Of a stretch of DNA of 64,000 nt, positions 1-64,000 are shown one piece after another. Under the pieces are notes generated by a model. The model worked only from the letters and a program-made list of their open reading frames with translations. It was not told where the DNA came from and ran no database searches. This DNA comes from a bacterium D16-50 (GTDB lineage: Bacteria; Bacillota; Clostridia; Lachnospirales; Lachnospiraceae). Position numbers and translations under genes: made by a program. The stretch is taken from NCBI GenBank assembly GCA_003612485.1, contig RAZA01000002.1:1-64000 (forward strand), read 5' to 3'. Each line of letters starts with the position of its first letter. Within the stretch, counting starts at the first letter, position 1.

Positions 1-90
1 TGGCTTTGAGCGGGTTAAAGCTTTAGTGGCATAGGCTTATTGTGCAATTTTTTAAATTTGCTCATTTATAGTAAAAAAGTTTATTTTTCC

Positions 91-119
91 TGTCACAGGG
101 CGGTCTTTGGGTTGTCTAA
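91..119 (+). promoter_or_regulatory. Candidate ECF sigma promoter
   Basis: TGTCACA at 91-97 and GTCTAA at 114-119 are separated by 16 bases and lie just upstream of the ECF sigma gene at 144. TGTCACA plus a GTC-type -10 resembles promoters of some ECF groups rather than a housekeeping promoter. Autoregulation by the downstream sigma factor is an inference. Confidence 0.45.
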
Positions 120-143
120 TGGAATGTGAGGAGGTAGAAATCC

Positions 144-989
144 ATGGAAAACACTACAAACGAAGAACTATTGGCTTTGATTGAGAGAGCCACTGCCGGA
201 GATAAAGAATCTCTGGAAAAAGTCATTGTCAGCGTACAGGATTTGGTGTTTAACCTATCGCTGCGTATGCTGGGCACTTTCCCTGACGCTGAGGACGCCA
301 CACAGGATATTCTGTTAAAGATCATAACCCATTTGTCCTCTTTTAGGGGAGAAAGCGCATTTCACACTTGGGTATTCCGCATTGCGACGAACCATCTAAA
401 AAATTATCAGAAGCATATGTTCGCAAAATTTCCTCTTAGCTTTGAATTCTATGGGGACGACATTGTAAACGGAAAAATCGATGATGTGTCCGACTTAACC
501 CAGAATGTGGAAAAAGCAATTTTAGCGGAAGAGCTGAAAATGTCCTGCACCAATGTCATGCTGCAATGTCTCGACGCCGAAAGCCGGTGCATTTTTATCT
601 TAGGGACAATGTTTCAGCTGGACAGCCGCATTGCAGGCGATATTTTGGGGATCACTCCTGAAGCCTACCGACAGCGGCTCTCAAGAATCCGCCGCAAAAT
701 GGCGGATTTCTTAATGGAATATTGCGGCGAGTACGGAAACGGAAAGTGCCGCTGTGCAAACAGAGTCAATTATGCAATCCGAAATCATAGGATTAACCCG
801 GCACAGCTGGATTTCGCGTCTGCCGTCCCGAAAGATACTATGATTGAAGTGAAACAAGCTATGGAAAGCATTGATGATCTTTCGCAGGAATTTGCCTTTT
901 GCAAAACCTATCAATCTCCGGCAAGCCTGAAAAAGTTCATCCAAAAATTCTTAGACGGAGCTTCCTATTCCGTTGTGACAAATGCTTAG
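144..989 (+). CDS. ECF-type RNA polymerase sigma factor with C-terminal extension
   Basis: The 281-residue protein would direct RNA polymerase to a small regulon. Residues about 20-95 look like sigma region 2, with the acidic DAEDATQDILLK stretch and the HTWVFRIATN stretch typical of ECF factors. Residues about 130-195 look like region 4, ending in a helix-turn-helix with ITPEAYRQRLSRIRRK. A further 85 residues follow, starting with a Cys-rich CGEYGNGKCRC segment; this is longer than a minimal ECF factor and may be a regulatory tail. The ATG at 144 follows a GAGGAGG site. It lies 12 bases before the DUF2461 gene, with which it is probably cotranscribed. No anti-sigma factor is visible. Confidence 0.85.
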   Translation: MENTTNEELLALIERATAGDKESLEKVIVSVQDLVFNLSLRMLGTFPDAEDATQDILLKIITHLSSFRGESAFHTWVFRIATNHLKNYQKHMFAKFPLSFEFYGDDIVNGKIDDVSDLTQNVEKAILAEELKMSCTNVMLQCLDAESRCIFILGTMFQLDSRIAGDILGITPEAYRQRLSRIRRKMADFLMEYCGEYGNGKCRCANRVNYAIRNHRINPAQLDFASAVPKDTMIEVKQAMESIDDLSQEFAFCKTYQSPASLKKFIQKFLDGASYSVVTNA

Positions 990-1001
990 GAGGATTGAAA
1001 A

Positions 1002-1685
1002 ATGAACACTCGGCTTATCTTGAATTACCTTACTGATTTAGGCGAGAACAATAATCGGGAATGGTATCATGAACATAAGGCAGAAAACAAAGCGGCAAAC
1101 ACAGAATTTGAAGCATTGATCGGGGCGCTGATCTTGCGCGTCGGTAAATTTGACAGCAGCGTGCTGCATAATGAACCGAAGAACCTTACCTTTAAACTGG
1201 TGAGGGATACAAGGTTCAGCCACGATAAATCGCCTTATAATCCGGCATTTCGCGCCCATATTTCTTCACAGGGAAAGCTGCCAGTCCCCGTGGGCTATTA
1301 CATTATGATAAAGCCCGGCGGACAATCATTTTTAGGTGGCGGGCTTTTTGCAGATATGTTCAAGGACGCAACCACAATGGTACGGGATTACATAGTTCAA
1401 AACGGCAGAGAGTTTGAAAACATTATTCATGAGCCGGAATTTGAGCAATATTTTGCTGTACAAGGATCGGCCCTCAAAAATGTCCCGGCGGGATATGATA
1501 AGGGACACCCACAGGCAGAATACTTCAAATTTAAGAGCTGGTATTTGGAATACCCAATCAAAGACGAAGAATTATACGATGCCGAAGCTTTTCTCATAAA
1601 GGCAACGGAACTTTTCCGCATTATGAAGCCATTTAATGATTATCTGAATAGGGCTCTTGCAGATTTTCAAATGCCCTCAAGATGA
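1002..1685 (+). CDS. DUF2461 family protein
   Basis: The 227-residue soluble protein matches the DUF2461 (TIGR02453) family: an N-terminal LNYLTDLGENNNREWYHEHK segment, a central LVRDTRFSHDKSPYNP motif and a GGQSFLGGGLF motif. The biochemical function of the family is not established. Length is normal for the family. It follows the ECF sigma gene by 12 bases with an AGGAGG site at the start codon, so the two form an operon and are probably accessory cargo of the mobile element. No signal peptide or membrane segment is seen. Confidence 0.85.
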   Translation: MNTRLILNYLTDLGENNNREWYHEHKAENKAANTEFEALIGALILRVGKFDSSVLHNEPKNLTFKLVRDTRFSHDKSPYNPAFRAHISSQGKLPVPVGYYIMIKPGGQSFLGGGLFADMFKDATTMVRDYIVQNGREFENIIHEPEFEQYFAVQGSALKNVPAGYDKGHPQAEYFKFKSWYLEYPIKDEELYDAEAFLIKATELFRIMKPFNDYLNRALADFQMPSR

Positions 1686-1689
1686 GAAA

Positions 1690-1713
1690 ATATACAAGAT
1701 GATATACAAGATG
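1690..1713 (+). repeat. Two perfect 12-bp tandem copies
   Basis: ATATACAAGATG occurs twice in a row just after the DUF2461 stop codon. The stretch 1714-1899 that follows has short broken reading frames, for instance an open run from about 1778 to 1872, and no intact gene is seen there. It looks like a decayed part of the element. Confidence 0.6.
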
Positions 1714-1899
1714 AGAGAATTTTCAACATGCGGCTGGGCACGATAACCATCCGAGAAAGCCAAAAGCTGTTATAACCTTGCATATGTGACGGATAAAATC
1801 AAAGAATCATCTTTAAATACCGCCGGTGCAACATATGGAACAAGCAGTATTACATATGATTTGAGTGAATGACAACTTTTGAGTAAGGATGGGGATTCT

Positions 1900-2055
1900 A
1901 TGGAACAACGCCAATTCTCAGAAAAGCCGAAACCCTGCCTGACAAGCGTTTTCAAAAGCGGCGAAAACGGAAGGCTGAAAGATTGCCTGACGGCGAAATG
2001 GATCGAGCTGATCAACCAAATGGAAAGAAATAAAGGGGCTGCCCCGGAGCAGTGA
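1900..2055 (+). CDS. Small protein preceding the recombinase
   Basis: A 51-residue ORF starts with MEQRQFSEKP, contains KPCLTSVFKSGENGRLKDC and an amphipathic helix TAKWIELINQMERNK, and ends before the recombinase. Its position resembles that of short conserved ORFs upstream of recombinases in Clostridia integrative elements, but the family is not recognised with certainty. The ribosome site is weak (AAGGATGGGG upstream). It could be a small regulator or an excision helper; this is a guess from context. Confidence 0.5.
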   Translation: MEQRQFSEKPKPCLTSVFKSGENGRLKDCLTAKWIELINQMERNKGAAPEQ

Positions 2056-2121
2056 TGACAAGCCGTTTCTTATGTAGGATAATCTATATAGGAGAGGGCT
2101 TGTTCTATCTCCGAAAGGGAT

Positions 2122-3681
2122 ATGAACATTAAAGTAGCTATTTATTGCCGCTTATCCGAAGAGGACAGAAACAAGGAATGTGAAACCGATGATTCGGGCA
2201 GCATACAAAACCAAAAGGCTATGCTGCTTGGGTACGCAAATGAACAAGGGTGGGAGCTTTATGATATATACAGCGATGACGACTATACCGGATCGGATCG
2301 CCGCCGCCCGGAATTTAACCGATTGATAGACGACGCGAGAAACCGCCGGTTTGATATTGTCCTCTGTAAGACACAGTCACGATTTACCCGCGAATTGGAG
2401 CTTGTAGAAAAGTACATTCATGGTCTGTTCCCGATTTGGGGGATTCGCTTTGTGAGCATTGTCGACAATGCTGACACCGCCAACAAGGGAAACAAAAAAT
2501 CCCGTCAGATCAACGGGCTGGTGAATGAATGGTACTTGGAAGATATGTCCGACAATATCCGCAGTGTTCTCACCAGCCGACGTCAAAATGGTTTTCATAT
2601 CGGTGCCTTTGCCCTTTACGGCTATAAAAAGGACCCCTGTCAAAAAGGGCACTTAATTATCGACGAAGAAGCTGCAGCCGTTGTGCGTGAGGTATTTACC
2701 CTATTTGCACAGGGTTATGGCAAAACGGCAATTGCCCGAATGCTCAATGACCGCGGGATTCCGAACCCTACCGAGTACAAGCGTCTGCACGGTCTGCGGT
2801 ACCGGCAGCCGAAGATGAAGAATAGCGCTCTTTGGAAATACTTTGCGATTTCCGATATGCTGACTAACGAAATTTATATCGGCAACATGGTTCAGGGCAG
2901 ATACGGCAGCGTCTCCTATAAGACCAAGCAGAACAAGCCGCGTCCGAGAAGCGAATGGTACATTGTGGAGGGAACCCACGAGCCCATTATCGACCGTGGG
3001 CTTTGGGATAGGGTGCAGGCGATGATCGCCGGGCGCGCAAAGCCCTTTTCGGATGGGACCATCGGTTTATTCGCAAAGAAAGTCCGCTGTGCGAATTGCG
3101 GATATACCATGCGCTCGTCAAAGAACAAGGGAAAGCATTATTTGCGGTGCTCAAACCGCCATGTGGCGAAGGATGCCTGCATAGGCTCCTTTATTTCCGT
3201 TGACCGCTTGGAGGCTATGGTCATTGCAGAGCTGAACCGCCTATCCGAGGAATATCTTGACCGAGACGCTCTTGCCCAGAATATAGGGTTTGCAGCCAAT
3301 CTGCAAGAACGGCGCAATCGGCTGATTGCCGATCTTGCCGTCTACGAAAAGCGGATGGAAGAATATTCCAAAGGCATTGGAGACATTTACATGGATAAAG
3401 TCCGGGGAATCATCAGTGAAAGTGATTTTATCGATCTGACAAAAGGCTTTACCGCTGACAAAGAGCGATTGGCCCGCGCCATGCAGGAGGGCAAAAAGCA
3501 GCTTGCCGGCTTAGATACCCGCATTGCCGCAGGAGACAACCGTGGGGAACTGGTTCGGCAGTATACCAATCCGGAACACCTGACCCGTGAAATGGTTGAA
3601 ATTTTCATAGACTATATTTCAGTAAATAAACGAATTCAGGGCACAAGGGATGTTCCCGTTGAAATCCACTGGAATTTTTGA
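2122..3681 (+). CDS. Large serine site-specific recombinase
   Basis: The 519-residue enzyme cuts and rejoins attachment sites through a serine nucleophile. The resolvase domain spans about residues 3-150, with the catalytic S12 in the AIYCRLSEED motif, DSGSIQNQK and LCKTQSRFTRE. A recombinase domain follows (about 165-270), then a zinc ribbon with C323, C326, C343 and C353, and a coiled-coil segment (about 385-475) typical of large serine integrases. Length and layout match the TnpX/TndX and SpoIVCA type. The stop is about 40 bases before cotJC coding sequence resumes, so this enzyme most likely integrated the element there and can excise it. Confidence 0.93.
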   Translation: MNIKVAIYCRLSEEDRNKECETDDSGSIQNQKAMLLGYANEQGWELYDIYSDDDYTGSDRRRPEFNRLIDDARNRRFDIVLCKTQSRFTRELELVEKYIHGLFPIWGIRFVSIVDNADTANKGNKKSRQINGLVNEWYLEDMSDNIRSVLTSRRQNGFHIGAFALYGYKKDPCQKGHLIIDEEAAAVVREVFTLFAQGYGKTAIARMLNDRGIPNPTEYKRLHGLRYRQPKMKNSALWKYFAISDMLTNEIYIGNMVQGRYGSVSYKTKQNKPRPRSEWYIVEGTHEPIIDRGLWDRVQAMIAGRAKPFSDGTIGLFAKKVRCANCGYTMRSSKNKGKHYLRCSNRHVAKDACIGSFISVDRLEAMVIAELNRLSEEYLDRDALAQNIGFAANLQERRNRLIADLAVYEKRMEEYSKGIGDIYMDKVRGIISESDFIDLTKGFTADKERLARAMQEGKKQLAGLDTRIAAGDNRGELVRQYTNPEHLTREMVEIFIDYISVNKRIQGTRDVPVEIHWNF

Positions 3682-3723
3682 GTTTACAGTCCCTTTGTTA
3701 AAATGAAAAGTTGTTCTTGGGTG

Positions 3724-3942
3724 ATTGCAGCGGAGCAAAAAGCCAGATCCACCTATGAGAACATTCTGCGTCTGATCAAGGAGCCGGATGTGTGCGAGCC
3801 CATCAAGTTCCTGCGGGCCAGAGAGATCGTGCATTTCCAGCGCTTTGGCGAAGCTCTGCGCATCACGCAGGATAGGCTGGACAGCAAGAACTTCTACGCC
3901 TTTAACCCTGCTTTTGACAGATGCGAAGACTGTGACAAATAG
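3724..3942 (+). pseudogene. cotJC: 3' fragment of spore coat protein gene cotJC
   Basis: The last 72 codons match the C-terminal end of CotJC, a manganese-catalase-like spore coat protein: AAEQKARSTYENILRLI, FLRAREIVHFQRFGEALRI (with Glu and His residues typical of the di-manganese site) and a DSKNFYAFNPAFD tail with a normal stop. The N-terminal two thirds are absent. Sequence left of 3724 in the same frame (PFVKMKSCSW) does not fit the family, where an acidic DLYEDI-type segment is expected. The frame is open back to the recombinase stop. The fragment is best read as the right half of cotJC split by the element. Whether the left half lies beyond the element cannot be seen. Confidence 0.85.
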
Positions 3943-3965
3943 GAGCAACCATAGCTGTTTGGTGG

Positions 3966-3993
3966 AGGCCGGCCTGATTAAGGCCGGCCTTTT
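3966..3993 (+). terminator. Intrinsic terminator after cotJC
   Basis: A perfect 10-bp stem, AGGCCGGCCT at 3966-3975 and again at 3981-3990 (the arm is palindromic), has a GATTA loop and is followed by TTT. It lies 24 bases after the cotJC stop. Confidence 0.75.
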
Positions 3994-4101
3994 GCCGGAT
4001 TGAAGGCTTTTCGGAAGCCTTTCATACTTGTGGGTAAGGGCAGCGAGGCAGGTTTATAAAGAATGTGCCAAAAATGACAATTCATATAGCCGTTTTTGGC
4101 A

Positions 4102-4132
4102 TTGCTTGCGAGGGAATAAAAGGTTATATAAT
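4102..4132 (+). promoter_or_regulatory. Promoter for the FAD oxidoreductase
   Basis: TTGCTT at 4102-4107 and TATATA at 4125-4130 have a 17-base spacer; TATAAT also begins at 4127. The region 4000-4199 also has an imperfect hairpin with TGCCAAAAA at 4066-4074 and its complement at 4092-4101, just upstream of the -35, which could be an operator. Confidence 0.5.
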
Positions 4133-4199
4133 AAGTAGGATAGGATAGAATCAGGCAGAGATCTGTGCAACCATGGATTTTAATTCAGGAGGAAAAAGG

Positions 4200-5615
4200 A
4201 TGAATAGGAAAGACTGCATCGATTGGAAGGGACTGGAAACCTATTTGAGCGCAGAGGTGGTGGTCTGCGGGGGAGGCAGTGCAGGAGCGTTTGCAGCTAT
4301 TGCCGCCGCCAGAGAGGGGGCTGACGTGCTTCTGGTTGAAAGTCAGGGATATCTGGGCGGCAGCGCGGTGGGGGCGCTGGTGATGCCCTATATGACCGTC
4401 AGAGTCCCCGGAGAACCCAGATGTTCCGGTTTACATAACGAGCTTGACAATAGGATCAGGGCGTACCATCAGGAAAAGCATATCCAGAATTCTTTTGATC
4501 CTATCATCCATGGGATACTATTGGAACAAATGTGCCGGGAGAGCGGAGTCCGTATATTGCTGCATGCATGTGTCTGCGGTGCAAAAACAGAGGAAGGAAT
4601 GTCCCTAGGAAGCCCGGCCTCCGGGAAAAGCAAGCGGATATGCGCCATAGCCGTGGCCTGCAAGGATGGCATCCGCAAGATAGAGGGAAAGATATTTATC
4701 GACGGCACGGGGGACGGCTCCTTGTCGGTTTTGGCCGGGGCAGGATTTGAGGCGGGGAATCCCAAGACAGGGGCCAATCAGCCCATGAGCCTGCGCTATT
4801 TCGTGGGCGGGGTGAACAAGGAAACACTGGGCCGATTTCTGGACAGTCTTGGAGATCCGGACAATGCCAGATCGGGCAAGTCGGGAGGTGGCCTTTTCGG
4901 ATGCGTGGTGGAGAGACGGGACAGCGCGCTGAAGCCCATCTTCCTGCAGGCCGTGGCAGAGGGGGATCTGTGGGAGCAGAGTATGGCCTACTGGACCATG
5001 TTTGAGATACCGGGGAGAAAGGACGAAGTGGCCTTCAACAATCCGGAATTCTTTGACCTGACGGACGCCTGTGATCCGCTGCAGCTCACCGAGCTGCAGC
5101 TGCGGGGCAGAGCTTTTATCTACAAGGAACTGGCATTTTACAAGAAATACTTCAAGGGCTTTGAAAATGCGTACATTTCTGCAATCTCCATAGTACCGGG
5201 AATCCGGGAGAGCCGCAGAATACACACAAAATATCGGCTGACGGCCATGGATGTTCTGGGCCAGAGGAAGTTCAAGGGCTGTATCAGTCAGTGCAATTAC
5301 CCCGTGGATGTACATGGCAGCGAGGAACTGTTCAGGGAAGATTTGCCTGCAGGCGATCCCCAAAAGCCTTGGTATGAGATACCCTATGACTGTCTGGTCG
5401 GCGCGGATCTGGAAAACCTGCTGGTGGCAGGCCGCTGTATCGGCGCGGACTTTGTGGCGCAGTCCTCCATACGGATTCAGATCTGCTGCCATAGCATGGG
5501 AGAAGCTGCAGGAATCGCAGCGGCCATGTGCAGTACCAAAAGCCTGCTTCCGGGACAAGTTTCGGGAGAAGAAGTGGCAGAGCGGATGAGAGAGCGGGGA
5601 GCGGATTTCGTGTGA
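4200..5615 (+). CDS. FAD-dependent oxidoreductase
   Basis: The protein has an N-terminal Rossmann dinucleotide site (VVVCGGGSAGAFAAIAAAREG, then an acidic VES end of strand 2) followed by GYLGGSAVGALV, and a C-terminal GADLENLLVAGRCIGADFVA flavin-binding motif. This is the FAD_oxidored (PF12831) family found widely in gut Firmicutes; substrates are mostly unknown. The start at 4200 is preferred over 4173 because AGGAGG at 4187-4192 is correctly spaced for it; this gives 471 residues. No membrane segment is seen. It stands alone between a promoter and the convergent kinase gene, so its context does not give a substrate. Confidence 0.85.
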   Translation: MNRKDCIDWKGLETYLSAEVVVCGGGSAGAFAAIAAAREGADVLLVESQGYLGGSAVGALVMPYMTVRVPGEPRCSGLHNELDNRIRAYHQEKHIQNSFDPIIHGILLEQMCRESGVRILLHACVCGAKTEEGMSLGSPASGKSKRICAIAVACKDGIRKIEGKIFIDGTGDGSLSVLAGAGFEAGNPKTGANQPMSLRYFVGGVNKETLGRFLDSLGDPDNARSGKSGGGLFGCVVERRDSALKPIFLQAVAEGDLWEQSMAYWTMFEIPGRKDEVAFNNPEFFDLTDACDPLQLTELQLRGRAFIYKELAFYKKYFKGFENAYISAISIVPGIRESRRIHTKYRLTAMDVLGQRKFKGCISQCNYPVDVHGSEELFREDLPAGDPQKPWYEIPYDCLVGADLENLLVAGRCIGADFVAQSSIRIQICCHSMGEAAGIAAAMCSTKSLLPGQVSGEEVAERMRERGADFV

Positions 5616-5643
5616 ATAAAAGTTATGTGTGAATAAAAGGTTT
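5610..5643 (+). repeat. 17-bp tandem duplication over the oxidoreductase stop
   Basis: Two copies of a 17-base unit starting GTGTGAATAAAAG run in tandem. The first copy contains the stop codon of the oxidoreductase. It looks like a recent small duplication. Confidence 0.6.
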
Positions 5644-5685
5644 GGATGGGCAGCGGGAGCAGTCCAAATAGGAGCCAAAGGGGAG

Positions 5686-6669
5686 TCAGAAAATTTCAGA
5701 GGAATGATCGGGGAATAGCACATGAACATGTAAAACGGCATTCTCATAGTCTGCCCAAATCATTCCCCCCATCCGCTCTGTCAGCGCCCGGGCGATAGAC
5801 AGCCCAAGGCCGGTGGATTTCCGGCCTGAATCCACCGTGTAGAAACGGTCGAAAAGCTTTCCCGTCTGTACTTCGTCTAAAGCCGGGGCGGCATTGGAAA
5901 AGACTATTTCTCCGTTATCAGAGAGGCGGATGTCCAGATCCCCGCGGCTATACTTGATAGCGTTGCTCAAAAGGTTCGAGAATATGCGGGAGAGGGCGGA
6001 AGGATCAAGCCTCCTCAGGATCTTTTTCTCGGTGATTTGAACTTCCGGTGAGATACAGTGTTCTGTCAGAGCAGTGTAATAGGCGGCGATGCTTTCTTCC
6101 AGCGCTTCGTTCAGTGTCACAAGCGTGGGGTGTTCCTCCTCCTGAGAGGCTATGACAGAATAGCGAAACAGTTCCTCTGTCAGATCCTTCAGAGTCTCGG
6201 TGCGATTCCGTATGATTGCAATGTAGCGGGCGGAGGCCAAAGCCCCTTTTTGTTCTGCTTCCAGCAAATCCAGATAGCCGCAGATAGCGGTGAGAGGGGT
6301 ACGCAGATCATGGGAAATATTGGTGACGGCGCTTTTCAGCTCTTGGTCCCCCTGCAGGAAGCGCCTGCGCTGGGCCCGAAGCCTGACCAGCTCCCGGTTC
6401 AAGGCGGCAGCCAGATTCCGCATATGCCTATCGCCGGTAGAAATGTCGATCAAGGTGTTGGTTTCTATGTCCAGCCTTTCGGTGAAGGCCTGCTGAATCT
6501 CTTCGGCAGCCTTCTGAAGCAGCCGGATTTTTATCAATAGAATCAAAATGACCACAACCGCAGCACCTGCAAGCCCCCAGAGCCAGATCGCTCCGGGGGC
6601 AGCCGGTTTCAGGGTGACTGCCAGAACCATTTCATTCCATTGATCCCATAGACTGTTTCCTATCTTCAT
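5686..6669 (-). CDS. Sensor histidine kinase of an ABC-linked two-component system
   Basis: The 327-residue membrane kinase has a single clear membrane helix (about 28-47), a short linker, a HisKA domain with the phosphoacceptor H120 in NISHDLRTPLTA, and a HATPase domain with NLLSNAIKYS and STGLGLSIARAL. There is almost no extracellular sensor domain, so the signal is probably read through the membrane or through the adjacent transporter. It ends a gene set read on the minus strand in the order regulator, ATPase, permease, kinase, and starts 1 base after the permease. This layout is typical of systems sensing cell-envelope-active compounds. Confidence 0.88.
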   Translation of the reverse strand: MKIGNSLWDQWNEMVLAVTLKPAAPGAIWLWGLAGAAVVVILILLIKIRLLQKAAEEIQQAFTERLDIETNTLIDISTGDRHMRNLAAALNRELVRLRAQRRRFLQGDQELKSAVTNISHDLRTPLTAICGYLDLLEAEQKGALASARYIAIIRNRTETLKDLTEELFRYSVIASQEEEHPTLVTLNEALEESIAAYYTALTEHCISPEVQITEKKILRRLDPSALSRIFSNLLSNAIKYSRGDLDIRLSDNGEIVFSNAAPALDEVQTGKLFDRFYTVDSGRKSTGLGLSIARALTERMGGMIWADYENAVLHVHVLFPDHSSEIF

Positions 6670-6670
6670 G

Positions 6671-7504
6671 TCAGTTTAAATCCTTTCGGCGGAAGAAGAC
6701 GATCCCTATAGCGGTGGTTCCGATGAAAATGCTCAGAGAGGACAGCATCATTCTCAGAGGATGGGCTATCTCTGAGCTATACATCTGGAGACACTGCCCG
6801 GTGGGCAGAAAATCCACCAGAAACTGATATACATTTCGCAGATCCCCGCTCACGTATTTCGGGTTAGGCGTGGGATCTGCCATTTTCATACCTTCTTCCA
6901 TGGTTATGGTGATATTGCTGATCATTTCCGGCTCCTGCAGTGCGGTATAGAGATTGCCTGCCAAGAGCAGCAGTCCTAAGAACAATAGGATTGTCAGAAT
7001 CTGGGAGAGAGCTTTGTGGGTGAAAAGCATACTCACGAGGGTAAAGATGGCGGTATAGGCGGCTACATATAACAGACTGATCAGCAAGTAGACCGCCAGC
7101 TTCTGGAAGGACTGCCATGGACCTATAAAGGGAATTCCTGCCAGTCCTCCTGCGAGGCATACCAGAAGCATCGAGAGGATTGCCGTAAGGCTCACGATCA
7201 GGTTGGAGAGATAGATTTCAAGCCGCCCGTGGCCGGTTATGATCTTGTTGCGCATGGTGCCGTCACGGTATTCCGTGTTTATGTGAAGACTGATAAAGAC
7301 GGCACAGAATAGGCCGATATGCAGACTGTAGCTGTAATAGTAGCGATCCAGCGTGTAAGCGTATTCCGACATTTCAGGCAGGAGAGCCTGCCTGCAGCTG
7401 TTCAGCATCGATATCAATGTATAGAGCAGCAGGGCGATTAAGCATATCCAGAAAATTTTGTCTTTTTTCAGTCGGGCAAGTCCGGCAGATATGAGTTTTT
7501 TCAT
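6671..7504 (-). CDS. ABC-2 type transporter permease
   Basis: The 277-residue protein has about six hydrophobic segments: one near the N terminus (WICLIALLLYTLISM), others around residues 65-75, 100-130, 140-165, 170-195, and one at the C terminus. It pairs with the ATPase encoded just upstream. The ATG at 7504 (MKKLISAGLARLKKDK) lies 2 bases past the ATPase stop codon and has AAGGAAGG 11 bases upstream; an alternative GTG at 7516 sits directly on that site and is less likely. The likely substrate is a peptide antibiotic or lipid, as for lantibiotic-immunity permeases, but the sequence does not settle this. Confidence 0.82.
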   Translation of the reverse strand: MKKLISAGLARLKKDKIFWICLIALLLYTLISMLNSCRQALLPEMSEYAYTLDRYYYSYSLHIGLFCAVFISLHINTEYRDGTMRNKIITGHGRLEIYLSNLIVSLTAILSMLLVCLAGGLAGIPFIGPWQSFQKLAVYLLISLLYVAAYTAIFTLVSMLFTHKALSQILTILLFLGLLLLAGNLYTALQEPEMISNITITMEEGMKMADPTPNPKYVSGDLRNVYQFLVDFLPTGQCLQMYSSEIAHPLRMMLSSLSIFIGTTAIGIVFFRRKDLN

Positions 7505-7508
7505 AATA

Positions 7509-8432
7509 TCAAACACCTTCCTTTCTGATGCTTCCGCCTACAAGGTTCATATAGAAGCTCTCCAGACTTTCGTCCCGCTCATGCAGAGACAGAATCTCAC
7601 AGTTGTTTTTCTTTAGGGCAAGAGCCAGCTGGGAAACATTGACCTTGGCGAACACATGGGCTTCCTTGTCGGAGAGAATTTCATACTCCAGCTGCATTTC
7701 ATCAAGCACTTTTGCCAGTGGCTTTGTATCCGAGACTTCTATGCGGATGCATTTCCGGCAGGCAGCCTCCAGCTGGGCGGCGCTCATCTCCCTTACGATG
7801 CGTCCGCCATCGATGAATCCGTAATGGGTGGCGAGCTTGGACAGCTCATCCAGCAGATGGCTGGAGATCAGTATGGTGATCTGTCTTTCCCGATTGAGCT
7901 TTAAGATCAGCTCCCGGATCTCGATGATACCCTGAGGATCCAGTCCGTTCACCGGTTCGTCCAGCACCAGAAAGTCCGGGTCTCCGGCCAGAGCCACGGC
8001 GATTCCCAGCCTTTGGCGCATGCCCAGAGAAAAATGTCTGGACTTCTTTTTGCCGGTGCCGGAGAGCCCTACCAGCCGCAGGGTCTCCTCTATCCCGTCG
8101 AAGGAAGGCAGGCCCAGAATGCGGTATTGCTGCTGCATGTTCTCTTCCGCCGTCATGTCCAGATAGATGGCCGGGGTCTCCACAATGGCCCCCATCCTTC
8201 TGCGGGACTTGACGATTTCCCGCTCTGTGTTCTTCTTACCGTATAGGGAATAGCTGCCTGAGGAAGGTGCCTGCAGTCCGCAGATCACTCTGATGAGAGT
8301 GGTCTTCCCGGCGCCGTTCTTGCCTATGAAGCCATAGATCGAACCCTTGGGCACGCGCATGGACAGATTGTTGAGCGCCTTAAAATGGCCGTAGCTTTTT
8401 CCCAAAGCGGATGTCTCCAAAACATATTCCAT
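7509..8432 (-). CDS. ABC transporter ATP-binding protein
   Basis: The 307-residue cytoplasmic ATPase has Walker A GKNGAGKTT (about 38-46), signature FSLGMRQRL, Walker B FLVLDEPVNGLD and the switch histidine in SSHLLDE. Its C-terminal 80 residues form the accessory domain seen in BcrA/lantibiotic-immunity type ATPases. The gene overlaps the extended permease reading frame and is preceded by an operator-like promoter (8463-8519). It powers the permease encoded downstream; a role in envelope-stress or peptide-antibiotic defence is inferred from the linked two-component system. Confidence 0.9.
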   Translation of the reverse strand: MEYVLETSALGKSYGHFKALNNLSMRVPKGSIYGFIGKNGAGKTTLIRVICGLQAPSSGSYSLYGKKNTEREIVKSRRRMGAIVETPAIYLDMTAEENMQQQYRILGLPSFDGIEETLRLVGLSGTGKKKSRHFSLGMRQRLGIAVALAGDPDFLVLDEPVNGLDPQGIIEIRELILKLNRERQITILISSHLLDELSKLATHYGFIDGGRIVREMSAAQLEAACRKCIRIEVSDTKPLAKVLDEMQLEYEILSDKEAHVFAKVNVSQLALALKKNNCEILSLHERDESLESFYMNLVGGSIRKEGV

Positions 8433-8462
8433 ATGACAAACCTCCTTGCTTATGATGGGTTC

Positions 8463-8519
8463 ATTCTAGCCCGTCAGAGTAAAGAAAGCGGTAAAGGAAA
8501 CGGTATAGAAACAGTATAG
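8463..8519 (-). promoter_or_regulatory. OmpR-type operator and promoter of the ABC operon
   Basis: Read on the top strand, AAACGGTATAG (8498-8508) and AAACAGTATAG (8509-8519) are 11-bp direct repeats differing at one base, and AAGCGGTAAAG (8486-8496) is a third, weaker copy 12 bases away. On the minus strand a TAGAAT -10 box lies at 8468-8463. The third copy occupies the -35 position 17 bases upstream, where there is no good TTGACA match. A poor -35 with tandem 11-bp repeats over and above it is the usual layout of a promoter activated by an OmpR/PhoB-family regulator, here presumably the one at 8559. Confidence 0.6.
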
Positions 8520-8558
8520 AAAACATACAAAAGCGGCAGCCGAACCATGGAAGCTTAC

Positions 8559-9239
8559 CTATTTGCCCTTCATTTTGAAGCCGATACCCCATACGGCCTC
8601 TATATAGTCTTTATCATTTATGGTCTTGAGTTTCTTGCGCAGATTGCTGACATGCATTTTCAGAGAGCTTTCCGTGCAGTCAGGAGTATCTGCGCCGATA
8701 CGGTCCAAAAGCAGGGATTTGGTAATCACCTGAGAAGGGTTGCTCATGAGGAGCTTTAAAATGGCGTATTCTGTTCTGGTAAGTCTGACCTCGCAGCCTT
8801 CCACCGTGACGCTCCGGGAATCCGTATGGATGGAAATGCCCTCATAGGCAAGAACGGGGGAGGCGTCCAAAGGGGCTGGACGGCGCAGCTGTACCGTGAT
8901 TCTGGCCAGAAGCTCCCTTGTATCGAAGGGCTTTGTGACATAATCTGCGGCGCCTCCCAAAAGCAGGGCCACCTTTTCGGATACCTCCGTTTTTGCGCTG
9001 AGAACAATCACGGGGATACCCTGACCGCAGTCTTCCCTGAGTCTGGAAAGCACCTCTTCCCCGCTTAAGCCCGGCAGCATCAGATCCAACAGCATCAGGT
9101 CGGGTTTGGAGCGGGAGAGCAGGAGAAGGGCCTCGGAGCCGGAATAGGCCCTCCATATCCCGTACCCCTCTTTGCTCAGGATTTCCTCCAGCATGTTTCC
9201 GATATGCACATCATCATCTACGATCAAAATATTTTTCAT
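8559..9239 (-). CDS. OmpR-family response regulator
   Basis: The 226-residue regulator has a receiver domain with acidic D8-D10, phosphoacceptor D52 in LLDLMLP, and KPFD near residue 102, followed by a winged-helix DNA-binding domain ending VWGIGFKM. The ATG at 9239 is chosen over an upstream GTG (9257) because AGAGG lies 8 bases before it. It is separated by 126 bases from the ATPase gene, in which 11-bp direct repeats occur. It most likely receives phosphate from the kinase at 5686 and activates the ABC genes. Confidence 0.9.
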   Translation of the reverse strand: MKNILIVDDDVHIGNMLEEILSKEGYGIWRAYSGSEALLLLSRSKPDLMLLDLMLPGLSGEEVLSRLREDCGQGIPVIVLSAKTEVSEKVALLLGGAADYVTKPFDTRELLARITVQLRRPAPLDASPVLAYEGISIHTDSRSVTVEGCEVRLTRTEYAILKLLMSNPSQVITKSLLLDRIGADTPDCTESSLKMHVSNLRKKLKTINDKDYIEAVWGIGFKMKGK

Positions 9240-9431
9240 AACGATACCTCTTTGCACACAGTGGTATAACTCGTTAATTTAAGCTTAAAATGGCAGGAGC
9301 TGTGCCCGAAACTTATTATAGCCGGAATATCAGGAAAGAGTCAATAGGGCCTGCAAATGTAGCCGGAAACGGCATTTTCCATTGACAGACCCTATGCCGG
9401 AGAATAGAATGGGAGGTAGGGATACAATTCG

Positions 9432-9460
9432 GATACACATATATTTGATAATATTATAAT
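9432..9460 (+). promoter_or_regulatory. Candidate promoter of the second two-component operon
   Basis: The 272-base divergent gap 9240-9511 holds a TATAAT at 9455-9460 with a weak GATACA 17 bases upstream. Two short palindromes follow: ATTCT-TTATT-AGAAT at 9459-9473 and GAATC-A-GATTC at 9470-9480, which could bind a regulator. The remaining 9258-9420 shows nothing else recognisable. Confidence 0.4.
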
Positions 9461-9511
9461 TCTTTATTAGAATCAGATTCATTGCAATATAGCCGGGGAG
9501 GGATGGATGGC

Positions 9512-10186
9512 ATGCTCAAGATATTGATAGCCGAGGACGAGGAGCCCATCGCAAATTTGATCAAGATGAACCTGCGCAAGGCCGGATATCACTGCATTTG
9601 GGCTTCTGACGGGGGCAGGGCGGCGGACCTGATGGACAGCGAGAAATTCGACCTTTTGCTGCTGGACGTAATGCTTCCGGAAATAAACGGATATGAACTG
9701 ATGGAATACGCGAGATCGCTGGAGCTTCCCGTGATTTTCCTGACGGCTTTGGGAAGTACGGAAAACAAGGTGAAGGGCCTGAAGATGGGGGCCGATGATT
9801 ACCTGACAAAGCCCTTTGAGATTGTGGAGCTGCTGGCCAGAGTGGAGGCTGTGCTGAGAAGGTATAACAAGACGGAAACCGTTATGAATATCTTCGATGT
9901 GGTTATCGACACGGCCTCCCGGTCTGTGACCAGAAACGGCGAGCAGATACCTCTTACCATGAAGGAGTTCGACCTGCTCCTTCTGCTTGCCAGAAACCGA
10001 AACATCGCCCTCTATCGGGAGACCATATACGAGTCGGTCTGGGGCGGGGAGTATATGGGGCAGAGCAGAACCGTGGATCTGCACATCCAGCGCCTGAAGA
10101 AGAAGCTGGGCTGGGACAGTGAGATTTCAGCGGTGTATAAGGTGGGATATCGTCTGGAGGGAGAGGAGCGGGCAGGAAGCCATTGA
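9512..10186 (+). CDS. OmpR-family response regulator
   Basis: The 224-residue regulator has a receiver domain with the acidic E8-D9-E10 pocket, phosphoacceptor D52 in LLDVMLPEINGYE and K in LTKPFE, then a winged-helix DNA-binding domain (LTMKEFDLLLLLARN, then RTVDLHIQRLKKKL and YKVGYRLE). The ATG at 9512 is preferred because GGGGAGGG lies about 9 bases before it; ATG 9503 touches that site. It is followed by a kinase gene and an unknown membrane protein gene, and is divergent from the other two-component system. Confidence 0.9.
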   Translation: MLKILIAEDEEPIANLIKMNLRKAGYHCIWASDGGRAADLMDSEKFDLLLLDVMLPEINGYELMEYARSLELPVIFLTALGSTENKVKGLKMGADDYLTKPFEIVELLARVEAVLRRYNKTETVMNIFDVVIDTASRSVTRNGEQIPLTMKEFDLLLLLARNRNIALYRETIYESVWGGEYMGQSRTVDLHIQRLKKKLGWDSEISAVYKVGYRLEGEERAGSH

Positions 10187-10232
10187 GGAATCATTCCATA
10201 ACTGTCACAGACGGAAAGGCGCGGGTAGAGCA

Positions 10233-11666
10233 GTGAGATTTGCGGATAAATTGTTTCTTGCCATGACGGTGCTGCTGACCGTGATGTTCGCCGTATTCGG
10301 AATCTGGATGCTGGACTCCGATTTTTCACGGCTTCTGAATAAGGAGATCCAGCAGGGGAACAGCGAGAGCAGGATGTTTCATTTCTTGTTTGAGATGGGG
10401 TATCAGTCCGTGGAGGAATTCGGGGAGGACTATGCCGTCAGCAGGACGTTGAACAGCATAGCCGACAGCGTAGAGCGGGAGGGCAGTCATATGTTTGCCG
10501 CGGGCATGGACGGCGCCTATTATTACGGCGAGGAATACCTGACGGCCATGGGCTTCAAAAAAGATGTGGAAGAGCTGATGCATTCCCTGAATGAGACGGA
10601 TAACTACGGCTACTGTATTCGCCGGATCGGGGACGGCTCTTATATGTTTACGGCAGTGGTGTCGGAGATGGCCTCCGAGGGAATCTATCTGGGGATGTGC
10701 CGGAATCTGACGGCCATATACAATGATAGGGACACCATCCTTGCCCGATACCGTATAGCGCTGGTGTGTCTGCTTTTCGTAGGCGGCATAAGCATTTATC
10801 TGCTTTCCCGGTACATCACCAGACCTATCACCAGCCTTGACAAGCTGGCGGGAAGGATAGCGGATGGCGACTACGAGCTGCGCTCCCACAACAAGAGCGG
10901 GGACGAAATCGGAGAACTGGCAAGAAACTTCAACAGGATGGCGGACCGTCTGGTGGAGGAGATGCGCATTAAGGCGCTGGAGGCGAAGCAGAAGGAAGAC
11001 TTTACCGCAGCCTTCGCCCATGAATTAAAGACTCCTTTGACGTCGATTATGGGATATGCGGACATGCTCAATTCCATGAAGCTGACGGAGGAGGAATGCC
11101 ATGAGGCATATTTCTATATCTTCAGTCAGGGAAAACGTCTGGAAAGTCTTTCCCATAAGCTTCTGGATCTGGTGAGTATGGACAAAAATCCCATAGTCTT
11201 CAAACCCATTTCAACCAAATCGCTGGAGGAAAACATTCGTGTCACCATGCGCCCCATATGGAAGCAGAAGGGGCTTCGGGGTAAGGTGGATCTGGAAAAA
11301 CATACCATTTACGGGGACAGCGAGCTTCTGCTGTCGCTTTTCTATAATCTGCTGGACAATGCGGTGAAGGCAATGGACAAGGGGGAGGGAGGATTTATCC
11401 TAATGAAGGGTTCTGTTCGCCCGGAAGGCTATGAGATTAAGGTGGTGGACAACGGCAGAGGAATTCCGGGGGAAGAGATCAGCCGTATCACGGAGGCCTT
11501 CTATATGGTGGACAAATCCCGGTCTCGCAAGGAAGGAGGCGCCGGAATCGGGATGGCCCTCTGCCAGAAGATCATTCAGCTACATGAGGGCACCCTGCAG
11601 ATCGACAGCAGGCTGGGAGAGGGAACGGTCATGAAGGTCTTTTTGAGAAAGCGGGAGCAGGGATAG
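10233..11666 (+). CDS. Sensor histidine kinase with HAMP domain
   Basis: From the GTG at 10233 the protein has 477 residues: a membrane helix at about 8-28, an extracellular region of about 150 residues, a second helix (IALVCLLFVGGISIYLLS), a HAMP domain, a HisKA domain with H263 in FAHELKTPLTS, and a HATPase domain with NLLDNAVKAM, DNGRGIPG and GGAGIGMALCQKI. The reading frame is open further upstream to 10119 inside the regulator gene, but those residues are not kinase-like; the start is therefore set at the residue preceding the membrane helix. It is the likely partner of the regulator at 9512. Confidence 0.88.
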   Translation: MRFADKLFLAMTVLLTVMFAVFGIWMLDSDFSRLLNKEIQQGNSESRMFHFLFEMGYQSVEEFGEDYAVSRTLNSIADSVEREGSHMFAAGMDGAYYYGEEYLTAMGFKKDVEELMHSLNETDNYGYCIRRIGDGSYMFTAVVSEMASEGIYLGMCRNLTAIYNDRDTILARYRIALVCLLFVGGISIYLLSRYITRPITSLDKLAGRIADGDYELRSHNKSGDEIGELARNFNRMADRLVEEMRIKALEAKQKEDFTAAFAHELKTPLTSIMGYADMLNSMKLTEEECHEAYFYIFSQGKRLESLSHKLLDLVSMDKNPIVFKPISTKSLEENIRVTMRPIWKQKGLRGKVDLEKHTIYGDSELLLSLFYNLLDNAVKAMDKGEGGFILMKGSVRPEGYEIKVVDNGRGIPGEEISRITEAFYMVDKSRSRKEGGAGIGMALCQKIIQLHEGTLQIDSRLGEGTVMKVFLRKREQG

Positions 11667-11669
11667 GAT

Positions 11670-12887
11670 ATGGACAGGCGCAAAATAGAGAAAAAAAGGG
11701 GCGGCAGAGGGAAACATGGCAGAGAATACGGCATGCAGGAACATGACAAAAAGAAATACGGCCTGAAGAAATACGACGAGAAAAAAACTGAAGGCAGGAA
11801 TTGGGGCAGAGGGAACCCGGAGGGGCTTTTTGGGAAACCACGGCGTAGTAAGCAGTATCTTGTGGTGCCCCTTGCCATTGCCGCCGTGGTGGTGACTGCC
11901 TTCTTCACGCCGCAGATCATGTTCCAGATCCAGGACAGCGTTCTCCACAGAAAAACCGAATGGAGCCGGCAGGAGCGCATGGATGTAGAGGCGCTGAGCA
12001 GCAGCTATGAAAAAAATATATTTCAGAGAATGCTGAACTTTGCGGAGGGGCTGGCTCTGGGGGACAGCTTTTATGTGACATCCAGAAACCTTGCAGCAGG
12101 AGGAGATACGGCGGAGCTGGAGGAGTACCTTAAATCGGGCTACCTAAATGAGGGGATAGGGCAGTATGGAGCGTCGTGGGATCTGATTCCTTTGTATGCG
12201 CTGGAATTTGGCTATACCTTGAGCCAATGGAAACAATATGTAGTCTATAGCGACAATTATACAAAGGGCGTGAATTTCATTTTATGGTTTATCGAACTGG
12301 TCTGTGAGGACGGCATTACAGTCAGGCTCCTTACGGATGCGGAAACCGGCATGCTCTATGCTTTGAAGATTCAGGGCTGCAGGTGGGTGGGGGCCTCCGA
12401 GTACACATATATCAAATACAAGAAGTTTTTTGAACCGGAAAGCCTGAGGGAGTTATGGCTTTTCTGTGCGTCTTATTTCGGCGTCATTTCCACAGATGCA
12501 CAGCTACAAGAGCTGGCCGCAGATTCAACTACAATAATAACATCTAATACTGACCGGCAGGAGAGCGAGACGGACATGGAGGAGAATGAAGATGAAGATA
12601 TTCTGGATGTATGGTATATAAACGGAGTCGCAAATGGGGTGGTCGATATGCAGCCGAGTCTGGAAAAAGATACCTATGCGGCCATAACGGCATACATTGA
12701 GGATAGGATAGAAGGTGACTGGGAGAACCGTTTGGCGAGGCTTCGCCTGCCCTACAAGGCAGCTTCTCTGGAAATTTTCATAGAATTCGGGACATTGGAT
12801 TCGGAGGAGAAGGGCTTGTCCTATGCGTATCCGGATATTCTCATCGGAGTGCGGCAGCTGTATGAGATGATTCCCGAATTTCAGTAA
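11670..12887 (+). CDS. Unrecognised membrane-anchored protein of the two-component operon
   Basis: The family of this 405-residue protein is not recognised. The first 60 residues are very rich in Lys, Arg and Gly (cytoplasmic), then a single membrane helix follows (about 63-83, YLVVPLAIAAVVVTAFF). The remaining 320 residues are predicted outside the membrane, with an acidic patch around residues 295-312 (DMEENEDEDILD). It starts 4 bases after the kinase stop codon, so it is almost certainly cotranscribed with the kinase and regulator. A topology of one membrane helix plus a large outer domain suggests a co-sensor or an output of the system; no homology supports a choice. Confidence 0.7.
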   Translation: MDRRKIEKKRGGRGKHGREYGMQEHDKKKYGLKKYDEKKTEGRNWGRGNPEGLFGKPRRSKQYLVVPLAIAAVVVTAFFTPQIMFQIQDSVLHRKTEWSRQERMDVEALSSSYEKNIFQRMLNFAEGLALGDSFYVTSRNLAAGGDTAELEEYLKSGYLNEGIGQYGASWDLIPLYALEFGYTLSQWKQYVVYSDNYTKGVNFILWFIELVCEDGITVRLLTDAETGMLYALKIQGCRWVGASEYTYIKYKKFFEPESLRELWLFCASYFGVISTDAQLQELAADSTTIITSNTDRQESETDMEENEDEDILDVWYINGVANGVVDMQPSLEKDTYAAITAYIEDRIEGDWENRLARLRLPYKAASLEIFIEFGTLDSEEKGLSYAYPDILIGVRQLYEMIPEFQ

Positions 12888-12968
12888 ACATTCGATATAC
12901 ACCGGAAAAGGCATAAAAAGCCTCTTTTGCCGATATAAATAGGAAAACGGAAACTATGCGGTGGGCGA

Positions 12969-14420
12969 ATGTTTATCAACGGGACGATTTTGGGAAACCT
13001 GATCAAGGAGCTGGACGATCTGGTATGGGGGCCGTGGATGCTGGCGCTTTTGCTGGGAAGCGGCTGTTATCTGATGCTGCGGCTGAAATTCCTGCCTCTG
13101 AGGAATCTGAAGTTTGCTCTGAAATGTGCCTTCGGAATGGAAAGGGGGGCGGGGGGCAGCGGAAAGATTTCCTCTTTTGCGGCTTTGACTACGGAGCTTG
13201 CCACCACTCTTGGCATCGGAAATATCATCGGTGTAGCCTCAGCCATGGTGTTGGGCGGGCCGGGAGCCTTGTTCTGGATGGTAGCCACCAGCTTTGTGGG
13301 CATGGCCACAAAGCTGACGGAAAGCATGCTGTCGGTAAAGTACCGGAGCAAAAACGACAAGGGGGAGACGGTGGGCGGACCCATGTACACTTGTCTTAGG
13401 GCGTTTCGGCGCAAAGAGATCGGGAGGTTTTTGGGGTTCGCCTTCGCCCTCTTTGCTGTCACGGCGTCTTTTGGCATGGGAAACATGACCCAGTCCAATT
13501 CCATAGCGGATACGCTTTGGGTCTCCTTCCGGATTCCTAAGGCCGACACGGGCCTTTTTTTAACCATATTGACTATTTTGGTGGTCATCGGTGGAATCGG
13601 GGTCATCGGAAAAGTGACTCAGGTTCTGGTGCCCTTCATGGGTCTTTTTTATCTATTGGGAACCTTAGCCGTGATTTTTGTAAATTGGCGCAGCGTGCCC
13701 GGAGCGGTGGCAGGTATATTTTCGGCGGCCATGAATCCTCAGGCGGCGGCAGGAGGGATCTTTGGCAGTATAACGGTCACGGCGTTTCAGTCCCTGCGCT
13801 GGGGCGTATCCAGAGGCATCTTTTCCAATGAGGCGGGACTTGGGGCGTCAGGGATCACCACGGCCGCGGCAGACACGGAGGACTGTGTGAGGCAGGGCTA
13901 TATCAGCATGACCGGCGTGTTTCTGGACACGGCAATCGTCTGTACTCTCACGGGGCTGGCCTTTGCGGCTTCGGGAGTGTTTGCCGCCCGGGACGAGGCG
14001 GGAATGCCCCTTACCGGCACTGCGCTTACTCTGGAAGCCTTCCGCACTGCGCTGGGAGAGTGGGGAGGGAGCTTTGTCAGCGTATGCATAGCCCTATTTG
14101 CATTTGCTACCATCATCGGGTGGGCCTATCAGGGGGAGAGGGCCTTTGAATTTCTTATGGGGGGGAAAACCAAATACAACATATGGTATCGTTTCGCCTA
14201 CGGGCTTGTGGCATTTCTGGGCTGTGTATGCCCTCTGGAGGCGGTGTGGAATTTCTCGGATATCTGCAACGGACTCATGGCGGTGCCCAATCTGATCTGT
14301 GTGCTGGCATTGTCAGGGAAGGCCTGCAGGGAGATCTGCGCTTATCCCGCGCCTAAGGCGGGGAAAAGAGAATTACATATAAGTCAGTTTTCTTTTTTGC
14401 GAAAAGAATTGAGGAAATGA
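12969..14420 (+). CDS. Alanine/glycine:cation symporter (AGCS family)
   Basis: The 483-residue membrane protein imports alanine or glycine with sodium or protons. Family marks include GNIIGVASAMVLGGPGALFWMV, TKLTESMLSVKYR, GGPMY and SNEAGLGASGITTAAA. About ten hydrophobic segments are visible and the length fits the family. It is transcribed alone or from the same run as pepT downstream (96 bases). The two would couple peptide breakdown with amino-acid uptake, although that link is only positional. Confidence 0.93.
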   Translation: MFINGTILGNLIKELDDLVWGPWMLALLLGSGCYLMLRLKFLPLRNLKFALKCAFGMERGAGGSGKISSFAALTTELATTLGIGNIIGVASAMVLGGPGALFWMVATSFVGMATKLTESMLSVKYRSKNDKGETVGGPMYTCLRAFRRKEIGRFLGFAFALFAVTASFGMGNMTQSNSIADTLWVSFRIPKADTGLFLTILTILVVIGGIGVIGKVTQVLVPFMGLFYLLGTLAVIFVNWRSVPGAVAGIFSAAMNPQAAAGGIFGSITVTAFQSLRWGVSRGIFSNEAGLGASGITTAAADTEDCVRQGYISMTGVFLDTAIVCTLTGLAFAASGVFAARDEAGMPLTGTALTLEAFRTALGEWGGSFVSVCIALFAFATIIGWAYQGERAFEFLMGGKTKYNIWYRFAYGLVAFLGCVCPLEAVWNFSDICNGLMAVPNLICVLALSGKACREICAYPAPKAGKRELHISQFSFLRKELRK

Positions 14421-14516
14421 AACGGATATGGTATTATGCAGGAAGATATCTATGGCCTTTCTCCGGAAACTCGCAAGGGCGGGGATTAGAGGGCAATGCG
14501 CAAAAGGAGGACTCAA

Positions 14517-15752
14517 ATGACAAAAACCATTGAAAATTTCCTGCAGTATGTCAAGATCGACACCCAATCCGACGCTTCCACCAAGACCTCGCCCAGCACG
14601 GCGAAGCAGCATGATCTGGCCCGGCTTTTGGCGGAGCAGCTGGAGGCCATGGGCGCGGAGGAAATCACCTACGACGAAAGGCATTGCTATGTGTATGCCT
14701 CCATACCTGCCTCTTCAGGCTGCGAGAACGCTCCCGTGCTGGGCTACATAGCCCATATGGACACCTCGGATGCGGTGTCGGGGGCCAATGTGAAGCCAAG
14801 GATCGTGAAAAACTATGACGGCGGAGATATCATACTGAACCAAGAAAAGAACATCCTATTCAGAACGAAAGATTTCCCGGAGATTAAAAGACATATAGGA
14901 AAGGACCTGATCGTCACCGACGGCACTACGCTGCTGGGGGGAGACGACAAGGCGGGGGTAGCGGAGATCATGGCTGCGTGTGAATACCTGCTTGGGCATC
15001 CGGAAATCAGGCACGGAAAACTTCGGGTAGGATTCACTCCCGATGAGGAGATCGGAGAGGGCACCGAGCATTTTGATGTAAAGCTGTTCGGCGCAGATTT
15101 TGCATATACCGTGGACGGCGGGGATTTCGGCGGAATGGAGATCGAGAATTTCAACGCGGCGGGGGCAAAGGTTCATATAAGCGGCCGCAGCACCCATCCG
15201 GGCGGTGCAAAGGGCAAAATGATCAATTCCATGCTGATTGCCTTCGAGTTCCAAAGCCTTCTCCCCGCATTCCAGAATCCTATGTATACAGAAGGGCATG
15301 AGGGCTTCTTCCATCTGGCGGGGATAACGGGGGATGTGGAGAATACCACCGCGGAATACATTATCAGGGATCACGACAGGGAGCTGTTCGGGCAGAAGAA
15401 ACAGCTGCTGGCGCAGTGCAGAGACTTCCTCAACGCCAAGTATGGGGAGGGAACCGTGGAGATAGAGATGGAAGACAGTTATTATAATATGAAGGAGCTG
15501 CTGGAGCCTCACGGTCATTTGATCCAAAATGTGAGAGAGCTGGTGGAAGAGATGGGTGGAAAACTTCAGATTGAGCCTATCCGAGGCGGCACAGACGGCG
15601 CAAGGCTTTCCTACATGGGCCTGCCTTGTCCCAATCTGGGCACCGGGTGCTCCAACGGACACAGCCGATTCGAGTATGCCTGCATACAGTCCATGGAACA
15701 GGTGACGGAGCTTCTGGTGAGGCTGGCGCAGCGGTATGGGAATGGAGTGTGA
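14517..15752 (+). CDS. pepT: Peptidase T (tripeptide aminopeptidase)
   Basis: The 411-residue cytoplasmic M20-family zinc aminopeptidase releases the N-terminal residue of tripeptides. Metal ligands expected for the family are present: H80 and D82 in IAHMDTSD, D143 in GGDDKAG, the catalytic E177 with E178 in FTPDEEIG, and later D200 and a C-terminal His region (GCSNGHSRFE). The ATG at 14517 is preferred because AAAGGAGGA lies 6-12 bases before it; the open frame starts earlier at 14496. The length matches the usual 405-410 residues. Confidence 0.95.
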   Translation: MTKTIENFLQYVKIDTQSDASTKTSPSTAKQHDLARLLAEQLEAMGAEEITYDERHCYVYASIPASSGCENAPVLGYIAHMDTSDAVSGANVKPRIVKNYDGGDIILNQEKNILFRTKDFPEIKRHIGKDLIVTDGTTLLGGDDKAGVAEIMAACEYLLGHPEIRHGKLRVGFTPDEEIGEGTEHFDVKLFGADFAYTVDGGDFGGMEIENFNAAGAKVHISGRSTHPGGAKGKMINSMLIAFEFQSLLPAFQNPMYTEGHEGFFHLAGITGDVENTTAEYIIRDHDRELFGQKKQLLAQCRDFLNAKYGEGTVEIEMEDSYYNMKELLEPHGHLIQNVRELVEEMGGKLQIEPIRGGTDGARLSYMGLPCPNLGTGCSNGHSRFEYACIQSMEQVTELLVRLAQRYGNGV

Positions 15753-15772
15753 GCTTGCCTGAGGTGATGAAT

Positions 15773-17221
15773 ATGTACAAGGAGATAGATTTAGACAGAA
15801 TAGATACCACGGGACTGCCGCCGGAGAATGACCCGGAACGGCAATACTTCTTTTTGGCCAAATGCCGGGAGCAGGTGCATGGGCTGGAGCAGAAGAGAGG
15901 CCGAAAGCTCAGGGCCTGTGTGGTCAACATGGGCTGTCAGATGAATGCAAGGGATTCGGAAAAGCTGGCGGGGATTCTGGAGGCCATAGGCTATGAGCTT
16001 ACCGAGGATGAGGCCTCGGATTTTCTCATCTTCAATACCTGCACCGTGCGGGACAACGCGAACCAGAAGGTTTACGGCAGGCTGGGGGAGGCCAACGGGT
16101 ACAAGCGGCGCAATCCCGGAATGATGATCGCCTTATGCGGATGCATGATGCAGGAGGAGGCGGTGATCCAAAGACTTCGGAAAAGCTATTCCTTTGTGGA
16201 CCTGATCTTCGGCACCCACAATCTCTACAAGTTTGCGGAGCTTCTGTATGCCGCCTATGAGGCGGACGGAATGATTATAGATATCTGGAAGGATACGGAC
16301 AAGATTGTGGAGGATCTGCCGGTTCAGCGCAAGTATCCTTTTAAATCGGGGGTAAATATCATGTTTGGCTGCAACAACTTCTGCAGCTATTGCATCGTAC
16401 CCTATGTGCGGGGCCGGGAGCGGAGCAGGCGGCCGGAGGATATCCTTAAGGAAATACGGAATCTTGTGGCGGACGGGGTGGTTGAAGTCATGCTTCTGGG
16501 CCAGAACGTGAATTCCTATGGCCGAAATCTGGACGAGCCCATCACATTTGCCCGGCTTCTGCAGGAGGTCGAGAAGATAGAAGGGCTTTTGCGCATCCGT
16601 TTCATGACCTCCCACCCCAAGGATCTGTCCGAGGAGCTGATAGAGGTGATGAAGCGTTCCTCCAAGATATGCCGCCACCTCCATCTCCCGCTGCAGTCCG
16701 GCTCCACCCGGATTCTGGAGCAGATGAACAGACGCTATACCAGAGAGCAGTACGAGGAGCTGGCGCTGAGGATCCGCAGAGAGATTCCGGATATTGCCAT
16801 CACCACGGACATCATCGTGGGCTTTCCGGGGGAAACGCCGGAGGATCTGGAGGAGACTATGGACGTGGTGCGCCGGGTGAAATTCGACAATGCCTTCACC
16901 TTCATCTATTCCAAGCGGACCGGCACCCCTGCGGCGGCCATGGAGAATCAGGTGCCGCCGGAGCAGGTCCGTCAGGGCTTTGACAGACTTCTTAGACTGG
17001 TGCAGGAAACGGCTCGGGATCAGGTATCTAAGCATCAGGGCAGCGTCATGAGCGCCTTGATGGAAGAAGTCAACGGAAACGACCCCAAGCTGATCACCGG
17101 AAGATTGTCCAACAATACCATTGTCCATGTGCCCGGAGACGCCTCCATGATCGGGAAGATTCTGCCCGTGTCGCTGGATGAATGCCATGGCTTTTACTAC
17201 ATGGGGCATATTGCGGAATAA
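15773..17221 (+). CDS. miaB: tRNA-2-methylthio-N6-dimethylallyladenosine synthase MiaB
   Basis: The 482-residue radical SAM methylthiotransferase adds a methylthio group to i6A37 of tRNA. It has an N-terminal UPF0004 domain with C55, C90 and C124 for one iron-sulfur cluster, a radical SAM core with C200-x3-C204-x2-C207 for the second, and a C-terminal TRAM domain. The open frame extends upstream into pepT, but the start is set at ATG 15773, 6 bases after GAGGTG. It works after MiaA, which is encoded at 31927. It follows pepT by 20 bases. Confidence 0.95.
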   Translation: MYKEIDLDRIDTTGLPPENDPERQYFFLAKCREQVHGLEQKRGRKLRACVVNMGCQMNARDSEKLAGILEAIGYELTEDEASDFLIFNTCTVRDNANQKVYGRLGEANGYKRRNPGMMIALCGCMMQEEAVIQRLRKSYSFVDLIFGTHNLYKFAELLYAAYEADGMIIDIWKDTDKIVEDLPVQRKYPFKSGVNIMFGCNNFCSYCIVPYVRGRERSRRPEDILKEIRNLVADGVVEVMLLGQNVNSYGRNLDEPITFARLLQEVEKIEGLLRIRFMTSHPKDLSEELIEVMKRSSKICRHLHLPLQSGSTRILEQMNRRYTREQYEELALRIRREIPDIAITTDIIVGFPGETPEDLEETMDVVRRVKFDNAFTFIYSKRTGTPAAAMENQVPPEQVRQGFDRLLRLVQETARDQVSKHQGSVMSALMEEVNGNDPKLITGRLSNNTIVHVPGDASMIGKILPVSLDECHGFYYMGHIAE

Positions 17222-17324
17222 AGCAAAACATGGGAGAGGCGGCCGGTTTTAAGGATGCATGTCCCACGTATGAAAACCATATGAAAAGTCATTTGAAAAT
17301 CCTACAAAAATATGGAAAAAACAG

Positions 17325-17353
17325 TTGACAAGGCTATGGAATGCGCTTATACT
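17325..17353 (+). promoter_or_regulatory. Consensus promoter of the leader-peptide and ABC exporter operon
   Basis: TTGACA at 17325-17330 and TATACT at 17348-17353 have an ideal 17-base spacer. Transcription would begin near 17360, 40 bases before the leader peptide start. The segment 17222-17324 between miaB and this promoter shows no gene. Confidence 0.8.
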
Positions 17354-17399
17354 AAAAAAGGCTTTTAACAAAAATAGAAAGAAAGGAGGCAGCAAAGCA

Positions 17400-17471
17400 A
17401 TGATGAAATTGAGAACTTACAAGACATCAACGAAACAGAGTGTGAATGCCTCCCGGGATATTGCAGGTTGA
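17400..17471 (+). CDS. Leader peptide
   Basis: The 23-residue ORF begins with two ATG codons at 17400 and 17403 and has the strong AAAGGAGG site 10 bases upstream. It contains the basic/hydroxyl-rich core LRTYKTSTKQS and ends DIAG with TGA at 17469-17471. It has no signal peptide character. Its role is probably to place a ribosome on the leader RNA, so that stalling, for example by a translation-inhibiting drug, changes the RNA fold before the terminator at 17520. Reading it as a regulatory peptide is inference from position and the strong ribosome site. Confidence 0.6.
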   Translation: MMKLRTYKTSTKQSVNASRDIAG

Positions 17472-17519
17472 GTTCAGTTTCAGGAACGGTTTTACCGTTG
17501 TCAGGAAATGTGGAGAATG

Positions 17520-17556
17520 AACCATGGCTGTCAGTTTCTGGAGCCATGGTTTTTTT
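17520..17556 (+). terminator. Intrinsic terminator of the leader (attenuator)
   Basis: A perfect 9-bp stem, ACCATGGCT (17521-17529) with AGCCATGGT (17542-17550), extended by one A-T pair, has a 12-base loop and a run of six or more T. It lies 158 bases before the ABC gene start and 50 bases after the leader peptide stop, so it would stop most transcripts unless antitermination occurs. Confidence 0.8.
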
Positions 17557-17713
17557 ATGTTTTCTGTTGACGGTGTTTTCTGTAAACAACCTGCCTTGTC
17601 CGGGAGAGCCTGCGTAAAAGGCCATGAAGGGGCCGGAAAGCGCCGGAAAGCGCCGCTGTGCCAAAACGCAGGGATGTATGATTGTGCGGAGTGATACGCA
17701 GATGGGAGTAGAA

Positions 17714-20032
17714 ATGAATTTACCAAAAAGTTTTGTCAGCATCGCCGGAAAGTACGGAATAAAGAAAGAGGATATCGTCTTTGCGGCCATGGCTGATTTT
17801 GATATGGAATATCGTTTTGCAGATTCCATAGTGGCCCTGACCAAGGATAAGCTTCTTTTGGCGGCCTATCCTGTCAGAGAGAAAGGAGAATACCGCTTCG
17901 GAGGATACGGCGCGGCGGTCTCCGCGGAGGACCTGACGCTTGCCGAAGAGCCGGCTCTGCAGATTTTTGAGTTTGACAAGATAAGCAAGCTGGAGGTGCT
18001 TCGTCAGGTTGCCACAGGTGTGCTTCTGGCACAGATCGACGGGGTGGAGCGGAATCTCTGCCATTTTTCCAATACCAAGATGGAGGCCTTCCTGCGGGTA
18101 TGCGCTCTGTACATGAAGCTGAAGGACAAGGAGGAGATATCGGAGGAGGATCTGAACGTACAGAAGGGGAAGGAATGCTGCCCCAAATGCGGAATGATCT
18201 ACCCGGATCAGGAGCGGAAAGTATGTCCTAAGTGCATGGATAAAAAGTCCATATTGTTTCGGATTATGTCTTATTTTAAGCCCTACAAGAAATATCTTGC
18301 GGTGATGATCCTATGCTATCTGGGAACCGCCGGACTGAATCTGGCATGGCCCTATTTAAGCGGAACCATTCTTTACGACCAGATTTTGGTTCGCAATCCG
18401 GCTATTCTGGACAGTCTTCACCTTCCGGCAGGACGTTTTGCCACGGCATTGGCTTTCTTGGTAGTCACCATGGTGGTGGTCAAGGTGCTGATGCAGGGTC
18501 TGGGGATGCTTCAGGGCGCCCTGACCGCCAAGATCGCTCCGGAGGTGGTAGGCAAACTGAAAAGTCAGGTTTTCACTTCCATGGGCAGGCTTTCCATCAG
18601 CTTTTATTCCAGAAGGCAGACGGGCGGCCTGATGACCAGAGTTTCCGACGATGCGGAGCAGATATCTTCCTTTTTTATAGACGGTATTCCTTATTTCTTC
18701 ATCAATGTGGCAAATATCGTGGCTATGAGCGTGATCATGTTTCTGCTCAATCCCCTGCTGGCCGCGGTGTCCATCAGTCTGATGCCGGTGCTGTTTGTCA
18801 TCAGCTATCGCATGATGCCTCACTTGTGGCATTATTACGGCAAGAGACATCGCTCCAACCGCCGGCTTAAGGGTCAGATGAACGAGAACTTCACAGGGGC
18901 CAGAGTGGTGAAGGCGTTCGGACAGCAGGAGCAGGAGATGACCCGCTTCGGCAAGAACAACGGCAAGGTGAGAACTGCGGAGATGGATCTTGCCCGTTAT
19001 GACAATAAATTCTTTGCACTGTACTGTACCGTGGAGGATACCATCAGCTTTTTGGTATGGGCGGTAGGCGGCGCATTGATCATCAGCGGCTCCAACGTGG
19101 AGCTGGGCATGCTGATCACCTTTTCCGGCTATGTGGGCCAGCTTGAGGGTCCCTTAAACTTCATGTCCAGAGTCATCCGGTGGTACACGGACTGTATGAA
19201 TTCGGCCCAGCGTATGTTTGAGATCATCGACGCTGTGCCGGAGGTGAAGGAAGCCCCGAATCCGCTGCGGCCGGAGGCCTTCCGGGGAGAGATCGAGCTC
19301 AAGAACGTGACCTTCGGCTACGAGGCTCACAAGCCTATCTTAAAGGACATCAGCTTCCATGTGAACGCCGGGGAGGTGTTCGGTATCGTGGGGCGCTCCG
19401 GGGCCGGCAAGTCCACGCTGGTGAATCTGATCTCCCGGCTCTATGACACTCAGGAGGGAGAGGTGCTGGTGGACGGCGTCAACGTGAAGCAGTACGGCTT
19501 TAAAGAGCTGCGAAGGAGCGTGGCCATGGTGTCTCAGGAGACTTATATCTTTATGGGCACGGTGGCGGAAAATATCGCCTATGCCAGACCGGAAGCCAGC
19601 CGTGAGGAGATCATCAGAGCGGCGGTTCAGGCTAATGCCCATGACTTTATCTGCAAGATGCCGGAAGGATATGACACCCTTTTAGGCTCTTCCAGCCGTT
19701 CGCTGTCCGGGGGAGAAAAGCAGAGAATTTCCATCGCAAGGGCTATTCTGGCGGATCCGCAGATATTGATTCTGGACGAGGCCACATCCGCTGTGGACAC
19801 AGAGACGGAGCTTGCCATCCAGAAGTCTCTGGAGCGGCTGGAAAAGGGCAGGACGGTGCTGTCCATCGCCCATAGGCTCTCCACCCTGCGCAACGCTACC
19901 CATTTGATCGTGCTGGACGACGGCAGACTCACGGAATCGGGAACCCATCAGGAGCTTCTGGACAAGAAAGGCACATATTTTAAACTTAGCGAGCTGCAGA
20001 CAAAGGCGCTGGCCATGCGGGGAGTGGAGTAG
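17714..20032 (+). CDS. ABC exporter half with N-terminal domain and zinc ribbon
   Basis: The 772-residue protein has three parts. Residues about 1-150 are a soluble domain with alternating strands (SIVALTKDKLLLAAYP, DKISKLEVLRQ) that look like a PH-like fold. Residues 155-172 are a zinc ribbon (CCPKC and VCPKC). A type I exporter follows: six membrane helices, then Walker A GRSGAGKST, signature LSGGEKQR, Walker B ILILDEATSAVD and H-loop IAHRLST. All catalytic motifs are intact. ATG 17714 is used, with GGGAG 5 bases upstream; the frame is open back to 17624. Its partner is the protein at 20753. Substrate unknown; export of drugs or peptides is likely. Confidence 0.9.
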   Translation: MNLPKSFVSIAGKYGIKKEDIVFAAMADFDMEYRFADSIVALTKDKLLLAAYPVREKGEYRFGGYGAAVSAEDLTLAEEPALQIFEFDKISKLEVLRQVATGVLLAQIDGVERNLCHFSNTKMEAFLRVCALYMKLKDKEEISEEDLNVQKGKECCPKCGMIYPDQERKVCPKCMDKKSILFRIMSYFKPYKKYLAVMILCYLGTAGLNLAWPYLSGTILYDQILVRNPAILDSLHLPAGRFATALAFLVVTMVVVKVLMQGLGMLQGALTAKIAPEVVGKLKSQVFTSMGRLSISFYSRRQTGGLMTRVSDDAEQISSFFIDGIPYFFINVANIVAMSVIMFLLNPLLAAVSISLMPVLFVISYRMMPHLWHYYGKRHRSNRRLKGQMNENFTGARVVKAFGQQEQEMTRFGKNNGKVRTAEMDLARYDNKFFALYCTVEDTISFLVWAVGGALIISGSNVELGMLITFSGYVGQLEGPLNFMSRVIRWYTDCMNSAQRMFEIIDAVPEVKEAPNPLRPEAFRGEIELKNVTFGYEAHKPILKDISFHVNAGEVFGIVGRSGAGKSTLVNLISRLYDTQEGEVLVDGVNVKQYGFKELRRSVAMVSQETYIFMGTVAENIAYARPEASREEIIRAAVQANAHDFICKMPEGYDTLLGSSSRSLSGGEKQRISIARAILADPQILILDEATSAVDTETELAIQKSLERLEKGRTVLSIAHRLSTLRNATHLIVLDDGRLTESGTHQELLDKKGTYFKLSELQTKALAMRGVE

Positions 20033-20086
20033 ATTGAATTAGATTTGAATGAAGCTGGCCATGAATATGAGAAAGGAAATAAGTTG

Positions 20087-20662
20087 ATGAGCGATTTTAA
20101 TAATGGGCAGGACCTGCTGAACCTGCAGGAGTTTGACGAGGAGGCTCTCAAGAAGGAGTCGGAGGAGCTTCTGGAAATGAGAATGCTGGACGGGGACAAC
20201 GCCTCTTTCAGCAGGACGCCGGGAGGCTTCGTCTCGCTTAAGACGAAGGACAAGGAATATGAGAGGGTGGGGGTATATCTGACGTTTCCCCTGACCAATC
20301 CGGAGGAATTCGTGTCCATCCGTGAGGCGGACGAGAAGGCAAAGGAGATCGGCATTGTGGAGAAGCTTTCTGCGCTGCCTGCGGACCAGCAGGAAATGCT
20401 GCGGGAGCAGATCAAGCTCCGGTACTTTATGCCGTCCATCACCAAGGTGCTGGACGTGAAGGACGAGTACGGCTATGCATACTGGAATGTAGTAACCACC
20501 TTTGGCGCATGCCGTTTCACCACCCAGATGAGCGGGGATGCAGTGGTGCATCTGAGCGATTCCAGACTGCTGGTGACGGATATCGACGGAAACAGATATG
20601 AGATTCCGGACTTCTATAGTCTGAGCGTCATAGAACGCAAAAAGCTGGATCTGTTTATTTAA
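20087..20662 (+). CDS. DUF1854 domain protein
   Basis: The 191-residue soluble protein has the DUF1854 pattern: LRYFMPSITKVLDVKDEYGYAYWNVVTTFG followed by DSRLLVTDIDGNRYEIPDFYSLS. DUF1854 is otherwise known beside or fused to ABC exporters, including those named for cyanophycin metabolism in Proteobacteria, and its function is unknown. Here it is free-standing between the two halves of the zinc-ribbon exporter (54 bases after one and 90 before the next), so it is probably an accessory or substrate-recognition subunit. The first 60 residues are acidic and probably flexible. The start at 20087 follows AAAGGAAA. Confidence 0.8.
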   Translation: MSDFNNGQDLLNLQEFDEEALKKESEELLEMRMLDGDNASFSRTPGGFVSLKTKDKEYERVGVYLTFPLTNPEEFVSIREADEKAKEIGIVEKLSALPADQQEMLREQIKLRYFMPSITKVLDVKDEYGYAYWNVVTTFGACRFTTQMSGDAVVHLSDSRLLVTDIDGNRYEIPDFYSLSVIERKKLDLFI

Positions 20663-20752
20663 GAAAAAGAGGTTTGCTTCCCCGCGGCTTGCTGCGAGGA
20701 GATTTATCGGCCAGGGCAAAAGGCCCGGTTTAAAAGAAAGGCATGTAATTAC

Positions 20753-22975
20753 ATGAAACTATTATATACTTTGAACAAGACCCAGACGGATGCGCTGGGG
20801 CTGGAGACGGGGGAAACTCTTCGTTACTGTGTGCCCGTGGATCTGGAGTTCGACAGCGGAAAGATGCAGGCCAGAGAGGCTTACGCTTCCGATATCTGGC
20901 TTGGGGTGACGCAGAAGCGCTTTGTGGTGCTGGATGCGGAGAAGGTGATTTCCACCTTTTGGCTTGCGGACTGTGAAAAGATCAAATGTGAGCATCAGGT
21001 ACACAGCGGCATTCTCACCGTGACAAAAAAAGACGGAGAGATCGTCTGTGCCGCAAGGTTTTCCATGCGGCATATCGTGCGGGTGGCCTATGTGGCGCGA
21101 GGGGCGCAGGCTATCATTTCCGCAGCGAAGGCAGGGCGGACGGCGGAGGAAGTCGTCAGCATGGAGTATGAGAAATACTGTGAAAAGTGCGGTAGAGCGC
21201 TGCCGGGAACCAGCAAATGCCCTTACTGCGAGGGGAAGGCAGACGTCCTGAAGAAGTTCATGGCCCTATGCGGCGAATACGTGGGGAAGCTTCTTTTGAT
21301 TTCTCTGCTGATGATACTGACGGCGGCGGTGAATCTGGTGACGCCCATGATCCAGAGAAACTTTATTGACAACGCGCTGGCCACGGGGAACGGAGGCTGG
21401 GGAGATCTGTGGCTGTTTGTGGGAGTGACATTTTCCCTGCTGGTGGCCCGCATACTGGTATCGGTCTACCGTTACTGGCAGTGCGTGTCTCTGGGATCCG
21501 CCCTGAGCATGAGCCTGCGCCACAAGCTTTATCACAAGATACAGACCCTTTCCCTTTCCTTTATCAACAACCGAAAGCCGGGAGAGCTTCTCAACCGTGT
21601 ATCCCGGGACACGAACCAGATCCGGGGCTTTATGGAGGAGGTGTTCGGCGACATGTTTTCTGTGCTGCTCACCATGATAGTGTCCTTGGTTGTGATGTTT
21701 GTGATCAGCTGGAAAATGACGCTGCTGTCCATGGTATTCATTGTTATCGTATTTGCGGTTACCAGAGCTTTCTGGCACAAAATCCATACCATCTTCCATA
21801 AGCAGTGGCTGAAATATGATGATGTGGCCAGCAGCCTGCAGGATATTATCTCCGGCATGCGCGTGGTGAAATCCTTCGGAAAGGAAGATCGGGAGTCCGC
21901 CAGATTTCAGAAAAAAACTGAGGAATATGCCACTCTGAACAAGAAAAACGAGACCTTCTGGGCGATTTTTTATCCCATTCTCACCTTCCTGCTGGGAGCA
22001 GGATCCTATATTGCAGTGTATTTCGGCGGCATGGATGTACTTCAAGGGGATATGTCTCTGGGAGAGCTGGTGCAGTTCATCACTTACTGCGGCTATCTTT
22101 TCGGGCCGCTGAACTGGATGACCCATCTTCCCCGTATGGTGATGCAGATGATCACCAGCCTGAACAGAATCTATGACGTACTGGACGAGGAGCCCAGAAT
22201 TGCAGACAGCAAGGACAGCAAGGCCTTTCCTATTCAGGGCGCTTTTACCTTTGAGGATGTGTCCTTCGGCTACCATACCTATGAGCCGGTGCTGGAGAAT
22301 GTGAGCTTTCAGGTGAAGCCCGGGGAGATGATCGGGCTGGTAGGGGCTTCCGGCACGGGCAAGTCCACTTTGATCAACCTGATTATGCGTCTGTATGATG
22401 TGGATCAGGGCAAAATCACCATCGACGGCGTGGATCTGCGGGACATGAAGGCGGAGAGCCTCCATTCGCAGATCGGCGTGGTGCTGCAGGAGACCTTTCT
22501 GTTTTCCGGCAGCATTCTGGCCAACATACGGTTTGCAAGGCAGGACGCCTCTCTGGCGGAGGTGATTCAGGCGGCGAAGGCGGCCAATGCCCATGATTTC
22601 ATATGCAAGACGCCGGATGGATACAATACCTACGTGGGAGAGCACGGCTATAACCTATCCGGCGGGGAGCGCCAGCGAATCGCCATAGCAAGGGCTATCC
22701 TGAACAACCCCAGACTGTTGATTCTGGACGAGGCAACCTCGGCTCTGGACACGGAGAGCGAATTCCTGATTCAGCAGGCCTTGAACCGTCTTGTGAAGGG
22801 CAGGACCACTTTTGCCATTGCCCACAGACTGTCCACGCTGCGAAATGCTGATAGACTTGTGGTGATCGACAAGCATAGCATTGCGGAGATCGGCACCCAT
22901 AATGAGCTTTTGGAGAAAAAGGGAATCTATTACGGATTGGTGACTGCGCAGCTGAAGATGGCGGAGGGTAAGTAA
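20753..22975 (+). CDS. ABC exporter half with N-terminal domain and zinc ribbon
   Basis: The 740-residue protein mirrors the one at 17714. An N-terminal soluble domain (about 1-135; WLGVTQKRFVVLDAEK and SGILTVTKKDGE strands, PH-like in appearance) is followed by a zinc ribbon at about 142-159 (YCEKCG and CPYCEG). Six membrane helices and a nucleotide-binding domain follow, with GASGTGKST, LSGGERQR, LLILDEATSALD and IAHRLST. All motifs look active. It likely pairs with the 17714 product as a heterodimer. The N-terminal domain and ribbon before an exporter core are unusual, and both halves carry them. Confidence 0.9.
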   Translation: MKLLYTLNKTQTDALGLETGETLRYCVPVDLEFDSGKMQAREAYASDIWLGVTQKRFVVLDAEKVISTFWLADCEKIKCEHQVHSGILTVTKKDGEIVCAARFSMRHIVRVAYVARGAQAIISAAKAGRTAEEVVSMEYEKYCEKCGRALPGTSKCPYCEGKADVLKKFMALCGEYVGKLLLISLLMILTAAVNLVTPMIQRNFIDNALATGNGGWGDLWLFVGVTFSLLVARILVSVYRYWQCVSLGSALSMSLRHKLYHKIQTLSLSFINNRKPGELLNRVSRDTNQIRGFMEEVFGDMFSVLLTMIVSLVVMFVISWKMTLLSMVFIVIVFAVTRAFWHKIHTIFHKQWLKYDDVASSLQDIISGMRVVKSFGKEDRESARFQKKTEEYATLNKKNETFWAIFYPILTFLLGAGSYIAVYFGGMDVLQGDMSLGELVQFITYCGYLFGPLNWMTHLPRMVMQMITSLNRIYDVLDEEPRIADSKDSKAFPIQGAFTFEDVSFGYHTYEPVLENVSFQVKPGEMIGLVGASGTGKSTLINLIMRLYDVDQGKITIDGVDLRDMKAESLHSQIGVVLQETFLFSGSILANIRFARQDASLAEVIQAAKAANAHDFICKTPDGYNTYVGEHGYNLSGGERQRIAIARAILNNPRLLILDEATSALDTESEFLIQQALNRLVKGRTTFAIAHRLSTLRNADRLVVIDKHSIAEIGTHNELLEKKGIYYGLVTAQLKMAEGK

Positions 22976-22985
22976 GGAAACCATG

Positions 22986-23014
22986 AGAGAGGAGAAGTTT
23001 TTTCTCCTCTCTTT
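22986..23014 (+). terminator. Hairpin terminator between the two exporter pairs
   Basis: An 11-bp perfect stem, AGAGAGGAGAA (22986-22996) with TTCTCCTCTCT (23002-23012), has a GTTTT loop and a short T tail. It lies 10 bases after the stop codon at 22975. The T run is short, so termination may be partial and the next pair may still be read through. Confidence 0.55.
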
Positions 23015-23094
23015 GATTGGCCTGATCTGGCAGCCTGCCATGATCCGCATGGGATATCGGCCCTTGCCGGATGTCTGGATAAGGATCTGTAAAC

Positions 23095-24885
23095 ATGAGT
23101 AAAAAACCTACGCAAACCGCAAGCAATTTGCGGTTCTACTGCAAAGAAATTTTCCATTTCAGAAGGCTGGGATTTGTTCTGGCTCTGCTTTTGGTGCCTG
23201 CCAGAATCATAAAATCTCTGGCTTCCATATTTATCCCTAAGCTGGTGATTGATTCCATCGAATCCTTCAGAGGCGAGACCGTATTCTTGACAAATATCAT
23301 TATTGTAACGGCCGTTATCGCCGCGGCGTCCATCGGGGAACTGTTGGCCAAGAATACCATGGAGCACAATATGAATTCCTTTGTCCTGATAAGGCTCAAT
23401 CAACTGTGGATCCGGAAGGTATCCACTATGGATTATCAGATCTTCACATCGGAGCTCGGAAAGCAATCTGCCAGCAAGGCCAGAATGACACTGGAGGGAA
23501 CCACCCGATGGGGCATAGGTACATATATTCCAAGACTGCTGGAGCTCATTACGAGTCTCATAGGGTTCATTCTATACGGCGCAATGCTGGTATATGTTCA
23601 TCCCCTTGTCTTGGCCGCTCTTCTTATTACGTATGCCATCAATATGGCGGTAACGCTGCATGCAGAGAAGAAAAAACAACTGCTCAAGGATGATGCCGCA
23701 AAAGCAGATCGCAAGTTGAACTATTTTGCCTATCACACCAGAGGTCTGAGCATAGCCAAGGACATCAGAGTATATTCCATGAGAGAATGGATCCGGCAGA
23801 TGGCCACAATAGCCAGACTTGACAAGAAAAAAGTGGATGACAAGATTCATAGCTATCAGGTATTTGTCCTGATAGTCAACGGTGTCATCGTATTGCTGCG
23901 GGATGGGATAGTATATTCCATATTGATATGGCTCGCCTTAAAGGGCGATATCACCATCGGTAATTTCGCATTGTACGCTGCGGCTGTAAATGGTCTGGGC
24001 GATTGGCTGGCACAGATAACGGCGGGCGCCGGTGCATTCAGAGAAGCAGATATAAACGTGACAGATTTCAGACAGTTCCTCAGTTTGCCGGACGGAAAAA
24101 CCCATTCTGCGGAGAAGCTGCAGCTTACGGCGGCTCCGGGCATTGAATTGGATCATGTCTCATTTTCTTATGACGGTGAGAATAAGGTGCTGGACAATGT
24201 ATCGCTAAAGGTCAAGCCGGGTGAAAAGATCGCCGTGGTGGGTTCCAACGGAGCGGGAAAAACTACCCTTATCAAATTGATATGCGGATTGCTGCATCCT
24301 ACAAGCGGACGGATCTTAATCGACGGAGTTTCGGTTTCAGCTGTGGATCAGGAGGATTGTTCAAAAGCCATATCCGCTGTTTTTCAGGATTCGGCTCTGC
24401 TTCCTATGAGTATCAAGCGCAATATCGTCATGAACGATGAAAAACCTCGGGAAGACAGACTGGAGCGAGTGGTAACTCTTGTAGGACTTGAGGAGAAGAT
24501 CGCCTCGCTGGAAATGGGAATGGACACGCCGCTGGTCAAGCATATCACCGAGAACGGAACGGAGTTTTCCGGCGGTGAAGTCCAAAAGCTTTTATTGGCG
24601 CGGGCGATCTACAAGGATTCTCCTATTTTGATTCTTGACGAGCCCACGGCCGCCATGGACGCAATGGCAGAGCAGAATGTTTATTTAAAGTATAACCAGC
24701 TGTCTAAGGATAAAACGGCCTTTTTTATCTCTCACAGACTGTCATCCACAAGATTCTGCGATAGGATCATACTGATAGACGGCGGCGGGATCAGAGAGGC
24801 GGGCACCCATGATGAGCTGATGGAAAAGGGCGGTCTGTACCATGATATGTATATGATACAGAGCAAGTATTATCGGGAGGGATAA
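23095..24885 (+). CDS. ABC exporter half (ATP-binding protein and permease)
   Basis: The 596-residue half transporter has an N-terminal membrane domain of six helices (about 25-320) and a C-terminal ATPase with Walker A GSNGAGKTT, signature FSGGEVQK, Walker B ILILDEPTAAMD and switch SHRLSS. It lacks the N-terminal extension and zinc ribbon of the preceding pair. The next gene starts 7 bases after its stop codon, and the two probably form a heterodimer. Family members export peptides, lipids or drugs; no substrate is given by the context. Confidence 0.88.
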   Translation: MSKKPTQTASNLRFYCKEIFHFRRLGFVLALLLVPARIIKSLASIFIPKLVIDSIESFRGETVFLTNIIIVTAVIAAASIGELLAKNTMEHNMNSFVLIRLNQLWIRKVSTMDYQIFTSELGKQSASKARMTLEGTTRWGIGTYIPRLLELITSLIGFILYGAMLVYVHPLVLAALLITYAINMAVTLHAEKKKQLLKDDAAKADRKLNYFAYHTRGLSIAKDIRVYSMREWIRQMATIARLDKKKVDDKIHSYQVFVLIVNGVIVLLRDGIVYSILIWLALKGDITIGNFALYAAAVNGLGDWLAQITAGAGAFREADINVTDFRQFLSLPDGKTHSAEKLQLTAAPGIELDHVSFSYDGENKVLDNVSLKVKPGEKIAVVGSNGAGKTTLIKLICGLLHPTSGRILIDGVSVSAVDQEDCSKAISAVFQDSALLPMSIKRNIVMNDEKPREDRLERVVTLVGLEEKIASLEMGMDTPLVKHITENGTEFSGGEVQKLLLARAIYKDSPILILDEPTAAMDAMAEQNVYLKYNQLSKDKTAFFISHRLSSTRFCDRIILIDGGGIREAGTHDELMEKGGLYHDMYMIQSKYYREG

Positions 24886-24892
24886 AAGCGCT

Positions 24893-26770
24893 ATGAAAAA
24901 GAACGGCAGAACCCTCTTAGAGGATTTGAAGCTGATTAAACGCGGAATGAAGGAATTCGGGACATTTCTTCCGGGGCAGCTTAGATTGCTGTTCATATAT
25001 TCCGCAATCACAATGGCAATACCCTATATTGGCATCTATATGACCTCTATAGTCATAAATGAACTCAGTTCACAAAGGCGAATCTGGGTATTGACCGCAA
25101 GCGTATCCGCTGCCGTTATTCTGACGTTTATACTGACTTTAGTTTCGGCGTTTATGAATAAACGGATCTCCGTTGGTTATAGCCAATTGTTTTCTGCACA
25201 CGAGATCAGGCTTAACGAGAAGGCCAATGCCATGAAATACAGCCTTCTGGAAGATGAAAAGATACGGGAGCTGCGGGATGAGGTGTCGGGCAATATCAAT
25301 TGTTCCGGCGCTGGCATGGGCAGCCTCTATTGGGACTGTGAATCGATTTTCAAGGCTTTGCTCTCTGGGGTGATCAGCATTTTGCTGCTGGCATCTCATG
25401 CAGGCATCGAAGGTACTACGGTGAGCTTTTCCGGCACTTTGTTCGGATTTGCCAATTCTGTCTGGGGATATTTGGCGCTGATTATTATCATCATTATTTC
25501 CGCAGCCGTATCATCCAAAATGACCAGCAGGATATTTGACATTTCTTTCGATGTATTCAAAAACGGCGCCAAATACAATCGATACGCTAACTACTATAAA
25601 TTAGAATATCTCTCCGACGATAAATCGGCTCAGGATGTTCGGCTGTACTCTCAGAAGAACCTGATCCGGAATGAGGTCTTGGACAAATGCTATATTCCTT
25701 TTGCAGAGGGAGACAAGCGAGAAAAAGATGCTTCCAGCAAAAATAACGGCATTATGCTTTTGTTGAGCGCTCTTGTGGGCGGAGCAGTTTATATCTTGGT
25801 GGGTGCTAAGGCGATGAACGGCAGCATCGGACTGGGAAATGTACTGCTGATCTATTCTGCCGTAACGCTGCTTATCAAGGCCCTGACGGATTTTGTCATG
25901 ACATTCACCGATCTGAGGAATAACAATGAGCATTTGATCAGATACTTCGACTATATCTCTCTGGAGGAAGAATCAGAATCAAGCGCCAAGGATACATCGG
26001 ATGCCGGCAGGGCGGCTGAGGTGCGCGTCGATCATGTATCGTTCAAGTATCTAGGTTCCAAGAACTACGCGCTTAAAAATGTATCTCTTTCCATAGACAA
26101 CGGCCAAAAGATCGCAATCGTGGGAGCCAACGGATCGGGCAAGACAACCTTGGTCAAGCTGATCTGCGGGCTGTATGATGCCGCGGAGGGCACAATCAGG
26201 ATCAATGATACCATAGTTTCGGCCAAAAACAGAAGCGGCTGCGGAAAGTGGCTGTCGGTAGTATTTCAGGATTTCAGCCTATTGGCCCTGTCCATAGGCA
26301 AAAATGTTTCTGCCAGTCAAGAATATGACCAGTCCAAGGTCTGGGATTCTCTGGAAAAGGTAGGGATCAAAGAAAAGATCCTGAAGTACCCAAAAAGGTT
26401 AGAGCAATCCTTGTATAAGGATTATGATGACGAGGGCGTGGATCTGTCCGGCGGTGAGGCTCAGAAGATAGCCATAGCCCGCAGCATTTACAAGGACGCG
26501 GCTCTGTTCATCCTTGACGAGCCCACGGCGGCATTGGATCCCTTCGCGGAATACGAGATCTTTACGAAAATGAACGAGATATCTCAGGATAAAACCACCA
26601 TATTTATAAGTCACCGGCTTTATTCATGCAAATTCTGCGACAAAGTAATCGTTATGGACGGAGGCGAGATCGTGCAGGCGGGCACCCATGATGAGTTAGT
26701 TCATATTGCCGGGAAGTATTCGGAAATGTGGAATGCCCAAGCTCGGCATTATGTAAAAGACGATATTTGA
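24893..26770 (+). CDS. ABC exporter half (ATP-binding protein and permease)
   Basis: The 625-residue partner of the preceding gene has the same layout: six-helix membrane domain, then ATPase with GANGSGKTT, LSGGEAQK, LFILDEPTAALD and SHRLYS. GGGAGG sits 11 bases before the ATG. The two genes are translationally close and both carry intact ATPase motifs, so both sites are probably active. This makes four half-transporters in a row between 17.7 and 26.8 kb, two pairs of different type. The minus-strand segments here show no real genes. Confidence 0.88.
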   Translation: MKKNGRTLLEDLKLIKRGMKEFGTFLPGQLRLLFIYSAITMAIPYIGIYMTSIVINELSSQRRIWVLTASVSAAVILTFILTLVSAFMNKRISVGYSQLFSAHEIRLNEKANAMKYSLLEDEKIRELRDEVSGNINCSGAGMGSLYWDCESIFKALLSGVISILLLASHAGIEGTTVSFSGTLFGFANSVWGYLALIIIIIISAAVSSKMTSRIFDISFDVFKNGAKYNRYANYYKLEYLSDDKSAQDVRLYSQKNLIRNEVLDKCYIPFAEGDKREKDASSKNNGIMLLLSALVGGAVYILVGAKAMNGSIGLGNVLLIYSAVTLLIKALTDFVMTFTDLRNNNEHLIRYFDYISLEEESESSAKDTSDAGRAAEVRVDHVSFKYLGSKNYALKNVSLSIDNGQKIAIVGANGSGKTTLVKLICGLYDAAEGTIRINDTIVSAKNRSGCGKWLSVVFQDFSLLALSIGKNVSASQEYDQSKVWDSLEKVGIKEKILKYPKRLEQSLYKDYDDEGVDLSGGEAQKIAIARSIYKDAALFILDEPTAALDPFAEYEIFTKMNEISQDKTTIFISHRLYSCKFCDKVIVMDGGEIVQAGTHDELVHIAGKYSEMWNAQARHYVKDDI

Positions 26771-26873
26771 GTATGCAGGGGATATTCTGATGGCTGAACG
26801 GTTCATTCCGGTAAAGGACTGTACAAAGATGCAGTGGTGAGGGGAACATTTTTCCGAAAAGGAAGAAAGAAAT

Positions 26874-26940
26874 TTTACAATATCCATATTTTGTGCTAAA
26901 ATAAGGGCGAATGTACAAATCTTGTGCATTCGCCTTTATT
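26874..26940 (+). promoter_or_regulatory. Promoter followed at once by a hairpin terminator
   Basis: The 305-base gap 26771-27075 contains TTTACA (26874-26879), a 17-base spacer and TAAAAT (26897-26902). A hairpin begins 4 bases later: GGCGAATGTACA (26906-26917) pairs with TGTGCATTCGCC (26923-26934, one wobble), then TTTATT. The hairpin ends the exporter transcript, or stops an RNA started at this promoter. A similar arrangement occurs at 34303-34363. Confidence 0.6.
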
Positions 26941-27021
26941 CCCGTCAGCGCCAGAGCCGGATGTATCCGGCGGCAAGGGAGCGGAATCCTTGGGATTGAA
27001 ATAGACAATGATTGAAATAGG

Positions 27022-27049
27022 TTGGAGTAAGTTAATCGTAAGATACAAT
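27022..27049 (+). promoter_or_regulatory. Candidate mutS promoter
   Basis: TTGGAG at 27022-27027 and TACAAT at 27044-27049 are separated by 16 bases, 27 bases before the mutS start. Confidence 0.4.
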
Positions 27050-27075
27050 GAGATAAGACAAGGAATAGGAGAAGG

Positions 27076-29754
27076 ATGATGCCGGAACAGATTCCAATTG
27101 AAGAACTGACCCCCATGATGCAGCAATATCTGGAGACAAAGAGGCAGTATAAGGACTGTATTCTTTTTTATCGTCTGGGCGATTTTTATGAAATGTTTTT
27201 TGAGGATGCCACCACCGCTTCAAAGGAGCTGGAGCTGACCCTTACGGGGAAGGCATGCGGGCTGGAGGAGCGGGCGCCTATGTGCGGCGTGCCCTACCAT
27301 GCGGTGGAAGGATATCTGACCAAGCTGGTCAACAAAGGCTATAAGGTGGCAATCTGCGAGCAGGTGGAAGATCCCAAGCTGGCCAAGGGCTTGGTAAAGC
27401 GGGACGTAATCCGGATCGTGACGCCGGGAACCAATTTAAATCTGCAGTCACTGGAGGAATCCAAAAACAATTTCCTCATGTGCATTGCCTACACTCCCGC
27501 AAAAACGGGCATTTCCGTGGCGGATGTCACCACGGGGGACTATTATCTCACGGAGGTGGAGGATCTAAAAAAGCTCAATGATGAGATGATGAAATATGAG
27601 CCCTCGGAGATCATATGCAACGATGCCTTTCTCGTCAGCGGCTTTGACGTGGAGGGGCTTCGGGGCAGGTATCATATCTCCGTCAATGCGCTGGAGCCCC
27701 ATGTCTTTGATGATGACGGCTGCAAAAAAATTCTGCTGCGGCATTTCAAGGCAGGCACTCTGGCCGGGCTGGGCATTCAGGACTTTCCGGTGGGCATGAC
27801 TGCGGCCGGAGCGCTGCTTCAGTATCTGTATGACATGCAGAAGACAGATCTGGCTCATATTACCCGTCTCACCCCTTACCTGACCAGCAAATATATGCTG
27901 CTGGACAGTTCCACCAGAAGGAATCTGGAGCTAACGGAGACCCTGCGGGAAAAGCAGAAGCGCGGTTCTCTGCTGTGGGTGCTGGACCGCACCAAGACGG
28001 CAATGGGCGGAAGGCTTCTGCGCAGCATGCTGGAACAGCCTTTGATTGACAAGGAAGAGATGGAGCGCCGTTTAGACGCTCTGGAGGAGTTCTGCGCGGA
28101 CAGCGTATCCAGAGACGAAATCAGAGAATATCTGAATCCCGTGTACGATCTGGAGCGACTGCTGAGTAAGGTCACATACAGAACCGCAAATCCCAGAGAT
28201 TTTATTGCCTTCCGCAATTCTTTAGAGATGCTCCCGGCTATCAAGGCGGTTCTTGCCGGGCAGTCTTCTCAGGAACTGAGGAGCATCGAAGCCGAGATAG
28301 ACTGTCTGCAGGATATTTTTCAGCTGATTCAGGCCGCTATCGAGGAGGAGCCGCCTATCACCATCCGGGAAGGCGGCATGATCAAGGACGGTTTCGACGA
28401 GACGGTGGACATGCTGCGGGAGGCCAAGAGGGATGGAAAGCAGTGGCTTGCCCGTCTGGAGGAGGAGGATCGGGAGCGAACAGGAATCAAGAATCTCAGA
28501 ATCAAATATAATAAGGTTTTCGGCTATTATTTTGAGGTGACCAATTCCTACAAAAATCTGGTGCCGGAGGACTATGTACGCAAACAGACTCTGGCCAATG
28601 CGGAGCGTTATACCACCCCTAAGCTGAAGGAGCTGGAAGACACCATTCTGAACGCGGAGGACAAACTGACCACCTTGGAATACGACCTGTTCTGCAGGAT
28701 CCGGGATTCCATAGCCATGGAGATTCAGCGGATCCAGACTACGGCCAAGGCTCTTGCAAGGCTTGATGTGTATGCATCCCTTTCCTTGGTGGCGGAGAGA
28801 AACGGCTATGTCCGTCCTCAGCTCAACGAAAAGGGCATATTGGACATCAGGGACGGCAGGCATCCCGTTGTGGAAAAAATGATTACAAATGATATGTTTA
28901 TTTCCAACGATACCTTTCTTGACAACGGCAGGCACTGCATCAGCATCATTACGGGGCCCAATATGGCGGGAAAGTCTACCTATATGCGCCAGACGGCGCT
29001 GATTGTGCTCATGGCCCAGATGGGCTGTTTCGTGCCTGCCAAAAGCGCCAACATCGGCATTGTGGATCGGATTTTCACCAGAGTGGGAGCGTCCGACGAC
29101 TTGGCCAGCGGCCAGTCCACTTTCATGGTGGAGATGAACGAGGTGGCCAATATCCTGCGCAATGCCACCTCCTCCAGCCTATTGATTTTGGACGAGATCG
29201 GCAGGGGCACATCCACCTTCGACGGACTCAGCATCGCCTGGGCTGTGATAGAGCATATCAGCAACAAAAAACTTTTGGGAGCCAAGACTCTCTTTGCCAC
29301 CCATTACCATGAGCTGACAGAGCTGGAAGGCAAGATGAGCAATGTAAATAACTACTGTATCGCCGTGAAGGAGCGGGGGGATGATATCGTATTCCTGCGC
29401 AAGATCATAAAGGGCGGCGCCGACAAGAGTTACGGCATTCAGGTGGCCAAGCTGGCGGGGGTCCCGGACATGGTCATCGATAGGGCAAAGGAAATCGTAG
29501 AGCAGCTCACGAACAATGATATCACGGAAAAAATCCAGAGCATTGCGGTGGAGGTAAAGGGAGATGGCCGGGGCCGAAAGATCGCCAAACCGGACGATAT
29601 GGAATTGGGCCAAATGTCCTTGTTTGACACCGTGACGGATGAGGACGTGCTGAAGGAGCTGATGGAGCTGGATGTAAATTCTCTGGCCCCCATCGATGCC
29701 CTGAACGCATTGTATCGGATGCAGAATAAGCTGAAGAATAGGTGGCAGGTGTAG
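27076..29754 (+). CDS. mutS: DNA mismatch repair protein MutS
   Basis: The 892-residue ATPase recognises mismatched bases and small loops. The N-terminal mismatch-binding domain has the conserved Phe and Glu (GDFYEMFFEDA), followed by the connector, core and clamp domains, and an ATPase domain with Walker A GPNMAGKSTYMRQ near residue 627 and ILDEIGRGTSTFDG. Two ATG codons at 27076 and 27079 are possible; AGGAGAAGG sits just before. It is the first gene of mutS-mutL-miaA, a common order in Clostridia, and mutL starts 43 bases after. Confidence 0.97.
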   Translation: MMPEQIPIEELTPMMQQYLETKRQYKDCILFYRLGDFYEMFFEDATTASKELELTLTGKACGLEERAPMCGVPYHAVEGYLTKLVNKGYKVAICEQVEDPKLAKGLVKRDVIRIVTPGTNLNLQSLEESKNNFLMCIAYTPAKTGISVADVTTGDYYLTEVEDLKKLNDEMMKYEPSEIICNDAFLVSGFDVEGLRGRYHISVNALEPHVFDDDGCKKILLRHFKAGTLAGLGIQDFPVGMTAAGALLQYLYDMQKTDLAHITRLTPYLTSKYMLLDSSTRRNLELTETLREKQKRGSLLWVLDRTKTAMGGRLLRSMLEQPLIDKEEMERRLDALEEFCADSVSRDEIREYLNPVYDLERLLSKVTYRTANPRDFIAFRNSLEMLPAIKAVLAGQSSQELRSIEAEIDCLQDIFQLIQAAIEEEPPITIREGGMIKDGFDETVDMLREAKRDGKQWLARLEEEDRERTGIKNLRIKYNKVFGYYFEVTNSYKNLVPEDYVRKQTLANAERYTTPKLKELEDTILNAEDKLTTLEYDLFCRIRDSIAMEIQRIQTTAKALARLDVYASLSLVAERNGYVRPQLNEKGILDIRDGRHPVVEKMITNDMFISNDTFLDNGRHCISIITGPNMAGKSTYMRQTALIVLMAQMGCFVPAKSANIGIVDRIFTRVGASDDLASGQSTFMVEMNEVANILRNATSSSLLILDEIGRGTSTFDGLSIAWAVIEHISNKKLLGAKTLFATHYHELTELEGKMSNVNNYCIAVKERGDDIVFLRKIIKGGADKSYGIQVAKLAGVPDMVIDRAKEIVEQLTNNDITEKIQSIAVEVKGDGRGRKIAKPDDMELGQMSLFDTVTDEDVLKELMELDVNSLAPIDALNALYRMQNKLKNRWQV

Positions 29755-29797
29755 GGAATAGGCCCTTGAGACGGTCAAAAAGGAGCGGGTTTTAGGT

Positions 29798-31900
29798 ATG
29801 GCAGAGATACATATTTTGGACTCTGAGACAATAGACAAAATTGCCGCCGGGGAGGTGGTGGAGCGTCCCGCAAGCGTGGTGAAGGAGCTGGTGGAGAACG
29901 CCATAGATGCGGGAGCGACTGCCGTCACCGTGGAGATAAAGGACGGGGGCATCGAGTTCATACGGGTCACGGACAATGGGAGCGGCATGGAGCGGGGCCA
30001 GCTGCGCCGGGCGTTTCTGCGCCATGCAACCAGCAAAATCGAGGATGCCGGGGATCTGGAGCGGATCTCCAGTCTCGGCTTCCGGGGGGAAGCCCTTTCC
30101 AGCATAGCGGCGGTGGCGAAAGTGGAGGTGATCACCAAGACTTCGGGGGATATCATAGGAAGCCGCATTCTTCTGGAGGGTTCCAGAGAGACTGCCTTCG
30201 ACGAGGTGGGAGCGCCTGAGGGCACCACCTTTTTGATACGCAACCTTTTCTTCAACACGCCCGCAAGAAGGAAGTTCCTAAAGCAGCCTGCCACGGAGGG
30301 AGGGTACATCGCAGACCTGATGGAGCATTTGGCTCTGTCAAGACCGGATATTTCCTTTAAGTTTACGATGGGAGGGCAGATGAAGTTCCACACCTCCGGC
30401 AACGGGGATCTGAGGGAGGTGGTCTACCGCATCTACGGAAGGGACGTAGCCAGAGAGCTGGTTCCCATACAGGCAAAACAGGAGGGGATCCGCGTGGAGG
30501 GCTATCTGGGAAAGCCGGTGCAGGTCCGATCCAACCGCAACTTTGAGATCTATTTTATAAACGGAAGGTTTATACGAAGCAACGTGGTATCCAAGGCGGT
30601 GGAGGAGGGGTATAAGGAATATCTGATGCAGCACAAGTTTCCTTTGTGCGTGCTCCATATCACTATGGACGCCCATAGAGTGGACGTGAACGTTCATCCT
30701 GCCAAGATGGATGTCCGATTCAGCAACGCTATGGAGTTTTGCGATTTTCTTATGCGTTCGGTGAAAAGGACCCTGCGGGACAGGGAGATGATTCCGGAAG
30801 CCTCCCTATCCACCAGTCAGGAACTGAAGGCCGAAAAAGCCCAGAAACAGAGGGAAAAAGGTGAAAGCGCCGCTCCGGAGCCCTTTGAGGACAATAGGAG
30901 CAGCTCCTACCGCCTGATGGAGGAGGCCAGATATCATGCAGAGCAGACAAAGGAACAGACGTTTTTTCACAATCCGGTATGGAGCCGGATAAAGGGAGAA
31001 AATGTCCATACGCAGGAAAAAGCTCTCCGGCAGGAATCCGAAAAGATATCCCGGCAGACAGTGCCGGGGGGCAAGGAAGAACCGGGAGCATATTTTCAGG
31101 AACAAGCTGCTGGACAGCCGGAATCCACAGAGGACTTTTTTACGGAGACCTCGGAACTGCCGGAGCCTGCAGAACCCTTTTTGGGGCAGAATCCGATGCT
31201 TTCTGACTCTGCAATGTTTGGCAAGGTGTCTGCGGGGGAGGCAGCAGCTGGGCAAATGACCTCCCCTGCCGGAGTCCAGCTGAATCTCTTTGAGGAAAGG
31301 ATCCTCACGGCGGACAACCGCAGCCGTTTCCGCATCATCGGACAAGTCTTCGATACCTACTGGCTTATTGAATATGAAGAAAAGCTTTTGATGATAGACC
31401 AGCATGCCGCCCACGAAAAAGTGAACTACGAGAGGCTGATGGGACAATACCGTCAAAAAAACGTGCTTTCTCAGGGGCTTCTTCCGCCGGTAATCGTCAC
31501 TCTGTCCGGTCAGGAGGAGGCGGTTTTAAAGGAGAATTTAGACACATTCTGCGCTCTGGGGTTTGAGGTGGAAGCCTTCGGGGGCAGTGAATATGCCTTG
31601 CGCAGCGTGCCTACGGATCTGTACGGCTGTCAGGAACAGGAGATGTTTCTGGAGGTGCTGGACGGCTTGATAGACGGCAGCGGCTTCGGCGGGATCCGTG
31701 TCATAGAAGAAAAGATCGCTTCCATGTCCTGCAAGGCGGCTGTGAAGGGAAACAGCAAGATGAATGTGCGGGAAGCGGAAGCGCTGATCGATGAGCTGCT
31801 GGCGTTGGAAAATCCTTATAATTGTCCTCATGGCAGGCCGGTGATCGTCTCCATGACAAGAGCGGAAATGGATAAGAAGTTTAAGCGCATCGTCAGCTGA
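29798..31900 (+). CDS. mutL: DNA mismatch repair protein MutL
   Basis: The 700-residue protein couples MutS to strand incision. The N-terminal GHKL ATPase shows ENAIDAGAT, DNGSGM and GFRGEALSSIA. A long variable linker of about residues 330-500 is rich in Glu, Gln, Pro and Ser. The C-terminal dimerisation domain contains DQHAAHEKVNYERL, the DQHAxHE endonuclease-type motif, plus CPHGRP, so an endonuclease-active MutL is likely. This fits organisms without MutH. The ATG at 29798 sits after AGGAGCGGG. Confidence 0.96.
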   Translation: MAEIHILDSETIDKIAAGEVVERPASVVKELVENAIDAGATAVTVEIKDGGIEFIRVTDNGSGMERGQLRRAFLRHATSKIEDAGDLERISSLGFRGEALSSIAAVAKVEVITKTSGDIIGSRILLEGSRETAFDEVGAPEGTTFLIRNLFFNTPARRKFLKQPATEGGYIADLMEHLALSRPDISFKFTMGGQMKFHTSGNGDLREVVYRIYGRDVARELVPIQAKQEGIRVEGYLGKPVQVRSNRNFEIYFINGRFIRSNVVSKAVEEGYKEYLMQHKFPLCVLHITMDAHRVDVNVHPAKMDVRFSNAMEFCDFLMRSVKRTLRDREMIPEASLSTSQELKAEKAQKQREKGESAAPEPFEDNRSSSYRLMEEARYHAEQTKEQTFFHNPVWSRIKGENVHTQEKALRQESEKISRQTVPGGKEEPGAYFQEQAAGQPESTEDFFTETSELPEPAEPFLGQNPMLSDSAMFGKVSAGEAAAGQMTSPAGVQLNLFEERILTADNRSRFRIIGQVFDTYWLIEYEEKLLMIDQHAAHEKVNYERLMGQYRQKNVLSQGLLPPVIVTLSGQEEAVLKENLDTFCALGFEVEAFGGSEYALRSVPTDLYGCQEQEMFLEVLDGLIDGSGFGGIRVIEEKIASMSCKAAVKGNSKMNVREAEALIDELLALENPYNCPHGRPVIVSMTRAEMDKKFKRIVS

Positions 31901-31926
31901 ATGAAAAAACGATAAGGGTGGTTTTT

Positions 31927-32898
31927 ATGGGCAGTGCAACCATAATGGCAGAAGCCATGAAGCGTTCCATGATCGTGCTTTCGGGCCCCACGGCAGTGGG
32001 AAAGACAAAATTGTCCATCGCGCTGGCCAAGGCTGTGGGCGGTGAGATAGTGTCCGCGGATTCCGTGCAGGTCTATCGGCATATGGATATCGGATCCGCA
32101 AAGATCACGAAGGAAGAGATGAATGGCGTGCCGCATCATATGATCGATATTCTGGAGCCTTGGGAGGAATTCAGCGTAGCTGTGTTTCAGGAAAGGTGCA
32201 AGGAATGCCTTTCCGGTATTTATGAAAGGGGCCATGTCCCCATAGTGACGGGAGGCACGGGCTTCTATGTGCAGGCGCTGCTTCGGGACGTGGACTTCTC
32301 CGATTTCCGGCCCGAATACCGGGCTTCTTTAGAGGCACTGGCAGAGGAGAAGGGCACGGCGTACCTCCACAAGATGCTGGCGGAGGTGGATCCGGCCTCC
32401 GGGCTGGCCATACATCCCAACAACGGGAAGCGGATCATACGGGCGCTGGAATATTTCTATCTCACCGGGGAGCCCATATCCGTTCATAACGAAAGGGAGC
32501 GGGAAAGGCCTCCGGCCTATGATGTCTGTTATTTCGTGCTGAACGACCTGAGGGAAAGGCTTTACCGGCGCATCGACCGAAGGGTGGACGAAATGCTGGA
32601 AAAGGGACTTGTGGAGGAGGTGGAAGGCCTTCGGAGGATGGGCTGCCATAAGGGAATGGTTTCCATGCAGGGACTGGGCTACAAGGAGATTCTGGCCTAT
32701 CTGGAGGGGGAGACCACTCTGGAGGAGGCAGTGGAGATACTGAAGCGGGATACCAGGCATTTTGCAAAAAGGCAGCTCACATGGTTTCGCCGGGAAAGAG
32801 AAGTTATCTGGGTAAACAAAAACGAGTTTCAGTATGATGAGGATAAAATATTACAGTATATGCTGGCATATGCGCGGAGGATGCTGCATATCCAATAA
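31927..32898 (+). CDS. miaA: tRNA dimethylallyltransferase MiaA
   Basis: The enzyme transfers a dimethylallyl group to A37 of tRNAs reading UNN codons, the substrate later thiomethylated by MiaB (15773). Marks are the P-loop GPTAVGKTKLS, SADSVQVYRHMDIGSAK, GGTGFYVQALL and the C-terminal RQLTWFR. From ATG 31927 it has 323 residues; the frame opens at GTG 31918, and the methionine before KRSMIVLS (near 31966) is also possible. The ribosome site AAGGGTGG fits 31927. It follows mutL by 26 bases. Confidence 0.95.
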   Translation: MGSATIMAEAMKRSMIVLSGPTAVGKTKLSIALAKAVGGEIVSADSVQVYRHMDIGSAKITKEEMNGVPHHMIDILEPWEEFSVAVFQERCKECLSGIYERGHVPIVTGGTGFYVQALLRDVDFSDFRPEYRASLEALAEEKGTAYLHKMLAEVDPASGLAIHPNNGKRIIRALEYFYLTGEPISVHNERERERPPAYDVCYFVLNDLRERLYRRIDRRVDEMLEKGLVEEVEGLRRMGCHKGMVSMQGLGYKEILAYLEGETTLEEAVEILKRDTRHFAKRQLTWFRREREVIWVNKNEFQYDEDKILQYMLAYARRMLHIQ

Positions 32899-32955
32899 GA
32901 CTAAAAATGCCGATAAGACTATGAGTGAGTAGAAGGAACGGAGAGGAAACTGAAA

Positions 32956-34287
32956 ATGAACAGTGACGAAATCATGCAGGGAGAGTCCCTGCTGGAGGCA
33001 TACGCCCGGATGGGCATCTCAAAGGAGGTCTACGAATACGGAAACAGGATCTGGGATTCCCTGCAGGAGCGCTTTCAGGATGTGGACCGCATCGCTGAGT
33101 ATAATCAGCTGAAGGTCATAAGGGCCATGCAGGAATGTCAGGTCAGCGAGGCCTGCCTTTTAGGAACCACGGGATACGGCTATGACGATCTGGGAAGAGA
33201 CACATTGGAGGAGGTTTATGCCAAGGTGTTCCATACGGAGGATGCGCTGGTAAGGCCCCAGATCACCTGCGGAACCCATGCGCTGGCGCTGGCGCTGATG
33301 AGCAATCTGCGTCCCGGGGACGAGCTGCTGTCCCCGGTGGGAAAACCCTATGACACATTGGAGGAGGTCATCGGCATTCGGCCCTCCAGAGGCTCTCTTG
33401 CAGAATACGGGATCACCTACCGCCAAGTGGATCTGCTCCCGGAGGGCGGTTTTGATTATGACGGCATAAGGAAGGCCGTGGGTCCCCGTACCAGACTGGT
33501 GACAATCCAGCGCTCAAAGGGCTACCAGACCCGTCCCACCCTTTCCGTGGACAGAATCGGAGAGCTTATCACCTTCATCAAGGGGATTAAGCCGGACGTG
33601 ATCTGCATGGTGGACAACTGCTATGGGGAATTCGTGGAGACCAAAGAACCCAGCGATGTAGGCGCCGACATGGTGGTGGGATCCTTGATCAAGAATCCCG
33701 GCGGAGGGCTGGCCCCCATCGGCGGATACATTGCCGGGAAAAGAGAATGTGTGGAAAATGCGGCGTACCGCCTCACCTCTCCGGGACTGGGAAAGGAGGT
33801 GGGAGCGTCTTTGGGCATTCTGAAGGATTTTTATCAGGGACTGTTCCTTGCGCCCACCGTAACGGCGTCCGCCCTGAAGGGGGCGGTCTTTGCGGCCAAT
33901 CTGTTTGAGGGCCTTGGCTTTCCGGTGGTTCCCTCCGGCAGCGAGAGCAGACACGACATCATTCAGGCAGTCACCTTCGGCACGGCGGAGGGGGTCATCG
34001 CCTTCTGTCAGGGCATTCAGGCCGCGGCACCTGTGGACAGCCATGTGTCGCCCCAGCCCTCGGACATGCCCGGCTATGATGCAAAGGTGATCATGGCGGC
34101 AGGAGCCTTTGTGTCGGGTTCCTCCATCGAGCTTTCCGCCGACGGCCCCATCCGCCCGCCCTATGCGGTCTACTTTCAGGGAGGTCTTACCTGGCCCCAC
34201 GCCAAGGCCGGCATACTCAGAGCGCTCCAATCCCTTGCCGACAAGGGGCTGGCGGATGGCATTTTATGTAGAAAAAACTCAAAATAA
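32956..34287 (+). CDS. Methionine gamma-lyase family protein (aluminium-resistance type)
   Basis: The 443-residue PLP-dependent protein resembles the YnbB/aluminium-resistance family, members of the Cys/Met metabolism PLP fold. Motifs seen are ITCGTHALALALMSNLRPGD, VDNCYGEFVET and GSLIKNPGGGLAPIGGYIAG, where the Lys in LIKNPG is the likely PLP lysine. Substrate is not established for this family. It sits in the conserved stretch after miaA and before a DUF4321 gene. Confidence 0.88.
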   Translation: MNSDEIMQGESLLEAYARMGISKEVYEYGNRIWDSLQERFQDVDRIAEYNQLKVIRAMQECQVSEACLLGTTGYGYDDLGRDTLEEVYAKVFHTEDALVRPQITCGTHALALALMSNLRPGDELLSPVGKPYDTLEEVIGIRPSRGSLAEYGITYRQVDLLPEGGFDYDGIRKAVGPRTRLVTIQRSKGYQTRPTLSVDRIGELITFIKGIKPDVICMVDNCYGEFVETKEPSDVGADMVVGSLIKNPGGGLAPIGGYIAGKRECVENAAYRLTSPGLGKEVGASLGILKDFYQGLFLAPTVTASALKGAVFAANLFEGLGFPVVPSGSESRHDIIQAVTFGTAEGVIAFCQGIQAAAPVDSHVSPQPSDMPGYDAKVIMAAGAFVSGSSIELSADGPIRPPYAVYFQGGLTWPHAKAGILRALQSLADKGLADGILCRKNSK

Positions 34288-34302
34288 AATCTATGATTTT
34301 AG

Positions 34303-34363
34303 TGTACAGCCCTTGTTTTTTGTGTTACTATATAGGGGCGAACGTTTCTGGATTCGTCTTTTA
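34303..34363 (+). promoter_or_regulatory. Promoter followed at once by a weak hairpin
   Basis: TGTACA (34303-34308), a 17-base spacer and TACTAT (34326-34331) are followed by GGCGAA (34337-34342) pairing with TTCGTC (34353-34358, one wobble) and a TTTTATT tail. The layout and part of the sequence (TTTTGTG, then GGGCGAA) resemble the element at 26874-26940. It may end the upstream gene and start the DUF4321-radC transcript. The 151-base gap otherwise holds nothing. Confidence 0.4.
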
Positions 34364-34438
34364 TTAGGATCTGCGGACGGCGTGCGACAGAAGAAGACAT
34401 GACAAAAGAAGGCATGACAAAGGAAAGAAGGTATCGGT

Positions 34439-34678
34439 TTGAAGAGAATAAACTGGCTGCTGCTGATACTGGTGCTGGTTGGGTTCGTCATTGGCAGATT
34501 CATAGGCTCTTATTTTGAAGGCACTTTTCTGAATTACGGCGAGTCGTTCGGGCTGAGTTCGCCGGTGGTGCTGAATCTGGGCTTTTTTGTTCTGACCTTC
34601 GGGCTGACGATCCATATCACCATCGCCAGCGTTCTGGGCGTAGTAATCGCATTGGTGGTATACCGGTTTATCAGATAG
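34439..34678 (+). CDS. DUF4321 small membrane protein
   Basis: The 79-residue protein has two hydrophobic segments (LLLILVLVGFVIGRFIGSYF and LNLGFFVLTFGLTIHITIASVLGVVIALVVY) and matches the DUF4321 family of Clostridia, found near radC and mre genes. Function unknown. It starts with TTG at 34439, which follows AGAAGG by about 7 bases. It precedes radC by 34 bases, so they probably share a transcript. Confidence 0.8.
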   Translation: MKRINWLLLILVLVGFVIGRFIGSYFEGTFLNYGESFGLSSPVVLNLGFFVLTFGLTIHITIASVLGVVIALVVYRFIR

Positions 34679-34712
34679 TCCTTGATGCGTCGGAGAAGGT
34701 AGAAGGAGACGC

Positions 34713-35432
34713 GTGGCAACAAAAAGAGCAAAGAACGTATCAGACACTGCGAAAGAAAAAGCGGACGAGCTGCCTTACGAAAGATTCCTGCGGTTCGGGC
34801 CGGACTCCCTCACGGAGGCCGAGCTTCTGGCCATTATCATCCGCACCGGAACGAAAGGCAAGAGCGCTCTGGAGACAGCGAGAGATGTTCTGCGGATGGC
34901 CAGATACCCGAAGATGGGGCTGCTCGGACTTCAGGATCTGTCCGTGGAGGATCTGGAGGGCATCAGCGGCATCGGGCAGGTAAAGGCAGTAAAGCTCAAG
35001 TGCATCACGGAGCTGTGCAAGAGGATGAGCCGGGCGAAAGTAAGCATAGGCGAGAATTTCACCAGCTCCAGACAGGTGGCGGATTATTTCATGGAAGATA
35101 TGCGGCATCGGAAGACGGAATGTGTGATGCTGGTATGTCTGGATGCCAAGGGACAGATGCTATGCGAGAAGAAGCTGTCCGAGGGCAGCGTCAATATGTC
35201 CCTCATCTCCCCCAGAGAGATTTTTCTGGCGGCTCTGGAGTATAAGGCGGTGAATATTTTGCTGGTACACAATCACCCCAGCGGAGATCCCACCCCAAGC
35301 AGGGCAGACCGGGAGCTTACCCGCAATGTGCGGGAAATGGGCGAAAGAATCGGGATCACGCTGCTGGATCATGTGGTCATCGGTGACAACTGCCATGTCA
35401 GCTTCAGGGAGAACAAATGGTTTGTGAGCTAG
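34713..35432 (+). CDS. radC: RadC family JAB/JAMM-domain protein
   Basis: The 239-residue protein has an N-terminal helix-hairpin-helix region (GISGIGQVKAVKLK) and a JAMM metalloprotease-like domain with H186 and H188 in HNHPSGDPTPSRAD. Its role, once tied to DNA repair, is uncertain. The GTG at 34713 is preceded by AAGGAG. It lies just upstream of mreB, the order seen in many Firmicutes. Confidence 0.93.
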   Translation: MATKRAKNVSDTAKEKADELPYERFLRFGPDSLTEAELLAIIIRTGTKGKSALETARDVLRMARYPKMGLLGLQDLSVEDLEGISGIGQVKAVKLKCITELCKRMSRAKVSIGENFTSSRQVADYFMEDMRHRKTECVMLVCLDAKGQMLCEKKLSEGSVNMSLISPREIFLAALEYKAVNILLVHNHPSGDPTPSRADRELTRNVREMGERIGITLLDHVVIGDNCHVSFRENKWFVS

Positions 35433-35469
35433 TCCGTTCATCATTTTACATTAGAAAGGGGTTGTCGTT

Positions 35470-36480
35470 TTGGCAAGCAACGCATTCGGTATCGATTTAG
35501 GCACCAACAACATCAAGATCTATAGCAGAAGCGATGATAGGATTCTGGTAGAGAAGAACATGATCGCCATTGAGAATAAGAATGTCCTGTTCGCGTATGG
35601 AAATTCTGCCTTTGAGATGTATGAGAAGGCGCCCGGCAATATTCATATATCTTATCCGTTGAGCTATGGTGTCATAGCTGATATCAAGAACATGGAGACC
35701 TTGGTGCGGTATTTCATATCCGATCTGCAGAAGGGCAACAGCAAGCCTGCCGATTTCTTCATCGCGGTGCCCACGGATGTGACGGAGGTGGAGAAGAGGG
35801 CTTTTTATGACCTCATCAAGGACGCCAATGTGAAGGCGAAAAAGATCATGGTGGTGGAGAAGGCCGTGGCGGACGGTCTGGGGCTGGACATCGACGTAAA
35901 GAATTCTCAGGGCGTGCTGGTGGTGGACGTGGGCTATGAAACCACGGAGATTTCCATTCTGTCTCTGGGAGGCATCGTGCTGAGCCGCCTGATCAAGACG
36001 GGAGGCCTGAAGTTCGACGAGGCCATCCGGGCTGCGGTGCGGAAAGAGTTCAGCCTGATCATCGGAGGCAAGACATCGGAGACGGTGAAGATATCCCTGC
36101 GGGATCTGGAACAGCAGGGGATAGGCGCCATCGTCTACGGAAGGGACATCGTCACGGGACTCCCCATAGAGCGGGAGATTCCCACAAAGCTGGTAGTGGA
36201 GTGCTTAGAGGAGCATTTCAACACCATCATCGACAATGTGAAGGTGATTCTGGAGCGGACGCCCCCGGAGCTTGCGGCGGATATTTACCGCCACGGCATC
36301 TATCTCACGGGAGGAGCGTCCCAGATCAGCCATCTGGCAGACCGGCTTGCGTCGGGCACGGGCTTAAAGGTCAATGTGGCGGAGAACCCGCTGGCCAGCG
36401 TGGTCATGGGCCTTGCTAAGATCATCAAGGACGACAACTATAAATCCGTAGCTTATGCGATTGAAGGGATGAGCAGATGA
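35470..36480 (+). CDS. mreB: Rod shape-determining protein MreB
   Basis: The 336-residue actin-like ATPase forms membrane-bound filaments that guide lateral wall synthesis. The nucleotide site is visible in FGIDLGTNNIKIY and VVDVGYETTEISIL, with GGASQISHLADRL near the C terminus. It starts with TTG at 35470 after AAAGGGG. Identity with MreB rather than Mbl comes from the mreCD genes that follow. Its stop overlaps the mreC start (ATGA). Confidence 0.92.
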   Translation: MASNAFGIDLGTNNIKIYSRSDDRILVEKNMIAIENKNVLFAYGNSAFEMYEKAPGNIHISYPLSYGVIADIKNMETLVRYFISDLQKGNSKPADFFIAVPTDVTEVEKRAFYDLIKDANVKAKKIMVVEKAVADGLGLDIDVKNSQGVLVVDVGYETTEISILSLGGIVLSRLIKTGGLKFDEAIRAAVRKEFSLIIGGKTSETVKISLRDLEQQGIGAIVYGRDIVTGLPIEREIPTKLVVECLEEHFNTIIDNVKVILERTPPELAADIYRHGIYLTGGASQISHLADRLASGTGLKVNVAENPLASVVMGLAKIIKDDNYKSVAYAIEGMSR

Positions 36481-37346
36481 GTCCTGTCATAAAGAAAAAA
36501 GGAGAACGGTTTACGCTGCCAAGTAAATATCTCCTTTTTATTTTAACACTTCTTTGTACCGCCATGATGCTGGTGACCTTTGGGACGGATGCTTTTGACA
36601 AGCCTTTGAATACTGTAGTGGGATATATCATCGTGCCCTTCCAGCGGGGAATAGAAAAGGCAGGCAGCTGGCTGTCGGACCGCTCCGACGAGTTTGGGCA
36701 GGTGAAGGATCTTCTGGAGGAGAACGCCCGACTGAAGGAGGAGCTGGCAGCTCTGACAGAGGAGAACACGCTGCTGCAGCAGGATAAATATGAGCTGAAC
36801 GAACTGAGGGCGCTTTTTGCCATGGATGAACAGTACGGAGAATATAACAAGGTGGGCGCCAGAATCATTGGCAGGGACACGGGAAACTGGTACTCGACAT
36901 TCATAATAGACAAGGGAGAGAACGAGGGGCTTTCCGTAGATATGAATGTGATCGCGGAGGGCGGGCTGGTGGGGCGCATCACTTCCGTGGGGCCTACCTG
37001 GGCCAAGGTCACTTCCGTGATTTCCGACAACAGCAGTGTCAGCGGCATGACCCTTTCTACGGGGGACAATCTGATGGTGCTGGGCGACTTAAAGCTCATG
37101 GCTACGGGATGCATCACCTTCAGCCAGCTGCTTGACGGCAAAAATGCGGTCAAGGAGGGGGACAAGGTGGTGACATCAGACATCAGCGACAAGTATCTGC
37201 CCAATATCCTCATCGGATATATAAGCTCTATAAACAAGGATCCCAACAATTTGACAAAGTCGGGCCTTCTTGTGCCGGCGGTGGATTTCGAGCATCTTGG
37301 AGAGGTGCTTGTGATCACGGATCTGAAACAGGCCGTGACAGAATGA
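36477..37346 (+). CDS. mreC: Rod shape-determining protein MreC
   Basis: The 289-residue protein has one membrane helix at about 18-38, a coiled coil (about 70-110) and a beta-rich outer domain with GRDTGNWYSTFIIDKGENEGL and SGMTLSTGDNLMVLGDL. It links MreB to the wall-synthesis enzymes. It begins 4 bases inside mreB. Its last 12 codons lie inside a 43-bp duplication that continues past the stop codon (37309-37394). Confidence 0.92.
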   Translation: MSPVIKKKGERFTLPSKYLLFILTLLCTAMMLVTFGTDAFDKPLNTVVGYIIVPFQRGIEKAGSWLSDRSDEFGQVKDLLEENARLKEELAALTEENTLLQQDKYELNELRALFAMDEQYGEYNKVGARIIGRDTGNWYSTFIIDKGENEGLSVDMNVIAEGGLVGRITSVGPTWAKVTSVISDNSSVSGMTLSTGDNLMVLGDLKLMATGCITFSQLLDGKNAVKEGDKVVTSDISDKYLPNILIGYISSINKDPNNLTKSGLLVPAVDFEHLGEVLVITDLKQAVTE

Positions 37347-37394
37347 TCAGATTGTGATCACGGATCTGAAATAGGCCGCGACAGAATGACTAGG
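37309..37394 (+). repeat. 43-bp tandem duplication at the mreC 3' end
   Basis: Two copies of a 43-base unit starting TTGTGATCACGGATCTG run from 37309 and from 37352. The second copy differs at a few bases; one converts the codon CAG to TAG. The first copy holds the mreC stop codon, so the second is non-coding spacer before mreD. Confidence 0.75.
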
Positions 37395-37410
37395 GCTTGA
37401 GGAGGACGGT

Positions 37411-37911
37411 ATGCTTCGGAAAATCATAGTAGCTGCATTTATCATGATATGCTTTATTCTGCAGTGCAGCGTCTTCACAAGTTTGGCGTTCGCAGGCATT
37501 GTTCCGAACCTATTGATCGTCCTGACTTCATCCTTCGGCTTCATGCGGGGAGAGAAGGAGGGGCTGGTGATCGGTTTTTTCTGCGGGCTTCTGAACGATA
37601 TCTTTTTCGGCGGTTTTCTGGGCTTTTATGCGCTGCTTATGATGTACATAGGGTATCTGAACGGGAAGTTCTGCAAGATATTTTATCCGGAGGATATCAA
37701 GCTTCCCCTTGCGCTGATCGTCATCAGCGATCTCTCCTATGGAATTATATGTTATGTTCTGACTTTTATGCTTCGCGGCAGGTTCCATTTCTCCTATTAC
37801 TTCACCCATATCATTCTGCCGGAAGTGTTGTATACGATTTTGATCACATTGCTGCTGTATCCTCTGATCTTGAAGGTAAATGAAAAGCTTGAAAAGCGTG
37901 AGAACGTCTGA
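37411..37911 (+). CDS. mreD: Rod shape-determining protein MreD
   Basis: The 166-residue integral membrane protein has about five hydrophobic helices, including a start IIVAAFIMICFILQCSVFT and a last ITLLLYPLILKV, and a GFFCGLLNDIFFGGFLGFYALLM motif characteristic of MreD. It is part of the elongasome with MreC, PBP2 and RodA. GAGGAGG precedes the ATG by 7 bases. Confidence 0.9.
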   Translation: MLRKIIVAAFIMICFILQCSVFTSLAFAGIVPNLLIVLTSSFGFMRGEKEGLVIGFFCGLLNDIFFGGFLGFYALLMMYIGYLNGKFCKIFYPEDIKLPLALIVISDLSYGIICYVLTFMLRGRFHFSYYFTHIILPEVLYTILITLLLYPLILKVNEKLEKRENV

Positions 37912-37936
37912 TGCGGCAAATGGGGAGGCATGACTA

Positions 37937-40825
37937 TTGTTTGATGAATTTCGGGATAAGATAATCGGCATAATCACCAGCAGGCTGACGGTGTTCACAT
38001 TGTTGTTTGCCCTTTTTGGCGCAATATTGATCTATAGATGCTTCGACCTGCAGATCGTCCACGGGGAGGAATATCTGCAGGAGTTTGTGCTGGAGATCGA
38101 GAAGACCAGAGATATCGCCAGCACCAGAGGAAAAATCTTCGACAGGGACGGAAACGTTCTGGCGTACAATGAGCTGGCATATTCCGTGAAGATCGAGGAT
38201 ACTTTTGAGTCGGGGCGGTCCAAGAACGCAAAGCTCAACGATGTGGTCTACCGTCTGATTCAGATGGTGGAAAAAAACGGCGACAAATGTATAACGGATT
38301 TTAGAATCTATTTAAACGAGGACGGAGAATTTGCCTTTACGGTGGAGGGAACCAGCCAGCTTCGGTTTCTGGCCGATGTGTACGGCGTGGCGCTGGTGGA
38401 GGATCTGAAGGATGAACAGCGCACCGCCACCGCGCTGGAGGTCATGGAGTTCCTGAGCCGCAATAAGGATACGGGTTTTGCCATAGGTCAATATCTGGAT
38501 CCTGACGATAACGACAGCTTTGTGCCCGGAGAGGGCTACAGCAAGGAGGACTGGCTCAAAATGGTCACCATCCGGTACGCCATGAACCTCACCTCCTTCC
38601 GGAAGTACATCGGAACCACGATAGCCACCAATGTCAGCGAAAAAACCGTGGTGGCCATCATGGAGAATTCCCAGTCCCTTCCCGGAGTGTCCATCGTGGA
38701 GGATACCGTGCGCAGGTATGTGGACAGCCAGTATTTCGCCCATGTGCTGGGGTATACGGGCAAGATTTCCTCCGAAGAGCTCACCAGCCTGAATGCCCAG
38801 ATGGAAGAGCAGGGAAGGGGCAGCGATGTCTACAGCATCAATGATGTAGTGGGAAAGGGCGGTATTGAGGCCTATCTGGAAACGGTGCTGCAGGGAGAGA
38901 AGGGCTATGAACGGGTACTTACGGACAATATGGGAAAGGTCAGATCCATCGAAGAGCGCAAGGAAGCCAGATCCGGTCAGGATGTCTACCTCACCATCGA
39001 CAAAGATCTGACCATCGCGTCCTATCATATGGTGGAGCAGCTGCTGGCCGGACTGGTGTCCAGCATGATCATCAATGCCAAGGAATATAAGGCTGCAGCG
39101 GATGCAGATAATTCTGACATAAAAATTCCCATCTATGATGTCTATTTCACCATGTTCGATAATTCCATCATAGATCTGAAGCATATGGAGAGCCCGGAGG
39201 CAGGCGACACGGAAAGGGTGGTGCATGAAGCCCATGAGGCATATAAGAGGGCCGTCTATGAGGGGCTTACCCTTGAGCTGACACAGTCTTTCACTCCCTA
39301 CAATAAGCTTTCTGCAGAATATCAGGTCTATGAGACCAATATCGTGACACTTCTGAGGCGGAACGGCGTAATCATGGCGGAAGCCGTGGATTCCGACGAT
39401 GCCACCCATATTGCCTGGGAGACGGAGGAGGTCATCAGTCTGGGCGAGTATCTGAGACACTGCATCTCTCAGAACTGGATCGACGTAAGCAAGCTGGAGC
39501 TGGACGACAAATATTCGGATTCTGCGGAGATATACGCCAAGACGGTGGAATATATCATTTCCATGATAGACCGAAATACGGAATTTCAGAAGAGATTCTT
39601 TAAGTACATGCTTCTGAGCGATGTGATAGACGGCAGACAAGTCTGCCAGATCCTATGCGAGCAGGGAAAGGTTACGGTGCCGGAGGAGGAGAAGGAAGCC
39701 ATATTTGCAGGGAACATCACTCCCTATCAGTTCATGAAGAACCGCATCAACTACCTGAACATCACTCCTGCCCAGCTGGCGCTGGATCCGTGCAATGCCT
39801 CCGTGGTGGTCACGGACGTAAATACGGGAGATATTCTGGCCATGGTGTCCTATCCGGGATATGACAATAATAAGATGGCCAACTCCATCGATGCGGAATA
39901 CTTTGCAAAACTGAACGCCGACAAGTCCAATCCTCAGTACAATTACGCCACCCAGTACTCTGCGGCGCCGGGCTCCACTTTCAAGATGCTGGTTGCCACC
40001 GCAGGACTTATGGAGGGAGTCATCACTCTGGACGAAGAGTTCAACTGTGTGGGAACCTTTCGGGAAATTCCGTCCACTCCCAGATGCTGGCAGCTGTGGG
40101 GGCATGGAAACGAAAATGTGACCACCGCCATCAGGGACTCCTGCAACTATTACTTCTATAATGTAGGATATCTGCTGTCCAGCGGAAGCGGAACCTACAT
40201 CGAGAGCGAAGGATTGGAGATTCTGCGAAAATATGCGGATATGTACGGGCTTACGGAGAAATCCGGCATAGAGCTCTCGGAGACCGCGCCTAACGTCTCC
40301 ACTCAGGATCCGGTGCGTTCCTCCATCGGGCAGGGCAACAACAGCTATACTACCGTAGGGCTTGCCAGATATATAACCACCGTGGCAAACAGGGGCACCT
40401 GCTACAATCTGACTCTTCTGGACAAGATCACGGATTCGGAGGGAAACCTGCTCCATGAGTTCCAGCCGGATATCCGCAACAAGATTGAGATGCCTCAGGA
40501 ATATTGGGATGCCATTCAGCTGGGCATGCGGCAGGTTTTGGAGAACAAGAGGCTATTCAGCAATCTGGCAGTCAATGTTGCAGGCAAGACGGGCACGGCG
40601 GAGCAGAGCAAGTCCAGACCGAACCATGGATTGTTTGTCAGCTATGCGCCCTATGAACAGCCGGAGATCACCATCACCACAAGAATTCCCTTCGGGTACT
40701 CCTCCGACTATGCGGCAGAAGTGACCAGAGACATTTTCAAATATTATTATGGTCTGGCAGAGGAGGATGAGCTGGTCACGGGAGTGGCGAGTGCCCCCGA
40801 GGGAGGAATTTCCAATGAACTATAG
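37937..40825 (+). CDS. mrdA: Penicillin-binding protein 2 (class B transpeptidase), long form
   Basis: The 962-residue enzyme cross-links peptidoglycan during elongation, with RodA as the glycosyltransferase partner. One membrane helix at about 16-37, a dimerisation domain, and a transpeptidase domain with S680 in GSTFK (catalytic), SCN at 735-737 and KTGT at 884-887. A region of about 230 extra residues (roughly 370-600) precedes the active site and makes it much longer than a typical PBP2 of 600-700 residues. Starts with TTG 37937 after GGGGAGG. It follows mreD and precedes minC. Confidence 0.92.
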   Translation: MFDEFRDKIIGIITSRLTVFTLLFALFGAILIYRCFDLQIVHGEEYLQEFVLEIEKTRDIASTRGKIFDRDGNVLAYNELAYSVKIEDTFESGRSKNAKLNDVVYRLIQMVEKNGDKCITDFRIYLNEDGEFAFTVEGTSQLRFLADVYGVALVEDLKDEQRTATALEVMEFLSRNKDTGFAIGQYLDPDDNDSFVPGEGYSKEDWLKMVTIRYAMNLTSFRKYIGTTIATNVSEKTVVAIMENSQSLPGVSIVEDTVRRYVDSQYFAHVLGYTGKISSEELTSLNAQMEEQGRGSDVYSINDVVGKGGIEAYLETVLQGEKGYERVLTDNMGKVRSIEERKEARSGQDVYLTIDKDLTIASYHMVEQLLAGLVSSMIINAKEYKAAADADNSDIKIPIYDVYFTMFDNSIIDLKHMESPEAGDTERVVHEAHEAYKRAVYEGLTLELTQSFTPYNKLSAEYQVYETNIVTLLRRNGVIMAEAVDSDDATHIAWETEEVISLGEYLRHCISQNWIDVSKLELDDKYSDSAEIYAKTVEYIISMIDRNTEFQKRFFKYMLLSDVIDGRQVCQILCEQGKVTVPEEEKEAIFAGNITPYQFMKNRINYLNITPAQLALDPCNASVVVTDVNTGDILAMVSYPGYDNNKMANSIDAEYFAKLNADKSNPQYNYATQYSAAPGSTFKMLVATAGLMEGVITLDEEFNCVGTFREIPSTPRCWQLWGHGNENVTTAIRDSCNYYFYNVGYLLSSGSGTYIESEGLEILRKYADMYGLTEKSGIELSETAPNVSTQDPVRSSIGQGNNSYTTVGLARYITTVANRGTCYNLTLLDKITDSEGNLLHEFQPDIRNKIEMPQEYWDAIQLGMRQVLENKRLFSNLAVNVAGKTGTAEQSKSRPNHGLFVSYAPYEQPEITITTRIPFGYSSDYAAEVTRDIFKYYYGLAEEDELVTGVASAPEGGISNEL

Positions 40826-40834
40826 GAGGCAGGC

Positions 40835-41506
40835 ATGAAAGAGACAGTAATCATCAAAAGTTTCCCCAACGGGATCGCGCTTCGGCTGGACCCGGATCTT
40901 CCCTTCGGTGAGCTTCTGGAAGAAGTCAGATACAAATTCTCTCAGGCCCGGAATTTTTTCGGCAATGTCTCCATGGTGCTGTCCATAGAGGGAAGGGATG
41001 TCTCAGGATCGGAGGAGATCCGTATTCTGGAGGCCATCCAAGAGAGCAGCGATCTGCGCATTATCTGTATCGTGAGCCGGGACGAGGCCGCCAACAAGAG
41101 CTATATCAGGGCCCTCGCCCATACGGAAAAAAAGCTTGCGGACGAGAGCGAGGGGCAGTTTTTCCGAGGTGACCTGAAGAACGGGGACGTTCTGGAAACC
41201 GACAACAGCATCGTCGTACTGGGCAACATCTATCCGGGATGTGCGGTTATCAGTGCGAAGAACGTCATCATATTGGGCGGGCTCTACGGCGAGGCCTATG
41301 CAGGCGGGAACGGCCGTGAGGGAGCTTTCATTGCAGCGCTTGAAATGACGCCGGAAAGAATCAAGATCGGCGATTTCAAATACAAACCCGGTACGAAGCA
41401 GCCGAAATGGAAGATTCGTACCAAAGCACAGCCGAAAATAGCATATGTGAAGAACGACAGAATTGTATTTGAAGCTCTTACCAAAGATTTGCTGGACACT
41501 TTTTAG
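40835..41506 (+). CDS. minC: Septum site-determining protein MinC
   Basis: The 223-residue inhibitor of FtsZ has the two-domain MinC form: an N-terminal domain (about 1-95) with short strands and helices, and a C-terminal beta-helix (about 110-200) with GDVLETDNSIVVLGNIYPGCAVIS and GGLYGEAYAGG repeats. It works with MinD. It starts 9 bases after PBP2 with an AGGAGG site, so wall elongation and division-site genes share a transcript. Confidence 0.93.
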   Translation: MKETVIIKSFPNGIALRLDPDLPFGELLEEVRYKFSQARNFFGNVSMVLSIEGRDVSGSEEIRILEAIQESSDLRIICIVSRDEAANKSYIRALAHTEKKLADESEGQFFRGDLKNGDVLETDNSIVVLGNIYPGCAVISAKNVIILGGLYGEAYAGGNGREGAFIAALEMTPERIKIGDFKYKPGTKQPKWKIRTKAQPKIAYVKNDRIVFEALTKDLLDTF

Positions 41507-41579
41507 CTTACATAAGCCGGTAACTGCGGCCTGCTTAAGATGTCCGGAGGACGACATATCAAAATTGGAGGATAGGAGA

Positions 41580-42401
41580 ATGGAAAATCAATTTTCCCAG
41601 GAGCGCAAAAACTCCGAAGTCATTGTCGTCACTTCAGGTAAGGGCGGCGTGGGCAAGACCACCACGACCGCAAATGTTGGAACAGGTCTGGCCAAGCTGG
41701 GGAAGAAGGTATGTCTCATCGATACGGATATCGGGCTTCGCAATCTGGACGTGGTCATGGGGCTGGAGAACCGTATCGTCTACAATCTGGTGGACGTGGT
41801 GGAGGGAAACTGCCGGGTCAAGCAGGCGCTGATACGGGACAAGCGCCATCCGGGGCTGTATCTGATGCCCTCCGCTCAGACCAGAGACAAGTCCGCGGTA
41901 TCTCCGGGGCAGATGGTGAAGGTCATAGAGCATCTGAAGGAACAGTTCGATTATATCGTTCTGGACTGTCCGGCAGGAATCGAACAGGGCTTTCAAAACG
42001 CCATCGCAGGAGCCGACAGGGCCTTGGTGGTAACCACTCCCGAAGTCTCGGCCATACGGGACGCAGACCGCATCATCGGCCTGCTGGAGGCCAACGGCTT
42101 CAAGCAGATGGAGCTGATCATCAATAGGCTGCGGATGGATATGGTCAGGCGGGGAGATATGATGTCCGCGCAGGATGTGGTGGACATACTCGCAATCCCT
42201 CTGATCGGCGTCATTCCAGATGATGAAAATGTGGTAATCGCCACGAATCAGGGCGAGCCGCTGGTAGGAAGCAGTTCTCCCGCCGGTCAGGCTTATGCCA
42301 ATGTAGTTCTGCGGGTGCAGGGAAAGGAAGTCCCCTATCTCAACTTTGACAAGGGAATATCTTTCTGGACCAGAGTTTCGGGTATTTTTCACAAAGCATA
42401 G
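41580..42401 (+). CDS. minD: Septum site-determining protein MinD
   Basis: The 273-residue deviant Walker A ATPase recruits MinC to the membrane. Residues about 18-28 contain SGKGGVGKTTT, followed by IDTDIGLRNLDVVMGLENR and DCPAGIE. The C terminus (SFWTRVSGIFHKA) is an amphipathic membrane-targeting helix. The reading frame extends upstream to 41463 into minC, but the ATG at 41580 has AGGATAGGAG just before it and starts the family consensus. Confidence 0.96.
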   Translation: MENQFSQERKNSEVIVVTSGKGGVGKTTTTANVGTGLAKLGKKVCLIDTDIGLRNLDVVMGLENRIVYNLVDVVEGNCRVKQALIRDKRHPGLYLMPSAQTRDKSAVSPGQMVKVIEHLKEQFDYIVLDCPAGIEQGFQNAIAGADRALVVTTPEVSAIRDADRIIGLLEANGFKQMELIINRLRMDMVRRGDMMSAQDVVDILAIPLIGVIPDDENVVIATNQGEPLVGSSSPAGQAYANVVLRVQGKEVPYLNFDKGISFWTRVSGIFHKA

Positions 42402-42412
42402 GAGGAGTGAAC

Positions 42413-42688
42413 ATGAGGCATTTTTTTCGCAGAAAAAGCTCCTGCCAGATTGCTAAGGACAGGCTGAAGATCCTGCTGATCTCTGATAGGGTGAACTGTT
42501 CGCCTGAAATAATGGAGCTTATCAAGACGGATATTGCAAAGGTCATATCAAAATACATGAAGATCGATGCGGAGAACATGGAGATCCAGATCAATACTAA
42601 GGGAAGCAAGGGACGAGGAGGCAAGATGCCTTCGCTGTATGCCAGCATCCCCATTGTAGATGTATCCGCTCAGGATGTAGTTAAATAG
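42413..42688 (+). CDS. minE: Cell division topological specificity factor MinE
   Basis: The 91-residue protein has an N-terminal membrane/MinD-contact helix (RHFFRRKSSCQIAKDRLKIL) and a C-terminal beta-alpha topological domain. It displaces MinC and stimulates MinD. The ATG at 42413 has GGAGG 7 bases upstream, while the in-frame GTG at 42407 overlaps that site. The minCDE trio implies oscillation of MinD in this species, in contrast to B. subtilis, which uses DivIVA/MinJ. Confidence 0.9.
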   Translation: MRHFFRRKSSCQIAKDRLKILLISDRVNCSPEIMELIKTDIAKVISKYMKIDAENMEIQINTKGSKGRGGKMPSLYASIPIVDVSAQDVVK

Positions 42689-42730
42689 CCGCGAGCGGGG
42701 AGACACGGAAGAAAGGAATTCCGGAAGATC

Positions 42731-43843
42731 ATGTTTAAAAGATATCGGATACGGGATTACGATTTTAAATTGGTGCTGATGGTGCTGGCATTGTCCATCA
42801 TCGGCGTCATCGCCATAGGAAGCGCAGAGGAATCACTCCAGTCCAGACAGTTGGCCGGAGTGATCGCCGGTGCGTTCGTGATGGTGGTGATCTCGTTTTT
42901 TGACTACACGATGCTTTTGAAGCTCAATTGGCTTATGTATGCGGCAAATCTCGTGCTGCTGGTGGCAGTCTGGCAGCTGGGAGAGGATTCACATGGGGCA
43001 CAAAGGTGGCTGCAGATCGGCGGTCTGCAGTTCCAACCTTCAGAAACTGCCAAAATTTTGTTGATTTTATTCTTCGCACAGTTTATTATGAAACATAAGG
43101 AACAATTGAACACGATAAGAATCGTATCCAGCTGTGTGGTGATGATCGCGGTTCCATGGTTCTTAGTGTTTAAGCAGCCGGATCTGTCCACCAGCATCGT
43201 GATTCTGGCCATGTTCTGTATCATAATGTTCGCGGGAGGTCTGAGTCTGAAGGTGGTGTTCGGCGCTCTGGCAGTGGCCATACCTGCGGCGGCGCTGGTG
43301 ATCTCTCTGGCTCTCCAGCCGGGCAGCGAGCTGATTACCAGCAACCAGAGACACCGCATTCTGGCGTTCGTGAATCCGGAGGAGTACGCCAGCACCTACG
43401 CCTACCAGCAGCTGAAATCCGTCACTGCCATAGCATCGGGGCAGCTGGAGGGAAAGGGATACAAAAACAATGCCATCACTTCGCTGAAGAACGGCAACTT
43501 CCTTTCAGAGGCGGAGACGGATCTGATCTTTTCGGTGATCGGTGAGGAATTCGGCTTCAAGGGAAGCGTGGTGGTTATCGTGCTGTTGTTCGCTATAGCC
43601 ATAGAATGTGTTTCTGTGGCCCGGAAGGCAAAGGATGTTGCCGGTACGATCATAGCGGCCGGAATGGGGGGACTGGTTGCCTTTCAAGGTTTTTTCAACA
43701 TCGGCGTAGCCACTTTCATTTTGCCCACAACAGGGCTCACGCTTCCTTTCGTGAGTTACGGGCTGACTTCGCTGATGAGTCTTTTTGCCGGAATGGGGTT
43801 CGTTCTGAACGTAAGACTTCAGGCAAAAAAAACTAAATTATAA
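42731..43843 (+). CDS. rodA: Rod shape-determining glycosyltransferase RodA
   Basis: The 370-residue SEDS family membrane protein polymerises lipid II with PBP2. About ten helices are visible, with conserved segments such as QIGGLQFQPSETAKILLILFF, KQPDLSTSIVI, the E and D region SEAETDLIFSVIGEEFGFKG, and LPTTGLTLPFVSYGLTSL. The neighbour PBP2 supports RodA over FtsW. Confidence 0.93.
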   Translation: MFKRYRIRDYDFKLVLMVLALSIIGVIAIGSAEESLQSRQLAGVIAGAFVMVVISFFDYTMLLKLNWLMYAANLVLLVAVWQLGEDSHGAQRWLQIGGLQFQPSETAKILLILFFAQFIMKHKEQLNTIRIVSSCVVMIAVPWFLVFKQPDLSTSIVILAMFCIIMFAGGLSLKVVFGALAVAIPAAALVISLALQPGSELITSNQRHRILAFVNPEEYASTYAYQQLKSVTAIASGQLEGKGYKNNAITSLKNGNFLSEAETDLIFSVIGEEFGFKGSVVVIVLLFAIAIECVSVARKAKDVAGTIIAAGMGGLVAFQGFFNIGVATFILPTTGLTLPFVSYGLTSLMSLFAGMGFVLNVRLQAKKTKL

Positions 43844-43856
43844 CGGGGGTATGGGC

Positions 43857-44252
43857 ATGAACATTGCATTGATCGCGCATGATGCGAAAAAGAAACTGAT
43901 GCAGAATTTCTGCATCGCTTACAGGGGGATATTGAGCAAAAACGATCTTTATGCCACAGGCACTACAGGCAGGCTCATCGAGGAGGTTACGAATCTGAAC
44001 ATTCACAAATTTCTTGCAGGGCACTTGGGGGGTGAACAGCAAATTTGTGCGGAGATTGAACATAACCAGATGGATCTGGTGATTTTTCTGCGGGATCCGT
44101 TGAAGCCCAAGGTACATGAACCGGATGTGAACAATGTGGTTCGCCTATGCGATAAACATAATATTCCGCTGGCCACAAATCTGGCAAGTGCGGAGCTGTT
44201 GATCAAATCCTTGGACAGAGGAGATTTAGAGTGGCGTGAGATGTACAAATGA
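43857..44252 (+). CDS. mgsA: Methylglyoxal synthase
   Basis: The 131-residue enzyme converts dihydroxyacetone phosphate to methylglyoxal, an overflow route from glycolysis. Marks are NIALIAHDAKKK, YATGTTGRLIEE, GHLGGEQQI and LATNLASAELLI, with the catalytic Asp in DLVIFLRDPL. Start ATG 43857 is chosen over 43851 because GGGGG is 9 bases before it. Placement after rodA is conserved in Lachnospiraceae. Confidence 0.95.
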   Translation: MNIALIAHDAKKKLMQNFCIAYRGILSKNDLYATGTTGRLIEEVTNLNIHKFLAGHLGGEQQICAEIEHNQMDLVIFLRDPLKPKVHEPDVNNVVRLCDKHNIPLATNLASAELLIKSLDRGDLEWREMYK

Positions 44253-44262
44253 GAAAAAAAGA

Positions 44263-45267
44263 ATGACAAAGAGAAGGGCTGTATTCCGAACGTCTCGAAG
44301 GATGGCCTGCTTTGCCTGCGTGGTTTTCCTGATGGCTGCTTTCCTCGGCGGATGCGGCAGCCAGTCATACACCATGGCCTATCAGGCGGATTATGACGTT
44401 AGCACCTTCAATATGGTCTCCAGACAAGAGCGGCGCACTGCCGTGCCCTTTGCTACGAATCTCTGCGTGGCTACCACAGACCTGACGGATGACGAGCGGG
44501 TGGATATGTCTCAGGCCAAGGCGGCGGGGCTTTTCCGGCTGGAGGACAATACTGTGCTTTATGCGAAAAATGTGCATGAACGCCTTCATCCGGCCAGCAT
44601 CACCAAGGTGATGACAGCGCTTGTGGCCTTGGAGAACGGAACCTTAAATCAGGTCCTGACGGCTACGGATGCAGTGAAGATCACTGAGTCAGGGGCTGTT
44701 CTGTGCGGTCTGGAACCTGGGGACACCATGACACTGGATCAGGCGCTTCGTATTTTGCTGGTGTGGTCTGCCAACGATGTGGGAATGCTGATCGCGGAGA
44801 ACATCGGTGGAAGCGTGGAGCACTTTCTGGAGATGATGAACGCCAAGGCCAGAGAGCTTGGGGCTACCAACACCAATTTTACCAATCCCCATGGGCTTAC
44901 GGATATCAACCATTATACCACGGCCTATGATCTATACCTGATCTTCAATGAGGCCATAAAGAACGATACCTTCAACGAGATCATTCATATGTCCGGCTAC
45001 CAGACGGTTTTTTATGACAAGAACGGCGGAGAGAAGTCATTTGACAAGCCCTCCACGAACCAGTTCCTGCGCGGGAATTACCAGCCTCCGGCAAATATCA
45101 CGGTGATCGGAGGGAAGACGGGCACCACAAATGAGGCGGGGCACTGTCTCATGCTGTTTACCAGAGACGAGAACGGTTCCCCCTATATTTCCATTATTTT
45201 GGGCGCTCAGTCAAGGGATGTTAACTATAATGAGATGATCGATTTACTTGACGAGATTCATAAATAG
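44263..45267 (+). CDS. D-alanyl-D-alanine carboxypeptidase lipoprotein (DacF type)
   Basis: The 334-residue protein trims the terminal D-Ala of peptidoglycan stem peptides. The signal peptide (about 15-30) ends in the lipobox LGGC with C31, so it is membrane-anchored outside the cell. The S11 active-site motifs are S112-I-T-K115, S169-A-N and K285-T-G-T. The frame starts at 44236 inside mgsA, but the ATG at 44263 gives a proper signal peptide. No C-terminal anchor is needed, given the lipid. Confidence 0.92.
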   Translation: MTKRRAVFRTSRRMACFACVVFLMAAFLGGCGSQSYTMAYQADYDVSTFNMVSRQERRTAVPFATNLCVATTDLTDDERVDMSQAKAAGLFRLEDNTVLYAKNVHERLHPASITKVMTALVALENGTLNQVLTATDAVKITESGAVLCGLEPGDTMTLDQALRILLVWSANDVGMLIAENIGGSVEHFLEMMNAKARELGATNTNFTNPHGLTDINHYTTAYDLYLIFNEAIKNDTFNEIIHMSGYQTVFYDKNGGEKSFDKPSTNQFLRGNYQPPANITVIGGKTGTTNEAGHCLMLFTRDENGSPYISIILGAQSRDVNYNEMIDLLDEIHK

Positions 45268-45270
45268 AGG

Positions 45271-45299
45271 TTGTTTTTTAACTCCTTTTCCCTTATAAT
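45271..45299 (+). promoter_or_regulatory. Promoter of the Walker A protein gene
   Basis: TTGTTT (45271-45276) and TATAAT (45294-45299) have a 17-base spacer and lie 50 bases before the 45349 start, which is preceded by AGGAGGG. Confidence 0.6.
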
Positions 45300-45348
45300 G
45301 TATGTAAGGGCAATACAAAATTAACAAATTACAATAGGAGGGTTTCCA

Positions 45349-45768
45349 ATGGTCCAATTAATCGTAGGCAGAAAAGGCAAGGGTAAGACAAAGCAGCTGT
45401 TGGACAAGGTAAACGGCGAAATCAAGGGCATTTCAGGCAATATAGTGTATCTTGACAAGAGCACGAAGCATATGTTCGAGCTGAACAACAAGGTACGATT
45501 AATCGACGTGTCCCAGTTCATAATCGAGAACAGCAACGAGTTTCTGGGATTCGTAAGCGGCATCATCTCTCAGGACCATGATCTGCAGCAGATGTATTTC
45601 GACAGCTTCCTGAAGATCGCATGTCTGGAGGGAGAAGATATCACCCCTGCCGTAAATAAATTGGAACAGCTCAGCATGAAACATGATGTGGACTTCATTT
45701 TAAGCGTTTCTGTGGATGAGTCGGAACTCTCAGCTGACCTCAAGGATAAAATCGTCGTTTCTTTATAA
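45349..45768 (+). CDS. Conserved P-loop protein of unknown function
   Basis: The 139-residue protein has a Walker A-like loop at the extreme N terminus (GRKGKGKTK, residues 7-15), followed by helix QLLDKVNGEI and strand NIVYLDKS. No clear Walker B is visible. Similar Lachnospiraceae proteins have been named twitching motility PilT-like, but nothing here supports pilus function. It has its own promoter and a terminator-like hairpin after it, so it is a monocistronic gene. A nucleotide-binding regulator is a plausible but untested reading. Confidence 0.65.
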   Translation: MVQLIVGRKGKGKTKQLLDKVNGEIKGISGNIVYLDKSTKHMFELNNKVRLIDVSQFIIENSNEFLGFVSGIISQDHDLQQMYFDSFLKIACLEGEDITPAVNKLEQLSMKHDVDFILSVSVDESELSADLKDKIVVSL

Positions 45769-45809
45769 ATAAAGTATGGAAAGCTCCACTATACTGTTGT
45801 ATACACATG

Positions 45810-45838
45810 AAAGCCTCGGAAAACAGCCGGGGCTTTTA
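45810..45838 (+). terminator. Intrinsic terminator
   Basis: AAAGCC-T-CGG at 45810-45819 pairs with CCG-G-GGCTTT at 45827-45836 with one mismatch, followed by a short T tail. It separates the 45349 gene from the adaptor gene. Confidence 0.6.
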
Positions 45839-45855
45839 TATGGAGGCAGTCAGAA

Positions 45856-47253
45856 TTGGCAAAGGGCAAGATCAGAAAGTATAGGAAACCCATCAATCTG
45901 AATATAGGCATGATCATTTTCGGCGGGATATTCATTTATGTGGTTATCTGCGTCATCATGTATTTTCAGACCAGCCATATCGTGCGCTATGAAGTGAAGG
46001 AGGGATCCCTGACCTCAGACACCATCTATAGGGGGGTGATTCTGCGGGATGAGACCGTTGTGTACGCCCAGACCGCCGGATATGTCAATTACTATATCCG
46101 TGAGGGCGAGCGGGTGGCCAAAGATGATCTGGTCTACATTGTGGACGAGACAGGAAGGCTCAGTCAGGAGATCTCCAATAGCAGTCTGGCGGAAAATTCT
46201 CTCAGCGACAAACAGCTCATGGAGTTTCGCAGCGAGCTGGCCAACTTTGCCCATGGATTCGAGGCGTCTCATTTCAGCAGCGCTTATGATTTCAAGCAGT
46301 CGCTGAACAATACCTTGCTGAAGCTGGCCAATGACGCCATGCTGCAGAACGTGGAGGATCTGGACGGATCTTCCGGCATCAATATCGTCAACCGTTCCTA
46401 TTCGCCCAGAACGGGCATCGTGGCTTACTGGGTGGACGGATATGAGGATCTGACGGCCCAGAATGTGAACATGGACATATTTGAGGAAGAGACTTACGAA
46501 AAGAAAAGGATGGTCGGAAATTCTCTGATGGCCGCAGGGGATGCGGTCTATAAGCTGTCCACCAACGAAATCTGGTCCGTGGTTATTCCCATTGAAGCCA
46601 GCCGAGGAGCCCAGCTGCAGGAGGAGGGTTTTGTGAAGGTCCGCTTTCTCAAGAACCAGTATGAGTCCTGGGGGGAAGCCAAGCTTTTGTCCAATGGGGA
46701 CGGAAACACCTACCTGCAGCTTTTTTTCACAAATTCTATGATAACCTTTATGTCTGACAGATTCCTTGACATTGAATTGATCGTGGAGGATGAAGTAGGG
46801 TTAAAGATACCGGTATCATCAATTGTGGAGAAGGAATTTTTCCTGATTCCGGAAGATTATGTGATTCCCGGCGGCAACAACGGAGGAGACAGTATCATCC
46901 GGCAGCGCTATCAGGAGGACGGAACCATTTCCAGTGAAGTCATAGAGATATCCGTCTATAATTATGACAGTGAGACCAAGGAGTATTATGTGGACAGCTC
47001 TTTTTTGGATGTGGGGAACAATCTGTACAAGCTGGACAGTCAGGAAAGCTTCACTGTGAGCAAGCGGGCCACATTGATCGGGGTCTATAATATGAACAAA
47101 GGTTATGCGGATTTCAAACAGATCAGCATTCTCTATCAGAATGAGGAATATGCAATTGTAAAGCCAAACACGAAATATGGGCTCAGCGTTTACGATTATA
47201 TCGTGTTGGATGCGGATTCCGTCAGAGACGACCAGTTCATAAACCAGAAATGA
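45856..47253 (+). CDS. HlyD-like membrane fusion/adaptor protein
   Basis: The 465-residue protein has one membrane helix at about 18-38, then an outer region with GYVNYYIREGERVAKDDLVYIVDETG, which resembles the lipoyl/beta-barrel part of HlyD-type adaptors. The rest is beta-rich with a central linker. The gene is a frequent neighbour of ylmE-sepF in Lachnospiraceae, so a role in envelope or division rather than efflux is possible. It starts with TTG at 45856 after TGGAGG. No transport ATPase is adjacent. Confidence 0.72.
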   Translation: MAKGKIRKYRKPINLNIGMIIFGGIFIYVVICVIMYFQTSHIVRYEVKEGSLTSDTIYRGVILRDETVVYAQTAGYVNYYIREGERVAKDDLVYIVDETGRLSQEISNSSLAENSLSDKQLMEFRSELANFAHGFEASHFSSAYDFKQSLNNTLLKLANDAMLQNVEDLDGSSGINIVNRSYSPRTGIVAYWVDGYEDLTAQNVNMDIFEEETYEKKRMVGNSLMAAGDAVYKLSTNEIWSVVIPIEASRGAQLQEEGFVKVRFLKNQYESWGEAKLLSNGDGNTYLQLFFTNSMITFMSDRFLDIELIVEDEVGLKIPVSSIVEKEFFLIPEDYVIPGGNNGGDSIIRQRYQEDGTISSEVIEISVYNYDSETKEYYVDSSFLDVGNNLYKLDSQESFTVSKRATLIGVYNMNKGYADFKQISILYQNEEYAIVKPNTKYGLSVYDYIVLDADSVRDDQFINQK

Positions 47254-47276
47254 CCATCCCATGGAGGCGATTTGAG

Positions 47277-47966
47277 ATGATAGGAGAGAATTTGAAGACA
47301 GTGGAGGCTGAGATCTGCAGTTCCTGCAGAAGGGCGTCCAGAAATCGTGACGAGGTGACGCTGATTGCGGTGAGCAAAACCATGCCGGTCTCCATGCTGA
47401 AGGAAGCCTATGCGGAAGGCGTCCGGGATTTCGGAGAAAATAAGGTGCAGGAGTTGATGGACAAGATACCCCAGCTTCCCGCAGATGTCCGTTGGCATAT
47501 GATCGGACACCTGCAGAGAAACAAGGTCAAGTATATTGTGGACAAGGTTTCGCTGATACATAGCGTGGATTCTCTGCGTCTTGCGGAGGAAATCAGTCAG
47601 GAGGCATCTAAAAAGGGGATCACTGCCAATATCCTGATAGAAGTCAATGTGGCGGGGGAGGAGAGCAAGTTCGGAACCACTGTGGAAGAGGCCTGCAGTC
47701 TGGTTGAATCCATTGCAAAGCTGCCGGCCATATCCGTAAAAGGGCTTATGACCATCGCTCCTTATACGGAATCTCCGGAGGACAACCGCCATTATTTTCA
47801 TAGATTGAAGCAATTGTCTGTTGACATACAACAAAAAAACATTGATAATGTCAATATGGCCACGTTGTCCATGGGGATGACAGGGGATTTTCCTGTAGCG
47901 ATAGAAGAGGGGGCCACATATGTGAGGATCGGAACGGGAATCTTTGGGGAGCGCGACTATCAGTGA
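47277..47966 (+). CDS. YggS family PLP-binding homeostasis protein
   Basis: The 229-residue protein binds pyridoxal phosphate and maintains its balance in the cell. The alpha/beta-barrel shows the PLP lysine in LIAVSKTM, NKVQELMDK, WHMIGHLQRNKVKYI and LSMGMTGDFPVAIEEGATYVRIGTGIFG. The ATG at 47277 fits GGAGGCG 8 bases upstream. It precedes sepF by 22 bases, the ylmE-sepF order known in Firmicutes. Confidence 0.93.
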   Translation: MIGENLKTVEAEICSSCRRASRNRDEVTLIAVSKTMPVSMLKEAYAEGVRDFGENKVQELMDKIPQLPADVRWHMIGHLQRNKVKYIVDKVSLIHSVDSLRLAEEISQEASKKGITANILIEVNVAGEESKFGTTVEEACSLVESIAKLPAISVKGLMTIAPYTESPEDNRHYFHRLKQLSVDIQQKNIDNVNMATLSMGMTGDFPVAIEEGATYVRIGTGIFGERDYQ

Positions 47967-47988
47967 GTGAAAGGCATGGTAATAGAGA

Positions 47989-48510
47989 ATGAGTGTGATG
48001 GACAAATTTTTGAACTATATGCGATTGAACGGCGAGGAAGAAGAGTATTATGATGACGATTATATAGATGATGAGGAAGAGGATTCTGTACCTGCGCCGA
48101 GAAGAGCTTCCCGGTCCAGAGACACAGAGGATTATGAAGACAATTCTCCTGCATTAAAGCGGCAGCCCCAGAGCAGCAAGATCACTCCCATCAAGCAGGC
48201 GGCGTCCAGAAGGGTCGTGAGCGGCAGCGGTATGGAGGTCTGTGTGATCAAACCTACATCTGTGGAAGATGCAAGGGAGATTACGGAGACGCTGCTGGCA
48301 AATAGGACGGTGGTTCTGAATCTGGAGGGCTTGGATGTGGACATTGCGCAGCGGATCATTGACTTTACCAGCGGCTCTTGCTTCGCAATCGCAGGGAATC
48401 TGCAGAAGATATCCCACTACATATTCATTATCACTCCTGCCAGCGTGGACATATCAGGCGATTTTCAGGATATTTTTGGAGATTCCTTCGATTTACCCAT
48501 CAACAATTGA
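47989..48510 (+). CDS. sepF: Cell division protein SepF
   Basis: The 173-residue protein arcs on the membrane and tethers FtsZ. The N terminus (MSVMDKFLNYMRL) is the amphipathic membrane helix, followed by a long acidic, disordered linker (EEEYYDDDYIDDEEEDS) and a C-terminal SepF domain with the EVCVIKPTSVEDAREITETLL and RTVVLNLEGLDVDIAQRIIDFTSGS segments. The gene is placed in an adaptor, YggS, SepF block. Confidence 0.95.
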   Translation: MSVMDKFLNYMRLNGEEEEYYDDDYIDDEEEDSVPAPRRASRSRDTEDYEDNSPALKRQPQSSKITPIKQAASRRVVSGSGMEVCVIKPTSVEDAREITETLLANRTVVLNLEGLDVDIAQRIIDFTSGSCFAIAGNLQKISHYIFIITPASVDISGDFQDIFGDSFDLPINN

Positions 48511-48529
48511 GAGAAAGGCATGAAAGTTT

Positions 48530-49639
48530 ATGTCGGAAAGATTATCCGTTTCATATAACAGAAAGCCCTGCTATGACATCGTATTCCAGCAGTCCTTTCA
48601 GGGACTTTGGCAGGAACTGGATGTTCTGGGGTGCGGCGGCAAAAGGCTTTGTATCGTAACTGACTCCAAGGTCGATGAGCTGTATGGGAATGAGGTTCTG
48701 TCCTGCTTGGATGGAAACTGCCTGAAGGCTGTAAAGTATGTCTTTCCGGAGGGAGAGGCAAATAAGACGCTGGATACCGTGAAGGGCATTTATCAATACT
48801 TGATTCAGGAAGGCTTTGACCGCCGGGACATGCTTCTTGCGCTTGGAGGCGGAGTGGTCGGAGATGTGACGGGCTATGCCGCCGCCACTTACCTGCGGGG
48901 AGTGGATTTCGTGCAGCTTCCCACCACGCTGTTATCTCAGTGCGACAGCAGCATCGGGGGAAAGACGGGGGTGGACTTTGACGGCTACAAGAACATGGTA
49001 GGCGCCTTCAAGATGCCCCGGCTGGTATATGTGAACCTTTCCACTTTGCAGACGCTGGATAGCAGACAATACTTTTCCGGCTTTGGCGAAGTAATGAAGC
49101 ACGGTCTGATAAAAGATGCCCTTTTTTATGAATGGCTTATTGAAAACATGTATGAGATCTGCGACAGAGATATGGCCGTTCTGCAGGAAATGCTTCTGCG
49201 GAGCTGTTCTGTAAAGAAGCTGGTGGTAGAAAAAGACCCTCTGGAACAGGGGGAGCGCGCCTTGCTCAATTTCGGTCATACCATTGGCCATGCCATTGAA
49301 AAAGCGAAGGATTTTCAGCTGCTTCATGGAGAATGCGTGGCATTGGGAGCCGTTGCTGCCGCTTACATATCCTGGAAGCGGGAAATGCTCTCCATGGAAG
49401 AGTATTATGAGATTCGTGATATGTTTGTGCCGTTTTATCTGCCTATTTCCATAGATGATATAGATCCGGACGAGATTCTCCGGCTGACCAAGGCGGACAA
49501 GAAGATGGAATCCGGCAGGATCAAGTTTGTACTGCTCAAAAAGATCGGCAGGGCCGTTCTCGACAGCACTGTGACGGACGAGGAGCTTTTGGCGGCCATA
49601 AGAGAAATCTATTTCAGTGAAGAGGATGCCCATGCATAG
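48530..49639 (+). CDS. aroB: 3-dehydroquinate synthase
   Basis: The 369-residue NAD and zinc-dependent enzyme forms 3-dehydroquinate in the shikimate pathway. Seen are the NAD-binding LALGGGVVGDVTGYAAATYLRGV, SSIGGKTGVDFDGYKNMVG, GEVMKHGLIKD and LNFGHTIGHAIE with the zinc histidines. No other shikimate gene is in the window. The lspA gene overlaps its last 8 bases. Confidence 0.96.
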   Translation: MSERLSVSYNRKPCYDIVFQQSFQGLWQELDVLGCGGKRLCIVTDSKVDELYGNEVLSCLDGNCLKAVKYVFPEGEANKTLDTVKGIYQYLIQEGFDRRDMLLALGGGVVGDVTGYAAATYLRGVDFVQLPTTLLSQCDSSIGGKTGVDFDGYKNMVGAFKMPRLVYVNLSTLQTLDSRQYFSGFGEVMKHGLIKDALFYEWLIENMYEICDRDMAVLQEMLLRSCSVKKLVVEKDPLEQGERALLNFGHTIGHAIEKAKDFQLLHGECVALGAVAAAYISWKREMLSMEEYYEIRDMFVPFYLPISIDDIDPDEILRLTKADKKMESGRIKFVLLKKIGRAVLDSTVTDEELLAAIREIYFSEEDAHA

Positions 49640-50147
49640 AGACAAACGATTTGCAAAGCTGTATATCATTGATGCGGCGGTGATGCTGGTTTTATTTTTA
49701 TTGGATCAGTACACAAAGCATCTTGCGATCCGGCATTTGAAGGGCAATCCGGCAGTGCCGCTGATCGACGGCGTTCTGGAGCTGCAATATCTGGAAAACA
49801 CTGGTTCTGCATTCAGTCTTTTCCAAGGACAAAAGGTATTTATCCTGATTATGGGCTTTGTCTTTTTGTCTGCAGTTCTTTTTTTCTTGTGGAAACTTCC
49901 GGTGAAGAAAAAGTTTCTGGCCGTACATATATTGGCAGCTGTCCTCATTGCCGGCGCGCTGGGAAATATCGTCGACCGTATCCGATATGACTTTGTAGTG
50001 GATTTCATTTCTTTCGTGCTGATCCATTTTCCCGTCTTTAACGTGGCGGACTGTTATATTGTCCTTTCGGCTATCGGCTTATTCATTCTGTTCATGTTTG
50101 TGTATAAGGAAGAGGATTTGAAATGGATCGGTTCTGCTTCGAAATAA
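49632..50147 (+). CDS. lspA: Lipoprotein signal peptidase
   Basis: The 171-residue membrane aspartic peptidase cleaves the signal peptide of lipidated prolipoproteins, such as the carboxypeptidase at 44263. Four helices and the two catalytic-Asp motifs GNIVDRI and FNVADCYI, plus LENTGSAFSLF, are visible. ATG 49632 is 6 bases after AGAGG; GTG 49617 is less likely. It overlaps aroB and rluD-like neighbours at both ends, an operon sign. Confidence 0.95.
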   Translation: MHRDKRFAKLYIIDAAVMLVLFLLDQYTKHLAIRHLKGNPAVPLIDGVLELQYLENTGSAFSLFQGQKVFILIMGFVFLSAVLFFLWKLPVKKKFLAVHILAAVLIAGALGNIVDRIRYDFVVDFISFVLIHFPVFNVADCYIVLSAIGLFILFMFVYKEEDLKWIGSASK

Positions 50148-51031
50148 CCGAAGAGATGGAGGATGAAAGAATCGATAAGTGCCTGACACTGCTTATGGAT
50201 TCTTTATCCCGTTCTTTCATACAGAAGATGATTCGGGAAGGCGCCGTTATGGTGAACGGCGCTCCCGTGAAGGGAAGTTACCGAATGCGGGTGGATGACA
50301 GTGTCAGCTTTTTGCTGCCTGACGCCGTGGAACCGAACATCGAGGCCGAGAATATCCCGCTGGACATTCTGTATGAAGATAAATATGTCATTGTAGTGAA
50401 CAAGCCTAAGGGGATGGTGGTGCATCCCGCCTCAGGACATTACAGCCATACCATGGTGAACGCTCTGATGTATCACTGCAGGGAGGGGCTGTCGGGAGTG
50501 AACGGAAGCCTGCGGCCTGGAATCGTACACCGCATCGACAAGGATACCACCGGAGCCATCATCGCGTGCAAAAACGACAAGGCACATATCTGTATCGCGG
50601 AGCAGCTGCGGGAGCATTCCATCGTCAGGCGGTACCATGCTATCTGTCACGGCGTGCTGAAGGAGGATGAGGGCACCATAGAAAAGCCCATAGGACGACA
50701 TCCTACAGATCGAAAAAAGATGGCCGTGAACACAAAGAACGGAAGAGAGGCCGTGACCCACTACCGTGTGCTGGAGCGTTTTGACAGCTATACCTATTTG
50801 GAATGCCGGCTAGAGACGGGACGGACCCATCAGATCAGAGTCCATATGGCGGATATGGGCCATCCTCTGCTGGGGGATGAAATCTACGGCTGCAGAAAAC
50901 ATCCCTTTCGCCTGCAGGGCCAGACTCTTCATGCCAAGATTCTTGGTTTCCGGCATCCGGAAACGGGTTCCTATGTAGAGACAGACGCCCCTTTGCCCGA
51001 ATACTTCAGACATCTGTTGGAAATCTTATGA
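50123..51031 (+). CDS. RluD-type 23S rRNA pseudouridine synthase
   Basis: The 302-residue enzyme isomerises uridines in 23S rRNA. An S4-like N-terminal domain (about 15-75) is followed by the catalytic domain with the active Asp D139 in HRIDKDTTG and ETGRTHQIRVHM. It resembles the RluA/RluD family; the exact positional target (1911/1915/1917 in RluD) is not provable by reading. The gene overlaps lspA by 25 bases. Confidence 0.9.
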   Translation: MDRFCFEITEEMEDERIDKCLTLLMDSLSRSFIQKMIREGAVMVNGAPVKGSYRMRVDDSVSFLLPDAVEPNIEAENIPLDILYEDKYVIVVNKPKGMVVHPASGHYSHTMVNALMYHCREGLSGVNGSLRPGIVHRIDKDTTGAIIACKNDKAHICIAEQLREHSIVRRYHAICHGVLKEDEGTIEKPIGRHPTDRKKMAVNTKNGREAVTHYRVLERFDSYTYLECRLETGRTHQIRVHMADMGHPLLGDEIYGCRKHPFRLQGQTLHAKILGFRHPETGSYVETDAPLPEYFRHLLEIL

Positions 51032-51045
51032 AAGCTCAAAAAATA

Positions 51046-51074
51046 TTGTCTATTTCCCCGTAATGATGTATAAT
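51046..51074 (+). promoter_or_regulatory. Promoter of the cytidylate-kinase-like gene
   Basis: TTGTCT (51046-51051) and TATAAT (51069-51074) have a 17-base spacer. Confidence 0.6.
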
Positions 51075-51154
51075 ATAATAAATCGATGGCGGAGCAGAGT
51101 CTCCCCTAAGGTCATATGACGGGAAATGAATTCTATACAGAAAGGGGTCTGCCT

Positions 51155-51781
51155 ATGAATACAGTTATTACGATCGGAAGACAATTCGGTTCGGCGGGAA
51201 GAGAAATCGGAGAGAAACTGGCGGAGTATTTCGGAATTAAGTGCTATGACAAGGAGCTGCTTACCAGAGCCGCTCAGGAAAGCGGTTTCTGTGAGGAGAT
51301 GATCCAGAATCACGACGAGAGGCCTACGAATTCATTCTTATATAATCTGGTGATGGATACTTATTCATTCGGCTATAATGCGTCATCATTTGTGGATATG
51401 CCCATCAGCCATAAGGTCTTTCTTGCCCAGTTCGACACGATCAAAAAGGTTGCCGAAGAGGGGCCATGCGTGATTGTCGGCCGTTGCGCCGATTATGCGC
51501 TGGCAGGCAAGACAAACGTAGTACACTTGTTTATTTATGCGGATGAAGAGAGTAAGGTCCAGCGGGTCATGGAGAAATACAGTCTCACCGAGAGCAAGGC
51601 CAAGGATATGATCATCAAGAAGGACAAACAGCGCCAGAGCTATTACAACTACTATTCTTCCAAGAAATGGGGCCGGGCCGACAGCTACGATCTCTGTATC
51701 AACAGCAGCGTGCTGGGCGTAGAAGGCACGGTAAGACTGATCACCCAGTACGTGGAGGACTTTGAAAAGAAGAGCGTGTAA
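51155..51781 (+). CDS. Cytidylate kinase-like family protein
   Basis: The 208-residue protein has a P-loop-like IGRQFGSAGREIGEKLAEYF at the N terminus, followed by CYDKELLTRAAQ, GRCADYAL and DKQRQSYYNYYSSKKWG. This is the stand-alone cytidylate kinase-like family (PF13189) common in Clostridia; its substrate is not established and it is not the housekeeping Cmk. The ATG at 51155 follows AAAGGGG. It has its own promoter at 51046. Confidence 0.85.
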   Translation: MNTVITIGRQFGSAGREIGEKLAEYFGIKCYDKELLTRAAQESGFCEEMIQNHDERPTNSFLYNLVMDTYSFGYNASSFVDMPISHKVFLAQFDTIKKVAEEGPCVIVGRCADYALAGKTNVVHLFIYADEESKVQRVMEKYSLTESKAKDMIIKKDKQRQSYYNYYSSKKWGRADSYDLCINSSVLGVEGTVRLITQYVEDFEKKSV

Positions 51782-51808
51782 AAAACTGCCAAAAAATCAA
51801 CAAAACTG

Positions 51809-51838
51809 TTGACAAAATCAGGCATGTCATGCTATGAT
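51809..51838 (+). promoter_or_regulatory. Promoter of the rplU-prp-rpmA operon
   Basis: TTGACA (51809-51814) and TATGAT (51833-51838) are separated by 18 bases. Confidence 0.65.
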
Positions 51839-51844
51839 GTCTTG

Positions 51845-51950
51845 GTGTGTAGGTCATCCTATGCCGTTTTGCCGCATGGCTCGGTGCAAGTGTATCCGTG
51901 GGATACCACCAAAGTCAGCGAGTAAATGGACCTTGGGGTTCATAAAGAGG
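51845..51950 (+). promoter_or_regulatory. Candidate L21 leader
   Basis: The transcript leader before rplU contains a short hairpin with TATCC (51893-51897) pairing with GGATA (51901-51905), preceded by ATGCCG-TTTT-GCCGCAT-like pairing around 51861-51877. Firmicutes carry a conserved L21 leader RNA at this place that may sense ribosomal protein L21. The full fold was not computed. Confidence 0.5.
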
Positions 51951-51962
51951 AGGTGCATGAGC

Positions 51963-52268
51963 ATGTACGCTATTATCGCAACGGGAGGAAAGCAGTACAA
52001 GGTTTCCGAGGGCGATGTGATTCGTGTGGAGAAGCTTGACGTGGAGGCTGGAAGCGTCGTTACCTTTGATCAGGTAATCGCAGTAAGCGACGGAAGCCTG
52101 AAGGTTGGCGAAGCTGTTTCCGGAGCTACGGTTTCTGCCACTGTCATGGAGCAGGTCAGGGGCAAGAAGATCATTGTATATAAGTACAAGAGAAAAACCG
52201 GCTACCACAAGAAGCAGGGTCATAGGCAGCTGTATACCAAGATCAAGATCGACAAGATCAATGCTTGA
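51963..52268 (+). CDS. rplU: 50S ribosomal protein L21
   Basis: The 101-residue ribosomal protein binds 23S rRNA and shows [16 protein letters not shown] at the N terminus and [14 protein letters not shown] at the C terminus. ATG 51963 is taken because GAGGAGG is 9 bases upstream; ATG 51957 has only a 3-base gap. It heads the rplU-prp-rpmA block. Confidence 0.97.
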
Positions 52269-52273
52269 CTATT

Positions 52274-52606
52274 ATGACTACTGTATTGATTCGCAGAAAT
52301 CGGAATCATTCCTATAAGGGATTTCAGTGTATGGGACATGCAGAATATGCCAAGCGCGGTAAACCGGACATTCTCTGTGCCGCTATATCTGCGTTGACCA
52401 TCGGAACCATCAATTCGCTGGAGCAGCTGGCCGGAGAGCATATGACTGTGACGGAGAATGCGCAAACGGGATTCCTGAAATGTGATTTCGAGTGCGATCT
52501 GCAGGAAAAATCCGTTTTCTTGCTGGATTCCATGATATTTTCTCTGGAGAATCTGAGCAGGGAATATGGAGAAAAGTATTTACAAGTAAAATATGAGGAG
52601 GTGTAG
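52274..52606 (+). CDS. prp: Ribosomal-processing cysteine protease Prp
   Basis: The 110-residue cysteine protease cuts the N-terminal extension off ribosomal protein L27. The catalytic pair is H22 (GHAEYAKRG) and C35 (DILCAAIS). It sits between rplU and rpmA, the usual place. The start is ATG 52274, 6 bases after the rplU stop; TTG 52265 in frame is an alternative. There is no strong ribosome site, so translation is likely coupled to rplU. Confidence 0.93.
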   Translation: MTTVLIRRNRNHSYKGFQCMGHAEYAKRGKPDILCAAISALTIGTINSLEQLAGEHMTVTENAQTGFLKCDFECDLQEKSVFLLDSMIFSLENLSREYGEKYLQVKYEEV

Positions 52607-52609
52607 ACC

Positions 52610-52894
52610 ATGTTGAATATGAACCTTCAATTTTTCGCTCATAAGAAGGGAGTCGGCTCCACCAAGAACGGCAGAGATTCCGAGTCCAAAAGATTGGGCG
52701 CAAAAAGGGCGGACGGACAGTTTGTTAGGGCCGGCAATATCCTTTATAGGCAGAGAGGAACAAAGATTCATCCGGGCGTAAACGTAGGAAGAGGCGGAGA
52801 TGATACTTTGTTCGCACTGGTTGACGGTGTCCTCCGTTTTGAGAGAAAAGGAAGAGACAAGAAGCAGGCTTCTGTTTATCCCGTAGAGAACTAA
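52610..52894 (+). CDS. rpmA: 50S ribosomal protein L27 with cleavable leader
   Basis: The 94-residue protein begins MLNMNLQFF before the mature [15 protein letters not shown] sequence. In Firmicutes this nine-residue extension must be removed by Prp (encoded upstream) for ribosome function, with cleavage after the second F. The mature form has the usual L27 motif [21 protein letters not shown]. Confidence 0.97.
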
Positions 52895-54268
<1,374 letters not shown>

Positions 54269-54281
54269 TATTTACTCTAAA

Positions 54282-54392
54282 GTTAAAACAGATCGGTTAA
54301 AACCGTCCAGTTAAAACAGATCAGTTGAAACCGATCAGTTAAAGTTGATCAGTTAAAACAGATCAGTTGAAACGTCCAGTTAAAACCGAACT
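54282..54392 (+). repeat. Eight tandem 14-bp units before yhbY
   Basis: Units close to GTTAAAACAGATCA repeat eight times from 54282 to 54392, each 14 bases except one 13-base unit. They occupy most of the 169-base gap between obgE and yhbY. They contain no spacer and no cas genes are near, so this is a minisatellite and not a CRISPR. Confidence 0.8.
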
Positions 54393-54437
54393 TAACAGTT
54401 ACTTCACAGTTATAAAATATAAAGAGGAAGAAATATT

Positions 54438-54725
54438 ATGACAAGCAAGCAGAGAGCATATTTGAAGAGTCTTGCCAGCACCCTGAACCCTACTTTTCAG
54501 GTGGGCAAGTCCAGTTTGACGCCGGAACTGACCAATGCTATCGGAGAGACCTTCAATAAGAACGAGCTGATAAAAATTGCCGTGCTTAAAAACTGTGGGG
54601 ACGATCCCAATGAGATAGCGGATGTGATAGCGGAAAGAACCCATTCTCAGGTAGTACAAGTCATCGGCAAAAGGATCGTTCTGTACAAGCCGTACAAAGA
54701 CGAGCCTAAGATCATCCTGCCATGA
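54438..54725 (+). CDS. yhbY: YhbY family RNA-binding protein
   Basis: The 95-residue CRM-domain protein binds pre-50S RNA and has LTSKQRAYLKSLASTLNP-like N terminus, FQVGKSSLTPELTNAIGETF, and the GxxG-like RNA contact region. It takes part in large-subunit assembly. AGAGGAAG lies before the ATG. The nadD start overlaps its last 4 bases. Confidence 0.9.
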   Translation: MTSKQRAYLKSLASTLNPTFQVGKSSLTPELTNAIGETFNKNELIKIAVLKNCGDDPNEIADVIAERTHSQVVQVIGKRIVLYKPYKDEPKIILP

Positions 54726-55333
54726 GGCGCATAGGGATCATGGGGGGAACCTTCAATCCGATTCATTTGGGACATTTGATGCTGGCGGAGTGGGCCATGG
54801 ATTCAGTGGAGCTGGATCAGGTATGGATCATCCCTACAGGGGCATCCTATATGAAGAATCCCCGTGAAATCGTTCCGGCTGAACATAGGCTTCGGATGGC
54901 ACAGCTTGCTGTTGAAGGAAACCCTCTTTTCCGTTGTCTGGATATAGAAATTCAGCGAGGAGCCCCTACCTACAGCTATGAGACCATGGAACTGCTTCAG
55001 AAGAGATACCCTGATGACTCCTTTTTCTTTATCCTCGGCGCAGACTGCTTATTCTCCATTGAAACATGGAAATATCCGGAAAGAATATTTCAATGCTGTA
55101 CCGTCATTGCAGCAGTGAGAGACCGTGCTTTGACGGAGGAGATGGAAGAGAAGAGATGTGCTTTGGAGCAGAAATTCGGAGGGAGGATTATAGTGCTTCC
55201 TTTTTTGAGGATGTCCTTGTCCTCCACGGAAATCCGTCAGCGTGTCCGTGATCGGCAGAGCATCAGATATTTGGTTCCCGACAATGTTTTATCCTATATC
55301 GAGGAAAAGGGATTGTACCGTGAAAGAGACTAA
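54722..55333 (+). CDS. nadD: Nicotinate-nucleotide adenylyltransferase
   Basis: The 203-residue enzyme forms nicotinate adenine dinucleotide in NAD synthesis. The family GGTFNPIHLGHLMLAEW motif is at the start, and SSTEIRQRVRDRQSIRYLVP near the C terminus contains the SxTxxR motif. It starts 4 bases inside yhbY (ATGA-type overlap). The yqeK gene begins inside its last codons. Confidence 0.95.
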   Translation: MRRIGIMGGTFNPIHLGHLMLAEWAMDSVELDQVWIIPTGASYMKNPREIVPAEHRLRMAQLAVEGNPLFRCLDIEIQRGAPTYSYETMELLQKRYPDDSFFFILGADCLFSIETWKYPERIFQCCTVIAAVRDRALTEEMEEKRCALEQKFGGRIIVLPFLRMSLSSTEIRQRVRDRQSIRYLVPDNVLSYIEEKGLYRERD

Positions 55334-55925
55334 TTTGAAAAAGATCAGAAATGCTATGGAAAAGCTGCAGGATGCAAAGCGCTTCGAGCATACGCTGGGC
55401 GTAGAATATACAGCTGCGGCTCTGGCCATGCGCTACGGGGAAGACATCAAAAATGCAAGAACGGCAGGATTGCTTCATGACTGTGCCAAATGTCTCAGCG
55501 ATAAGAAAAGGCTTTCTATCTGCCGCAAAAACAAGATCCCTATGACAGAACTGGAAAAGAAGAATCCTTTCTTGTTGCATGGAAAGGTAGGGGCCTATCT
55601 GGCAAAACAGAAATACGGCATCAAGAATCAGGACGTTCTGAATGCTATTCGCAATCATACCACAGGAAGGCAGGGCATGAGCCTTTTGGAAAAGATCGTC
55701 TTTATTGCCGACTATATTGAGCCATGCCGGAAACATGCACCGAATCTTGCGGAAATCAGAATGCTGGCTTTCGTAGATATCGATAAGGCAATGCTCAAGA
55801 TTCTGGAGGACACTTTAAATTACTTGAAAGACTCCGGAGGGGATATTGATCCCATGACCGAAGCGACATGGCAGCATCTTTTAAGTCAATCAACGGCTTC
55901 AGACAAGGAAGTGAAGGAGGGATAA
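55320..55925 (+). CDS. yqeK: HD-domain protein YqeK (Ap4A hydrolase)
   Basis: The 201-residue HD-domain hydrolase splits diadenosine tetraphosphate symmetrically. Metal-binding positions are H in RFEHTLGV, HD in GLLHDCAK, and later H in LLHGKVGAYL and NHTTGR with D in FIADYIEP. GTG 55320 is used because the preceding frame is nadD code; AGGAAAAGGG is just before. The gene overlaps nadD by 14 bases. Confidence 0.92.
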   Translation: MKETNLKKIRNAMEKLQDAKRFEHTLGVEYTAAALAMRYGEDIKNARTAGLLHDCAKCLSDKKRLSICRKNKIPMTELEKKNPFLLHGKVGAYLAKQKYGIKNQDVLNAIRNHTTGRQGMSLLEKIVFIADYIEPCRKHAPNLAEIRMLAFVDIDKAMLKILEDTLNYLKDSGGDIDPMTEATWQHLLSQSTASDKEVKEG

Positions 55926-55926
55926 T

Positions 55927-56292
55927 ATGGAAAACAATACTGCGAAGGAAATGACAAGGCTGGCAATTGAAGCCTTGGAAGATAAAAAGGCGGAGGATAT
56001 CCACGTGATCGATATCAGCGAAGTTTCTGTGATCGCTGATTATTTTATCATCGCCGGGGGATCAAACAAAAGCCAGATTCAGGCAATGTGCGATAATGTG
56101 CAGGAAAAGCTTGGAAGAGCGGGGTATCCGGAAAAACAGACCGAGGGCTATCAGACGGCAAACTGGATTTTACTTGATTTCGGAGATGTAATCGTACACA
56201 TTTTTGACAAGGAGAACCGGCTGCTATACGACCTAGAGCGTATCTGGCGGGACGGAAAGCAAATAGATGTGAAAGAATTTCAGATGTCCTGA
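55927..56292 (+). CDS. rsfS: Ribosomal silencing factor RsfS
   Basis: The 121-residue protein blocks 50S-30S joining by binding L14 during nutrient stress. It has the RsfS core VIDISEVSVIADYFIIAGGSNKSQI and LDFGDVIVHIFDKENR. It follows yqeK by 1 base. This ends the nadD-yqeK-rsfS block before the terminator at 56309. Confidence 0.94.
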   Translation: MENNTAKEMTRLAIEALEDKKAEDIHVIDISEVSVIADYFIIAGGSNKSQIQAMCDNVQEKLGRAGYPEKQTEGYQTANWILLDFGDVIVHIFDKENRLLYDLERIWRDGKQIDVKEFQMS

Positions 56293-56308
56293 TATATCAT
56301 GTGAAAGA

Positions 56309-56351
56309 GGGAAGCCTTTCTTTCGGAAATCCGAGGAAGGCTTCCCTTTTT
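56309..56351. terminator. Bidirectional terminator between rsfS and the DUF378 gene
   Basis: GGGAAGCCTT (56309-56318) pairs with AGGCTTCCC and adjoining bases near 56338-56346, with further pairing of TTCGG and CCGA inside, followed by TTTTT. It serves rsfS on the plus strand and could also serve the convergent DUF378 gene. Confidence 0.8.
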
Positions 56352-56360
56352 CAAGCTTTC

Positions 56361-56576
56361 TTATTCGACTTCTCTTCTTCTGCCGAGGTGCATATAGAAG
56401 CTTATCAGGTACAGTCCGCAAACGCCCACTACGGCGTATATGATTCTGGAAAGCCACGACATGTCGCCGAATATATAGGCAACCAGGTCAAATCGGAACA
56501 AACCAATCAAAGCCCAGTTTATTGCACCGATAATGGCAATGGTAAGGGCAGTGCCATCCAAAAACTTGTTTCCCAT
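56361..56576 (-). CDS. DUF378 small membrane protein
   Basis: The 71-residue protein has two membrane helices (LTIAIIGAINWALIGLFRF and LSRIIYAVVGVCGLYLISFYM) and fits DUF378, a family of unknown function. It is read on the minus strand downstream of lexA, with a gap of 120 bases that contains TTGACA at 56631-56626 on the minus strand and a poor -10 (GATAGA at 56608-56603) with a 17-base spacer. It may have its own promoter or be cotranscribed with lexA. Confidence 0.82.
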   Translation of the reverse strand: MGNKFLDGTALTIAIIGAINWALIGLFRFDLVAYIFGDMSWLSRIIYAVVGVCGLYLISFYMHLGRRREVE

Positions 56577-56696
56577 ATTTTACCTCTTTTCTGCACGGCT
56601 TTTCTATCCCGGCTGTATTAATATCTGTCAAACAGCCGAATTTATACACATGTCCTTAAAGACTTCCGGCGGCGCCGAAAAGCCGCATATAGAAAA

Positions 56697-57314
56697 TCAG
56701 CGGTAGAAGCGGAAAACCCCGAATACTTTGCCCAATATCTGGCAATCATCTACAATAATGGGATCCATGAAATCATTTTCCGGCTGCAGGCGGATATGGC
56801 CGTCTTCCTTATAAAAAGTCTTTACCGTAGCGGAATCATCGATCAGAGCTACAACCATAGCGCCGTTCTCAGCATTGCTGCATGCATTGACAAATACACG
56901 ATCACCGTCAAATATTCCGACATTTACCATAGAGTCGCCATGGACATTCAGAATGAAGGACTCTCCCTTCGGCACCACATCGGCAGGGACAGGGAAATAC
57001 TCTTCTATGTTTTCTTCGGCAAGAATGGGCAGCCCGGCGGCCACTCTGCCTATGACCGGAAGGCTCACCATTTCCGTTCGCACCATCTGAAATCCGTCAT
57101 CACAGATCTCGATTGCCCGGGGTTTTGTAGGGTCACGTCTAATATAGCCGTTTTTTTCCAAAGTTTCCAAATGAGAATGGACTGAGGAAGTGGACTTCAA
57201 ATGCACGGTCTCGCATATTTCACGCACCGTAGGCGGATATCCTTTCTTCAGAATCTCATCCTTAATATAGTCAAGTATTTCTTGCTGTTTAGCAGTTATT
57301 TTTCCCAAAGCCAT
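56697..57314 (-). CDS. lexA: SOS repressor LexA
   Basis: The 205-residue repressor has a winged helix-turn-helix ([30 protein letters not shown], about 30-58), the A93-G94 self-cleavage site in GRVAAGLP, and the catalytic dyad S128 (HGDSMVN) and K165 (ATVKTF). It is read leftward from a promoter at 57404-57427 amid LexA boxes, so it is autoregulated. A YneA-like gene lies divergent. Confidence 0.96.
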
Positions 57315-57398
57315 AACATCCCTCCGATTTTTTGGAGCTCCAAATTTTACCTGAAGCTGTCAAGTGCGCTTTTAATGAGTTCTTATTATCCGAACTTT

Positions 57399-57427
57399 AT
57401 TGTAGCACAAAAACAAGAAAAAAGCAA
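57399..57427 (-). promoter_or_regulatory. lexA promoter
   Basis: On the minus strand TTGCTT (57427-57422) and TACAAT (57404-57399) have a 17-base spacer. A LexA-type box at 57438-57451 lies just upstream of its -35. Confidence 0.6.
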
Positions 57428-57437
57428 ACATATATTC

Positions 57438-57524
57438 CAAAAATATGTTCGCTTTTTGTATTGACAAACATCTGTTCCTATATTATAATGCATTTCAGAA
57501 CGAATGTTCTCGAACGTATGGACG
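57438..57524 (+). promoter_or_regulatory. Cluster of LexA boxes and promoter of the LysM gene
   Basis: A perfect promoter is present: TTGACA 57461-57466, 17 bases, TATAAT 57484-57489. Sites close to the Firmicute box CGAACRNRYGTTYG are CAAAAATATGTTCG (57438-57451), CAAACATCTGTTCC (57465-57478), AGAACGAATGTTCT (57497-57510) and CGAACGTATGGACG (57511-57524). They overlap the spacer and the start region, so LexA would repress both lexA and the LysM gene. The 321-base gap 57315-57635 also has ATATGGAA copies at about 57561-57600. Confidence 0.72.
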
Positions 57525-57635
57525 CCACAAAAAGGGCACCATAGAAAAATACATAAAAGAATATGGAACAATATAGAAGCATATTGAAAGATATGGAAGA
57601 ATATGGAAGACGGCAGCAAAGGAGGGTGTAACGAA

Positions 57636-58067
57636 GTGAGAACATATCAAAGGATTCATGGACTGAACGATAGGAAGCTCAGAAGCCAAAAGATTCATGA
57701 GCTGAACGATGGGGAGCTCAGAAGCTATAGGAGGATGATCCTGCTCCGACGTGCCCGCCGAAGCAAAGCAATGCCGTTTCTGCTTGGCATATGGGCCGCT
57801 CTGTGCCTCCTTCTTGTCTGCCTGCTTTTCGCAAATCCTGTGAGAACCAGTGCCAGCGACGGTTTTAAATACTATACCAGCGTTACTATTGAGGCGGGGG
57901 ATACGCTCTGGAGCCTTGCGGATGATTATATTGACTATGGCCATTATAGAAATAAAGCTGTCTACCTTGCTGAAATAAGAAGCATCAATCATTTAGATGA
58001 GCATTCTATTATCACGCCGGGACAGCTTTTGATCATACCATATTATTCAAATGTTTTTCTAAGATGA
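57636..58067 (+). CDS. YneA-like LysM-domain protein (likely SOS division inhibitor)
   Basis: The 143-residue protein from GTG 57636 has a basic N-terminal part with a 13-residue tandem repeat (IHGLNDRKLRSQK then IHELNDGELRSYR), one membrane helix (about 48-68, MPFLLGIWAALCLLLVCLLFA), and a C-terminal LysM domain (YYTSVTIEAGDTLWSLADDY to IITPGQLLIIPYY). It is divergent from lexA under LexA boxes, the arrangement of yneA in B. subtilis. YneA delays division after DNA damage. AAAGGAGG is 10 bases before the GTG, while the ATG at 57603 lacks it. Confidence 0.78.
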   Translation: MRTYQRIHGLNDRKLRSQKIHELNDGELRSYRRMILLRRARRSKAMPFLLGIWAALCLLLVCLLFANPVRTSASDGFKYYTSVTIEAGDTLWSLADDYIDYGHYRNKAVYLAEIRSINHLDEHSIITPGQLLIIPYYSNVFLR

Positions 58068-58105
58068 AGATTTTCTGCAAGGAGGGTTTTCTGTACCAAG
58101 ACCTT

Positions 58106-59167
58106 TCAGTTTTTTTCCCGAAGACGAACATATTTTGTCGCGCTTCGTCGGCGCTCGTCTTCTTGAGCCGCATAGTGCTTCCGGGTAGTATTGACATCCT
58201 TGTGTCCCAATACATCAGCCACAAGATAGATATCATTGGATTCTCTGTACAATGTAGTGCCGTAGGTGCTGCGCAGCTTATGAGGAGTTATCTTCTTCAA
58301 TGTGGTTACTCTGGAGGCATACTTTTTCACCAGATTCTCCACGGCGCGCACTGACATCCGGCGATTCTGCAAAGATAAAAAGAGCGCATTCTCATTTCCT
58401 TGAACCGGAATGATATGTTCCCGCTCCTCAAGATAGTCAAGCAATGCAGTCTCAACCTCCTCGCCAAAATACACCACAGCCTCATAGCCCCCCTTGCGTC
58501 GCACCTTGATTCCGCATACATCAAAGTTAACGTCCTGCAAGTCCAGACCAACGCACTCGGACACACGAATGCCTGTGCCCAGAAGCAGCGTCAATAGCGC
58601 CACGTCTCTTAGTTTGGTCTTTTTATGGTATTCCAGCTCTTTTGGAGTGAGTTTGGTGCCATCCTCCACCTGATCCAAGAGAATGGCCACCTCATTTGGC
58701 TCCAGCCGTATGATTTCCTTGTCATGCAGCTTTGGAAGAGGCACAAGAGCTGCAGGGTTGTTCTTGATCAGCTCACTCTGATAGAAGTAGTTGTAGAATG
58801 TCCGCAGCGCTGCCAGCTTTCTCGCCTTCCCTCGTTCCGAATTTGATATGTCTTTGCCGTCCTTTTGATACAGAGACATATATTCCAGATATTCTTCGAT
58901 GTCCAGACGTGTCAGTTCGTCCAGCAGAGACAGCGGAAATTCTTTGATTTCCATTTTTGCGCATATTGCGTTCTGTTCGTGAAGATATTCAAAGAAAAGC
59001 CTTATGTCATAGGCATAGGCCAATCGGGTACGGGCGGATGTATACGATTCTATTCCTCTGAAAAACGTCTTGCAGAAGAGTGGCAGCTGATCCAAAACAG
59101 CCCTCATTTTTTGAATATTTTCTTTTATTTGTTCATCATGATAATTATTTTGCTTTATAACGGCCAT
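58106..59167 (-). CDS. Tyrosine recombinase (XerC/XerD-like)
   Basis: The 353-residue recombinase has an N-terminal SAM-like core-binding domain (about 45-145) and a catalytic domain with R201 (TGIRVSECV), K225, H296 and R299 (HKLRS), H322 (LGHKD) and Y332 (KHYAA), all intact. It is a phage-integrase family enzyme that may resolve chromosome dimers or act near LexA. No mobile element border is seen beside it, and a tyrosine recombinase is often found at lexA in Lachnospiraceae, so a housekeeping role is more likely. Its N terminus is longer than XerC. Confidence 0.88.
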   Translation of the reverse strand: MAVIKQNNYHDEQIKENIQKMRAVLDQLPLFCKTFFRGIESYTSARTRLAYAYDIRLFFEYLHEQNAICAKMEIKEFPLSLLDELTRLDIEEYLEYMSLYQKDGKDISNSERGKARKLAALRTFYNYFYQSELIKNNPAALVPLPKLHDKEIIRLEPNEVAILLDQVEDGTKLTPKELEYHKKTKLRDVALLTLLLGTGIRVSECVGLDLQDVNFDVCGIKVRRKGGYEAVVYFGEEVETALLDYLEEREHIIPVQGNENALFLSLQNRRMSVRAVENLVKKYASRVTTLKKITPHKLRSTYGTTLYRESNDIYLVADVLGHKDVNTTRKHYAAQEDERRRSATKYVRLREKN

Positions 59168-59184
59168 TTTGATACCTCCATTCT

Positions 59185-59342
59185 ATGGTTTGGATGTCCT
59201 TTGATTCCTTCATGTCTCCGCCGTTGGTTCGGATGTCCTTCCATTCCTTCATATCTCCGCCGTGTGGTGTGTATGTTCGCCCATTCCTTCATGTCTCCGC
59301 CGTATGGTGTGTATGTTCTCCCCATCCTTTTATACCTCCACT
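59185..59342. repeat. Four tandem 39-40 bp units beyond and in the ttcA-like 3' end
   Basis: Imperfect copies of a 39-base unit with the core TTCCTTCATGTCTCCGCCG start at about 59185, 59224, 59263 and 59303. The last unit and part of the third code for the C-terminal tail of the ttcA-like gene (59289-60029, minus), the rest lies past its stop. In another frame they read as 13-residue repeats, which are not a gene. Confidence 0.7.
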
Positions 59343-60029
59343 TTGAATGGCGGCGAACATTCTTTCCTTTACTCCCGGATTTTCCTGATTCAGTCTCCGC
59401 AGGAGCTCCTTTACATACTCCCGCTTTGTATATCCGTCTGCAGGACAAGGGCTTTTTACCACAGGGACAGCATGCTTGTTCACAAATCCTATTACGTCCG
59501 CCTCATTCATGTAAATAAGAGGACGAATCACTGTAATTTCAGTCCTATCCAAAAAGGTCACCGGAGCGAAGGTATGGAATCGGCCTTCAAAGATCAGGGA
59601 CATGAGCATGGTCTCCACCACATCGTCCTTATGGTGCGCATAGGCCACTTTACCGCAGCCGGCATCTTTCATTGCCTGATTCAAGGCACCCTTTCTCATT
59701 TTTGCACACAGCGAACAAGGATTCGTCTCTTTACGTTCCTGAAAGATAACCTGAGCAATATCCGTTTCTACTACGGTATATTCCAGCTCCAGCTTTCGGC
59801 ACAGAGCCTTTATCTCATTCAGATTCAGGTTCTGGAATCCTAAGTCAACGGTGACGGCGTGTATATCAAAATGTTTCGGATAAAAGCGCCTCAGCCCATG
59901 CAATGCATATAGAAGCGTAAGGCTGTCTTTGCCTCCTGAAATGCCCACGGCAATCCGATCGCCTTCTTCAATCATTCCGTAATCGTCAATGGCCCGCCGC
60001 ACATAGCTCAATACCTGCTGAAGCCTCAT
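59289..60029 (-). CDS. TtcA-like tRNA 2-thiolation protein
   Basis: The 246-residue PP-loop ATPase has SGGKDS at residues 31-36, YAHHKDDVVETMLMSL, and three cysteines C105, C108 and C195 placed like the TtcA iron-sulfur ligands. TtcA makes 2-thiocytidine 32 in tRNA; related Firmicute proteins may have other targets. The C-terminal tail after about residue 230 is made of repeat-derived sequence (GGIKGWGEHTHHTAE), so the ancestral stop was probably nearer the front. It is monocistronic. Confidence 0.85.
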   Translation of the reverse strand: MRLQQVLSYVRRAIDDYGMIEEGDRIAVGISGGKDSLTLLYALHGLRRFYPKHFDIHAVTVDLGFQNLNLNEIKALCRKLELEYTVVETDIAQVIFQERKETNPCSLCAKMRKGALNQAMKDAGCGKVAYAHHKDDVVETMLMSLIFEGRFHTFAPVTFLDRTEITVIRPLIYMNEADVIGFVNKHAVPVVKSPCPADGYTKREYVKELLRRLNQENPGVKERMFAAIQSGGIKGWGEHTHHTAET

Positions 60030-60350
60030 GATTCCTCCTTTTCCGATTTTGACAGAATTGATAAGAATTTGATATGATCTTAAGCAATAATCTCAAGTAT
60101 CTCAAACCCAGCATTATCTCTGTCCTAATATCGTATATTAATATTAACAGTTTTAACAGCGCTTCGGATATGATATCATAACGAATCTGACATCTCTATC
60201 CATTTTAGTATTTTTAGATAATAAATACAATAGCCAATTATATTCTATTTGATTAATGGACATACTGAATACATAGCATGTCTCTCTGCCAAGGATAGAA
60301 GAGCATTGATCTAAGGAGTGGACATACAAATAAAAAATAAGGAGTTTGCC
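60030..60350 (+). other. Intergenic region upstream of rubrerythrin
   Basis: The 321-base A+T-rich gap shows only a candidate -10 TACAAT at 60226-60231, with a weak TTTTAG 17 bases upstream, and a good AAGGAG ribosome site at 60339-60344. No RNA gene, operator or attachment site is recognised. Rubrerythrin is often under PerR, but no clear PerR box is seen. Confidence 0.35.
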
Positions 60351-60953
60351 ATGGTAGAATTTTCAAATAGTGTGACAAAAGATAATCTTATGAGAGCTTT
60401 TGCAGGAGAAAGTCAGGCCCGAAACAGATATACCTTTGCGGCATCTCAGGCGAAGAAGAACGGCCTGCAAGTCATAAGCGCTGTTTTCGCCTTCACCGCG
60501 TCTCAAGAAAAGGAGCATGCTGAAATCTTTTATAAGCATCTGCAGAAAATGGCGGGCAGTACGATTTTAATAGACGGCGGATATCCGGTGGATATTTCAG
60601 ACAATATTGCAGATCTGCTGGATATGGCGCAGCATAATGAATATGAGGAGCATGACTCCGTCTATCAATCCTTTGGAGATGCGGCCAGAAAAGAAGGATT
60701 CGACCAGATAGCAGCTTCATTTTTTCAGATAGCAGCCATAGAAAAAGTACATGGCGACCGCTTTGGAAGGTATGCTAAGCTGATTCGTGAAGGAAAGCTT
60801 TTTGTATCGGATGTAGAAGAGGAGTGGATGTGCCTGAATTGTGGTTTTGTTTTTAAGGGCAAAAAGGCGCCTGAGATATGCCCGGTATGCCATCATGACA
60901 AGGGATATTTTATCCGGTTTGAGCTGGCTCCATATGAAGGACGATTGGTTTGA
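60351..60953 (+). CDS. Rubrerythrin
   Basis: The 200-residue di-iron protein reduces hydrogen peroxide with electrons from a rubredoxin-like domain. N-terminal ferritin-like helices carry the iron-binding Glu and His positions (AGESQARNRY, EKEHAEIFYKH, EKVHGDRF), and the C-terminal rubredoxin part has MCLNCG and CPVCHH. The ATG at 60351 is used because AAGGAGTT lies upstream. It is typical of anaerobes and is a monocistronic oxidative-stress gene here. Confidence 0.95.
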   Translation: MVEFSNSVTKDNLMRAFAGESQARNRYTFAASQAKKNGLQVISAVFAFTASQEKEHAEIFYKHLQKMAGSTILIDGGYPVDISDNIADLLDMAQHNEYEEHDSVYQSFGDAARKEGFDQIAASFFQIAAIEKVHGDRFGRYAKLIREGKLFVSDVEEEWMCLNCGFVFKGKKAPEICPVCHHDKGYFIRFELAPYEGRLV

Positions 60954-60964
60954 TTTTTGTTTGA

Positions 60965-61204
60965 CCTTTATTTCATATTCTGTCTGATCTCTATTTAAGG
61001 AATCCTCGTATTCAGGCAGAAGTCCCTGATCTAAGCCACATGAAAATTACCGCACATATTCTTTTGGACTGTTTGGATCGGGTTCATTGAGTTCGATTTA
61101 CCATGAATCATTTGAATTTCAATGCCGCGGCCGATCTCTTTGTGACCAAGAATCAGGGGTACATTCAATATTTGCAAAAAACAAAAACGCTACTTGTGTT
61201 GTGA
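60965..61204 (+). pseudogene. Possible decayed coding sequence
   Basis: One reading frame stays open for about 80 codons apart from a single stop at 61088-61090. It reads IQAEVPDLSHMKITAHILLD before the stop, and after it MNHLNFNAAADLFVTKNQG continues to 61204. The residues are of coding character, but no family is recognised with confidence. It has no ribosome site and overlaps the promoter at 61194. It may be a remnant of a small inserted gene. Confidence 0.3.
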
Positions 61205-61222
61205 CGATTTTAAGAGTATGAT
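61194..61222 (+). promoter_or_regulatory. Promoter of the AI-2E family transporter gene
   Basis: TTGTGT (61194-61199) and TATGAT (61217-61222) are separated by 17 bases. The gene start at 61434 is about 205 bases downstream, leaving a long leader that shows no recognised RNA fold. Confidence 0.5.
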
Positions 61223-61433
61223 AGTAAGTGCAGGCAGAGTCTCTCAGGGCTTTTCTGTGTATGAATCTGTACGCAAATGAAAACGTAGCTTCAGGGCTGA
61301 CGTCATAGCTTCGTATTAAGCCTTTACAGCAGCTTTCATGGTATTTTTCGCATCAAGTTTCGCATTAAGTTCAAAATTAATGGAAGAAGCTCCGGGAAAG
61401 AAAAGAAGCTCGTCCATTGAGAAAGGCAGATTT

Positions 61434-62885
61434 ATGAAATTCAAGCTCAATAATAAGTATGTCCGCTGGGGAGTTACGGCCTTTTTGGTTTTAGCCGCCG
61501 CAATCACATTCTACTATTTCGTGTTCCACAGTTCAAATATTGTTGCCGGATTCCATACCATCATTGATGTGCTTATGCCCGTGGTGTTCGGGATGGCTAT
61601 CGCCTATTTGCTGACTCCTATTTTGAATTTTCTGGAGGCGAAGCTTTTGATCCCTCTCTTTGATAAACTGAAAATAAAGAAGACTGCAAAGAGAAACTCT
61701 GTCATCAGAGTGGTGGGCATCATGATCACGGTTTTTTTATTTTTGACCATGATCTATATCTTATTTGCCATGCTGATCTCCCAGATTGTCCCAAGTGTAG
61801 AGGGTATTATCAGCAATTTTGACTCTTATACCAACAATGTGATTGCATGGATCAATCAGATATTCAAGGACAATACAGAATTGGGCCAGTATGCCACAAA
61901 AACCATCGACAGCATTTTAGCGGAATTGGAGAAGTGGCTCAAAGACATCATTCCTACCACTGTAGCCCTTATCAAGACCATTTCTGTCAGCGTCATGAAT
62001 GTGTTGAGCGTTCTATGGGATTTTGTGATCGGCTTCATTATTTCTATCTATATGCTTGCCAGCAAGGAGCGTTTTGCAGGGCAGATCAAAAAAGTCATTT
62101 ATGCAGTTTTTGAGCGGGATACGGCGAATATAACCATTCGCAATTTTAGGTTTACCCATAGAACATTCATAGGCTTTCTGGGGGGCAAGGTGATTGACTC
62201 TATTTGCATAGGCATTCTATGCTTCATCGGAACCTCTATCATGGGTACGCCCTATCCTGCATTGGTCAGCGTGATCATTGGTGTAACCAATATCATTCCG
62301 TTTTTTGGACCTTTTTTGGGTGCGATTCCCAGTACGATTCTCATTTTTGTAGTAGATCCCATGCATCCTCTTAACTGCGTATATTTTGTGATTTTCGTGT
62401 TTGTATTGCAGCAATTTGACGGCAATATTCTTGGTCCCAAGATATTGGGAGATTCCACCGGCCTGACGGGCTTTTGGGTTATTTTTGCGATCACCTTGTT
62501 CGGAGGCTTGTATGGGGTGTTGGGAATGATCGTGGGAGTGCCCATATTTGCAGTAATCTATGCAGCCGTCAAAGCTATCGTGAACACTATGTTGGAAAAA
62601 AAGAAAATGCCCAAGGGTTCAGAAGAATATGAAGATATAGAGTATGTAGACGAAGATGGATTTCACCAACTTCCTAAAGATACGGGAAGCAAAAAGGGAA
62701 ATAAACAGCGGAAGAGCCATCTTCAGGAAGGATTCCATTGGAAATGGAGCGGAATCAAGGCTCTCAACTTAGGAAAGAAAGCATCCGAAGGCACAGATTT
62801 AGAGGAAGATGCCAACGAAAGCGAGGATGCTGATTCCCAAAACGAAAATAATCCTTTAAATGAAAAGTCCGATAGCAATAATTAG
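61434..62885 (+). CDS. AI-2E/PerM family permease
   Basis: The 483-residue membrane protein belongs to the AI-2E transporter family (PF01594), whose members move diverse small molecules or ions, not only autoinducer-2. Hydrophobic segments are spaced through residues 12-375 with family marks PVVFGMAIAYLLTPILNF, GFLGGKVIDSICIGILC, PFFGPFLGAIPS and LGPKILGDSTGL. The C-terminal 95 residues are charged, with a run of acidic and Asn residues at the end. The ATG at 61434 is favoured by the adjacent GAAAGGCAG; the frame is open from 61338. Confidence 0.88.
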   Translation: MKFKLNNKYVRWGVTAFLVLAAAITFYYFVFHSSNIVAGFHTIIDVLMPVVFGMAIAYLLTPILNFLEAKLLIPLFDKLKIKKTAKRNSVIRVVGIMITVFLFLTMIYILFAMLISQIVPSVEGIISNFDSYTNNVIAWINQIFKDNTELGQYATKTIDSILAELEKWLKDIIPTTVALIKTISVSVMNVLSVLWDFVIGFIISIYMLASKERFAGQIKKVIYAVFERDTANITIRNFRFTHRTFIGFLGGKVIDSICIGILCFIGTSIMGTPYPALVSVIIGVTNIIPFFGPFLGAIPSTILIFVVDPMHPLNCVYFVIFVFVLQQFDGNILGPKILGDSTGLTGFWVIFAITLFGGLYGVLGMIVGVPIFAVIYAAVKAIVNTMLEKKKMPKGSEEYEDIEYVDEDGFHQLPKDTGSKKGNKQRKSHLQEGFHWKWSGIKALNLGKKASEGTDLEEDANESEDADSQNENNPLNEKSDSNN

Positions 62886-62930
62886 ATAGACAATAGGTAG
62901 TCAATACATACCGGCAGGGGGAAGCAAGAA

Positions 62931-63401
62931 ATGCGATTTATTGTACAAAGGGTGAGAGAAGCCAGCGTGGCTGTTGATGAAGAGGTAATCGGGAAAATTG
63001 AGGCAGGTTTTCTGGTGTTTGTCGGAATCAGTGCTTCCGATACCATGGACAAAAGACGTTCTTTAGAGATCTCGGATAAAATGGTAAAGAAACTGGTTGG
63101 CCTTCGTATTTTCAGAGATGAGAGCGGAAAGACCAATTTGGATCTGAAATCAGTGAATGGTGGAATTCTGCTCATATCCCAATTCACCCTTTATGCGGAC
63201 TGCCGCAAGGGAAATAGGCCTTCTTTCACAAATGCCGCTGCTCCGGAAGCTGCTAATGAGCTATACAGATATATCGTGGACAAATGCAGGCAGGAGATTG
63301 GGGCAGTGGAAGAGGGGAGTTTCGGAGCGGACATGAAGGTTTCACTGGTGAATGACGGACCGTTTACAGTGATTTTGGATTCTGATGAAATCTGCCAGTA
63401 A
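62931..63401 (+). CDS. dtd: D-aminoacyl-tRNA deacylase
   Basis: The 156-residue enzyme removes D-amino acids and glycine mischarged on tRNA. Marks are [31 protein letters not shown] and the NDGPFTVIL region, the site of the cis-Gly-Pro loop (family GP motif). It follows the permease by 45 bases with no clear terminator. Confidence 0.95.
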
Positions 63402-63475
63402 GAGAGTGTTGTTATATATTGGTACACAAGGGGGAGTTCAAACCATTATTTACTTTATAATAAGGAGGGTATGAT

Positions 63476-64000
63476 ATGATGAATTGGCCGATTATGACAA
63501 TTCGCATAGGGGCGATGGAGATGTCGGTACTGGCTGTGGTGGTTGCTGTAGCGTTAGTGTTTCTGCTTCTGATTTTCTTGACGGGGTATGTGAAGGCGTC
63601 CCCTGACACGGCGATGATTATTTCCGGTCTTAGGAAGAATCCGAAGGTGCTGATCGGTAAAGCAGGAATCAAGATTCCTTTTCTCGAGAGGAAGGATGAG
63701 CTGAACCTGCAGCTGATTCCCATTGACGTGAAAACATCCAACGCTGTTCCGACAGCTGACTACATAAATATCAACGTAGATGCAACTGTGAACGTAAAGA
63801 TCAGCGACAATGAAGAAAGACTGAAGCTGGCTGCCCAGAATTTTCTAAACAAAAATGCCGAATACATCGGCCGTGTAGCCAGAGAGGTTCTGGAGGGCAA
63901 TGTTCGTGAGATAGTGGGCAAGATGGCCCTTGAGGAGATGGTATCCGACCGCCAGAAGTTCGCCATGCTGGTAAAGGAAAACGCCGAACCGGATCTTGCA
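63476..64000 (+). CDS. Flotillin-like protein, 5' part
   Basis: The first 175 codons of a flotillin/SPFH-domain protein (YuaG/FloT type) run off the window end. A short N-terminal segment is followed by a membrane helix (about 16-40, SVLAVVVAVALVFLLLIFLTGY), then the SPFH domain (SGLRKNPKVLIGKAGIKIPFLERKDELNLQLIPIDVKT, VDATVNVKIS). Two ATG codons at 63476 and 63479 follow AAGGAGGG. The C-terminal coiled-coil part is not in the window. Flotillins organise membrane microdomains. Confidence 0.9.
   Translation, partial: MMNWPIMTIRIGAMEMSVLAVVVAVALVFLLLIFLTGYVKASPDTAMIISGLRKNPKVLIGKAGIKIPFLERKDELNLQLIPIDVKTSNAVPTADYININVDATVNVKISDNEERLKLAAQNFLNKNAEYIGRVAREVLEGNVREIVGKMALEEMVSDRQKFAMLVKENAEPDLA

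Follow-up and report, generated by a model that had tools for sequence, protein, structure and literature searches.

The skin element that interrupts sigK in Bacillus subtilis carries a sigma-E promoter followed by the 64-aa skr gene, which encodes a recombination directionality factor (RDF), and then by spoIVCA (PMC6957869). In Clostridioides difficile, the skin element of sigK (CD1231, CD1234) also employs a small RDF, CD1234, under the control of sigma-E and SpoIIID (PMC5025042). Intervening elements of phage or non-phage type have additionally been described as gin in gerE of B. cereus ATCC10987, SP-beta in spsM and phi3T in kamA (PMC5595907, PMC6957869). The split genes named in the accessible text of one of these sources are sigK, spoIVFB, spoVR, spsM, gerE and kamA, and cotJC is not among them (PMC6957869). 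A search for reports of split or excised cotJC at the title and abstract level, in literature comprising few subscription papers and no preprints, returned none; the nearest case comes from C. difficile R20291, where deletion of phi027 took a neighbouring CotJC-like gene with it (PMC11222575).

The sequence examined here (the window) comprises 64 000 nucleotides, bases 1-64000 of contig C88 from a draft genome of 163 contigs and 4.96 Mb. Genomes, loci and contigs are labelled G, L and C, respectively, with G000 denoting the genome of the window; positions given without a contig or locus are those of the window. In G000, cotJC is cut into three by two serine-recombinase elements in series. Its designation as a coat gene derives from its operon, its Pfam family and the literature. 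Whereas gin, SP-beta and phi3T involve one element per gene, as does yin, another intervening element that reportedly interrupts yabG, cotJC holds several.

A PF05067 profile search of G000 identified three consecutive cotJC pieces on C121, C124 and C88. The 5' piece (C121:210290-210481, profile positions 1-65) directly follows cotJA and cotJB, the middle piece lies at C124:162-398 (profile 61-152) and the 3' third, belonging to a manganese-catalase-like spore coat protein, occupies 3727-3942 on the forward strand of the window (profile 147-197), with in-frame CotJC similarity beginning at 3724 and the gene stop ending at 3942. The initial annotation had noted that N-terminal cotJC was absent left of 3724; this holds for the window, and the missing part was found elsewhere in G000 as two pieces. 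It had also proposed to look for an equally oriented 5' half and for a short core common to both junctions; these exist, the 5' part in the form of two pieces separated by two elements. An intact cotJC elsewhere, which it named as evidence against the split, was not found by the profile search of G000, where the sole other PF05067 match was weak (C99, E 6e-4).

The C121 piece breaks after LTDIG, the C124 piece begins GTEELAH and ends after EDLAA, and the window piece begins AAEQKAR. Joining the pieces at their shared cores produced 615 nt, in frame, encoding 204 aa, of which 178 were identical to the uninterrupted protein of the relative G044. Each of the two junction pairs restores the reading frame, such that a gene of the sporulation programme is divided into in-frame parts with a common core at both junctions. 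The core of element 1 is the GG of codon 62 or, alternatively, the common TGAAG a few bases on, either of which keeps the frame. For element 2, junction comparison identified the core GCAGCGGA (3727-3734, forward strand), common to attL on C124, whilst the element-side arm of attR, GTTGTTCTTGGGTGATT (3710-3726, forward strand), is an inverted relative of the arm that follows attL on C124. Comparison of cores and arms found the element arms to be inverted at the junctions of both elements, each of which has its own site-specific recombinase adjoining a junction. The join between C121 and C124 is a putative one, based on complementary pieces and att arms.

The far end of element 2 lies outside the window, as the window starts at base 1 of C88. 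This contig break is explained by an IS-like insertion within element 2, whose opposite ends form the edges of C124 and of the window (1-71, right end) and which has the 7-bp target-site duplication TAAAAAA on both sides (72-78 in the window). A complete copy on C93 (L014, 5173-6521, 1346 bp) has inverted ends, a 7-bp duplication ATAATAA and a 395-aa frame that we take from its appearance to be a transposase; related IS-like ends are present on C88, C106, C116 and C124 of G000. Given this bridge and its matching duplications, element 2 consists of approximately 95 bp, the IS and window positions 72-3726, ending at 3726 with a size of ~5 kb. All its predicted features are on the forward strand. 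Domain searches identified two cargo genes, encoding a 281-aa sigma-70 family (ECF-like) protein (144-989) and a DUF2461 protein (1002-1685). These are followed by a motif resembling a mother-cell (sigma-E-type) promoter, ATA-N17-CATATGAT (1833-1860), a 51-aa ORF that is conserved upstream of the recombinase and is a candidate RDF (1900-2055), and a 519-aa large serine recombinase of the site-C group defined below (2122-3681). The interval originally annotated, 2122-3942, captured the recombinase and the cotJC tail but omitted the partner ORF, the promoter-like site and the cargo at 144-1685. Its description of the recombinase as intact was borne out by an ORF with Resolvase, Recombinase, Zn-ribbon and DUF4368 domains, and the stop codon, placed about 40 bases before the in-frame 3' part of cotJC, is 42 bases before 3724.

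The layout of element 2 resembles that of B. subtilis skin, as far as the latter is described in the sources available, in that a serine recombinase lies beside a split mother-cell gene with a small ORF directly upstream behind a sigma-E promoter, a putative one in element 2. It differs in that the target is a coat gene and not a sigma factor, that site-C elements cross genera and that several elements may occupy one gene. A large serine recombinase beside the 3' part, together with a small RDF (a candidate one in element 2), is also the arrangement reported for C. difficile skin, the likeness being one of layout. The domain set of the element 2 recombinase is that of the TndX/TnpX type. Its DUF4368 end and the GA crossover dinucleotide, a candidate here, suggest a relationship with the enzymes of Tn4451/Tn5397-type elements (TnpX/TndX). 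Published work mentions a GA junction for Tn5397 (PMC11222575), whilst DUF4368 is reported to typify a multi-targeting clade and to occur rarely among recombinases that are site-specific (PMC10083194).

Element 1 extends over ~39 kb of C121, if it reaches the contig end, plus 6.8 kb of C124. Its recombinase is a 604-aa ORF on C121 that reads toward the break (attL). The element encodes a type IV secretion system (T4SS) coupling protein, a Toprim/DUF3991 protein, ParB, a ParA-like protein, a SpaA-type surface protein (C121:219901-228999 being left out of this inventory) and a very large helicase/methylase-type protein. Because of its conjugation-type genes, element 1 looks like an ICE. Upstream of its recombinase CATANNNT is present, and no ATA was found at the right distance. 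The initial view of one element splitting cotJC was correct as to the split but not as to the number: there are two elements at sites that recur in relatives, and the first appears ICE-like, with no such promoter found.

Splits of cotJC were not confined to G000. Our genus survey comprised 61 genomes including G000, 54 with a PF05067 match, and revealed two-sided splits in six (G000, G012, G016, G022, G033 and G057) and one side of a split in five more (G010, G018, G019, G023 and G026). A family survey covered 298 genomes of at least 90 % completeness, of which 190 were PF05067-positive; the 63 with a weak best match were re-searched, with the other 127 positives outside the re-search, and sites A, B and C, but not D, were scored by profile boundaries. 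At least 50 of the 190 carried two-sided splits (22 at B, 14 at A, 10 at C, three at A+B and one at A+C, all among the 63 re-searched). The rest of the 63 comprised 11 one-sided cases, among them G167 with its weak match and the site-spanning G199 and G222, as well as two that were neither. Physical piece order was visible in the single-contig genomes G294 and G326, and double splits were present on one contig in Blautia sp. An249 (all three pieces), L163 (likewise) and G230 (A+B). The breakpoint in an isolate of Roseburia faecis, M72, matched those of other split genomes. Among cultured commensals, An249 is split at sites B and C (defined below), and M72 and Clostridium fessum SNUG30386 at site C.

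The breakpoints fall at four sites: A near codons 31-33 (GGPDGE), B near codons 62-65 (DIGTEELAH), C at codons 135-136 (AAEQKAR) and D after codon 176 (HFQRFGEA). Site D was recognised because several site-C tails stop there with common foreign arms. It was identified at nine loci, plus L084 of G278, which has the same arm after a site-B break; a frameshift suspected in L084 proved to be the site-D break itself. Both sides of site D were visible only in L139, and L185 of G357 is broken at B, C and D, with D seen from one side. CotJC is homologous to the solved manganese catalases 1JKU, 6J42 and 4R42, and we take its residues E35, E65, H68, E136 and H169 to be the counterparts of the catalase metal ligands; all four sites would accordingly lie in or beside these putative manganese-ligand motifs. 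Among 32 intact genes, the four site regions were among the seven best conserved 21-nt windows. Windows that we centred on the sites reached conservation percentiles of 88 for A, 96 for B and 99 for C; that for D, mis-centred at codon 177, reached 16. Separately, spoIIID appeared to be split near codons 34-40 in G021 (C89:20660-20779 and 33867-34007, 13 kb apart on one contig), and G008 may resemble it.

Pairwise identity and N-terminal motifs grouped the 41 recombinase ORFs of the fetched split loci by site. A scan with 11 site-C recombinases as query confirmed at least 528 relatives, of which the best 80 were kept, three of these (L120, L124 and L159) being contigs of seed genomes. A cotJC piece broken at site C was present in 75 of these best 80 of at least 528; the other five (L114, L138, L171, L178 and L186) were without one, several of them at contig ends. 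Hosts among the best 80 included Lachnospiraceae, Oscillospiraceae and Anaerotignum. Unlike the multi-targeting DUF4368 clade, the site-C group is thus found at a single codon of cotJC in 75 of 80 loci. At codon 136, the GA was identical in attL and attR in all 21 site-C junction pairs, making it the candidate crossover dinucleotide.

Several loci displayed recombinases of altered structure. In L087 (G280), a site-C recombinase broken over several frames beside attR is accompanied by an intact copy further in (960-2511 and 3557-5116), which may reflect a tandem pair of elements sharing the site. The recombinase of L086 (G348; 5719-6999) is without ~100 residues but keeps its C-terminal end, and those of L080, L072 and L085 are also shortened. 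The G348 gap presumably falls where other integrases have their coiled coil. Excision can become independent of the RDF through mutations in the coiled-coil motif (PMC5025042), and the G348 enzyme may thus be an excision-biased natural variant. Truncated recombinases in L072, L078 and L085 may be a sign of dead elements. L078 (G351:C99) is a 1.6-kb site-B element between cotJC pieces 655-855 and 2429-2836, with two recognisable genes, one for a Spo0A C-terminal-domain protein (PF08769, E 5e-31) and one for a 305-aa recombinase without the Zn-ribbon; a self-contained sporulation-sensing excision unit is possible. Such cargo was rejected as a general link to sporulation, being inside the element in one of 47 genomes (G351), a count from which incompletely assembled elements could hide more. 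Extra Spo0A C-terminal-domain matches were scattered in G320 (eight) and G176 (five). PF08769 is reportedly enriched on Firmicutes mobile elements (PMC6907783).

In 67 of 92 site-C loci a small ORF was detected upstream of the recombinase, usually at a distance of 66-149 bp, with no match in the other 25. Columns F18, W34 and E42 were invariant among 24 aligned sequences, and an AlphaFold2 model comprised one helix with a mean pLDDT of 69. No credible match was obtained in Pfam, NCBIfam or PHROG, and our guess of a known family, TnpW, was discarded for that reason. By analogy with the skin elements, the 51-aa protein is possibly a directionality factor.

Within 130 bp upstream of the small ORF, CATANNNT was present in 61 of 64 loci and ATA-N15..18-CATANNNT in 53 of 64, compared to a mean of 0.9 and a maximum of four in dinucleotide-shuffled controls; the spacer was 17 in 51 of 54 ATA-form matches. 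ATA-N17-CATANNNT occurred in 51 of the 64 site-C loci versus eight of 860 background ORFs (at least 120 aa, same 80 loci), although the 64 loci are related by descent and hence not independent. Upstream of cotJA (n=53), AC-N15..17-CATANNNTA was found in 38 cases and the ATA form in one, with the AC form in seven of the 860 background ORFs. The host gene spoIIID, which is sigma-E-dependent, served as a control and carried ATA-N15..18-CATANNNT in 23 of 30 relatives, with a spacer of 16 in 21; spoIVA was a weak control (5/22; shuffle mean 1.0). By the consensus sequences of these factors, we read the ATA form as sigma-E-type and the cotJA motif as sigma-K-type. A sigma-70-like promoter was considered and rejected, as it was not enriched. 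The ATA form was present at four of 14 site-B, one of five B' and none of 10 site-A recombinases. The small ORF and recombinase of site-C elements thus look like one transcription unit behind a putative mother-cell-type promoter, in contrast to C. difficile skin, for which a constitutive recombinase is described.

Before pieces were counted, L058, L060, L061 and L062 (intact or edge-cut) and the seed-genome contigs L120, L124 and L159 were dropped, leaving 171 cotJC pieces from 128 loci. After trimming to the sites, three of the 171 contained stops, which by eye were element-side in two and the natural end in one; no piece had an internal stop in its cotJC part (stops were scored, frameshifts not systematically), an absence that alone proves little given that many insertions are recent. 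Four of 89 C-terminal pieces overran the usual end (L098, L102, L121 and L190). In most compared pairs cotJC dS was saturated or high and the recombinase little diverged, indicative of recent transfer; the recombinases of C. fessum and Diplocloster are one change apart. In the pair L181/L187, by comparison, 49.5 synonymous and 6.5 nonsynonymous changes were counted over ~200 codons (5' cotJC dS 0.57, dN 0.008; 3' cotJC dS 0.32, dN 0.027; combined dN/dS ~0.03). The recombinase of this pair had a dS of 0.35 and was itself constrained (dN/dS 0.07). Element and gene being similarly diverged, this points to constraint on cotJC while split, and the strong constraint suggested comes from one fairly clean orthologous pair in which L181 has an inverted flank. 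Two further pairs, G016/G026 (cotJC dS 0.36, dN 0.006; recombinase dS 0.11) and L174/L179 (cotJC dS 0.20-0.22, dN 0-0.02; recombinase dS 0.68), were set aside as clean vertical pairs and are supportive only, as element and host divergence differ. L174 and L179 belong to close hosts with the same insertion, yet the recombinase is far more diverged than cotJC (dS 0.68 versus 0.23) and may have been exchanged.

We consider it likely that these elements are of the skin or gin kind and that they leave the mother-cell chromosome ahead of cotJ transcription, so that cotJABC would be intact. In a growing cell cotJC would be silent, and the split would cost little as a result. Early in sporulation, the sigma-E-type promoter at 1833-1860 would drive the candidate directionality factor (1900-2055) and the serine recombinase (2122-3681), and both proteins would bring about recombination between attL and attR, centred on the GA of codon 136 (Glu), removing element 2. 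The recombinase of element 1 would likewise take out element 1 near codon 62, presumably timed alike. The sigma-K-type promoter before cotJA would then yield an intact cotJABC transcript late in the mother cell, whilst the forespore chromosome would retain both elements. Excision is predicted from sequence for both elements, on good though indirect grounds for element 2 and on weaker ones for element 1. Between developmental excision and gene disruption, both entertained by the initial annotation, site-C dedication, the promoter motif and the stop-free pieces, constrained in one orthologous pair, favour the former for element 2.

The main competing explanation invokes ordinary ICEs or mobilizable elements, for which conserved cotJC codons would serve as attB; the gene would be disabled while they are in place, with low-frequency excision for transfer and no link to sporulation. 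Near-identical recombinases in different genera speak for recent transfer, element 1 bears conjugation-type genes and the promoter motif is mostly absent at sites A and B. CotJC may also be dispensable, as two C. difficile CotJC homologue mutants are reported with reduced catalase and no significant coat defect (PMC11222575). We nevertheless judge this explanation unlikely, given the mother-cell-type promoter motif before the site-C small ORF and recombinase and the apparent constraint on split cotJC in the orthologous pair. It would also leave 50 of 190 genomes without a full-length PF05067 match, yet none of the pieces has an internal stop.

Two other accounts carry far less weight. Separate production of the pieces, assembling into a working protein without DNA rearrangement, could draw on the in-frame ATG just before the core in some 3' pieces (3703 in the window; L048), but the breakpoints lie in or beside putative metal-ligand motifs and the L181/L187 recombinase is itself under constraint, which makes it very improbable. 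Least credible is that misassembly or unrelated fragments account for the pieces, the intact gene being missing from the draft. The 163 contigs of G000 would allow for this; however, the same breakpoints occur in the single-contig genomes and in the isolates Blautia An249 and R. faecis M72, and common cores, arms and the IS duplication argue against it.

Returning to developmental excision, a broader reading is put forward tentatively, as possible rather than probable. cotJC may act as a docking gene with four sockets, where separate recombinase clades each target one conserved manganese-ligand motif, one to three elements can reside together and the gene would be restored only after the departure of every one of them. 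Timed mother-cell excision would repay the host with a working coat gene and give the elements cost-free circle formation, perhaps transfer, whilst the spore keeps the integrated copies.

The cotJC insertions would represent a new and unusually rich form of sporulation gene-intervening element. Known developmental splits in spore formers, in the literature covered, concern a handful of genes with one element each; cotJC is split in at least a quarter (50/190) of the PF05067-positive genomes of one family, and the gene offers no fewer than four target motifs, with two or three breaks in some cases. Gene fragments of this kind are easily misread as pseudogenes. Their small ORFs, as a new family of candidate directionality factors, and their recombinases, with a single codon as target, are also of interest for genome engineering. 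For the biology of these spore formers, the elements supply many natural replicates, some in cultured isolates, of how mobile elements become tied to development.
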